This document shows positions 1 through 37,380 of a stretch of DNA of 37,380 bases, in pieces. Both the position numbers and the translations under genes were made by a program. Position 1 is the stretch's first letter. Every line of letters begins with the position of its first letter. Source of the DNA: Devosia insulae DS-56 (lineage in GTDB: Bacteria > Pseudomonadota > Alphaproteobacteria > Rhizobiales > Devosiaceae); the NCBI RefSeq assembly GCF_000970465.2, contig NZ_LAJE02000407.1:1-37380 (forward strand), given 5' to 3'. The notes beneath the pieces were generated by a model that searched no databases, had not been told where the DNA came from, and saw only the letters and a list, made by a program, of their open reading frames with translations.

Positions 1-51
1 GGGGTGGGGGTGCTCTTTCCGCACCGACCTCACGTGCGCTTGGCGCCGCTG

Positions 52-1032
52 CTAAATCCGTCCCCGAATCTCCGGCCGCACCTTGTCCTGGTACCAGCCC
101 GCCAGTTCCTCGGCCAAAGCCGGTTCCACCGGCTCGCGCTTCGTCGCATCGACGTTGGCGCGCAACTGGTCGGGCCGTGTCACCCCGGCGATGATCGTCG
201 ACACCGCCGGCTGGTCGAGGATCCAGCGCAGCGCGAACTGGCTGAGCGGGATGCCCGAGGGGATCATTTGCTTGAGCTGCTCGGCAAAGCCGACACCCTT
301 GTCGAACGGCAGGCCCGAGAAGGTCTCGCCGACATTGAACTTCTCGCCATTGGCATTGAAGTTGCGATGGTCGGTGGAAGCGAACTTCGTCTCCTTGTTC
401 CACTTGCCCGAGAGCAGGCCCGAGGCCAGCGGCAGCCGGACGATGATGCCGACATTGCGCTTCTCGGCCGTCGGGAACACCTCGGTGATGTAGTCCTGCC
501 GGAACAGGTTGAAGATGATCTGCAGCGTCGCGCAGCCATCCGACTGCATCGCCAGCAGCGCTTCCTCGACATTCTCGACGCTGGCGCCCCAGTGCCGCAT
601 CATCCCGGCATCGCGCAGGTCATCCATGATGGTGAAGACCTCGCCGTCGCGCAGCACATCGGTGGGGATGGTGTGGAGCTGCGCCAGGTCGAGCGTCTCG
701 ACGCCGAGCCGCTTCAGCGAGCCCGCGAGGCTCTCCTTGATGTTCTTCTTGCTGTAGCCGGTCTTGTTGGGGAAGATTTCGCCGTTGCGCCCGAGCTTGG
801 TGGCGACGAACACGTCCTTTTTGTCCTTGAACTCCCCGATCCGCCGCTCGGACTGGCCGCCACCATAGACGTCGGCGGTATCCCAGAAATTCACTTCGAC
901 ACTGCGGGCGGTCTTCAGGATTTCAGCTGCCGTCTCGTCGTTGAGCGAACCGAAGCTCTCGCCCAACTGCCAGGTGCCAAGCCCGATCTCCGAAACTTCG
1001 TAACCGGTCTTGCCGAGTTTGCGCCTATCCAT
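52..1032 (-). CDS. Aldo/keto reductase
   Basis: A 326-residue cytosolic NADPH-dependent aldo/keto reductase of the short bacterial type that reduces aldehydes or ketones; the substrate cannot be told from sequence. The N-terminus MDRRKLGKTGYEVSEIGLG is typical of the family. The catalytic set is visible: Asp and Tyr in WDTADVYGGG, Lys in VATKLG and His in AQLHTIP. The (beta/alpha)8 barrel runs to the end, with a late TIIAGVTRPDQL cofactor-binding segment. I chose the ATG at 1032 because GGGAG lies 8 bases before it; a GTG nine bases upstream sits directly against that site. It follows the ABC exporter gene by 25 bases and is probably the last gene of the prfC-led operon. The family assignment is secure; the physiological role is not known. 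Confidence 0.9.
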   Translation of the reverse strand: MDRRKLGKTGYEVSEIGLGTWQLGESFGSLNDETAAEILKTARSVEVNFWDTADVYGGGQSERRIGEFKDKKDVFVATKLGRNGEIFPNKTGYSKKNIKESLAGSLKRLGVETLDLAQLHTIPTDVLRDGEVFTIMDDLRDAGMMRHWGASVENVEEALLAMQSDGCATLQIIFNLFRQDYITEVFPTAEKRNVGIIVRLPLASGLLSGKWNKETKFASTDHRNFNANGEKFNVGETFSGLPFDKGVGFAEQLKQMIPSGIPLSQFALRWILDQPAVSTIIAGVTRPDQLRANVDATKREPVEPALAEELAGWYQDKVRPEIRGRI

Positions 1033-1057
1033 GAAATCCACTCCCTGTTCACGTGCC

Positions 1058-2758
1058 TCAGATAGCCGGGCCAGCTACGCCCTGCAAAGCGCTTTCGGCT
1101 CTCGGCTTCCTCGCTTTTAGGCGAATGACGGTGTCGGTCTCCGCTATCACCGCCTTACGATGGGTGATGGCGATGATGGTGGTGTGGGCGCTGAGCGTGC
1201 GCAGCTCCGCCATGATCGCCGCCTCGGTCGCCTCGTCGAGGGCGGAGCTGGCCTCGTCGAGGAACAGGAATTCCGGGCTGTCATAGAGCGCCCGGGCGAT
1301 GGCGATGCGCTGCCGCTCGCCACCCGAAAGCTTCAGCCCGCGCTCGCCGACAGTGGTTTCGAAGCCTTCCGGCAGGCCGGTGATGAACTTGTGGATCGAG
1401 GCCAGCCGGGTGGCGCGCTCGAGCCTTGCGGCATCGGGCTCGCGGCCGAGCACGATGTTGGCGCTCAGCGTGTCATTGAGCAGCATCACCTCCTGCGGCA
1501 CCACGCCGATCGCCGCATACCAGCTGGCGCGGCCGACGGTGCTGAGATCCGTGCCGTCGACCGTGATCGTGCCCTGCTCCGGCTCCAGCGCTTTGAGCGC
1601 CAGCTTGAACAGCGTCGATTTGCCGGCCCCGGTAGGGCCGGTGATGAAGGTCAGCCGCCCGCGTTCGGCGACGAAGCTCACATCCTCGACCACCGGCGTC
1701 TCGCCATAGCGATGGCCAACCTGCGCGAACTCCAGCCGCCCCGGCCCGACCGCCAGGCGCCCGGTAGCGTCCTGGTCCTCCGGTTCGGCCCACATGCGGG
1801 CGAAGGGCAGGAAGCCGGAATAGGCCCGCACGATATCGTCGATGGCCGAGCCGATCATTTCGAACGGCTGGTTCAGCTGGATCATCAGGGTGTTGATCAG
1901 GACGATGTCGCCGACGCTGAGCTGCCCCGCCTCGTAACGCGGAATGAGCAGCAGGAAGGTCACCGCCAGTTGCACCGCCAGCGCCGCGCCGAAGCCGAAG
2001 GCATAGCTCAGGTGGCGAACCGTCCACTGCCGCCAGGCGCCACGGACTTCGCCGGCCTTCTTCGCGAAATTGTCGCCAATCCACTTGTCGCCGTTGAAAT
2101 AGCGCAGCGTTTCCATGGCGTTGATGGCATTGCCGACAAACGCGGCATTCTCCTGGTCGGCCTCGATGGCCTTATCGAGGAACGGCCGCGTCCAGCGATT
2201 GGCGAAGTAGGTGAAGGTGATGAACGCCGCGCCATAGACGAGGACGATGGCGACGATCTCGAGGTTGATCACCGCCCCCAGGACGCCGACGCCGAGCACG
2301 ATGCCGAGCAGCGCCGGCAGGAACACGATGATCCCCAGTTGCACGAAGATGAACAGCGAACGCTCGCCCTCGGAGCGCGCCTTCTGGATCTCCACCGGGT
2401 TGTGCTCGATGAAGAACGATACCCGCTTGTTGAGGATGCGCTCGAAGAAGCTGGTGCCGACGATGAAGTTGAGCCCCTGCGCCACACCCCAGGCCATGTA
2501 CTGCGTCGCCTGCGACACCGCGCTCGAAGCACCGCGCAGGATCGCGTAGACGACGAACGCCATGACGATGCCTGCGGGCACCAGGCTGGAGTTCAGCGAG
2601 TCGATCAGCCGGGAAAACAGGTACGGCGTCGCCACCTGGCCGAGCGCCGCCAGCAGCACCATCAGCGCAATACCGCCCAGCGCCAACCGGGATTCCCGCC
2701 AGAACCGGCCGTAGATGGCGCGCACCGGCGCCGCCACCAATGCCCACTCGCCCGTCAT
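1058..2758 (-). CDS. ABC exporter, fused membrane and ATPase domains
   Basis: A 566-residue half-transporter that would act as a homodimer in the inner membrane. Residues 1-310 carry the transmembrane domain with about six hydrophobic segments; residues about 340-560 carry the ATPase. Walker A (GPTGAGKST, near residue 372), the signature LSGGERQRIAIARAL (near 475), Walker B (FLFLDEASS, near 497) and the switch His (ITHR) are all present, so it should hydrolyse ATP. The arrangement is that of type IV (ABCB-like) exporters; the cargo is unknown. The open frame extends 50 codons upstream, but that part overlaps the preceding gene and is Arg-rich and non-conserved in character. The ATG at 2758 has GGGGAGAGG just upstream. 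It lies 85 bases after the phosphoesterase gene and 25 bases before the aldo/keto reductase. Confidence 0.88.
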   Translation of the reverse strand: MTGEWALVAAPVRAIYGRFWRESRLALGGIALMVLLAALGQVATPYLFSRLIDSLNSSLVPAGIVMAFVVYAILRGASSAVSQATQYMAWGVAQGLNFIVGTSFFERILNKRVSFFIEHNPVEIQKARSEGERSLFIFVQLGIIVFLPALLGIVLGVGVLGAVINLEIVAIVLVYGAAFITFTYFANRWTRPFLDKAIEADQENAAFVGNAINAMETLRYFNGDKWIGDNFAKKAGEVRGAWRQWTVRHLSYAFGFGAALAVQLAVTFLLLIPRYEAGQLSVGDIVLINTLMIQLNQPFEMIGSAIDDIVRAYSGFLPFARMWAEPEDQDATGRLAVGPGRLEFAQVGHRYGETPVVEDVSFVAERGRLTFITGPTGAGKSTLFKLALKALEPEQGTITVDGTDLSTVGRASWYAAIGVVPQEVMLLNDTLSANIVLGREPDAARLERATRLASIHKFITGLPEGFETTVGERGLKLSGGERQRIAIARALYDSPEFLFLDEASSALDEATEAAIMAELRTLSAHTTIIAITHRKAVIAETDTVIRLKARKPRAESALQGVAGPAI

Positions 2759-2843
2759 CAGCCTCTCCCCGCTCGCCCGGCGGAGATAGGCACCAAGGGT
2801 GACAATCGCAAGGCAGTGGAAGGGTTTGGCCGGTGGCGTGGGA

Positions 2844-3569
2844 TCAGTGCGACGTGAGCGCGACGAAGCGCGTCGCCAGCCGCCCTCGATCGATGGTGTG
2901 GACCGCAAAGCCCGGCGGCGCGGCCCCGTCGGCGGCGAGCCGCTCCGGCTCGTTGATGCGCAAGGTCGAGACGATGCCGGGGGCGCCGATCAGCGGCACG
3001 CCGGCGAACGGCGTCACATGCGGCGTGTGGACATGCCCGGTGAGTACGCCGATCACTGCCGGCGACGAGGCGATCAGCCCGGCCAGCACATCAGGGTTCG
3101 AGAGCCTGGTTGCGTCGATGATCGGGTGCCCAATATCGATCGGCGGGTGATGACAGGCCAGCAACACCTTGCCCGGCGCCGCGTCGATCGTCTGACGCGC
3201 GAACGACAGGGTGGCTTCATCGAGCAGCCCCTCGTCCCGACCGTCGAGCGCCGTATCGAGGCCGATAATGCGCAGACCCTCGATATCGATCTGGCTGTTG
3301 CGCGGCCCCACATTCACTTCGAACGCCGCCTTCAGGCAGTGGTTGCCGGTGGTGACGATGGTCGGCGGCAGCCCGGCGATCTCGGCCATGACGGCCTGGT
3401 ACTCGGACGCGAGCCCGCCATCGGCGATATCGCCGGTAACCACCACTGCATCGAGCCGCGGCAGCTCACGAACGGCGGCAATGACCTGGCGCAGCCGCGA
3501 AAGCGTAATCGGGCGCGCATCGAGATGCGAGTCGCTCAGGTGGGCAATGACGATTGGGTGTGCGCTCAT
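2844..3569 (-). CDS. Calcineurin-like metallophosphoesterase
   Basis: A 241-residue cytosolic dinuclear-metal phosphoesterase, closest in look to the class III cyclic-nucleotide or glycerophosphodiester phosphodiesterases (CpdA/GpdQ group). The metal-binding motifs occur in order: LSDSH near the N-terminus, VTGDIAD, TTGNH, LACHHPPID and TGHVHTPH. The GNH box is followed by Cys where most relatives have Asp or Glu, a small departure that does not remove a metal ligand. The start is uncertain: an ATG at 3569 gives MSAHPIVIAHLSDSHL, and a GTG at 3575 would add two residues. No clear ribosome site precedes either, and the gene begins 9 bases after the prfC stop, so translational coupling to prfC is likely. 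The substrate is not identified. Confidence 0.85.
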   Translation of the reverse strand: MSAHPIVIAHLSDSHLDARPITLSRLRQVIAAVRELPRLDAVVVTGDIADGGLASEYQAVMAEIAGLPPTIVTTGNHCLKAAFEVNVGPRNSQIDIEGLRIIGLDTALDGRDEGLLDEATLSFARQTIDAAPGKVLLACHHPPIDIGHPIIDATRLSNPDVLAGLIASSPAVIGVLTGHVHTPHVTPFAGVPLIGAPGIVSTLRINEPERLAADGAAPPGFAVHTIDRGRLATRFVALTSH

Positions 3570-3578
3570 GCGCACAAG

Positions 3579-5174
3579 CTAGTGCCGTTCCTTCGTGGTA
3601 AGGAACTGGACCTTCGGGTAGTCCCGCTCGGCGCGGCCGAGCCACCAGGTGGATTGCGCCAGGTAGACCGGGTCCCCATACTTGTCCTCGGCCATTTCCA
3701 GCTTGTTGGTGGAGATGAAGCGGGCGAGCTCCGCCTTGTCCTCGGAGACGATCCAGCGCGCCAACTCGAAATTGATCGACTCGAAGCTGATCGGCACGTT
3801 GTATTCGGAGTTGATGCGGCTCTGCAGCACTTCGAGCTGCAGCTGCCCCACCACGCCGACGATGTAGTCGGCGCCTACCATGCGGCGGAAGATCTGCGCC
3901 ACGCCCTCTTCAGCCAGGTCGCTCAGCGCCTTGGCCAGCTGCTTGGCCTTCATCGGATCGGTGAGGCGAACGCGGCGGATGATTTCCGGCGCGAAGTTCG
4001 GGATCCCCGTCACCTTGATGCTGGCGCCCTCGGTGAGGGTGTCGCCGACGCTCAGCGCGCCGTGGTTCGGGATGCCGACGATATCGCCGGCCACGGCTTC
4101 CTCGGCCAGCTCGCGATCGTGGCCGAAAAAGAACATCGGGTTCGATACCGCCATGTCCTTGCCGGTGCGGACGTTCTTCAGCCGCATGCCGCGCTTGAAC
4201 GTGCCGGAGCTCAACCGCACGAAGGCGATGCGGTCACGGTGGTTGGCGTCCATGTTGGCCTGCACCTTGAACACGAAGCCCGAAACCTTCGGGTCATTCG
4301 GCTCGATCGGCTTGGGCTCGGCCGGCTGCGGCCGCGGCTCCGGCGCCCAGGCGCCGAGCGCTGCCAGCATTTCCGGTACCGAGACCGACTTCAGCGCCGA
4401 GCCGAAGATCACCGGTGTCAGGTGGCCGGCGAGGTAAATCTCATGGTCGAAGGCGGGGAAGCCGGCGCGCGCCAATTCGAGATTCTCGAGGCTCGCCATG
4501 ATCACCGGATCCATGGCGAACTCATTGTCGCGCGCCAGGTCCTCGACATTGGTGAAGGTCTTCCAGACCTCGCCATTCGGCCGCTTCACCACGCCTGCCG
4601 TGATGTCGACGATGCCCTTGAAATCGACCCCGCCGCCGAGCGGCCAGACCACCGGCGAGACGTCGAGCGCCAGGGTGGAGGCGATCTCGTCGAGAATTTC
4701 GACCGGGTCCTTGCCTTCACGATCGACCTTGTTGGCGAAGGTGATGATCGGGATGTCGCGCAGACGGCAGACCTCGAACAGCTTCAGCGTTTGCGCCTCG
4801 ATGCCCTTGGCGACGTCGATCACCATGATGGCGGCATCGACCGCGGTGAGCGTGCGGTAGGTATCCTCGGAGAAGTCGGAGTGGCCGGGCGTATCGAGCA
4901 GGTTGAAGGTCAGCCCCAGGTGCTCGAAGGTCATCACCGACGAGGTGATCGAGATGCCGCGCTGCCGCTCGATCTCCATCCAGTCCGAGCGGGTGGCGCG
5001 CTGGTTGGCGCGATGCCGCACCTGCCCCGCCTGCTGGATGGCGCCCGACGAGGCCAGGAGCTTCTCGGTGAGCGTGGTCTTGCCGGCGTCCGGGTGCGAG
5101 ATGATCGCAAACGTCCGGCGCGACTGGTAGGGCAGCAGTTTTTCGGCAGGCGCCGTGGCGGTCAGGGCGTTCAT
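3579..5174 (-). CDS. prfC: Peptide chain release factor 3
   Basis: A 531-residue GTPase that removes RF1 and RF2 from the ribosome after peptide release. The length equals that of typical bacterial RF3 proteins. G1 (SHPDAGKTTL, residues about 27-36), switch regions with DWMEIERQRGISI, G3 (DTPGHSDFSEDTYR) and G4 (NKVD) are all present, followed by the RF3-type domain II and C-terminal domain ending with the segment ARWIVSEDKAELARFISTN. It is the promoter-proximal gene of the minus-strand group running into the phosphoesterase, ABC exporter and aldo/keto reductase genes. Only a weak ribosome site precedes the ATG. Distinguished from EF-G by the missing EF-G domains and the RF3-specific segments. 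Confidence 0.96.
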   Translation of the reverse strand: MNALTATAPAEKLLPYQSRRTFAIISHPDAGKTTLTEKLLASSGAIQQAGQVRHRANQRATRSDWMEIERQRGISITSSVMTFEHLGLTFNLLDTPGHSDFSEDTYRTLTAVDAAIMVIDVAKGIEAQTLKLFEVCRLRDIPIITFANKVDREGKDPVEILDEIASTLALDVSPVVWPLGGGVDFKGIVDITAGVVKRPNGEVWKTFTNVEDLARDNEFAMDPVIMASLENLELARAGFPAFDHEIYLAGHLTPVIFGSALKSVSVPEMLAALGAWAPEPRPQPAEPKPIEPNDPKVSGFVFKVQANMDANHRDRIAFVRLSSGTFKRGMRLKNVRTGKDMAVSNPMFFFGHDRELAEEAVAGDIVGIPNHGALSVGDTLTEGASIKVTGIPNFAPEIIRRVRLTDPMKAKQLAKALSDLAEEGVAQIFRRMVGADYIVGVVGQLQLEVLQSRINSEYNVPISFESINFELARWIVSEDKAELARFISTNKLEMAEDKYGDPVYLAQSTWWLGRAERDYPKVQFLTTKERH

Positions 5175-5226
5175 TGGAGGCTCGAAGGTGCGGAAGGCCG
5201 CTACATAGTCGTGTTGCGCCGCGAAT

Positions 5227-5260
5227 GCAAAAAGAGAACGGCCGCCCCGAAGGACGGCCG
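5227..5260 (-). terminator. Intrinsic terminator of the first porin gene
   Basis: Read on the minus strand, a nine-pair GC-rich stem (CGGCCGTCC with GGGCGGCCG, one G-U pair) closes a TTCG tetraloop and is followed by TTCTCTTTTT. It begins 27 bases after the stop of the porin gene at 5287 and separates it from prfC. Confidence 0.85.
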
Positions 5261-5286
5261 CTCGAAATTCTGCCGAATGGCGAGGC

Positions 5287-5901
5287 TTAGAACTTGAAGT
5301 TCAGGCCAACGGTCACGGCGTGCGAGGTCAGGCTGAAGTCGTTGACGAAGCCATAGTCGACCGCACCGTAGTCCGAATAGCGGTACAGCAGGTCGACCGA
5401 GATGTTGTCCGCAACGGCGAACTCGACACCAGCGCCGACGGTCCAGCCGACATGGGTCTCGCTGACGCCGTCGATCTCGCCGCCGGCAACCGCCAGACCG
5501 GCGGTGAGGTACGGCAGGAACGCGCCACCGTCGAAGCCGAGACGGCCACGGAGCGAACCAGTCCAGTCGGCGGAGAACACCTCATCGTCGCTCTCAGCAT
5601 TGGTCCAGGCGATGTCACCCACCACGCCGAGCACGATGCCATCGGCGACGGTGAAGTTGGCGCCGAGATTCACACCGGCGAGCCAGCCGCTGATGTCGAA
5701 CTCATCGTTGTCGTTCTCTTCGGTGAAGGTGCCACCGAGGCCGCCGACGAACGCACCGACATAGAGGCCGTCCCAGTTGCCGCCGGCAACTTCGACAACG
5801 CCCGCTGCGGGTTCGTCAATGATCAGGTCAGCCGCCTGGGCGCCCGACACGAGAGCAAGACCGGCAACGCCGGAAAGCAGAGCAATTACAAAGCGATTCA
5901 T
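5287..5901 (-). CDS. Outer-membrane beta-barrel porin, RopB/Omp25 type (paralogue 1)
   Basis: A 204-residue exported barrel protein. MNRFVIALLSGVAGLALVSGAQA is a signal peptide with cleavage expected after AQA. Family blocks follow in order: GGNWDGLYVGAF (first strand), GVNLGANF, LRGRLGFDGGAFLPYL, HVGWTVGAGVEFAVADN, LLYRYSDYG, and a C-terminal LNFKF whose final Phe is the usual barrel-assembly signal. The same blocks occur in Brucella Omp25 and rhizobial RopB, abundant lipid-anchoring surface proteins that stabilise the envelope. It is the shortest of the five paralogues, with short loops rich in Asp and Glu. AGGAG lies 7 bases before the ATG, and an intrinsic terminator follows closely, so it is probably transcribed alone. 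Confidence 0.9.
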   Translation of the reverse strand: MNRFVIALLSGVAGLALVSGAQAADLIIDEPAAGVVEVAGGNWDGLYVGAFVGGLGGTFTEENDNDEFDISGWLAGVNLGANFTVADGIVLGVVGDIAWTNAESDDEVFSADWTGSLRGRLGFDGGAFLPYLTAGLAVAGGEIDGVSETHVGWTVGAGVEFAVADNISVDLLYRYSDYGAVDYGFVNDFSLTSHAVTVGLNFKF

Positions 5902-6040
5902 CTGAGTCTCCTAATAGTCCGGACGCGGATAACTCCAAATCTCGATCAAGGCGATAGGAATTAGGAGTTCGTCCCGACGGAAGACGCGCGGGTGTCACCT
6001 TGTCGCCACACATGCGGCATCGGAACCTATTGGCAGATAA

Positions 6041-6070
6041 CGAAGAAAGGGCCGCGCGAGGCGGCCCTTT
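6041..6070 (-). terminator. Intrinsic terminator of porin paralogue 2
   Basis: On the minus strand a perfect ten-pair stem AAAGGGCCGC with GCGGCCCTTT closes a five-base loop and runs into CTTCG. It starts 25 bases after the stop at 6096. Its sequence, including flanking bases, closely resembles the hairpin at 7220-7251. Confidence 0.8.
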
Positions 6071-6095
6071 CCGAACGATATGGCAGCGGTTCGGC

Positions 6096-6767
6096 TTAGA
6101 ACTTGAAGTTCACACCGGCAGTGACGGCGTGGGTGCTCAGGTCGATCGTCGCATCGTTGACCGGCAGGTCGTACTCGGCGGTGCCGTAGTCGCTGTAACG
6201 ATACTGCAGGTCGAGCGAGATCTGGTCGGCGACCGCGACTTCGACGCCAGCGCCGGCGGTCCAGCCGAAATGCACCTGCGTGCTGTCCACGCCGTTGTCG
6301 CTGGCAGTCGCGCCGGCAAAGGCGAGACCGGCCGTCAGGTACGGCATGAACGCGCCGCCGTCGAAGCCGGCCTTGCCGCGGAACGAGCCGGTCCAGTTGA
6401 CGTCGTAATCGACACCGTTGCCCGACTCATAGCCGCTGATGCCGGCCCAGGCGATGTCGCCGGCAGCGCCGAGGATGAAGCCCTGCGCCACGGTGAAATT
6501 GGCGCCGAGCGTCGCACCGACCGTCCAACCCGACAGATCGAGTTCGTCGTCGACGAGGAAGAGCGCGTCGGCGGCGTCCTGAGCAGCGGTGCCGAAGCCG
6601 TAGCCGACGAAGCCGCCGATATAGGCGCCATCCCAGCCACCGCCACCACCCATGTCGACAAAGCCCGGCATCGACGGCTGCTGCACCAGCAGGTCAGCGG
6701 CCGAGGCAGCCGAAGCCATGGACAGCACGGCTACGCCCGCCAGCAGAGAGAGAGAAAAACGGTTCAT
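6096..6767 (-). CDS. Outer-membrane beta-barrel porin, RopB/Omp25 type (paralogue 2)
   Basis: A 223-residue precursor. The signal peptide is MNRFSLSLLAGVAVLSMASAASA, then ADLLVQQPSMPGFVDMGGGGG, a Gly-rich stretch longer than in the sister proteins. Barrel blocks include WDGAYIGGFVGYGFG, WTGSFRGKAGFDGGAFMPYL, FGWTAGAGVEVAVADQ, LQYRYSDYG and the C-terminal NFKF. The frame is open 22 codons further upstream, but the ATG at 6767 starts a clean signal peptide and has GGAGG seven bases before it. The GFG and Lys-for-Arg changes make it the most divergent within the conserved core, suggesting an older duplicate. It is flanked by its own terminator and by a 560-base leader region holding a repeat element. 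Confidence 0.9.
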   Translation of the reverse strand: MNRFSLSLLAGVAVLSMASAASAADLLVQQPSMPGFVDMGGGGGWDGAYIGGFVGYGFGTAAQDAADALFLVDDELDLSGWTVGATLGANFTVAQGFILGAAGDIAWAGISGYESGNGVDYDVNWTGSFRGKAGFDGGAFMPYLTAGLAFAGATASDNGVDSTQVHFGWTAGAGVEVAVADQISLDLQYRYSDYGTAEYDLPVNDATIDLSTHAVTAGVNFKF

Positions 6768-6950
6768 GATGTGCCTCCAAGGTACACGAAGGGAACGGAT
6801 TACGTGCCCGCATGAATCGAATCCAAGTTGCAAACAATTCCTTTACGCCGCGGTAACCGTCAGGACTTGGTTAACGAATGGTTTGGACTCGCGCGTACCA
6901 CTGTGAGTTCGGAAACCAACCCGGCCGATGGGCTAGCTCACCGCAGCTTC

Positions 6951-7110
6951 ACCAAACTCGGTGTCATCCCCGCGAAAGGCGGGGAACTCCGTTTGCGATC
7001 GTGCCGCAGGCCAAGAAAACAGAGGTTCCCGCTTTCGCGGGAATGACCCGGTGAGTGGGGCACGACCCTAACTTAGCGCACATGAGCTTTCGCTGGGATG
7101 ACACCGGTGG
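6951..7110. repeat. Composite REP-type palindromic element, copy 1
   Basis: Two inverted modules, GTCATCCCCGCG and CGCGGGAATGAC, each containing a small hairpin of the CCCGCGAAAGCGGG type, are separated by a spacer with ACTCCGTTTGCGATCG and AAACAGAGGTTC. A third module, AGCTTTCGCTGGGATGAC, closes the element. The same order of modules recurs, inverted, at 27143-27310, and shorter versions lie at 14984-15150 and 33914-34045. It fills most of the non-coding gap upstream of porin paralogue 2. No reading frame is supported here. Confidence 0.8.
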
Positions 7111-7219
7111 GGTGGGGATGTTTGCGGTAGCTTCCGCGCTGGCGCCGCTGCGGCGATATCCAATGCTATCGCCGGCCGGCTCGAGGTCCGCTGCGTTCTC
7201 GCGAGGACAACTGCACCCC

Positions 7220-7251
7220 AAAAAGAAAGGGCCGCCCGGAGGCGACCCTTT
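7220..7251 (-). terminator. Intrinsic terminator of a small minus-strand transcript
   Basis: On the minus strand AAAGGGTCGCC pairs with GGCGGCCCTTT (11 pairs, one G-U) around TCCG and is followed by CTTTTT. No long gene precedes it; the only candidate upstream is the mini-ORF at 7332-7403. Confidence 0.85.
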
Positions 7252-7331
7252 CCGATTTCGTGGCTTTCGAAGCAGTCTTTTGCCCACTGAAGGGACGACC
7301 AGCGGTCGCCCCGAGGGCGTGGTGCCTTCGA

Positions 7332-7403
7332 TTAGGCCAGAGGCTGCTCCGAGCTAACGGAGACTCCAGGACCCTTCGAAACCGACGATTTCTGATGAGA
7401 CAC
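7332..7403 (-). CDS. Putative 23-residue protein behind a near-complete Shine-Dalgarno sequence
   Basis: I do not recognise this product. A GTG at 7403 opens a 23-codon frame starting VSHQKSSVSKGPG and ending SEQPLA, rich in Ser and without Cys or Trp. Eight bases before it ends AGGAGG within AAAGGAGGTGGTCC, which can pair at 14 positions (one G-U) with the usual 16S tail GGAUCACCUCCUUU. An in-frame ATG at 7433 would give 33 residues but place that site inside the coding region. Downstream on the same strand come a stable stem-loop (7292-7312) and an intrinsic terminator (7220-7251), so a transcript of roughly 200-270 bases is plausible. It could encode a small protein, or be a structured regulatory RNA whose purine-rich segment mimics a ribosome site. 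Translation is unproven. Confidence 0.4.
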   Translation of the reverse strand: MSHQKSSVSKGPGVSVSSEQPLA

Positions 7404-7561
7404 TTGGACCACCTCCTTTTGCTGGTTGAACATGACAGCGAAGGTGGGACCGATTTGCCGATCTGACAAGGGCAAATGCGCAACAGCTGTGAATGAACGG
7501 TGACAAGGCCCCTGCCCCGGCCCTGCGCGATCTGCCTGCGGAGCCGGTTGCCGGCGCTGGA

Positions 7562-7596
7562 AGCGGACGTTCACACCGGCCCGGCGTATGGGGCTG
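7562..7596 (-). pseudogene. Possible remnant of a porin 3-prime end
   Basis: Read on the minus strand, this patch encodes RAGVNVRF, matching the C-termini of the neighbouring porins (TAGVNFKF, SAGVNFRF), and shares GCCGGTGTGAAC with the end of paralogue 2. The match is short and no stop follows the final Phe directly. It could be the last trace of a sixth porin copy deleted between paralogues 2 and 3, or chance. Confidence 0.25.
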
Positions 7597-7614
7597 CACG
7601 AGATCCCAAGCACT

Positions 7615-7644
7615 GACCCCGCCACGGCGGAGCCGGGCGGGGTC
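7615..7644 (-). terminator. Hairpin after porin paralogue 3
   Basis: A perfect nine-pair stem GACCCCGCC with GGCGGGGTC lies 29 bases after the stop at 7674. Unlike the hairpins of paralogues 4 and 5, with which it shares its core, no T-run follows it on the minus strand, so read-through toward the mini-ORF at 7403 is possible. Confidence 0.55.
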
Positions 7645-7673
7645 GAATGGCAGGCAGCCGAAGCTGGCGGCGA

Positions 7674-8342
7674 TCAGAACCGGAAGTTAACGCCAGCCGA
7701 GATCGTGTGGGTGGTGAGACCCAGATCAGTATCGACGTCGAGGGCGTAAGTCTTCGAGCCGTAATCGCTGTAGCGATACAGCACGTCGATCGACACGTTG
7801 TCGGCGACAGCGAACTCCACACCGGCACCAACGGTCCAGCCGATATGAGTCTGATCATCCGAGATGTCGAGATCGGTGTCGGTGGCGGTGGCGCCAGCAA
7901 AGGCCACACCGGCGGTCAGGTACGGCAGGAAGGCGCCGCCATCGAAGCCGAGACGGCCGCGAATGCTGCCGAGCCAGTTCACGTCATAGTCGACCAGGTC
8001 GACGGCGTCGCTGCCGCCGATGTCGGACCAGGCGATATCAGCAACGATACCGGCGACGATGGCTTCCGACACGGTGAAGTTGGCGCCCGCGGCAACGCCG
8101 ACCTGCCAACCGGTCAGATCGTACTCGGTGTCGACGACGTTGAAGTAGCCGTCATCGTCGTTGAGCGTGCCCCAACCGTAGCCGGCGAAGGCGCCGACAT
8201 ACACGCCGTCCCAGTTACCGCCGACGTCGACGATACCAACCGGGGGAGCTGGTTCGCTGATGATGAGATCGGCCGCCTGGACCGAGGAGATGAAGCTCAG
8301 AGCGGCAACGCCGGCGAGCAGGGAAACGGCAAGACGATTCAT
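7674..8342 (-). CDS. Outer-membrane beta-barrel porin, RopB/Omp25 type (paralogue 3)
   Basis: A 222-residue precursor. The signal peptide MNRLAVSLLAGVAALSFISSVQA is followed by ADLIISEPAPPVGIVDVGG. Conserved barrel blocks are WDGVYVGAFAGYGWG, WQVGVAAGANFTVSEAIVAG, LGSIRGRLGFDGGAFLPYL, IGWTVGAGVEFAVADNVS and YRYSDYGSKTYAL, with C-terminal FRF. It shares the SEAIVAGIVADIAWSD segment with paralogue 4, so these two are the most recent duplicates. The frame extends seven codons upstream; the ATG at 8342 is chosen for the signal peptide and for CTGGAGG nine bases ahead. Its upstream region holds a perfect 16-base palindrome. Confidence 0.9.
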   Translation of the reverse strand: MNRLAVSLLAGVAALSFISSVQAADLIISEPAPPVGIVDVGGNWDGVYVGAFAGYGWGTLNDDDGYFNVVDTEYDLTGWQVGVAAGANFTVSEAIVAGIVADIAWSDIGGSDAVDLVDYDVNWLGSIRGRLGFDGGAFLPYLTAGVAFAGATATDTDLDISDDQTHIGWTVGAGVEFAVADNVSIDVLYRYSDYGSKTYALDVDTDLGLTTHTISAGVNFRF

Positions 8343-8505
8343 TGGATGGCCTCCAGAAAGCAACGGCTACAAGATACGCACGTTGGTGTGAAAGAAAACC
8401 CACCCGCACCAGCAACGCACAGCTTAGCCGCAAAGTGTCACCCTCAGGACACACACGTGACCTAGGTTCTTAAGAATGTTGCAAATCTCTATTTAGTCAC
8501 AATTG

Positions 8506-8521
8506 CGCCACGTACGTGGCG
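8506..8521. promoter_or_regulatory. Perfect 16-base palindrome upstream of porin paralogue 3
   Basis: CGCCACGTACGTGGCG is a perfect palindrome about 165 bases ahead of the porin start at 8342 and downstream of the previous gene's terminator on the same strand. No gene covers it. It could be an operator for a dimeric regulator; no family is assigned. Confidence 0.35.
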
Positions 8522-8569
8522 ATGCCGGGCGATGCTGTGCGATACCGTACCAAGTAACGCCAGGTCGTG

Positions 8570-8608
8570 GCAAAATCAAACCCCGCCGCGGCTTGCGCCG
8601 GGCGGGGT
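8570..8608 (-). terminator. Intrinsic terminator of porin paralogue 4
   Basis: On the minus strand ACCCCGCC pairs with GGCGGGGT, with an inner GGC/GCC pairing, followed by TTTGATTTTG. It starts 54 bases after the stop at 8663. The core is almost identical to the hairpin at 9505-9548. Confidence 0.85.
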
Positions 8609-8662
8609 CGATTTAGACAACCGTTCAGCCACTGAAACTATTCAGCCAGCTGAAGGCGGAAA

Positions 8663-9337
8663 TCAGAAGCGGAAGTTCACGCCGGCGGTGACCGCATGCG
8701 AGGTCAGGCTGTAGTCGGTCGGAGCTGCCAGATCGTAGGTCTTCGAACCGAAATCCGAATAACGGTACTGCAGGTCGAGCGACACGTTGTCGGCCACGGC
8801 GAACTCCACGCCGGCGCCGAGGGTCCAGCCGATGTGGGTCTGGGTGTCTTCAAACACGCCAGCGTTGTCGGTCAGCGTGTTGTTCGCGAAGGCGAGACCG
8901 CCCGTCACGTACGGAAGGAAGGCGCCGCCGTCAAAGCCGATACGGCCACGCAGGCTACCCTGCCAGTCGGTGTTCGACTCGAGGTCGCCACCGACGAAGT
9001 CGCCGCCGAGGTCGGACCAGGCGATATCGGCCACGAGCCCGGCAACGATGGCTTCGGAGACGGTGAAGTTCACGCCGGCGGCAACGCCGACCTGCCAACC
9101 GGTGGCATCGTACTCGGTGCCGGCGACGTCACCGAGATAGCCGTCCTCGGTGGTCAGGGTGCCCCAGCCGTAGCCAGCGAAAGCGCCGACGAAGACGCCA
9201 TCCCAGTTGCCACCAGCGGGAGTGACGTAGCCGACCGCCGGAGCGGGCTCGGAAATGATCAGGTCAGCGGCGAAGGCCGAGGACATCACGGAGACGCCAG
9301 CCACACCGGCCAGCAGAGCGATTGCAAAACGATTCAT
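8663..9337 (-). CDS. Outer-membrane beta-barrel porin, RopB/Omp25 type (paralogue 4)
   Basis: A 224-residue precursor with signal peptide MNRFAIALLAGVAGVSVMSS, cleaved after AFA. Blocks are GGNWDGVFVGAFAGYGWG, WQVGVAAGVNFTVSEAIVAG, WQGSLRGRIGFDGGAFLPYV, IGWTLGAGVEFAVADNVS, LQYRYSDFGSKTYDL and C-terminal VNFRF. Differences from paralogue 3 are concentrated in the predicted surface loops (for example GYLGDVAGTEYD and the stretch around NNTLTDNAGVF), the pattern expected if exposed loops diverge while the barrel is kept. AGGAG lies ten bases before the ATG at 9337. A strong terminator follows, so it is probably monocistronic. Confidence 0.9.
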   Translation of the reverse strand: MNRFAIALLAGVAGVSVMSSAFAADLIISEPAPAVGYVTPAGGNWDGVFVGAFAGYGWGTLTTEDGYLGDVAGTEYDATGWQVGVAAGVNFTVSEAIVAGLVADIAWSDLGGDFVGGDLESNTDWQGSLRGRIGFDGGAFLPYVTGGLAFANNTLTDNAGVFEDTQTHIGWTLGAGVEFAVADNVSLDLQYRYSDFGSKTYDLAAPTDYSLTSHAVTAGVNFRF

Positions 9338-9504
9338 TTAGTCAACTCCTAGAGAGAGGGCCCTCACGTAGCCCCTGTCGCGGGCAAAAGCGACCTCACG
9401 TGCTAACAAACTGTTCACGCGCCGCCCCTCCAGAAGAGAGTCGTGCCATTAGCGCCACACCTGTTTCTGGCATGGCAATTTCAAGGCACAACTGGGGAAT
9501 TTTC

Positions 9505-9548
9505 GAGGAAAAGAGAACCCCGCCGCGGCTCGCGCCGGGCGGGGTTCT
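9505..9548 (-). terminator. Intrinsic terminator of porin paralogue 5
   Basis: On the minus strand AGAACCCCGCC pairs with GGCGGGGTTCT (11 pairs) and is followed by CTTTTCC. It lies 22 bases after the stop at 9571. Confidence 0.85.
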
Positions 9549-9570
9549 GATTTCTAGCAGTGAAACTGGC

Positions 9571-10251
9571 TTAGAAGTTCCAGTGCAGACCGGCGGTGAC
9601 CGTGTGCGTAGTCAGGTCGATGGTCGGGTTGATGCCCGGGCCGGACCAGTCGTACACCTGCTCGCCAAGATCCGAATAGCGGTACTCGAGGTTGACCGAG
9701 AGCTCTTCGGTGGCGGCGAACTCGACGCCCGCGCCGACCGTCCAACCGACATGGGTCGCGCTGGCTTCGTTGTCGACGCCAGCCGAGCTGGTGCGCACTG
9801 CGTGGGCAAAGGCAAGACCACCAGTCAGGTACGGCATGAAGGCGCCGCCATCAAAGCCGACCTTACCGCGCAACGAACCCTGCCAGTCGATGGTGTGGGT
9901 GGTGTCGAAGGCAAAGGCACCATCGTCGTCGCCAGTGATATCCGACCAGGCGATGTCACCAACCACGCCGAGCACGATACCGCCATCGAGCGTGAAGTTC
10001 GCACCGACGTCGACACCGATCAGCCAGCCGGCCAGGTCGAGGTCGTTGTTCGGCGGATTGGCGATGTGGTCGGCATGCGCCCAGCCACCGCCGACGAACA
10101 CGCCGATATAAGCGCCGTCCCAGTTGCCGCCGACGTCCACGACGCCCATCGGCGCCGGCTCGTCCATAATGATCAGATCCGCGGCGTAGGCCGAGGACAT
10201 CAGACCAGCAGCGGCCACGGTGGCCAGCAGAATAGTTGTGATGTGCTTCAT
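9571..10251 (-). CDS. Outer-membrane beta-barrel porin, RopB/Omp25 type (paralogue 5)
   Basis: A 226-residue precursor and the first gene of the array in transcription order. Its signal peptide, MKHITTILLATVAAAGLMSS then AYA, differs from the MNRF-type leader of the other four. Blocks are VDVGGNWDGAYIGVFVGGGW, LIGVDVGANFTLDGGIVLG, WQGSLRGKVGFDGGAFMPYL, HVGWTVGAGVEFAATEELS, LEYRYSDLG and C-terminal LHWNF, where the usual VNFRF is changed but the final Phe kept. It has His residues in the first loop (WAHADHIANPP) not seen in the others. The frame is open 51 codons upstream; the ATG at 10251 is chosen for the signal peptide and GGAGGG eight bases ahead. Confidence 0.9.
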   Translation of the reverse strand: MKHITTILLATVAAAGLMSSAYAADLIIMDEPAPMGVVDVGGNWDGAYIGVFVGGGWAHADHIANPPNNDLDLAGWLIGVDVGANFTLDGGIVLGVVGDIAWSDITGDDDGAFAFDTTHTIDWQGSLRGKVGFDGGAFMPYLTGGLAFAHAVRTSSAGVDNEASATHVGWTVGAGVEFAATEELSVNLEYRYSDLGEQVYDWSGPGINPTIDLTTHTVTAGLHWNF

Positions 10252-10632
10252 GGTTGCCCTCCAATAGGTCCACTGCACCTTCCCACGGAATGTGGCAGGA
10301 ATCGAGCCCCTCAAGGGCAACAATTGAGACTCTAGAAGCAAGTGTTGCACCGTTGCATCGGACTCTGAGCGGCATCGCGTGAGAGTTTTTACAGGGCACA
10401 TCATAGGGTTAGCAGTGTTGCCTAACGATTTCTGCGTAGCAGCTCACAGCGCCGTGATGGGCGCGGGAATTTTGTGGCAAAGCCAAGACAATTGCTTTCG
10501 AAACGCCAACGACTCTATTCGGTGAGCCAAATCTGTTCACATGACAACGATCAACAGATGATCATCCGGCACCGACTGATTCCGCGCCTTGCACGCTCAT
10601 GGGGGACTTGCAGGTTCACGGCGAGGAGGCTG
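10252..10632. other. Non-coding gap before the porin array
   Basis: About 380 bases lie between the first porin start and the terminator of the tRNA genes. I see no supported gene; the region should contain the promoter of porin paralogue 5. An AT-richer stretch around 10385-10560 is the only visible feature. Confidence 0.5.
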
Positions 10633-10674
10633 AAAAGCAAAACCCCCGGCAGCCGATCGGCGCCAGGGGCTTTG
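10633..10674 (-). terminator. Terminator after the tRNA-Val genes
   Basis: On the minus strand an AAAGCCCC arm pairs with GGGGTTTT-type sequence through an inner GGC/GCC stem with two mismatches, followed by GCTTTTC, five bases after the tRNA-Val(CAC) 3-prime end. Confidence 0.65.
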
Positions 10675-10678
10675 TGGA

Positions 10679-10753
10679 TGGTGGGTGTGACAGGGATTGA
10701 ACCTGTGACCCCCGCCGTGTGAAGGCGATGCTCTCCCGCTGAGCTACACACCC
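10679..10753 (-). tRNA. tRNA-Val, anticodon CAC
   Basis: On the minus strand the 75-base sequence folds as a cloverleaf: acceptor GGGTGTG with CACACCC, D arm GCTC/GAGC, anticodon stem TCGCC/GGCGG around loop TTCACAC (anticodon CAC, reading GUG) and a T arm with GTTCAATCC. Discriminator A and CCA are encoded. Confidence 0.95.
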
Positions 10754-10848
10754 ATCCGTTCGGGTCGTGACGTCGTCCGTCGCGACCAAACTGCGGCGCC
10801 GATTTCATCGGCATATTCAAGGACTTCGGGAGTCCTTCAAGCGAGGGA

Positions 10849-10923
10849 TGGTGGGTGTAACAGGGATTGAACCTGTGACCCCTACCATGTCAAGGTAGTG
10901 CTCTCCCGCTGAGCTATACACCC
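10849..10923 (-). tRNA. tRNA-Val, anticodon GAC
   Basis: On the minus strand a 75-base cloverleaf with acceptor GGGTGTA/TACACCC, anticodon stem CTACC/GGTAG around loop TTGACAT (anticodon GAC, reading GUC and GUU) and encoded CCA. It lies 95 bases upstream of the tRNA-Val(CAC) gene in the same orientation; the T arms are identical, so one is probably a duplicate of the other. Confidence 0.95.
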
Positions 10924-11070
10924 ATCACTTCGCTTGTCACGCCGGGCAGCGCCCGTCGTTGCGAGCGCGGTAGACCATAAAACCCGCTTACGGGTCAAGG
11001 GTCAATTCCGGGCTGGGGAAACTGTCGGAAAGGCCGGGGTTGGAGAGTGGGGATCGCTCCCGCTCGAAGC

Positions 11071-11262
11071 GCGCATCGCCGCGCGATGCGGTACCCCTCA
11101 TCCGCCCTCGGGCACCTCCGGGCGAGGGCTGCGCCCTCGTCCCGCGACCTCAAGGGGAGAAGGGAGTCCCGACTGAGATGCTTGAGGTGGCGCCCTTCTC
11201 CCCTTGAGGGAGAAGGTGGCGCGAAGCGCCGGATGAGGGGTATGCGATGCGGCAGCATCGCC
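11071..11262. repeat. Nested palindromic intergenic element
   Basis: A 13-base perfect inverted repeat, TACCCCTCATCCG at 11092-11104 and its complement at 11230-11242, encloses further pairings (GAGGGCT/GCCCTC and CCTTCTCCCC/GGGAGAAGG). Small ATCG hairpins flank it at 11071-11090 and 11244-11261. This fills most of the gap between the tRNA genes and cpdR. The CCTTCTCCCC stem may also act as the cpdR terminator. Confidence 0.7.
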
Positions 11263-11286
11263 GATCCGAAGCGCAGCGAGGAGCGA

Positions 11287-11646
11287 CTAGGCCGCCAGCA
11301 GCCGCTCCACCTCATGCACCAGGTCCTTGAGGTGGAAGGGCTTGCTCAGCACCGACGCATCCTTGGGGGCTTCTGAGTCGGGGTTGAGCGCCACGGCGGC
11401 GAAACCGGTGATGAACATCACCTTGAGATCCGGATCGAGCTCGGTGGCGCGGCGGGCCAGTTCGATCCCGTCCATCTCCGGCATCACGATATCGCTTAAC
11501 AGCAGCGAGAACGGCTCTTCGCGCAACCGCTCATAGGCCGACCGGCCATTATCGAACGAAACCACCTCGTAACCGGCGGTCTTCAACGCCCGGGTGAGGA
11601 ACTGGCGCATGTCGTTATCGTCTTCGGCGAGCAGAATGCGCTTCAT
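11287..11646 (-). CDS. cpdR: CpdR-type single-domain response regulator
   Basis: A 119-residue receiver domain with no output domain. It begins MKRILLAEDDNDMRQFL with the acidic pair for Mg2+, has the phospho-acceptor Asp52 in LLSDIVMPEMDGIE, Thr in FITGFA and Lys in LSKPFHLKDL. Sequence and size match CpdR of Hyphomicrobiales, which in its unphosphorylated form directs substrates such as CtrA regulators to the ClpXP protease and is dephosphorylated through the CckA-ChpT relay. The frame is open 46 codons upstream, but the family starts at MKRILLAED and AAGAGGA lies just before; the ATG at 11649 is the alternative. It diverges from the N-formylglutamate amidohydrolase gene, with a palindrome between them. 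Confidence 0.85.
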   Translation of the reverse strand: MKRILLAEDDNDMRQFLTRALKTAGYEVVSFDNGRSAYERLREEPFSLLLSDIVMPEMDGIELARRATELDPDLKVMFITGFAAVALNPDSEAPKDASVLSKPFHLKDLVHEVERLLAA

Positions 11647-11716
11647 CATGTCCTCTTGGCGCCCCATCGACGGCGTTCTGCCGCGGAACTCTAATGCGTG
11701 ATGTTTAATGCAAGTT

Positions 11717-11730
11717 TTCTCGATCGAGAA
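11717..11730. promoter_or_regulatory. Palindrome in the cpdR/amidohydrolase divergent region
   Basis: TTCTCGATCGAGAA is a perfect 14-base palindrome 71 bases upstream of cpdR and 110 bases upstream of the divergent gene. It is in the right place for an operator; the binding protein is unknown. Confidence 0.35.
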
Positions 11731-11839
11731 CCCTAACGCAGCAAGTGTGAACATGCCCCCTTCGGACTTATGGACATTCGGCAACGCGCGCGGCAGAGTA
11801 TGGTGACAAGGCAGCGCTTCGGCGCTGAAGGGAGACCCG

Positions 11840-12736
11840 GTGCAGTCCGACTATTGGGACAGGCCAGCATTCGAAACCATCCGGCCCCGCCGGGTGATGG
11901 CGCCACTGGTGTTCAATTCCGCACATTCCGGCCGCGATTACCCCGAGCGCTTCCTCGCCATGACCCGGCTCGACCATCTGTCGATCCGCCAGTCCGAGGA
12001 TGCCTTTGTCGACGAGCTGTTCCAGCGCGCGCCGCACCTCGGGGCCCCGCTGATCCGGGCGCATTTTCCTCGCGCCTATCTCGATGTGAATCGCGAGCCG
12101 TGGGAACTCGACCCCACCATGTTCGTCGAGCCGCTGTCGGAGCGCTTCAACACCACCAGCCCGCGTGTCGCCGCCGGGCTCGGCACGCTGGCGCGTGTCG
12201 TGGCTGAGAACAAGCCGATCTATAAGGAGCGGCTGACCCTCGATGACGCGCGCATGCGCATCGAAGGCATCTACCAGCCCTACCACGCCACCATGCAGCG
12301 GCTGCTGACCGAGGCCTATGGCGCCTTCGGTGTTGCGGTGCTGATCGATTGTCATTCGATGCCGCGGCTGTCGCGCAGCGGCGACCGGCTCGGCCCCGAC
12401 GTGGTGCTGGGCGATCGCTATGGCACCACCTGCGCACCGATTCTCGCTGACCTCGCCGAAATGGTGTTCGCCGGCGCCGGGCTGCGGGTGGCGCGTAACC
12501 GCCCCTATGCCGGCGGCTTCTGTACCCGCACCTATGGCCGGCCGCAGCACGGCGTGCATGCCCTGCAGATCGAGCTCAGCCGTCACCTTTATATGAACGA
12601 GGTGACGCTCGAGAAGAACGCCGGCTTCGGCGCCATCAGGCAAATGGTGGATCGGCTGGTCGCGACGCTGGTGGGGCTCGATTTCGCCATGCTCGCACCT
12701 CCCGCTCCGGTGCAGGAGAAGTACGCGGCGGAGTGA
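11840..12736 (+). CDS. N-formylglutamate amidohydrolase family protein
   Basis: A 298-residue protein of the N-formylglutamate deformylase family (zinc-dependent amidohydrolases that release glutamate from N-formylglutamate, the last step of one histidine degradation route). Visible family blocks are VFNSAHSGRDYPERF with the His ligand near the N-terminus, RAYLDVNREPWELDP, YQPYHATM, VLIDCHSMPR and YTRPHGVHALQIELSR-like sequence (GRPQHGVHALQIELSR). No other hut gene is nearby, so a histidine-degradation role is not shown by context; many alphaproteobacteria have such stand-alone copies of unknown duty. The start is a GTG at 11840 with GGGAG six bases before it. Confidence 0.8.
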   Translation: MQSDYWDRPAFETIRPRRVMAPLVFNSAHSGRDYPERFLAMTRLDHLSIRQSEDAFVDELFQRAPHLGAPLIRAHFPRAYLDVNREPWELDPTMFVEPLSERFNTTSPRVAAGLGTLARVVAENKPIYKERLTLDDARMRIEGIYQPYHATMQRLLTEAYGAFGVAVLIDCHSMPRLSRSGDRLGPDVVLGDRYGTTCAPILADLAEMVFAGAGLRVARNRPYAGGFCTRTYGRPQHGVHALQIELSRHLYMNEVTLEKNAGFGAIRQMVDRLVATLVGLDFAMLAPPAPVQEKYAAE

Positions 12737-12797
12737 GGTCGGCGCGGGGGGGCGCCAACCGGTCGCTGTCATCGAGCTTAAGAGATAGCATGTCCCA

Positions 12798-12960
12798 CAA
12801 AAATCGGGCCGCCGGAGCGGCCCAGTCAAGGGAGGAAACGATGACGGCCGGAGTGCGTTGCCTAAGTCGAGGCAAGAGGCTCAAGAGCCGCCCATCCATC
12901 ATGCAATTACTGGCGTGAACTGATTTGCCCTGCTTCACAAGGCGGCCGGAAGTCTTCAAC
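12798..12960 (-). ncRNA. Candidate structured trans-acting sRNA
   Basis: Read on the minus strand, three hairpins line up: GGCT/AGCC with a CAAG-type loop (12878-12889), TTGCCT/AGGCAA around a six-base loop (12858-12875), and a terminator stem GGGCCG/CGGCCC (12806-12823) followed by GATTTTTG. Between the last two lies the unpaired CGTTTCCTCCCT, which resembles the anti-Shine-Dalgarno segments of alphaproteobacterial sRNAs such as the suhB/alpha-r14 family. The neighbour at 13084 is an inositol-monophosphatase-family gene, the context that named suhB RNA. Boundaries upstream are approximate; family membership is inference. Confidence 0.45.
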
Positions 12961-13083
12961 AGATAAACTTGCGCCGTTGTTGCAAAAATGAATCACGATC
13001 GTCACAAACTACTCGTACACCTCGGCTGACGCCTGCTGCTAGAACACTGGAACAACTCACAAAATCGCGCCGGGAAGGCTGAC

Positions 13084-13890
13084 ATGGAAGATACATCTCT
13101 CGGTGGGCTCACCGCCGACCTGGTGCGCCGCACCCTGCTCGATGCGGCCGAGATCGCCGCGGCGGTGACCCTGCCCCGCTTCCGCTCGGCGCTCGCCGTC
13201 GACAACAAGGAAGCAGAGGGGTTCGACCCGGTCACCGAGGCCGATCGGCAGGCCGAGCTCGCCATCCGCGAACTGATCGGCAACCGCTTCCCCGACCACG
13301 CCATCATCGGCGAGGAATGGGACGACAAGCCGGGCAACAGCCGCTTCGCCTGGATCATCGACCCGATCGACGGCACCCGCGCCTTCATCACCGGCGTCCC
13401 GGTCTGGGGCACGCTGGTGGGGCTGACCATCGACGGCAAAGCCGTCGCCGGCCTGATGGCCCAGCCCTTCACCGGCGAGATCTATCTGGGACTCCCCGGC
13501 GAAGCCTCCTACCACCGGGTCAGCGACAAGGCGGCACTCCGCACTTCCGCGGTCACCGAGCTCAGCAAAGCCAAGATGACCACCACCTCGCCCGACCTGT
13601 TCGAGAAGAAAGGCGTGGCCGAGCCCTGGGCGCGCATTCGCAGCAAGGTGCTGACCACCCGCTACGGGCTCGATTGCTACGGCTATGCCCTGATGTCGGC
13701 CGGGCACATCGACCTGGTGGTCGAGGCCGGGCTGAAGAATGTCGATATCTGCCCGCTGATCCCGCTGATCCAGAACGCCGGCGGCGTCATCACCACCTGG
13801 GATGGCGGCCCCGCCGAACAGGGCGGCAACTGCGTCGCCGCCGCGACGCCGCAACTGCACGCCGCAGCGATGGCGGTGCTCAGGGGGTAG
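13084..13890 (+). CDS. hisN: Histidinol-phosphatase, inositol monophosphatase family
   Basis: A 268-residue Mg2+-dependent phosphatase of the inositol monophosphatase fold. It would remove phosphate from histidinol phosphate in histidine synthesis. Metal-binding motifs are intact: DPVTEAD (residues 48-54), GEEW (76-79), WIIDPIDGTRAFITG (90-104), and NVDICPLIPLIQNAGG near the C-terminus. HisN rather than SuhB or CysQ is preferred because of the FVTGVPVWGTLVG-like stretch (FITGVPVWGTLVGL) after the IDGT box and the length. The ATG at 13084 has GGAAGG ahead. It converges with the hydrolase gene at 13902, 11 bases away. No other his gene is close. Confidence 0.8.
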   Translation: MEDTSLGGLTADLVRRTLLDAAEIAAAVTLPRFRSALAVDNKEAEGFDPVTEADRQAELAIRELIGNRFPDHAIIGEEWDDKPGNSRFAWIIDPIDGTRAFITGVPVWGTLVGLTIDGKAVAGLMAQPFTGEIYLGLPGEASYHRVSDKAALRTSAVTELSKAKMTTTSPDLFEKKGVAEPWARIRSKVLTTRYGLDCYGYALMSAGHIDLVVEAGLKNVDICPLIPLIQNAGGVITTWDGGPAEQGGNCVAAATPQLHAAAMAVLRG

Positions 13891-13901
13891 GGCTGCAACT
13901 G

Positions 13902-14876
13902 CTAGGCGCTCTGTTCCGTAATAAACGCGTCGAACGCCGCGAACACCTGGGCGCGAATGGCGTCGTTCTCGACGAACATTTCGTGCCGGGCGCCGGGGAT
14001 CACCACGTGGCGGCCGGTGCGCATCCGCAAACCCAGTGTTTCGATGGCGGCGGTGGAAACGATCTCGTCGCGCGCCGCCGCCAGCATCAGCACCGGAATG
14101 CGCACCGCGCCGGGGAACTGGTCGGTGGCGGCACCGGCCATCGCCTCGAAGGCGGAAGCGGCCCAGCGGAAGGTCGGGGCGCCGAGCTCCAGCTCGGGGC
14201 GGGCCTTCAGCACCTCGACGGAGCGATTGAAGCGCGCGAGGTCCGAGGTCAGCGGGTTGCCGGCAAAGCTTTGCTCGGTCTGCGCCTTGTCGCCACGCCG
14301 CCCGATCGGCAGCCGGGCCAGCCCGAGATTTGCGAGCGTGCCACAGAGTCGCGCCATCCCGGCCATGCCGAACGGCTGGCGATCGAGCCCCACCATCGGC
14401 GCCGAGACGAAAATGCGCTCGAACATCATGCGATCGCGGATGCCGGCATAGAGCGAGGCAAGCCCGCCCATCGAATGGCCGACGAGGTAGTAGGGCGCCG
14501 GGCAATCGGGCAACAGGATCGAGCCGTGGAAGGCCTTGAGGTCCTCCCAGTAATCATCGAAGCGCCGGACATAACCGAGCCGCGTGTTGCGGATCAATCG
14601 CTGGCTGCCGCCCTGCCCGCGCCAGTCGAAGGTGGCGACGGCAAAGCCGCGTGACTGGAAATCGGCGACGGTCTCAAAATACTTCTCGATGAATTCGGTG
14701 CGCCCCTGGACGAGGCAGATGGTGCCCTTGGCCGCTCCCGCGCCCTTGGGGAAGGTGGCGTAGCGCAACTGCACCTTGTCGGCCGTGGTGAAGTAGCCGA
14801 CCCGCGCCCCCTCCGGCACCGGGTTGGACGGCACCACGGCAAGGGTTGGCCCATTGGGGTCGACGATGGCGTTCAT
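13902..14876 (-). CDS. Alpha/beta hydrolase, lysophospholipase-like
   Basis: A 324-residue serine hydrolase resembling bacterial lysophospholipase L2 (PldB) and monoacylglycerol lipases. The nucleophile elbow GHSMGG gives Ser135; the oxyanion-type block VQGRTEFIEKYFETV and the sequence FDWRGQGGSQR are typical. Candidate acid and base are Asp in AARDEIVS and His in GARHEMF near the C-terminus. The long reading frame continues 153 codons further upstream, but that part crosses REP elements; the ATG at 14876 has CGGAG seven bases ahead. No signal peptide is seen, so it is probably cytosolic or peripherally membrane-bound. The natural substrate is unknown. Confidence 0.85.
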   Translation of the reverse strand: MNAIVDPNGPTLAVVPSNPVPEGARVGYFTTADKVQLRYATFPKGAGAAKGTICLVQGRTEFIEKYFETVADFQSRGFAVATFDWRGQGGSQRLIRNTRLGYVRRFDDYWEDLKAFHGSILLPDCPAPYYLVGHSMGGLASLYAGIRDRMMFERIFVSAPMVGLDRQPFGMAGMARLCGTLANLGLARLPIGRRGDKAQTEQSFAGNPLTSDLARFNRSVEVLKARPELELGAPTFRWAASAFEAMAGAATDQFPGAVRIPVLMLAAARDEIVSTAAIETLGLRMRTGRHVVIPGARHEMFVENDAIRAQVFAAFDAFITEQSA

Positions 14877-14908
14877 GCGCTGCTCCGGACGATTACCCTG
14901 CATACTGG

Positions 14909-14931
14909 ATTCCCGCGGCGGCGGGAATGAC
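14909..14931. repeat. Single REP-type half element
   Basis: ATTCCCGCGGCGGCGGGAAT forms a perfect short hairpin followed by GAC, matching one module of the composite elements elsewhere in the window. It stands about 50 bases before the larger copy at 14984. Confidence 0.7.
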
Positions 14932-14983
14932 GGCAGTGGCTGGAGTGCTTCGATTACTCCGCATCTTGCCCACCAGAAGCGCC

Positions 14984-15150
14984 CCAAGCTCGGCGTCATC
15001 CCCGCGAAAGCGGGGAACTCCGTTTGAGATGGTGCAAAGGCCAAGAAAACAGAGGTTCCCGCTTTCGCGGGAATGACCCGGTGAGTGGGCGGCGACCCAG
15101 CGGGGGCCGAGGCACCCAACCAAGTTCCCGCCTTCGCGGGAGTGACGCCA
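14984..15150. repeat. Composite REP-type palindromic element, copy 2
   Basis: It has the order GTCATCCCCGCGAAAGCGGG, a spacer with ACTCCGTTTGAG and AAACAGAGGTTC, CGCGGGAATGACCCGGTGAG, then an extra module TTCCCGCCTTCGCGGGAGTGAC. Orientation is the same as the 6951 copy. It sits between the hydrolase gene and the hsp20 leader. Confidence 0.8.
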
Positions 15151-15182
15151 GTGAGGGTCCTCAAGCCCGCCCGAGAAACCGA

Positions 15183-15214
15183 AAAGCCAGCGCCTCGGTT
15201 GAGACACTGGCTTT
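15183..15214 (-). terminator. Terminator-like hairpin of unknown transcript
   Basis: AAAGCCAG and CTGGCTTT form an eight-pair stem. The T-rich side (TTTTCGGTTTC) is on the minus strand, implying a minus-strand transcript from within 15220-15340. I see no convincing gene there; a weak open frame starting MNVAIKGGSGSGSYK at 15339 runs straight through the hairpin, so a short RNA is the better reading. Confidence 0.35.
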
Positions 15215-15366
15215 CCTGTGATGGCCGCCTTGCGGGGGGCGGGTGAAGGCGGCTCATTCGGTGTGCCCTGCAGCAGACAGTAAGCACAGTCCCGCTTATA
15301 GGAGCCGCTGCCTGAACCGCCTTTGATCGCCACATTCATCTTCGGTTCATCGACCTGAACCGGGGT

Positions 15367-15394
15367 CTTGAACCCTGAGCGAAGCTCCCTAAAT
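15367..15394 (+). promoter_or_regulatory. Sigma-32 (RpoH)-like promoter of hsp20
   Basis: CTTGAA at 15367-15372, a 14-base spacer and CCCTAAAT at 15387-15394 match the heat-shock consensus (CTTGAA, about 14 bases, CCCCATNT). Initiation would fall near 15400, giving a leader of about 113 bases that covers the thermometer. Confidence 0.6.
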
Positions 15395-15399
15395 CAATG

Positions 15400-15513
15400 C
15401 TGTCCGCCGGGAACCCCCGGGGATCGGGAACCCGGGAATGCCTGCTTGCCCAATTGGGGAGCGCGCATGGGACACCCGAGAAAAAGCCACGTTGCTCAAA
15501 GGAGAATGTGATC
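15400..15513 (+). promoter_or_regulatory. ROSE-like RNA thermometer in the hsp20 leader
   Basis: The last hairpin of the leader, 15488-15510, pairs CACGTTGCTC with GAGAATGTG around AAAG, leaving one G (15494) bulged in TTGCT. This hides the Shine-Dalgarno AAAGGAG. A TTGCT strand with an unpaired G opposite the ribosome site is the hallmark of ROSE elements, which melt at heat-shock temperature. Upstream hairpins (CCGGG/CCCGG and GCTTGCCC/GGGGAGC, about 15405-15470) fit the multi-stem layout of the family. The core pairing is seen directly; the heat response is inferred. Confidence 0.75.
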
Positions 15514-15969
15514 ATGGCTAGCTACGATTTTTCCCCCTTCTATCGTTCGACCGTCGGTTTCGACCGCGTCTTCAATCGTCTCGATGCCCTCGTGGGTCAG
15601 GAGGCGAAATCCTACCCTCCCTACAATATCGAGAAGACCGGCGAGAACGCCTATCGCATCTCGATCGCCGTCGCCGGCTTTGCCGATGGCGACATCGCGA
15701 TTGAGAGCAAGGAGAACAACCTCGTCGTAAAGGGCGCCAAGGCCCAGGAGAGCGAGGACAAGGCGCGCGAGTTCCTGCACCGCGGCATTGCCGAGCGGGC
15801 CTTCGAACTCCGATTCCAGCTCGCCGACTACGTTGAAGTCGCTGGCGCCAACCTCGAGAACGGTCTGCTCCACATCGAACTGAAGCGCGAGATTCCGGAG
15901 AGCAAGAAGGCCCGCCAGATTCCGATCAGCGCCTCGACCAAGACCATCGAGGACCAGACGGTAAACTAA
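15514..15969 (+). CDS. Small heat-shock protein, Hsp20/IbpA family
   Basis: A 151-residue alpha-crystallin-type chaperone that binds unfolding proteins and holds them for DnaK and ClpB. The N-terminal arm SPFYRSTVGFDRVFNRLD and the alpha-crystallin domain (YNIEKTGENAYRISIAVAGF through AGANLENGLLHIEL) are typical of class A rhizobial sHSPs; ENGLLHIELKREIPE is the conserved C-terminal part of the domain and the tail carries a dimer-bridging RQIPIS (I-x-I) motif. The frame opens 39 codons earlier, but those codons lie in the thermometer leader; the ATG at 15514 is ten bases after GGAG and gives the family N-terminus. Confidence 0.94.
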   Translation: MASYDFSPFYRSTVGFDRVFNRLDALVGQEAKSYPPYNIEKTGENAYRISIAVAGFADGDIAIESKENNLVVKGAKAQESEDKAREFLHRGIAERAFELRFQLADYVEVAGANLENGLLHIELKREIPESKKARQIPISASTKTIEDQTVN

Positions 15970-16155
15970 TCCGGTCATGAACGACCTGGCGGTAAACCAG
16001 GCGGTCTGATCGTCAGGTGAACGGAAATGAGGGCGTGGTTCGAAAGGACTGCGCCCTTGTTGTTTGCACAATACAAACTTTCGCCAGCAACGGGACCTTG
16101 CCCGCGGGCGACAGAACTGATGGTGTTCGGTCTCATCTTCTCGAGGAGCGTCACC

Positions 16156-16530
16156 ATGCATCGCCTCGCCATTATCGTTGCTGTGTCCTTGATTGCCGCA
16201 GCGCCGGCACTCGCTGCCGAAACCCGCTGCGGCTGGTACATGAACCCGACGCCCGGGAACCTCTGGCTGATGGACAAAGACGCCACTTGGACCATCACCT
16301 CGCAGGCGAATGCCACCGGTCCCGATGCCGAGGGCATCGAGAACGCGCCGGATTTCGACGAAACGCAGTTCGTCGAAACCAACAATCCGGGCAGCGGCTA
16401 CGGCTATGGCTGCGCCTGCATGAGCGTCACCGTCGACAAGGCGGAGGAGCAGATCACCCGGATCTTCTCGGGGGAGATCAAGCCGCTCAGCGTCTGCAAG
16501 GCCGACAAGTCGCTGCCCAGCCCCGACTGA
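16156..16530 (+). CDS. Secreted DUF4087-type protein
   Basis: A 124-residue exported protein. The signal peptide MHRLAIIVAVSLIAAAPALA is followed by AETRCGWYMNPTPGNLWLMD, the recognisable start of DUF4087 proteins, and by four Cys residues in the mature part (RCGW, YGCACMS, SVCKAD), enough for two periplasmic disulfides. Function is unknown for the family. The frame opens 43 codons upstream; the ATG at 16156 is chosen for the signal peptide and for GAGGAG eight bases ahead. It stands between hsp20 and dps on the same strand, with separate spacing, so co-regulation is possible but not shown. Confidence 0.75.
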   Translation: MHRLAIIVAVSLIAAAPALAAETRCGWYMNPTPGNLWLMDKDATWTITSQANATGPDAEGIENAPDFDETQFVETNNPGSGYGYGCACMSVTVDKAEEQITRIFSGEIKPLSVCKADKSLPSPD

Positions 16531-16567
16531 TGGCGCGCGCTTCGTTCAAGACGGAACCGCTTTTGGC

Positions 16568-16629
16568 GAGGAACCTCAGGCGTGTCCGCGCCGTTCTCAC
16601 GGCGTCCCGCAACGCGTCATAGGTTCCTC
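16568..16629. promoter_or_regulatory. Inverted repeat bracketing the dps 5-prime region
   Basis: GAGGAACCT at 16568-16576 and its exact complement AGGTTCCTC at 16621-16629 are separated by 44 bases and end four bases before the dps ATG. In RNA they could form a nine-pair stem next to the start. The GAGGAA half is also the only good Shine-Dalgarno-like sequence here, ahead of an alternative GTG at 16582. Confidence 0.4.
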
Positions 16630-16632
16630 CAA

Positions 16633-17106
16633 ATGAAATCCCCCGAAATCGGCCTCAAGTCCAACACCAAGGCCGAGATGATCGACCTGTTGAATGCCCG
16701 CCTCGCCGACGCCATCGACCTGGCGCTGGTCACCAAGCAGGCGCACTGGAACCTCAGGGGCCCGACCTTCATCGCCGTGCACGAGCTGCTCGACCAGTTG
16801 CGCGACGACGTCGATGAACATGTCGACATCATCGCCGAACGCGTCGCCCAGCTCGACGGTATCGCGCTCGGCACGCTGCAGACGGTCGGCAAAGCCAGCA
16901 AGCTCGCCCCCTACCCCACCGATATCCGCAAGGTCCCCGACCACGTCACCGCCCTGGTCGAGCGCTACGCGGCGCTGAGCAAGTCCACCCGCGAGGGCAT
17001 CGATGCCGCCGACGAGGCGGGCGATGCCGACACCGCGGACATCTTCACCGCCTTCTCGCGCAGCCTCGACAAGAACCTGTGGTTTTTGAAGAGCCACCTG
17101 GAGTAG
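16633..17106 (+). CDS. dps: Dps-type ferritin-like DNA-protection protein
   Basis: A 157-residue four-helix protein that assembles as a dodecamer, oxidises Fe2+ with H2O2 and stores the iron, protecting DNA. The intersubunit ferroxidase ligands are intact and spaced as in E. coli Dps: His38 (KQAHWN), His50 (FIAVHELLD), Asp65 and Glu69 (DEHVDIIAER). There is no Lys-rich N-terminal tail, so direct DNA binding may be weak. The start is uncertain: the ATG at 16633 gives the natural family N-terminus but lacks a Shine-Dalgarno sequence; a GTG at 16582 with GAGGAA ahead would add 17 Arg-rich residues, which might form a DNA-binding tail. Confidence 0.9.
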   Translation: MKSPEIGLKSNTKAEMIDLLNARLADAIDLALVTKQAHWNLRGPTFIAVHELLDQLRDDVDEHVDIIAERVAQLDGIALGTLQTVGKASKLAPYPTDIRKVPDHVTALVERYAALSKSTREGIDAADEAGDADTADIFTAFSRSLDKNLWFLKSHLE

Positions 17107-17145
17107 GCACCGCCTCTGATTGAGCCTCATCGAGTTCGGCTCGTG

Positions 17146-17290
17146 CGCCCCCTCTCCCTTTGGGGAAGAGCGCCGCGGATGAGACCAAAGACCTCACCGC
17201 GGGGTGAGGGGGGCCTTGCCGCCACACCGGACGCGTGGAAGGCCCCCTCACCCGGGCCTTTGGCCCGACCTCTCCCCCAAGGGAGAGGCG
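17146..17290. repeat. Palindromic intergenic element overlapping a gene end
   Basis: CCTCTCCCTT at 17151-17160 pairs with AAGGGAGAGG at 17279-17288, and an inner pair GGGTGAGGGGG/CCCCCTCACCC (17202-17214 and 17241-17253) stacks within it. The element starts 40 bases after dps and supplies the last 14 codons or so and the stop of the HEAT-like gene on the minus strand. Confidence 0.7.
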
Positions 17291-18546
17291 GCGGCGGCTT
17301 CGCGTACCTCGCTCATCGAATCATCAAGGCATTCGGCCGTCAGTACTTCCGGCAGACGACCGAGCTGGAGCAGGTCATCAACTGCGCTCTGCCGGCAGAA
17401 CGAACATGGATTGTGCTCGTAGACCCAGATCAGACAGTCGGCCGCTTCCGGGCTGGGGCTGGGACGGCCGGTTGAAACGATGCTGAGCGCCAGGTCATGT
17501 GCGTGCTGGTCAACCGCAGCCGATGGCAACAGCTGGTGGACGCGACCGAAGTCCCCAGGCCGGGCGTTTTCGCCCAGCAACTCTATACCCTCAAGGCTGC
17601 CTGCGGCGAGCAACTGGCCCGACAGCTCGGCGATGCGGTCGTCGGAAAAGCGCCTCAGCACCTGAATGGCCGCCTGCCTGACCGCGGAGTCCTCATGACG
17701 AGCGAAGCGCAGCACCCGCTCGATGCCACCAGGTGGATCGATCCGGATCGCAAACACCCGCAGCATCCTGGCGATCAGGTGCGGTTGCACCTCGCGTTCG
17801 ATCCGTTCGAACAGCGCGCGATGCTCAATGTCTCCGCCCTGTCGCGCGAAGCGGGATGCCAGGAGGCGAGGGTTTCTATTGCCTTCGTTGAGATCGTTCA
17901 GAAAGGCGTCGAGCGCGTAGGGCCCTTCAGCGCTGGGCTCGCTGCCGGAGACTGCCAACGCCTCGCAGAACCGCCGGATGTCGGCATCAGTTGTCGAGGC
18001 CTGCTGCAATGCATCGTCGACCGCGTTCGCGCCACGCTCCTCCCGCACGGCATATAGAAAATCCCCGCTGAGCCAGAAGTCGGGGTCCGTTGCCAGCCGG
18101 CGGCCGAGGACCCGTGCGACATGCAGCAGTCCATCGAGACCATCGAGAGCGATGATCTCATGACTGAGCAGCCACTCGCTGGAAAATTCCTGCCTATCGA
18201 ACTTGTCGTAGAGAGCTCGTCTGGCCTCTTCCGATCCGGCTTGCGCCAGTTGCAACAGCATGTCGGCCATCTGTGCAATATCGTAATGCTCCCGGCTCGC
18301 CGGAAACGTGCTGAGCACGGCCTGATGGTAGGGCGCCGGATCGGTGCACAACGACAGCATCGTCATCAACCAATCGCCGCGACTGCCCTCACACTGTGGA
18401 TCGTAACCGAGACTGCGAGTGGCTGCTTCAAGCAACAGATCCTCGACGCCCGCATCGCCATGTGCCCGGATGTGCTGCACCGCCCTGCCCATGCCCTTGC
18501 GCAACGCGTCGACGAACTCATCTCTGCTGAGTGGCTGTACGTTCAT
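17248..18546 (-). CDS. HEAT-like repeat protein of unknown function
   Basis: A 432-residue, almost wholly helical, probably cytosolic protein without signal peptide or membrane segment. The N-terminus (ALRKGMGRAVQHIRAHG, then YDPQCEGSRGDWL) looks like a defined domain; residues about 255-330 carry HEAT-type helices such as RHEDSAVRQAAIQVLRRFSD, and about 345-420 another set (VYEHNPCSFCRQSAVDDLL and SEVREAAAAS). I do not know a function; HEAT proteins usually act as scaffolds. Its ATG overlaps the stop of the upstream aadA-like gene (ATGA), so the two are translationally coupled. The C-terminal tail SPLGERSGQRPG is encoded by an intergenic palindromic element, so the original end has probably been replaced or truncated. 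Confidence 0.7.
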   Translation of the reverse strand: MNVQPLSRDEFVDALRKGMGRAVQHIRAHGDAGVEDLLLEAATRSLGYDPQCEGSRGDWLMTMLSLCTDPAPYHQAVLSTFPASREHYDIAQMADMLLQLAQAGSEEARRALYDKFDRQEFSSEWLLSHEIIALDGLDGLLHVARVLGRRLATDPDFWLSGDFLYAVREERGANAVDDALQQASTTDADIRRFCEALAVSGSEPSAEGPYALDAFLNDLNEGNRNPRLLASRFARQGGDIEHRALFERIEREVQPHLIARMLRVFAIRIDPPGGIERVLRFARHEDSAVRQAAIQVLRRFSDDRIAELSGQLLAAGSLEGIELLGENARPGDFGRVHQLLPSAAVDQHAHDLALSIVSTGRPSPSPEAADCLIWVYEHNPCSFCRQSAVDDLLQLGRLPEVLTAECLDDSMSEVREAAAASPLGERSGQRPG

Positions 18547-19313
18547 AGCAGCGCAGTAATGCGCGTGCCCAGATCGGCGGCGGCGAGTTGGGCCTCCTGC
18601 TCCAGCGGTTGCCAGTCATCCTGCGTCGTCCCCAGGTAGGCGTTTCCGGCCAGCGAGACCAGCGCGGCAACCTGCAGAGGCAATTGGGGAGCCGCCCACT
18701 TGGCGGCAACGTCCTTGGGCACGAACTCCCCAGTTGCCAGCGTCCGCCACATCCGCGCGAGCGTCAGCAAGACATTGCGCTCGTCGCCTTTGAGGCCTGC
18801 CATCAGTCCCGGCAGCGCATCGCCGATGGCCCGGCACACCTCGGCGTGCGAGATGCTCGGTAACAACTCGGCCAGTGCTGGCCCCAGCAGCGGGCGCGCC
18901 TCGGCGCGGGCCTGCGCCAGCAACAGGGTGAAGTCGGGGTTGTGTTCCGGGGGCGGCACGGCGCCGGCTTCGAATTCCCGGCGCAGCCATTCGCCGTAAA
19001 CGAATTCCCCACGCACCGGATACGCCATCGGGTTGAGCTCGGCCTGCTGGAAGACGATCAGTTCCAGGGGACGAGGGGCATCCGGTTGCGGCGGATACCG
19101 CCCGGAGATATCCAGCAACCCTTTCGCAAGCTGGGCGACCGTTTCCGGCGCGATCGGCTCGTTCACGATGGCCATCAAGTCGACATCGCTGTTCTGACGC
19201 AGCCCGGCCGTTACGGCGGAGCCGTACAAATAGAGCGCCAACAACGACCCGCCGAAACTACGCTGCAGCAGCGGCAGGGCCCGCAATGCCTCGCGGGGAA
19301 TAGCCACGCTCAT
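18543..19313 (-). CDS. AadA-like aminoglycoside 3''-nucleotidyltransferase
   Basis: A 256-residue nucleotidyltransferase of the ANT(3'')-I group, which adenylates streptomycin and spectinomycin. Residues 1-150 hold the catalytic domain with GSAVTAGLRQNSDVDLM (GS at 31-32, Asp43 and Asp45 as metal ligands) and Glu84 in LELIV as the likely general base. The C-terminal helical domain has RNVLLTLARMW and ATGEFVPKDVAAKWA, nearly the AadA signature (RNVVLTLARIW, TGEIAPKDVAADWA). It therefore looks active, but resistance is not shown; chromosomal relatives may serve other roles. It overlaps the genes on both sides by four bases (ATGA), cupin upstream and HEAT-like downstream. No integron, cassette site or mobile element is near. 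Confidence 0.8.
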   Translation of the reverse strand: MSVAIPREALRALPLLQRSFGGSLLALYLYGSAVTAGLRQNSDVDLMAIVNEPIAPETVAQLAKGLLDISGRYPPQPDAPRPLELIVFQQAELNPMAYPVRGEFVYGEWLRREFEAGAVPPPEHNPDFTLLLAQARAEARPLLGPALAELLPSISHAEVCRAIGDALPGLMAGLKGDERNVLLTLARMWRTLATGEFVPKDVAAKWAAPQLPLQVAALVSLAGNAYLGTTQDDWQPLEQEAQLAAADLGTRITALL

Positions 19314-20326
19314 TCCCGCCGCGTCCCTGCCCGGGCCATCCCGTCATGCGGCCCCAGCTCCCGCTTCGGCGCGTCGAGCCAGGCTCGCCCCACTTTTGCG
19401 AACTCCTCCATCCGCTCGGGGTTCAGCGGATAGTTCAGCTGGTTGCCTTCGCGGGCGTGCTCGCCGATCACCAGGAGGTGCACATCCGCATCGCTGTTGT
19501 TGAGGAACGAGTGGGCAATGCCGGTGCCGGCGGGAAACACCGCCGCATCACCTTCGTTGAGTTCGTGGAGGTGGCCGTCGATCCAGGCGTCGGGGCGGCC
19601 TTTCAGCACCAGCACGAACTCGTCCTCCCGGCTTTCGGCATGCGGTCGCGAGGTGCGGTTGCCTGGGGCGACGATATCGTAGTTGATGCCGATGCGCTTC
19701 ATTCCCAGCGCCGCGCCCATCCGGCTGCTCTGGCCGCCATGGTTGGTGTGCTGGGGGTTGGGGAACGGCTTCAAGCCATCGGAAAAGTGCGCGATGAAGT
19801 GCGAACGCTCCGGCGTGGCTACCTCGCGCCGGCTGCCAGCCCGCGCCTTGCCGTCATGCGGGCCGAGCGGCCGCTTTGGCGCATCGAGCCAGGCGCCGTT
19901 CCAGGCGCTGAATTCGGCCATGCGTTCAGGATTGAGCGGGTAGGAGAGCTGGTTGCCCGGCACCTGGTGCTCACCGAGGATGAGCAGTTGCATATCCTCG
20001 TCGCTGTTGTTGAGGAAGCTGTGGGCGATTCCCGTGCCGGCGGGGAAGGCCACCGCATCGCCGGCCTTGAGCGGATATAGCGCGCCGTCGATCCACACAT
20101 CCGGCTCGCCACGGAGCACGAAGACGAACTCCTCCTCGAGTTTTTCGGCATGCGGAAACGAGGTGCGGCTGCCGGGCGGCGCCACTTCGTAGTTGATGCC
20201 GAGATGGGTGAGGCCGTGCAGGCGGCCGACGGGATGGCCGAATCCCCCCATGTCGGCAAAGCCGCCATGGTCCAGCGGGCTAAGGCCATCCCGGATATTG
20301 ACGATGAACGAGGGTCTCAGTGACAT
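19310..20326 (-). CDS. Double-cupin protein from an internal duplication
   Basis: A 338-residue protein made of two homologous halves, about residues 5-165 and 172-338. Each has a cupin barrel: SRTSFPHAEKLEEEFVFVLRG and NRTSRPHAESREDEFVLVLKG for motif 1, and FPAGTGIAHSFLNNSD in both for motif 2, ending with LDAPKR-LGPHDG in each. Motif 1 keeps one His and Glu of the usual metal set. Cupins include enzymes and sugar- or metal-binding proteins; no specific reaction can be named. The ATG at 20326 begins the first half (MSLRPSFIVNIRDG); ATGs at 20359 and 20365 are alternatives, and none has a strong ribosome site. It is the first gene of the overlapping trio with the AadA-like and HEAT-like genes. 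Confidence 0.75.
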   Translation of the reverse strand: MSLRPSFIVNIRDGLSPLDHGGFADMGGFGHPVGRLHGLTHLGINYEVAPPGSRTSFPHAEKLEEEFVFVLRGEPDVWIDGALYPLKAGDAVAFPAGTGIAHSFLNNSDEDMQLLILGEHQVPGNQLSYPLNPERMAEFSAWNGAWLDAPKRPLGPHDGKARAGSRREVATPERSHFIAHFSDGLKPFPNPQHTNHGGQSSRMGAALGMKRIGINYDIVAPGNRTSRPHAESREDEFVLVLKGRPDAWIDGHLHELNEGDAAVFPAGTGIAHSFLNNSDADVHLLVIGEHAREGNQLNYPLNPERMEEFAKVGRAWLDAPKRELGPHDGMARAGTRRE

Positions 20327-20907
20327 CTGCTGCTCGGGCGATTTCGCGAGGTGAAACATGCACATCACCGCCGCCGGATGTCGATGGGGCAGCTCAGCGA
20401 CAGCGTACCCCCGGGTTCGCAATTGCCCGAATTCCTATAGCTGCAGCAACGCCCAAACGCTGGGAATGCGGCTTTCTCAGGCGGCGTATGGCCGCCAATT
20501 CCTACTGTTTTCCTATTCCCTCCCTGCGATCTCCTACGCCGGCTCAGTCACAAGACGGCAAAAAAGTGTCCTCGGACGCTTGCTCGCAGTTTGGAATTAT
20601 GCAAATGTAGCCTCGATAGGACAGTACGTCTGTCCAATTTCGTGAGCGGCCGGTCTCCCCGGATGCGTTTCACACGCCGATCCGGCTGGACCGCTTGTCG
20701 ATAGCGGAAACGGAGGGGTGGGGCCTTATCGAGCCCGTACGAGCGGCCATTTGGATGCAGAGCCGCTCCCCACTAAAGGATTGCGCACTCGGATTCGAGC
20801 CGTACACTGAGGTACGACTGGGGGCCGAAGGCGCGTCGAAAGGAACTTGAACACCAGGGCACTCGCCCCGGTCTCGAACACGACTGCAAAAACAGAGGAC
20901 TTTGCAA
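20327..20907. other. Non-coding region between the cupin gene and gltB
   Basis: About 580 bases separate two divergent units, so both promoters should lie here. No gene is supported. The one clear structure is the stem GGACAG/CTGTCC around TACGT at 20619-20635, which could be a dimeric-regulator site or a weak hairpin. The last 100 bases, before gltB, are GC-rich and could form leader structure. Confidence 0.5.
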
Positions 20908-25644
<4,737 letters not shown>

Positions 25645-25649
25645 GAACA

Positions 25650-27068
25650 ATGGGCAAGATCACTGGCTTCCTCGAAATCGATCGCGTCGATCGGGATTAC
25701 CTCCCGGTCGCCGACCGGCTGAAGAACTACAACGAGTTCACCATTCCCCTGGGCGACAAGGGCACCCGCGACCAGGCGGCGCGCTGCATGGATTGCGGCA
25801 TTCCGTACTGCCACAACGGCTGCCCGGTGAATAACCAGATCCCGGATTGGAACGATCTCGTCTACAAGGGCGAGTGGCTGAAGGCGCTGAAGAACCTTCA
25901 CTCCACCAACAACTTCCCCGAGTTCACCGGCCGCATCTGCCCTGCCCCGTGCGAGGCGAGCTGCACGCTGAACATCCCGGACACCCCGGTCAACATCAAG
26001 TCGATCGAGTGCGCCATCATCGACAAGGGTTTCGAGGAGGGCTGGGTCACGCCGCAGATCAATCCGAACAAATCAGGCAAGAAGGTTGCGGTGATCGGTT
26101 CGGGCCCGGCCGGCATGGCTGCGGCCCAGCAGTTGGCCCGCGCCGGCCACGATGTGCATCTCTATGAAAAGGCCCAGCAGATCGGCGGCCTGATGCGCTA
26201 CGGCATCCCGAACTTCAAGCTCGACAAGACGCAGATCGATCGCCGCGTCGAGCAAATGGTGGCCGAAGGCGTGACGCTCCATACCGGCGTCAATGTCGGC
26301 AAGGACATCACGGCCGATGAGCTCGCCAGCCAGTATGATGCTATCGCCATGTCGGGCGGCGCCGAAAAGCCGCGAGACCTGCCGATCCCCGGTCGTGAGT
26401 TCGACGGCATCCATTTCGCCATGGATTTCCTCGGCCAGCAGAACCGCCGGGTCACCGGCGAGCCGCTGAACAACGTCACCCCGATCCTCGCCGGCGGCAA
26501 GCATGTCGTGGTCATCGGCGGCGGCGACACGGGTTCGGACTGCATCGGCACCTCGAACCGCCAGGGCGCCGCTTCGGTGACCCAGATCGAGATCATGCCC
26601 ATGCCTCCCGAAAAGGAGAACAAGGCGCTGGTCTGGCCGAACTATCCGGTGAAGTTTCGCATCTCGTCTTCGCAGGAAGAAGGCGTCACCCGCGATTTCG
26701 CCGTGGCCACCATCCGCTTCGATGGCGAAAACGGCAAGGTGACGGGGCTGCAATGCGCCCGCGCCGACGAGAAGTTCCAGCCGATCCCGGGCACCGAGTT
26801 CGTGCTCAAGGCCGATCTCGTGCTGCTCGCCATGGGCTTCCTCGGCCCGGTGCAGGAAGGCCTGGTGCAGGGCGCCGGCGTCGCCACCGACAAGCGCTCG
26901 AACGTCATGGCCGATACGCTGAAGTACCAGACCTCACGCGAAAAGTTCTTCGCCTGTGGCGACATGCGTCGCGGCCAGTCACTGGTCGTCTGGGCCATCC
27001 GCGAAGGCCGCCAGTGCGCCCGCTCGATCGACGAGTGGCTGATGGGCAAGACGGATCTGCCGCGGTAA
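25650..27068 (+). CDS. gltD: Glutamate synthase (NADPH), small subunit
   Basis: A 472-residue FAD enzyme that passes electrons from NADPH to the large subunit. The N-terminal region has the Cys ligands of the two 4Fe-4S clusters ([15 protein letters not shown] and CPAPCEASC). The FAD Rossmann motif [19 protein letters not shown] and the NADPH motif [14 protein letters not shown] follow, and the C-terminal [17 protein letters not shown] binds FAD. The ATG is five bases after the gltB stop and uses CGGAG within the gltB end, so the subunits are coupled. A strong terminator follows 19 bases later. Confidence 0.97.
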
Positions 27069-27087
27069 GACGATCTCCAAGACAATG

Positions 27088-27122
27088 AAAAGGGGCGCCT
27101 AAGGCGCCCCTTTTCTGTTTTT
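27088..27122 (+). terminator. Terminator of gltBD
   Basis: AAAAGGGGCGCC pairs perfectly with GGCGCCCCTTTT (12 pairs, TAA loop) and is followed by CTGTTTTT. The A-run on the other side could let it work on the minus strand too. Confidence 0.92.
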
Positions 27123-27142
27123 CGACGGTCTCTCGCCGCACA

Positions 27143-27310
27143 CACCGGATGTCATCCCAGCGAAGCTTACACACGCGGGTCGTGCCGCCCACCGGGTCAT
27201 TCCCGCGAAAGCGGGAACCTCTGTTTTCTTGCCCGCCGCACGATCGCAAACGGAGTTCCCCGCTTTCGCGGGGATGACACCGAGTTTGGGGGACTTGCAG
27301 AGCCTCGGTT
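27143..27310. repeat. Composite REP-type palindromic element, copy 3
   Basis: An inverted counterpart of the 6951 copy: GTCATCCCAGCGAAGCTT, a GGGTCGTGCC link, the CCGGGTCATTCCCGCG module, AACCTCTGTTTTCTTG and CGCAAACGGAGTTC spacers, then CGCGGGGATGACACCGAG. The tail GAGTTTGGGGGAC plus TGCAGAGCCTCGGTT is shared with the 33914 copy. It lies between the gltBD terminator and ohr. Confidence 0.8.
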
Positions 27311-27361
27311 CTCGGACCCAGCGTCACCGAGTGGTGGGCTGTAGCAGCGTGTCTCCTTCAG

Positions 27362-27775
27362 TCAAACCACGTTGATCTCGACCGGGATATTGCCGCGCGT
27401 CGCCTTGGAGTACGGGCAGGTCTGGTGCGCCGCGGCGACCAGCTGTTCGGCGAGCTCGCGCTCGATGCCGGGCAGGCTGACATTGAGCCGGGCGCGCAGG
27501 ACGTACTGCTCGGCTTCCATCACCAGGTCGACTTCTGCATCCACCGTACGGTCGGCCGGCAGCGCCACCTTCAGCTTGCTGGCCACGGCGCTGATGGCGC
27601 CGAGGAAGCAGGCCGACCAGCCGGCTGCGAACAGCTGCTCGGGATTGGTGCCATTGCCGAAGCCAGGCGGCGACAGCGCCACGTCGAGCGCCCCGTCGGA
27701 GCTGCGGGCGGTGCCGGCACGGCCCCCGCTGGTGTGGGTGCGGCCGGTATAGAGGATCTTTTCAATCTGGTTCAT
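27362..27775 (-). CDS. ohr: Organic hydroperoxide reductase, Ohr/OsmC family
   Basis: A 137-residue cytosolic peroxidase that reduces fatty-acid and other organic hydroperoxides with lipoylated-protein-derived electrons. Both redox Cys are present: the peroxidatic one in AAGWSACFLGAIS and the resolving one in AHQTCPYSKATRGN. Ohr rather than OsmC is indicated by the N-terminus IEKILYTGRTHTSGGR and the NPEQLFAAGWSACF block. GGAGAG lies seven bases before the ATG. It diverges from the MarR-family regulator gene, with one palindromic operator 61 bases upstream. Confidence 0.94.
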   Translation of the reverse strand: MNQIEKILYTGRTHTSGGRAGTARSSDGALDVALSPPGFGNGTNPEQLFAAGWSACFLGAISAVASKLKVALPADRTVDAEVDLVMEAEQYVLRARLNVSLPGIERELAEQLVAAAHQTCPYSKATRGNIPVEINVV

Positions 27776-27835
27776 TTCAGCTCTCCGTTGCTTTTTCGTC
27801 GGGGCTTGGCAGGCCGTGCCAACACCACCATTTAG

Positions 27836-27847
27836 TTATCGCGATAA
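27836..27847. promoter_or_regulatory. OhrR-type operator, ohr side
   Basis: The palindrome TTATCGCGATAA, with flanking G and T, lies 61 bases upstream of ohr. An identical core recurs at 27899-27910. Two copies in the shared ohr/ohrR region point to the regulator as the binder; this is inference. Confidence 0.65.
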
Positions 27848-27897
27848 TCATTACGGCGCGACTTGTGTCACAGGCCACGCAGCCGTACAAGAGAAAA

Positions 27898-27911
27898 GTT
27901 ATCGCGATAAC
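27898..27911. promoter_or_regulatory. OhrR-type operator, ohrR side
   Basis: GTTATCGCGATAAC is a perfect 14-base palindrome 24 bases before the ohrR start and 62 bases (centre to centre, about six helical turns) from the other copy. It suits autorepression of ohrR. Confidence 0.65.
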
Positions 27912-27934
27912 GATTTTGCGAACGGAGCTCTCCC

Positions 27935-28393
27935 ATGGCTGAACCGCAGCGTGACCAGGAAGCGGGCCTCGCCGACTTCATGTGCTTTGCCGTCTACTCG
28001 GCCAACCTCGCCTACTCGCGGGTCTATAAGCCCGTGCTGGAGGAGCTTGGGCTCACCTACCCGCAATACATCGCCATCGTCGCCCTGTGGGAACAGGACG
28101 AGCAGACGGTCAAAGGCCTGAGCGACAAGCTGTTCCTCGAGCCGAGCACGGTGACCCCGATGCTGAAGCGGCTCGAGGCGATGGGTTACGTCACGCGGAC
28201 GCGTGGTACCGAAGACGAGCGGATGGTGTTCGTGCGCTTGACCGAAACCGGCCGGCAATTGCGCGACAAAGCCCGCGAGCTGTCGAAGGTTACCTACAAG
28301 GCAGCCGGGCTGAACAAGGACGAGTTCCGCATCCTGCAGCGCGGCATCACCAACCTCCGCAGCAACCTGATAGCCGCGGCTGGCGAGGCTTGA
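27935..28393 (+). CDS. ohrR: MarR-family peroxide sensor OhrR, one-Cys type
   Basis: A 152-residue winged-helix repressor of ohr that is released when an organic hydroperoxide oxidises its sensor thiol. The only Cys in the protein, Cys17 (ADFMCFAVYSANL), is at the sensor position; Tyr residues that hold it (YSRVYKP) are present. The winged helix covers VKGLSDKLFLEPSTVTPMLKRLE and the wing TRTRGTEDERMVFVRLT. Because the second Cys of Xanthomonas-type OhrR is absent, inactivation would need a mixed disulfide or overoxidation, as in Bacillus. GGAG lies seven bases before the ATG at 27935. Confidence 0.92.
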   Translation: MAEPQRDQEAGLADFMCFAVYSANLAYSRVYKPVLEELGLTYPQYIAIVALWEQDEQTVKGLSDKLFLEPSTVTPMLKRLEAMGYVTRTRGTEDERMVFVRLTETGRQLRDKARELSKVTYKAAGLNKDEFRILQRGITNLRSNLIAAAGEA

Positions 28394-28452
28394 GGCTGGA
28401 ACGTTTCAAGATTGAGCTGCATCGAACGCTTGGTTGCGCTCGAGCCTGACCA

Positions 28453-28561
28453 CCCACCGGCGTCATCCCCGCGGAGGCGGGGACCCAGTGGGATACCTCA
28501 GCCTCAGCGTGCGCCGCAGCATCCCACTAGGTTCCCGCCTCCGCGGGAATGACGCCGGTGG
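28453..28561. repeat. REP-type palindromic element, divergent subtype
   Basis: CCACCGGCGTCATCCCCGCG with a GCGGAGGCGGGG hairpin and, 50 bases on, its inverted partner CCTCCGCGGGAATGACGCC. Spacer arms CCCAGTGGGAT and ATCCCACTAGG also pair. The loop bases (GGAGG instead of AAAG) set it apart from the other copies. It lies in the gap after ohrR. Confidence 0.75.
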
Positions 28562-28607
28562 TACGCCGAGATGCCGTGCTTCGGATGCATTTCAACTAGC
28601 AAACGCC

Positions 28608-29261
28608 CTACCTCGCGCCCGCCGCCTCGACCAGCCTCGCGATCTCCGCGTAGCCGCGCGCCCTGGCGTGGGCCAGCGGCGTCACCCCATCGCCATCGGC
28701 GAGGTTGACGTCGGCGCCGCCCTTGATCAGGTCGGCGACGATCTCCTGGTAAGTCGGCCCGCCGTCGGTGAGGATCACCGCCTCGAGCAGCGCCGTCCAG
28801 CCCAACCCGTTGACGTGGTTGGGGTCGACTCCCGCCGCGAGCAGCAGCCGCACATTCTCCGGATGCCCCTTCTCGGCCGCCGGGATCAGCGCCGTGCCCC
28901 CGAAGCGGTTGGTATCGGTGAGTTTGGCGCCGGCCGCCAGCAAGAGCTTCAGGATCTCGGTCCGCCCCTCGGCGCCGGCGTATAGATAGGGCGTGTCCTG
29001 GATATCATCCTTGGCGTTGACGTCGGCGCCCGCCTCGATCAGGACCCGCGCCGCCTCGAGCGCGTTGGCATGCGTTGCCACCAGCAGCGCCGTGCGGCCG
29101 CCGCTGTCGCTCGCATCGACAGCCTGCCCGGCCGCCAGCAACCTGGTGAGCGCCGCCGCGTCGTTGTCGCGGGCGGCCGCAAGGAAAGCCTGGTCATCGG
29201 CCATGGCAGCAGAGGCTCCTGCGATGAGGGCGAGGCCGGCGAGCACGGCGCGGCGCTTCAT
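28608..29261 (-). CDS. Exported ankyrin-repeat protein
   Basis: A 217-residue protein with signal peptide MKRRAVLAGLALIAGASAAMA, then about six ankyrin repeats of roughly 33 residues covering the rest (for example GRTALLVATHANALEAARVL, GADVNAKDDIQDTPYLYAGA, GGADVNLADGDGVTPLAHAR). Ankyrin stacks bind other proteins; the partner here would be periplasmic. Its ATG overlaps the stop of the upstream SGNH-type gene by four bases (ATGA), so the two are made together and may act together on the envelope. No catalytic domain is present. Confidence 0.82.
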   Translation of the reverse strand: MKRRAVLAGLALIAGASAAMADDQAFLAAARDNDAAALTRLLAAGQAVDASDSGGRTALLVATHANALEAARVLIEAGADVNAKDDIQDTPYLYAGAEGRTEILKLLLAAGAKLTDTNRFGGTALIPAAEKGHPENVRLLLAAGVDPNHVNGLGWTALLEAVILTDGGPTYQEIVADLIKGGADVNLADGDGVTPLAHARARGYAEIARLVEAAGAR

Positions 29262-30496
29262 TTCGGGTTCGGGTTCTCGACCTTGCCGACGCCGAACGCG
29301 TCGGCGCGACCGACCGGCGCCTCGATCATCTGCGTCAGATCGAACCCCACCGTTGCCGCATCGGCCATGTCGGCGGTCACCAGATCAGCGGCGCGCCGCG
29401 GTGTATTGGTGAGCGAGATCACCGCGCCCGCCACTTCCAGCAGCTTCATCTGCCCCAGCCCCTGGTAAGGCGGGCGCATCATCAGCTGCGCATCGGTGCC
29501 AAGCAGCGGATCGGCGACCTCGATGCCTACCGTGCCGCCGCCACGATAATAGTTCTTGAGGCTCTGGCTCAGATAGAACGCCAGCTTGTCAGCGCCGGCG
29601 GCGGAAAAGTGGATGCCGTCTTCCTTGCGCATGCGCACCTGGTTGCCGTTGAGGTCGGGGCCACGCGCCGTATAGCCGCCCTCTTCGGTAGCGAACTTCT
29701 CGTAGATATCGAGGAACTCGGCGCCGCCGCTGAACGCCGCGAGGCGCTGGATCTCATTGACCTGGATCATCGCCTTGCCGAACTTCGGCGCCTCCATCGG
29801 CGGCAGCCCGATCCAGATCGTCGGCTTGTTGGCGGCGCGCAGCGCCTTCACCACATTGGTGACGCGGGCCGAATATTCAGTGGTCCATTCCGGCGTCAGC
29901 GAGCCGTAGACCTCACCGTTGAGGCGCATCTTCTGCCGGTCGTTGATGCCGATAATGACGACCGCGATGTCAAAACTATTGGCGGTGATCTGCTCGCTGA
30001 TGGTCTTGGGCCAATCGAAGAAATCCGGCCTGACGAAGCTCGACGAACCGACGCCCTGCGTCAGGATCGAGATGTTCGGATCCTCGGCGTAAAAGCGCTC
30101 CAGGGCCTTGCCCACATCGGTCGCCATCGAGTCGCCGAACACCGCGAGCCGCGTCGCGCCGAGCGCCTTCTCGATCTTGGGTTTTTCCGGCGGGGGCAGC
30201 GCCGCCTTCTTCTGCTTTTTCACCACCGGCTTTTCCACCACCGGTTCGTCCTGCTGCTGCTGATCGTCACCGAACAGCAGGTCCATCAGGGTGCGCCGCT
30301 TCTTGCGTGGCGCCTGTTCCTGCTGCGCCACGAGGATGCGCCCGTCATCGAGCTGCTGGGCGATCGCCGGCACCGCGAACTCGGCTTCGCGCGCCTGCGC
30401 GAACATCGGCAGCATGTCGGTCAGCACCAGCGCCGCCACGACGGCGCCGACGACCCAGAGCACGAACCGGTTGGGTTTCTTCTGCATGACAGCCAT
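29258..30496 (-). CDS. SGNH/GDSL hydrolase, DUF459 type
   Basis: A 412-residue envelope protein. One hydrophobic segment (residues about 11-30) anchors or exports it; residues 40-110 are a low-complexity linker rich in Gln, Lys and Pro. The SGNH fold follows: block I AVFGDSMATDVG with Ser123, the Asn of block III in VVIIGINDRQ (Asn185), and block V DGIHFSAAG with Asp and His. Thus an active esterase, acyltransferase or deacetylase acting on cell-surface glycan or lipid is likely. DUF459 relatives occur near peptidoglycan genes in Hyphomicrobiales. No good ribosome site precedes the ATG; an ATG three codons later is equally possible. Confidence 0.78.
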   Translation of the reverse strand: MAVMQKKPNRFVLWVVGAVVAALVLTDMLPMFAQAREAEFAVPAIAQQLDDGRILVAQQEQAPRKKRRTLMDLLFGDDQQQQDEPVVEKPVVKKQKKAALPPPEKPKIEKALGATRLAVFGDSMATDVGKALERFYAEDPNISILTQGVGSSSFVRPDFFDWPKTISEQITANSFDIAVVIIGINDRQKMRLNGEVYGSLTPEWTTEYSARVTNVVKALRAANKPTIWIGLPPMEAPKFGKAMIQVNEIQRLAAFSGGAEFLDIYEKFATEEGGYTARGPDLNGNQVRMRKEDGIHFSAAGADKLAFYLSQSLKNYYRGGGTVGIEVADPLLGTDAQLMMRPPYQGLGQMKLLEVAGAVISLTNTPRRAADLVTADMADAATVGFDLTQMIEAPVGRADAFGVGKVENPNPK

Positions 30497-30591
30497 TTAG
30501 CTGACGAACCGCGGTGAATTGAAGACCGCTCGCGATAAATCTACCGGGGATTGCTCCCTCGCGGCAGGCATCGCCTTATGGCGTGCTGAGC

Positions 30592-30649
30592 GAACCACCA
30601 ACCATCCACCTCACCGGTGTCATCGAGTTTGATGAAACTCCGGTGGTTC
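30592..30649. repeat. Nested inverted repeats between transglycosylase and SGNH genes
   Basis: GAACCACC and GGTGGTTC (30592-30599, 30642-30649) enclose ACCGG/CCGGT and AGTTTGATGAAACT. The 5-prime strands compete for the same partner, so alternative folds exist in the minus-strand mRNA between the two genes. It has no T-run, so it is not a standard terminator. Confidence 0.5.
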
Positions 30650-30662
30650 ACCGAGAACGGGG

Positions 30663-31880
30663 TCACTGCCCAGCGGCAGCGGCCACCAGCTCTTCATAGC
30701 TGTGCAGCGTAATAAACCCGTCGGCGACTTCGCCCTTCGAGGCCTGGAATTTGGCATAGGCGGCCTGGCTGACCGGCCCGATGCGGCCATCGACCAGCCC
30801 CTCGTAGAGTCCAAGCTTGATCAGCGCTTCCTGGATCCCCCGGCGCTGCTCGAGGTTGGGGAATTGCGTGTCCCGCGGCCAGGCCGTGACGTATTCGCCG
30901 CGGCCCTGCAGCCGGTCTTCGAGATGGGAGATCGCCATCGCGTAGCTGTCGGAGAAATTGTAGCCCTTGAGGATGAGATAGTTGTTCGTCATCAGGAATT
31001 TCGGCCCCTTCGCCCCGGTCGGCGCGTAGAGGAACACCGGGATCGAGGGGTCGCTGAAGGCGGCGCCGGCGACCCGCTTTACCCCGAGCTCGGTAAAGAA
31101 CGAGATGGGCCGCAACTGGTCGCGCGTCGCCAGCAGGTAGTCGAACCCAGCCGGCACGTCGACCTCGTAGCCCCAGTCGAGGCCCGGCTTGTACCCCAAG
31201 CCGATGATGTACACGGCGGAGGTCGCCAGCGCGTCGGCCAGCGAGTTCTGCAGGTCGACCGCGCCGTCGCCATCGCCGTCCGTGCCGTATTTGATGACAT
31301 TGGTCGGGTTGACCTGGAGATGCCCGATGGCGCCGGCCCAGCTGCCGACCAGTTGGGTGGCGTCGAGCGGCCCGCGTTGCACCAAGAGCAGCGCCGCGAT
31401 CAGGTCGGCCGTGTCGCCTTCGAGCCGAACGCGTCGCTGATGCACCAGCGTTGCCAATGAGGGGATAATCGGCCGGATATACTGGGGATCGGCCAGCACC
31501 CGGCCGTAATTGGTCTCGATGCCCCAGATCGAAGCTAGCAGATAGGGATCAACGCCATATTTCTCGCCAGTCGCCGTCAGCAGCGCCTGGTTTTGCGCGA
31601 TCGCTTCCTTGCCCTTATCGAGGCGCCACGCGGTGACGCGCTTTTCGATGTAATCCCACAACGGCGTGGTGAACTCGGGCTGCGCGGTCACCAGTGCCGG
31701 CACATTCGCATCGGCCGTCAGCCCGTACATCGCCTTGGCGTAGGTTTCATGGGTGACACCAGCGGCCACCGCCGTTGCTTCAAAATTCTTGATGAAGGAC
31801 TCAAAGCTTTCGACCGGTTGAGCGAAGGCCGGTGAGGTGAGACCAAGGAACGCGACGACGAAGGCGAGGTGACGTTGCAT
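30663..31880 (-). CDS. Lytic murein transglycosylase, MltB family, with peptidoglycan-binding domain
   Basis: A 405-residue periplasmic enzyme that cleaves peptidoglycan to 1,6-anhydromuramyl products. The signal peptide is MQRHLAFVVAFLGLTSPAFA; there is no lipobox Cys, so it should be soluble. The catalytic domain (about 25-320) has Glu122 in LASIWGIETNYGR, the family acid, and later SWAGAIGHLQVNPTNVIKYG and the segment GLGYKPGLDWGYEV. Residues about 340-400 form a PG_binding_1 domain (GLYEGLVDGRIGPVSQAAYA). The MltB group is preferred over Slt because of the SLT_2-type spacing. It begins nine bases after galE, so it is probably in the galE operon. Confidence 0.9.
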   Translation of the reverse strand: MQRHLAFVVAFLGLTSPAFAQPVESFESFIKNFEATAVAAGVTHETYAKAMYGLTADANVPALVTAQPEFTTPLWDYIEKRVTAWRLDKGKEAIAQNQALLTATGEKYGVDPYLLASIWGIETNYGRVLADPQYIRPIIPSLATLVHQRRVRLEGDTADLIAALLLVQRGPLDATQLVGSWAGAIGHLQVNPTNVIKYGTDGDGDGAVDLQNSLADALATSAVYIIGLGYKPGLDWGYEVDVPAGFDYLLATRDQLRPISFFTELGVKRVAGAAFSDPSIPVFLYAPTGAKGPKFLMTNNYLILKGYNFSDSYAMAISHLEDRLQGRGEYVTAWPRDTQFPNLEQRRGIQEALIKLGLYEGLVDGRIGPVSQAAYAKFQASKGEVADGFITLHSYEELVAAAAGQ

Positions 31881-31889
31881 GGCGAATCG

Positions 31890-32876
31890 CTACCTGTTTC
31901 GTGTGGCTAAATAGCGCTCCCAGTTCAGCGCCGCGTCAACGATCTCGGTGAGGTCCTCATGCGCCGGCTTCCAGCCCAGCACCTGGCGCACCTTATCGGC
32001 CTTGGCGACGATCGAGGCCGGATCGCCGGCGCGGCGGGGCTCTTCGATCACCTTGAAGTCGACGCCCGACACCTGCTTCACCGTGCGCACCACGTCACGC
32101 ACCGAGAAGCCGCGGCCGTAGCCGCAGTTCATGGTGACCGAGGCGCCGCCTTTGCGCAGATATTCCAGCAGCAAGGCGTGCGCTTCGACGAGGTCGCTGA
32201 CATGGATGTAGTCGCGCACCCCGGTACCGTCGGGGGTCGGGAAATCGGTGCCGAAAATCCCCATGCTCGGCCGCTGGCCCAGCGCCGCCTGCGCGGCGAC
32301 CTTGATCAGGTGCGTGGCGGTCGGCGAGGATTGCCCGCTGCGCTTTTTGGGGTCGGCGCCGGCGACGTTGAAGTAGCGCAGCACGCCATAGGTCAAGGGA
32401 TGCGCTGCCGCGACATCGGCCAGCATCAGTTCGGTCATCAGCTTGGAGCGGCCATAGGGCGATTCCGGCATCAGCTGGCTGGTTTCGGCCACCGGCTCGA
32501 GCCCGGCATTGCCATAAACCGCCGCGGTCGAGGAGAAGATGAAGTGCTTCACTCCGCCCCTCACCGCCGCCTCGATCAGGTTGCGCGAGGTCGCGGTGTT
32601 GTTGGCGTAGTATTTCAGCGGGTCGCTGACCGATTCCGGCACGACGATCGAACCCGCGAAATGCACGATCTCGGTGATGCCGTGCTCGGCGATGAGCTTG
32701 CCCACCAGCTCCATATCGCCGGCATTGCCCTGAACGAAGCTCGCGCGGTGATCGATGGCCCAATCGAAGCCGGTCGTGAGGTTGTCGAGCACCACCACTG
32801 TCTGCCCGGCATCGACGAGCCGCAGCACCATGTGGCTGCCGATATAGCCGGCGCCGCCTGTAACCAGAACCGCCAT
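31890..32876 (-). CDS. galE: UDP-glucose 4-epimerase
   Basis: A 328-residue NAD-dependent enzyme of the extended short-chain dehydrogenase family that interconverts UDP-glucose and UDP-galactose for surface polysaccharide and galactose use. The NAD-binding TGGAGYIGSH is at the N-terminus, the catalytic Ser in FSSTAAVYG and the Tyr/Lys pair in SPYGRSK. The sequence CGYGRGFSVRDVV and the YLRK-like end are usual for GalE. The ATG at 32876 is preceded by GAGGGTTGGGG; an in-frame TTG nine bases upstream is less likely. It is divergent from galU, with a 114-base shared promoter region, so the supply of UDP-glucose and its epimerisation are likely co-ordinated. Confidence 0.95.
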   Translation of the reverse strand: MAVLVTGGAGYIGSHMVLRLVDAGQTVVVLDNLTTGFDWAIDHRASFVQGNAGDMELVGKLIAEHGITEIVHFAGSIVVPESVSDPLKYYANNTATSRNLIEAAVRGGVKHFIFSSTAAVYGNAGLEPVAETSQLMPESPYGRSKLMTELMLADVAAAHPLTYGVLRYFNVAGADPKKRSGQSSPTATHLIKVAAQAALGQRPSMGIFGTDFPTPDGTGVRDYIHVSDLVEAHALLLEYLRKGGASVTMNCGYGRGFSVRDVVRTVKQVSGVDFKVIEEPRRAGDPASIVAKADKVRQVLGWKPAHEDLTEIVDAALNWERYLATRNR

Positions 32877-32990
32877 GATCCCCAACCCTCAAACCAGAAA
32901 TTAATGGCGTGGACGCTAATTTGCGAGGTGCTAAGAAACGCCTTATAGCCCGCCTATTGCCTTCTCTCCCGCCTTTTTCAGGAGTCTTCC

Positions 32991-33860
32991 TTGCCCAATC
33001 GCGTGCGCACCGCCGTGTTCCCGGTTGCGGGTCTTGGCACCCGCTTCCTGCCCGCCACCAAGGCGATGCCCAAGGAAATGCTGACGGTGGTAGATCGGCC
33101 GCTGATCCAGTACGCGGTGGATGAGGCGCGCGAGGCGGGGATCGAGCACTTCGTCTTCGTCACCGGCCGCAACAAGGGCGTGATCGAGGATCACTTCGAC
33201 CGCCAGTACGAGCTCGAACACACGCTCGAAATCCGCGGCAAGACCGAGGCGCTGAGCGAGCTGCAGCAGGACCTGCCCTCGGCCGGCCAGACCAGCTTCA
33301 CCCGCCAGCAGGAGCCGCTCGGGCTCGGCCACGCCGTGTGGTGCGCCCGCGAACTGGTGGGCGACCAGCCCTTCGCGCTGCTCTTGCCCGACATGGTGTT
33401 CAAGGGCGTCCCCGGCGTGCTCCGGCAGATGATGGACGCCTATGAGACCAGCGGCGGCAACGTCATCGCCGTCGAGGAAGTGCCGATGGAAGATGTCTCG
33501 TCCTACGGCGTCGTGGCGCGCGGCGCCGGGCCGGACGAAGGCTTCCGCATCACCGGCATGGTGGAAAAGCCGAAGCGCGAGGACGCCCCCTCCAACCTGA
33601 TCATTTCCGGCCGCTATATTCTGCAGCCGCAGATCTTCTCGCTGATCGCCGACCAGGAGCGCGGCGCCGGCGGCGAGATCCAGCTTACCGACGCCATGCA
33701 GACGCTGATGACCCAGCAGCACTTCAGCGGCGTGAAATACAAGGGCCAGTCCTTCGACTGCGGCTCGAAACTCGGCTTCCTCACCGCCAACGTGGTGTTC
33801 GCACTCGATCGCCCCGATCTCTCGGAAGCGTTCCGCAAGCAAATCCGGCATCTGATTTAA
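32991..33860 (+). CDS. galU: UTP-glucose-1-phosphate uridylyltransferase
   Basis: A 289-residue enzyme that makes UDP-glucose from UTP and glucose 1-phosphate, the donor for glycans and substrate of GalE. The nucleotidyltransferase loop [22 protein letters not shown], the ALLLPDMVF metal site and the [11 protein letters not shown] segment are intact, and the end [12 protein letters not shown] matches bacterial GalU. The start is a TTG at 32991: AGGAG lies seven bases before it and the resulting [16 protein letters not shown] has the family length. A GTG at 33003 is the alternative. A REP element follows, with no intrinsic terminator in sight. Confidence 0.95.
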
Positions 33861-33913
33861 GGGAACGTCTCGCGGACTGCGGGCTGGCCCTCGTCTCACC
33901 TCTCCCAGCGGGG

Positions 33914-34045
33914 AGTGCCCCACCCACCGGGTCATTCCCGCGAAAGCGGGAACCTCCGTTCTGGTGCCCGCCGCACGACCGCAAACGGAGTTCCCCGCTT
34001 TCGCGGGGATGACACCGAGTTTGGGGGACCTGCAGAGCCTCGGTT
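33914..34045. repeat. Composite REP-type palindromic element, copy 4
   Basis: GTGCCCCACCCACCGGGTCATTC-like entry, CCCGCGAAAGCGGG hairpin, GAACCTCCGTT and CGCAAACGGAGTTC spacers, CGCGGGGATGACACCGAG, then GAGTTTGGGGGAC and TGCAGAGCCTCGGTT. Same orientation and same tail as the 27143 copy, 6.8 kb away. It lies in the convergent gap between galU and the barrel gene. Confidence 0.8.
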
Positions 34046-34096
34046 CGGATACCGCGTGTGGGGCAAAACGTGCAGCGCTATCGCCCTGCCCCCCCT

Positions 34097-35374
34097 CTAC
34101 CGGTGGAACTTCACCCCCACCGTTACCTGGTGTTCGTCGGTGGCCGGGTCCGGGGTCTTCTCCGTCCTCAGGAAGCTGTAGTCAGCCGTCAGGTCGGTGT
34201 GCTCGTTGAGCAGATAGTCCGCCCCGACGCCAAAGCCCCAGTTGTATTCATCGTTGTCGATGCCCTGGTAATGCGCCTCGCTCCACTGCGCATCGGCGCG
34301 CAGTTTCAGCCACGGGTTGACCAGATAGTCGAGCTGGCCAGTGGCGGCGTAGGTGAGCTTGGCGGTGGCGCCCGAGGTGGTGCCCGGCTGCGAGATCGTG
34401 GTGGTGAAGGCGCCGGTCAGCGTCAGCGTCTCATCGGGGCGGAACACCGCCTTGGCGTCGTAGAGCACGGCGGAGAAATCGCTCAGCGAGCCGTCGGTGA
34501 GATCGGTGTAGCCGAAGCCCAGTGAGCCCTCGAGCTCCAGCGTTTCGTTGAATTTGGCGCTGAGCCCGCCGCGGCCGGCATAGGTGACATTGTCGAGCTT
34601 CACGAGGAGACTCGGCGAGGGCGCGTCATAGGTGAGGGTGTCCGCTTCCACGTCGACAAAGGCGACAAGCCCGGGCGTCAGTTCATAGCCGAGCCGGGCG
34701 CCGGCGCCATAGCCCGTGGTGTTCTGGAAGCTGTTGTCGGCGGTCGAGTTATCGTCATAGACGGTCTCGCCATAGACCTCGCGGCCGGCGCTGCCGCGCA
34801 CCGCCAGGTTGAACGCCCCGAGGTCACGCGTCGCGCTGACCTCGCCATCACCGGACACGACGACCGGCGCGGAAGCGACGTTGTCGGCATAGTCCGGCCC
34901 GTCCGCATCGTCCTGCGATACTTTGAGATTGCCGCGCCCGGCGAGCGTCGTCAGCGCATCGAGCTCATACTCACCCCCGGCGGTGCCGGTGATCGAGCCG
35001 ATGCGGGCGCTGCCGTCGACCTCGTAGCTGAGCTCGCCGCTCAGCCCGACATCATAGCCGCCCCGCATGGTCTCATGCTTCAGCGTCACGCTGGGCAGCG
35101 CGATCAGCTCGTAAGTCGGGCCATCGCCGGTGCCCTCGTCCTTGATGCCGCCGCGCAGCCCGAGGCTCCAGTCGAGGTCGAACGGCTCATTGCCCGATTC
35201 ATACGGCGGCGTCGCGACGCAGTTGGCGCAATCGATCGCCGGGTTGCCCAGGAGGTCGGCATTATTGGTCGCCGAGCCGTCGCCAAGCGGCGTGAACTCA
35301 CCCGCAGCAGCGGGAATCGCAAGCAGCGCCAGCGCCGCAGCGCTGACGGCAAAGCCGGCTTTCCTCATTCGCAT
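34097..35374 (-). CDS. Outer-membrane beta-barrel protein, BBP2 type
   Basis: A 425-residue exported protein. The signal peptide MRMRKAGFAVSAAALALLAIPAAA is followed by a short linker with CANC and by alternating amphipathic strands to the end. The last part (LDYLVNPWLKLRADAQW, GVGADYLLNEHTDLTADYSF, HQVTVGVKFHR) resembles putative beta-barrel porin 2 (BBP2_2) proteins, some of which lie in exopolysaccharide export loci. The final residue is Arg, not Phe, though HQVTVGVKF is the usual last strand. A polysaccharide role would fit nearby galE and galU but is not shown. A GAGG site is 11 bases before the ATG. It is unrelated to the five small porins. Confidence 0.7.
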   Translation of the reverse strand: MRMRKAGFAVSAAALALLAIPAAAGEFTPLGDGSATNNADLLGNPAIDCANCVATPPYESGNEPFDLDWSLGLRGGIKDEGTGDGPTYELIALPSVTLKHETMRGGYDVGLSGELSYEVDGSARIGSITGTAGGEYELDALTTLAGRGNLKVSQDDADGPDYADNVASAPVVVSGDGEVSATRDLGAFNLAVRGSAGREVYGETVYDDNSTADNSFQNTTGYGAGARLGYELTPGLVAFVDVEADTLTYDAPSPSLLVKLDNVTYAGRGGLSAKFNETLELEGSLGFGYTDLTDGSLSDFSAVLYDAKAVFRPDETLTLTGAFTTTISQPGTTSGATAKLTYAATGQLDYLVNPWLKLRADAQWSEAHYQGIDNDEYNWGFGVGADYLLNEHTDLTADYSFLRTEKTPDPATDEHQVTVGVKFHR

Positions 35375-35439
35375 CTGCTGCAGTGCCTCGGGCGATAATG
35401 GTCAACGAACCCTTGCAGCTTATGGTTAAGGAAACCTTG

Positions 35440-35886
35440 TTAGGCGGGCTCGACCTTCAGCAGCCCTCCATCGGCCGCGACGATCCGCACCCGCGAGCCG
35501 GCCGCGAGATCGGGGCCCTGCACGCGCCACACGGTATCGTCGAGCGCCAGCCGGCCGATGCCGTCGCGGATCGGCTCGTCGAGCACCGCTTCATGCCCGA
35601 TGAAGCGGTTCGCGCGCTGGTTGAGGAACGGCCGGTCGGACGCCACTCCGGGGCCGCGGAACTTCAGCCACAGCCCGATGCTGCAGAGCGCCAGGGCGCC
35701 GAAGATGACGAACTGCAGCGGCCAGAAAATGTTGACGAACAGCGCCAGCCCTCCGGTGACCAGTGCCGCGCCACCGAGCCAGACCAGCACGCCCCCCGGC
35801 ACCACCAGTTCAAGCGCCAGGAGGACCAGCCCGGCCACCACCCAGGACCACGCGCCATGGGTGGCGATGAAGTCGATGACCTGCAT
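35440..35886 (-). CDS. NfeD-family inner-membrane protein
   Basis: A 148-residue protein with about three transmembrane segments (residues 12-75) and a C-terminal soluble OB-fold (about 95-148, from AVLDEPIRDGIGRLALDDTVWRV). This is the short NfeD form without the ClpP-like protease domain. NfeD proteins pair with band-7/stomatin-type proteins in membrane microdomains; here the band-7 gene lies 35 bases upstream in the same direction, which supports the pairing. GGAGG stands seven bases before the ATG. Confidence 0.9.
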   Translation of the reverse strand: MQVIDFIATHGAWSWVVAGLVLLALELVVPGGVLVWLGGAALVTGGLALFVNIFWPLQFVIFGALALCSIGLWLKFRGPGVASDRPFLNQRANRFIGHEAVLDEPIRDGIGRLALDDTVWRVQGPDLAAGSRVRIVAADGGLLKVEPA

Positions 35887-35921
35887 GTCTGCCTCCTTAG
35901 AGCGCTTTCACGAATGACCGA

Positions 35922-36899
35922 TCAGGTAGTCGACGGCGGGCGGCCGCTCGCCGGCCGGGTGGCCGGCTTCTCGCCGCCGAAAGTTTCCTTGGCGATCTCG
36001 GCAATGCCGCCGATGGCGCCAATGACGCTGGCCGCCTCGACCGGCAGCATCAGCACCTTCTGGTTCGGCGATTTGGCGAGGCTTTCGAGCGCCTTGATGT
36101 AGTTGTTGGCGACGAAATAATTGATCGCCTGCACACTGCCCGAGGCAATGGCGTTGGACACCACTTCGGTGGCCTTGGCCTCGGCTTCGGCGGAACGCTC
36201 GCGCGCTTCGGCATCGCGGAAGGCCGCTTCGCGCCGGCCCTCGGCTTCCAGCACCTGGCTCTGCTTCTGGCCCTCGGCCTGCAGGATCGAGGCCTGCCGC
36301 TTGCCCTCGGCTTCGAGGATGAGCGCGCGCTTCTCGCGCTCGGCCTTCATCTGCCGGCCCATCGACTCGACCAGGTCCTTGGGCGGATCGATATCCTTGA
36401 TTTCGATGCGGGTGATCTTGAGGCCCCATGGCTGCACCGCCGCATCGACCACTTTGAGCAGGCGCTGGTTGATTTCGTCGCGGTTCGAAAGCAGCTGGTC
36501 GAGATCCATCGAACCCATCACCGTACGGATGTTGGTCATGGTGAGGTTCTGTACCGCGAGCTCGAGCTGCGCCACTTCGTAGGCCGCCGCTGCGGCATCG
36601 AAGATCTGGTAGAAATTGACGCCGTTGACGGTGACCGTGGCGTTGTCGCGAGTGATCACTTCCTGGTGCGGCACGTCGACCACCTGCTCCATCATGTTCA
36701 TCTTGCGGCCGACGCCGTCGACGAACGGAATGATCAGACTCAACCCGGGCTTCAGCGTGCGGATGTAGCGGCCGAACCGCTCCACGGTGAAGTTGTAGCC
36801 CTGCGGCACCACCTTGGCGCCGGCGAACAGCACCAGCACCGCCAGTACGCCCAAGGCGATCAGCGTCAGGCTCAAGCCGTCGAGTTCCAGAAAGTCCAT
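35922..36899 (-). CDS. SPFH/band-7 membrane protein, paraslipin (QmcA-like)
   Basis: A 325-residue protein with one N-terminal membrane segment ([20 protein letters not shown]), an SPFH domain (about 30-200, with [36 protein letters not shown] and [18 protein letters not shown]) and a long Ala/Glu-rich coiled coil (about 205-275), then a hydrophobic C-terminal part. Proteins of this type form large membrane rings and scaffold proteases or microdomains. Open codons continue upstream of 36899, but that ATG starts the usual [11 protein letters not shown] and has GGGGATGAG ahead. It is followed by nfeD and diverges from the Ku gene. Confidence 0.9.
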
Positions 36900-37045
36900 C
36901 GTCTCATCCCCTGTTGCGCCCGACCCGGCAACAAACATGTATGTGCCCGCTGGAGTCGCTGCAATGTCGAGCCCCCGAATCCGGTGGGAACACTCGGGCA
37001 GCAAATCCCGTTGAACCACAAAGCAATCGTTCGCGAGTTGATCCC

Positions 37046-37380
37046 ATGCCCGCCACCCGCCCGATCTGGAAGGGCCAGCTGCGCCTCTCCCTCGTCTCCA
37101 TCCCGGTCGAGATGTTCACCGCGACGAAGTCCGGCGCCAAACCGAGCTTCCGCCAGATCCACGAGCCGACCGGCAAGCCGATCCACTACGAGAAGGTCGT
37201 CGACGGCGTCGGCCCGGTGGAAAAGGACGAGATCCGCAAGGGCTTCGAATACGCAAAGGGCGACTACGTGCTGCTCACCGCCGACGAGATCGACGCGGTG
37301 AAACTCGAAACGCGGAAAACCCTCGAACTGGTACAGTTCGTCGACGAGGACGAGATCCCGCCGATGTATTTCGATACCCC
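37046..37380 (+). CDS. ku: DNA end-joining protein Ku (partial, cut by window end)
   Basis: The first 111 codons of a bacterial Ku homologue that binds DNA double-strand ends as a homodimer and recruits the ligase LigD. The start [20 protein letters not shown] and the following [39 protein letters not shown] and [12 protein letters not shown] are typical of the Ku barrel. The frame is open at the right edge, so the C-terminus is not seen. No strong ribosome site precedes the ATG (TTGATCCC). A ligD gene might follow beyond the window. Confidence 0.93.

Follow-up and report, generated by a model that had tools for sequence, protein, structure and literature searches.

The stretch of DNA analysed here, referred to as the window, comprises 37,380 nucleotides of the genome of Devosia insulae DS-56 and contains a row of five minus-strand ORFs spanning positions 5287-10404 (5287-5901, 6096-6767, 7674-8363, 8663-9337, and 9571-10404), all of which have hits to the Pfam family OMP_b-brl (E 2e-17 to 4e-19) and are outer-membrane beta-barrel protein (OMP) genes. 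An RNA gene on the minus strand lies between the second and the third of these ORFs, and its features are listed in Table 1. The Shine-Dalgarno sequence (SD), the GTG frame, the stem-loop and the terminator had been proposed in the initial annotation for the minus strand of 7220-7500, and all of them were found where it had placed them; taken alone, this anatomy of the element is highly probable. Regarding other features of the neighborhood, two tRNA-Val genes (anticodons CAC and GAC) lie close together on the minus strand at 10679-10753 and 10849-10923, and an imperfect inverted repeat formed by CCCCGCGAAAGGCGGGGAAC and GTTCCCGCTTTCGCGGG is located at 6960-7060, downstream of the RNA gene. 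A similarity of 88-91% to the terminator part of the element was found at 6043-6074, behind the OMP gene at 6096-6767, and at two further loci of the same genome (L002 and L004).

Table 1. Features of the RNA gene and its predicted promoter, with positions in the window.
Feature	Position	Strand	Remarks
Predicted sigma-70-like promoter	7440..7470	-	-35 CTTGTC at 7465-7470; -10-like CCACCTTC at 7440-7447 (window sequence)
CAAC box near predicted transcript 5' end	7425..7428	-	93-99% per base in 153 sequences, partly by selection since these were anchored on the CAAC box
Extended SD AAAGGAGGTGGTCC	7406..7419	-	14 nt pair with the 16S tail, one of them as G-U
ORF, GTG start (7403-7401), 23 codons (VSHQKSSVSKGPGVSVSSEQPLA), TAA stop	7332..7403	-	
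P1 5' strand CGGUUUCG, within ORF, candidate in the window genus	7377..7384	-	complements 7253-7260, one G-U
H2 hairpin CGGAG-CAGC-CUCUG in ORF, immediately 5' of stop	7338..7351	-	covariation
H3 stem-loop GGGCGACCGCTGGTCGTCCC	7292..7311	-	region variable among relatives (by eye)
P1 3' strand CGAAAUCG, directly 5' of terminator, candidate	7253..7260	-	
Intrinsic terminator, stem AAAGGGTCGCC/GGGCGGCCCTTT	7220..7251	-	stem at 7226-7251, then T-rich tail

Regarding transcription of the element, the consensus of 153 upstream regions has, counted from the CAAC box, (C/T)TTG around positions -41 to -38 and C(A/C)A..TT around -18 to -12, and the letters of the window and of close relatives suggest a predicted promoter with a putative transcription start near 7433. 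An upstream hairpin had been suggested to control the element. The inverted repeat TTTGCC/GGCAAA is present, with its arms at 7471-7476 and 7454-7459, but it lies across the -35 sequence of the predicted promoter and is poorly conserved among eight congeneric loci, being intact in one (L007), one pair shorter and thus nearly intact in a second (L006), altered in one arm in L005 and L010, and not seen in L008, L009, L013, and L014; on both grounds it was rejected as a control element.

The succession of short ORF and terminator, with the OMP gene of 6096-6767 on the same strand, together with the serine-rich ORF of the window (7 of 23 codons), would fit a leader peptide or attenuator acting on a downstream gene, here this OMP gene. 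However, the OMP gene starts about 450 nt past the terminator, two further lineages have 4 and 5 serines among 23 residues (16.9% on average over the 160 representatives introduced below), and no widely shared neighbor gene was found among 91 loci with long flanks, the largest neighbor cluster comprising 18 of the 91 representatives and lying on the upstream side. With no conserved downstream gene, the cis leader was rejected and is regarded as highly improbable. The upstream ORF common to these 18 loci (L101, L137, L168, L212, and others) may by its sequence be an acetyl-CoA synthetase, and AMP-binding and ACAS_N domains were detected beside the element in L133.

The SD pairs with the 16S rRNA tail GGAUCACCUCCUUU over 14 consecutive positions including one G-U pair, as stated in the initial annotation and confirmed on the sequence. 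The tail used is contained in an oligonucleotide printed in a paper on Sinorhizobium meliloti (PMC6943124); pattern searches of the window genome and five congeners found no 16S tail of their own. Computed for 16 nt around the SD and a tail of 17 nt, the duplex has an energy of -25.6 kcal/mol, compared with -9.2 for a plain AGGAGG, and the consensus form of the SD reaches -29.6 kcal/mol with the 16S tail. The pattern AGGAGGTGRTCCAN{0,1}RTG has a single match in the 5.75-Mb genome, and its reversed control has none. A variant SD with one extra A, GAAAGGAAGGTGATCC, for which the computed duplex with the 16S tail is still -25.8 kcal/mol, was observed in L114, L118, L120, L341, and L351-L380 (part of the family of genome G103). 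One homolog (L011) has a weaker SD (AAGGAGGTGATTC) and falls outside the element set described next, and another (L012) is cut by a contig end.

Elements were retained if they had an SD-like string, a start codon 1-2 nt further on and AAC or ACA upstream, irrespective of frame length, and pattern matches heading long ORFs were dropped. This gave 276 unique elements, in 274 of which a terminator-like hairpin is present on the 3' side (fold below -12 kcal/mol before a T-run, a lenient rule), and 160 representatives were then taken from the 274; conservation of the SD in these sets is by construction, since the loci were chosen on the SD, the start and the upstream AAC or ACA. In the 274 terminator-bearing elements frame 0 comprises 14-35 codons, and no other entry was flagged as exceeding 40 codons. 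Among the representatives, 160 of 160 have frames of 14-35 codons (mean 24.2, sd 2.8), while the share expected from dinucleotide shuffles is 26%, and the frames read at +1 and +2 reach 31% and 18%, respectively; the difference from the shuffles shows that the short frame is kept. The combination of SD, start, short frame and terminator that the initial annotation had described at this single locus recurs as a unit in relatives. In one locus, L285, a base inserted after the GTG shifts the frame of nearly the whole ORF, the bases stay aligned, and the frame closes after 24 codons.

Transcription and translation are published for probable relatives of the element. In Mesorhizobium huakuii, MH_s33, annotated as RF01867/CC2171, is a 215-nt transcript detected by RNA-seq, and it was not among the Northern-tested transcripts found in the available text of that survey (PMC5596092). 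In S. meliloti, SEP1 is reported as the product of a novel sORF, 23 aa long with a pI of 4.18 and conserved in Rhizobiaceae. Its reported translation efficiency was the highest among 54 candidates, and one PSM and a Western signal of the tagged form were obtained (PMC10117765). The three genomes nearest to S. meliloti pSymB (91-92% over a 2.5-kb probe; L364, L365, and L373) encode MSNEISDLVMDMGEVKESRQPSA, which has the published SEP1 values of 23 aa and pI 4.18; the window peptide is also 23 aa long, with a pI of 8.37. From this agreement in length and pI, and not from the sequence of SEP1, we infer that SEP1 is the Sinorhizobium copy of the element, although in the available text (PMC10117765) it is presented as a small protein without a link to CC2171. 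On the basis of frame closure and of this probable identity, the ORF is very probably translated.

Regarding selection on the peptide, changes were counted on minimum spanning trees of the ORFs, including, for this test only, 30 loci of a genus taken for Sinorhizobium because a piece of S. meliloti pSymB has matches in 33 of its 33 genomes. Whole ORFs had 64 synonymous and 130 nonsynonymous changes (omega 0.76, p 0.08), an omega which is not distinguished from that of the same bases read in frame +1 (0.85; frame +2 gave 4.56 on 12 changes), and codon positions 1, 2, and 3 had 87, 85, and 85 changes, respectively. In the core of the ORF, i.e., without the first four and last seven codons, 59 synonymous and 153 nonsynonymous changes were counted (omega 1.01, p 1.0). 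Omega was 0.48 (p 0.06) in the Sinorhizobium-like genus and 0.52 (p 0.20) in the window genus, both on few changes, and 0.73 (p 0.14) in a subset of Mesorhizobium and others; the low values of the whole ORFs and of the small subsets may be due in part to the RNA hairpin H2. As a control, 22-codon segments of neighboring genes from seven clusters with a Pfam hit (14 clusters were found and 10 scanned) were treated by the same method, giving omega 0.02-0.28 in 42 of 51 segments, while the other nine, in two of the seven clusters, had omega above 2, which is ascribed to upstream stretches that are non-coding in that frame. Compared with these controls, the omega of 1.01 means that the core of the peptide is without detectable purifying selection.

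The initial annotation had considered a tiny, highly translated protein as one of two possible products. A functional 23-residue peptide that evolves fast and has lineage-specific targets would be consistent with translation in the probable relatives, with the low omega values of the Sinorhizobium-like genus and the window genus, and with the similarity of the peptides within genera. It is hard to reconcile with the equal rates at the three codon positions and the neutral-looking core, and with L285, which reads nearly the whole ORF in another frame. The C-terminal EQPL of the window peptide is likewise no peptide motif, since nearly the same bases are read in other frames as RSSL (L179) and WSNLW (L045), and it was rejected as such, being the H2 RNA hairpin read in different frames. 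The charge of the peptide is not kept either, the pI of 8.37 in the window contrasting with 4.18 in the Sinorhizobium-like copies and 5.71 in Mesorhizobium. Given the core, the hairpin and the frameshift, a conserved functional protein is thus not supported, and a tiny protein gene in general is considered improbable. By eye, codons of the WILAS type resemble the 16S tail.

Regarding RNA structure, two alignments were chosen from the 160 representatives, A1 with 45 sequences (group A) and A2 with 40 sequences (group B), and two helices covary. In A1, the double changes reported by RNAalifold on the seven pairs of H2 were 19, 18, 14, 2, 7, 9, and 0, so that six of seven pairs changed on both sides, with 92.1% of cells paired in the 45 sequences. 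In P1, the early ORF pairs with the pre-terminator segment, as GUGAG/CUCAC or AUGAG/CUCAU in group A and as CAUUGUC/GACAAUG in group B. Taken jointly in A1, H2 and P1 have 84.5% of cells paired compared with 43-54% when slid, 122 cells changed on both sides compared with 53 in shuffles, a covariation score of 0.519 compared with 0.272 (shuffled) and at most 0.185 (slid), and 13 pairs with a double change compared with 9.9, a number reached by 8 of 500 shuffles; related sequences inflate the shuffle controls of this test, and the tests on the two helices are not independent because P1 was picked by eye and H2 by RNAalifold on the same sequences. Over the 160 representatives, the P1 duplex has an energy of -15.0 kcal/mol, a value reached by 0 of 2000 permutations of the partners, which give -10.6; other segments of the same RNA give -11.3, and the own partner is in the best tenth for 49% of the representatives. 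RNAalifold recovered P1 in neither A1 nor A2; its A1 structure has H2 along with a pairing between the SD and the 3' arm of the terminator, and its A2 structure has the terminator and a stem of three pairs in the SD. The P1 candidate of the window, an 8-bp complement, has a register unlike the aligned one, and the best computed P1 duplex for the window copy is in yet another register, so that P1 of the window is uncertain.

Covarying helices across the ORF would also fit the main rival explanation, an sRNA that regulates by base pairing or acts as a sponge of anti-SD sRNAs. Its ORF would be a switch, translation opening P1 and H2 and thereby exposing or hiding pairing sites. The complementarity of the ORF to the SD exceeds that of shuffles (two groups, of 119 and 41, with a mean z of -1.19 and -1.10), and anti-SD sRNAs are known from the class, e.g., SisA-D of Caulobacter, which are sponged by CrfA (PMC12559287). 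However, the accessibility of the SD core is hardly higher than in shuffled downstream contexts (0.287 compared with 0.266 in 80 of the 160 representatives), and beyond SD, start, H2, P1, and terminator no long seed-like conserved stretch was seen by eye. Furthermore, the complementarity of the SD crosses the GGAUC part of the 16S tail, a part which the anti-SD loops CCUCCUCCC and TTCCTCCTAA, as printed in the available texts, do not have. Such a switchable sRNA or sponge is therefore judged unlikely. Sequestration of the SD by the ORF is itself regarded as weak, since the extra complementarity is present but the SD is roughly as accessible as in shuffled contexts.

An Rfam scan of 871 bases matched the element to RF01867 (CC2171, Caulobacter sRNA) with 30 bits (E 2.3e-4), short of the gathering score of 75 bits, and a gathering-level scan of the whole window returned two tRNAs only. 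CC2171 reportedly goes back to Landt et al. in 2008. The alignment spans the CAAC box, the SD, the start, UCUCA and the terminator, all of which are present in the window copy, while the pairs of the model's helix between early ORF and pre-terminator segment are marked as non-standard in the window alignment. Judged from its sequence, the element is thus a divergent relative of RF01867, and the expectation of the initial annotation that it would be wholly new is not supported. The two share the 5' motif CAAC..AAAGGAGGTGRTCCA..GTGTCTCA and the terminator. The helix of the model may be matched by P1, and the window copy differs in the sequence and register of P1 and in an extra base before the GTG. 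In print, CC2171 was found as a name only, in Rfam 15 and in the M. huakuii survey (PMC5596092); Rfam lists the family as an sRNA, and the available text of Rfam and of the CC2171 literature found makes no mention of an ORF.

Regarding distribution, RF01867 matched 61 of 289 genomes of a class sample at E<=0.001, while 9 of 289 scored above the gathering threshold; among 14 named control genomes Caulobacter vibrioides was the sole match at E<=0.001. The 75-bit gathering score hides most of the family (L064-L093). By DNA search, 26 of 61 genomes match, including that of the window, and 18 of 18 congeners had some match, those of one congener (G013) both being confined to the terminator part. 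A pattern of SD and start was present in 144 of 397 genomes of the order and its reversed control in four genomes (table count), with decoys among the former, as 7 of 30 loci fetched head frames open for at least 133 codons. In the family of genome G103, 25 of 41 genomes matched RF01867 at E<=0.001 (own count) and 34 of 41 at E<=1, a limit so loose that 6 of the 14 control genomes match as well, and 26 of 30 loci fetched from this family carry the unit, the remaining four carrying it with an altered SD. In the Sinorhizobium-like genus, the element pattern occurs once in 32 of 33 genomes. A strict pattern, which does not catch the window copy (one extra base before the GTG), was present in 72 of 135 alphaproteobacterial genomes and in 0 of 263 other genomes of Pseudomonadota (table count). 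Hosts among the matches listed include Mesorhizobium, Aureimonas, Hoeflea, Phyllobacterium, Nitratireductor, Albimonas, and Magnetovibrio.

The near-neutral peptide could also be accounted for by an ordinary small mRNA with a strong ribosome site and a dispensable product, a relic or noise. Class-wide recurrence, covarying structure and the closure of 160 of 160 frames need selection, and this explanation is therefore disfavored, its probability being very low.

The reading to which we give about an even chance is that the gene encodes a structured, ribosome-engaged sRNA with a disposable product, which probably captures or senses ribosomes. It would be a free-standing sRNA gene of a CC2171-related family spread across Alphaproteobacteria, from which a sigma-70-like promoter would drive a transcript of about 210 nt, with the CAAC box, an SD matching almost the entire free 3' tail of 16S rRNA, and the start codon at its 5' end. 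Ribosomes would translate 14-35 codons (23 in the window) through a folded RNA in which P1 would tie the early ORF to the pre-terminator segment and H2 would sit at the stop codon. Selection would maintain the SD, the start, the early stop and both helices and not the peptide, and, this being so, the translation event or the occupancy by the ribosome would itself be the functional act. Translation would have to open P1 and H2, and P1 would reach into the region occupied by the 30S subunit. The RNA would thus capture ribosomes with exceptional affinity, its folded or translated state would follow ribosome availability, and its stability or activity would follow that state.

Capture of ribosomes with a change of state is favored because the most conserved element matches the 16S tail at the start codon and because translation would open P1 and H2. 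Against it, a strong SD could serve high expression alone, the SD core is about as accessible as in shuffled contexts, and the SD pairs inside the ORF when the window RNA is folded without constraints. The element may also be the ribosome-titrating RNA that the initial annotation suggested as the other possible product. More tentatively, and with some doubt, the element may belong to a dedicated, class-wide type of ribosome-capture RNA, with 14-15 bp to the free 16S tail and a peptide-neutral "runway" ORF, that would sense or buffer the free 30S pool. We know of no bacterial ribosome-capture RNA class of such a kind, and none was found in the open-licence literature searched.

Known systems resemble the ribosome-capturing RNA proposed here in part. 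The anti-SD sRNAs, as described in the available texts (SisA-D/CrfA, PMC12559287; sRNAs with a CCUCCUCCC loop, PMC3927594), likewise act via complementarity between SD and anti-SD, but they carry the anti-SD side, whereas the window RNA carries the SD side, placed before a start codon and covering the whole 16S tail. Similarly, rnTrpL/peTrpL of S. meliloti is a dual-function sRNA with a short translated ORF (PMC7298713, PMC10117765); it is described there as a leaderless attenuator whose peptide acts in trans, whereas in the window RNA a long SD leads and the peptide drifts. An account of the RNA as a translated, peptide-neutral, class-wide element was not recognized in the open-licence literature searched.

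Three loose ends, namely CC2171, an sRNA family without a stated function in the literature found, the element of the window and, probably, SEP1, are joined as one RNA occurring over much of a bacterial class. Its long SD is striking in a class whose model Caulobacter mostly starts genes without one (75.4% of genes, PMC4117421). Translation seems to be selected while the peptide is not, which matters for surveys that score sORFs from Ribo-seq as proteins. If ribosome capture is true, the RNA would represent a new way to gauge or buffer the supply of ribosomes.
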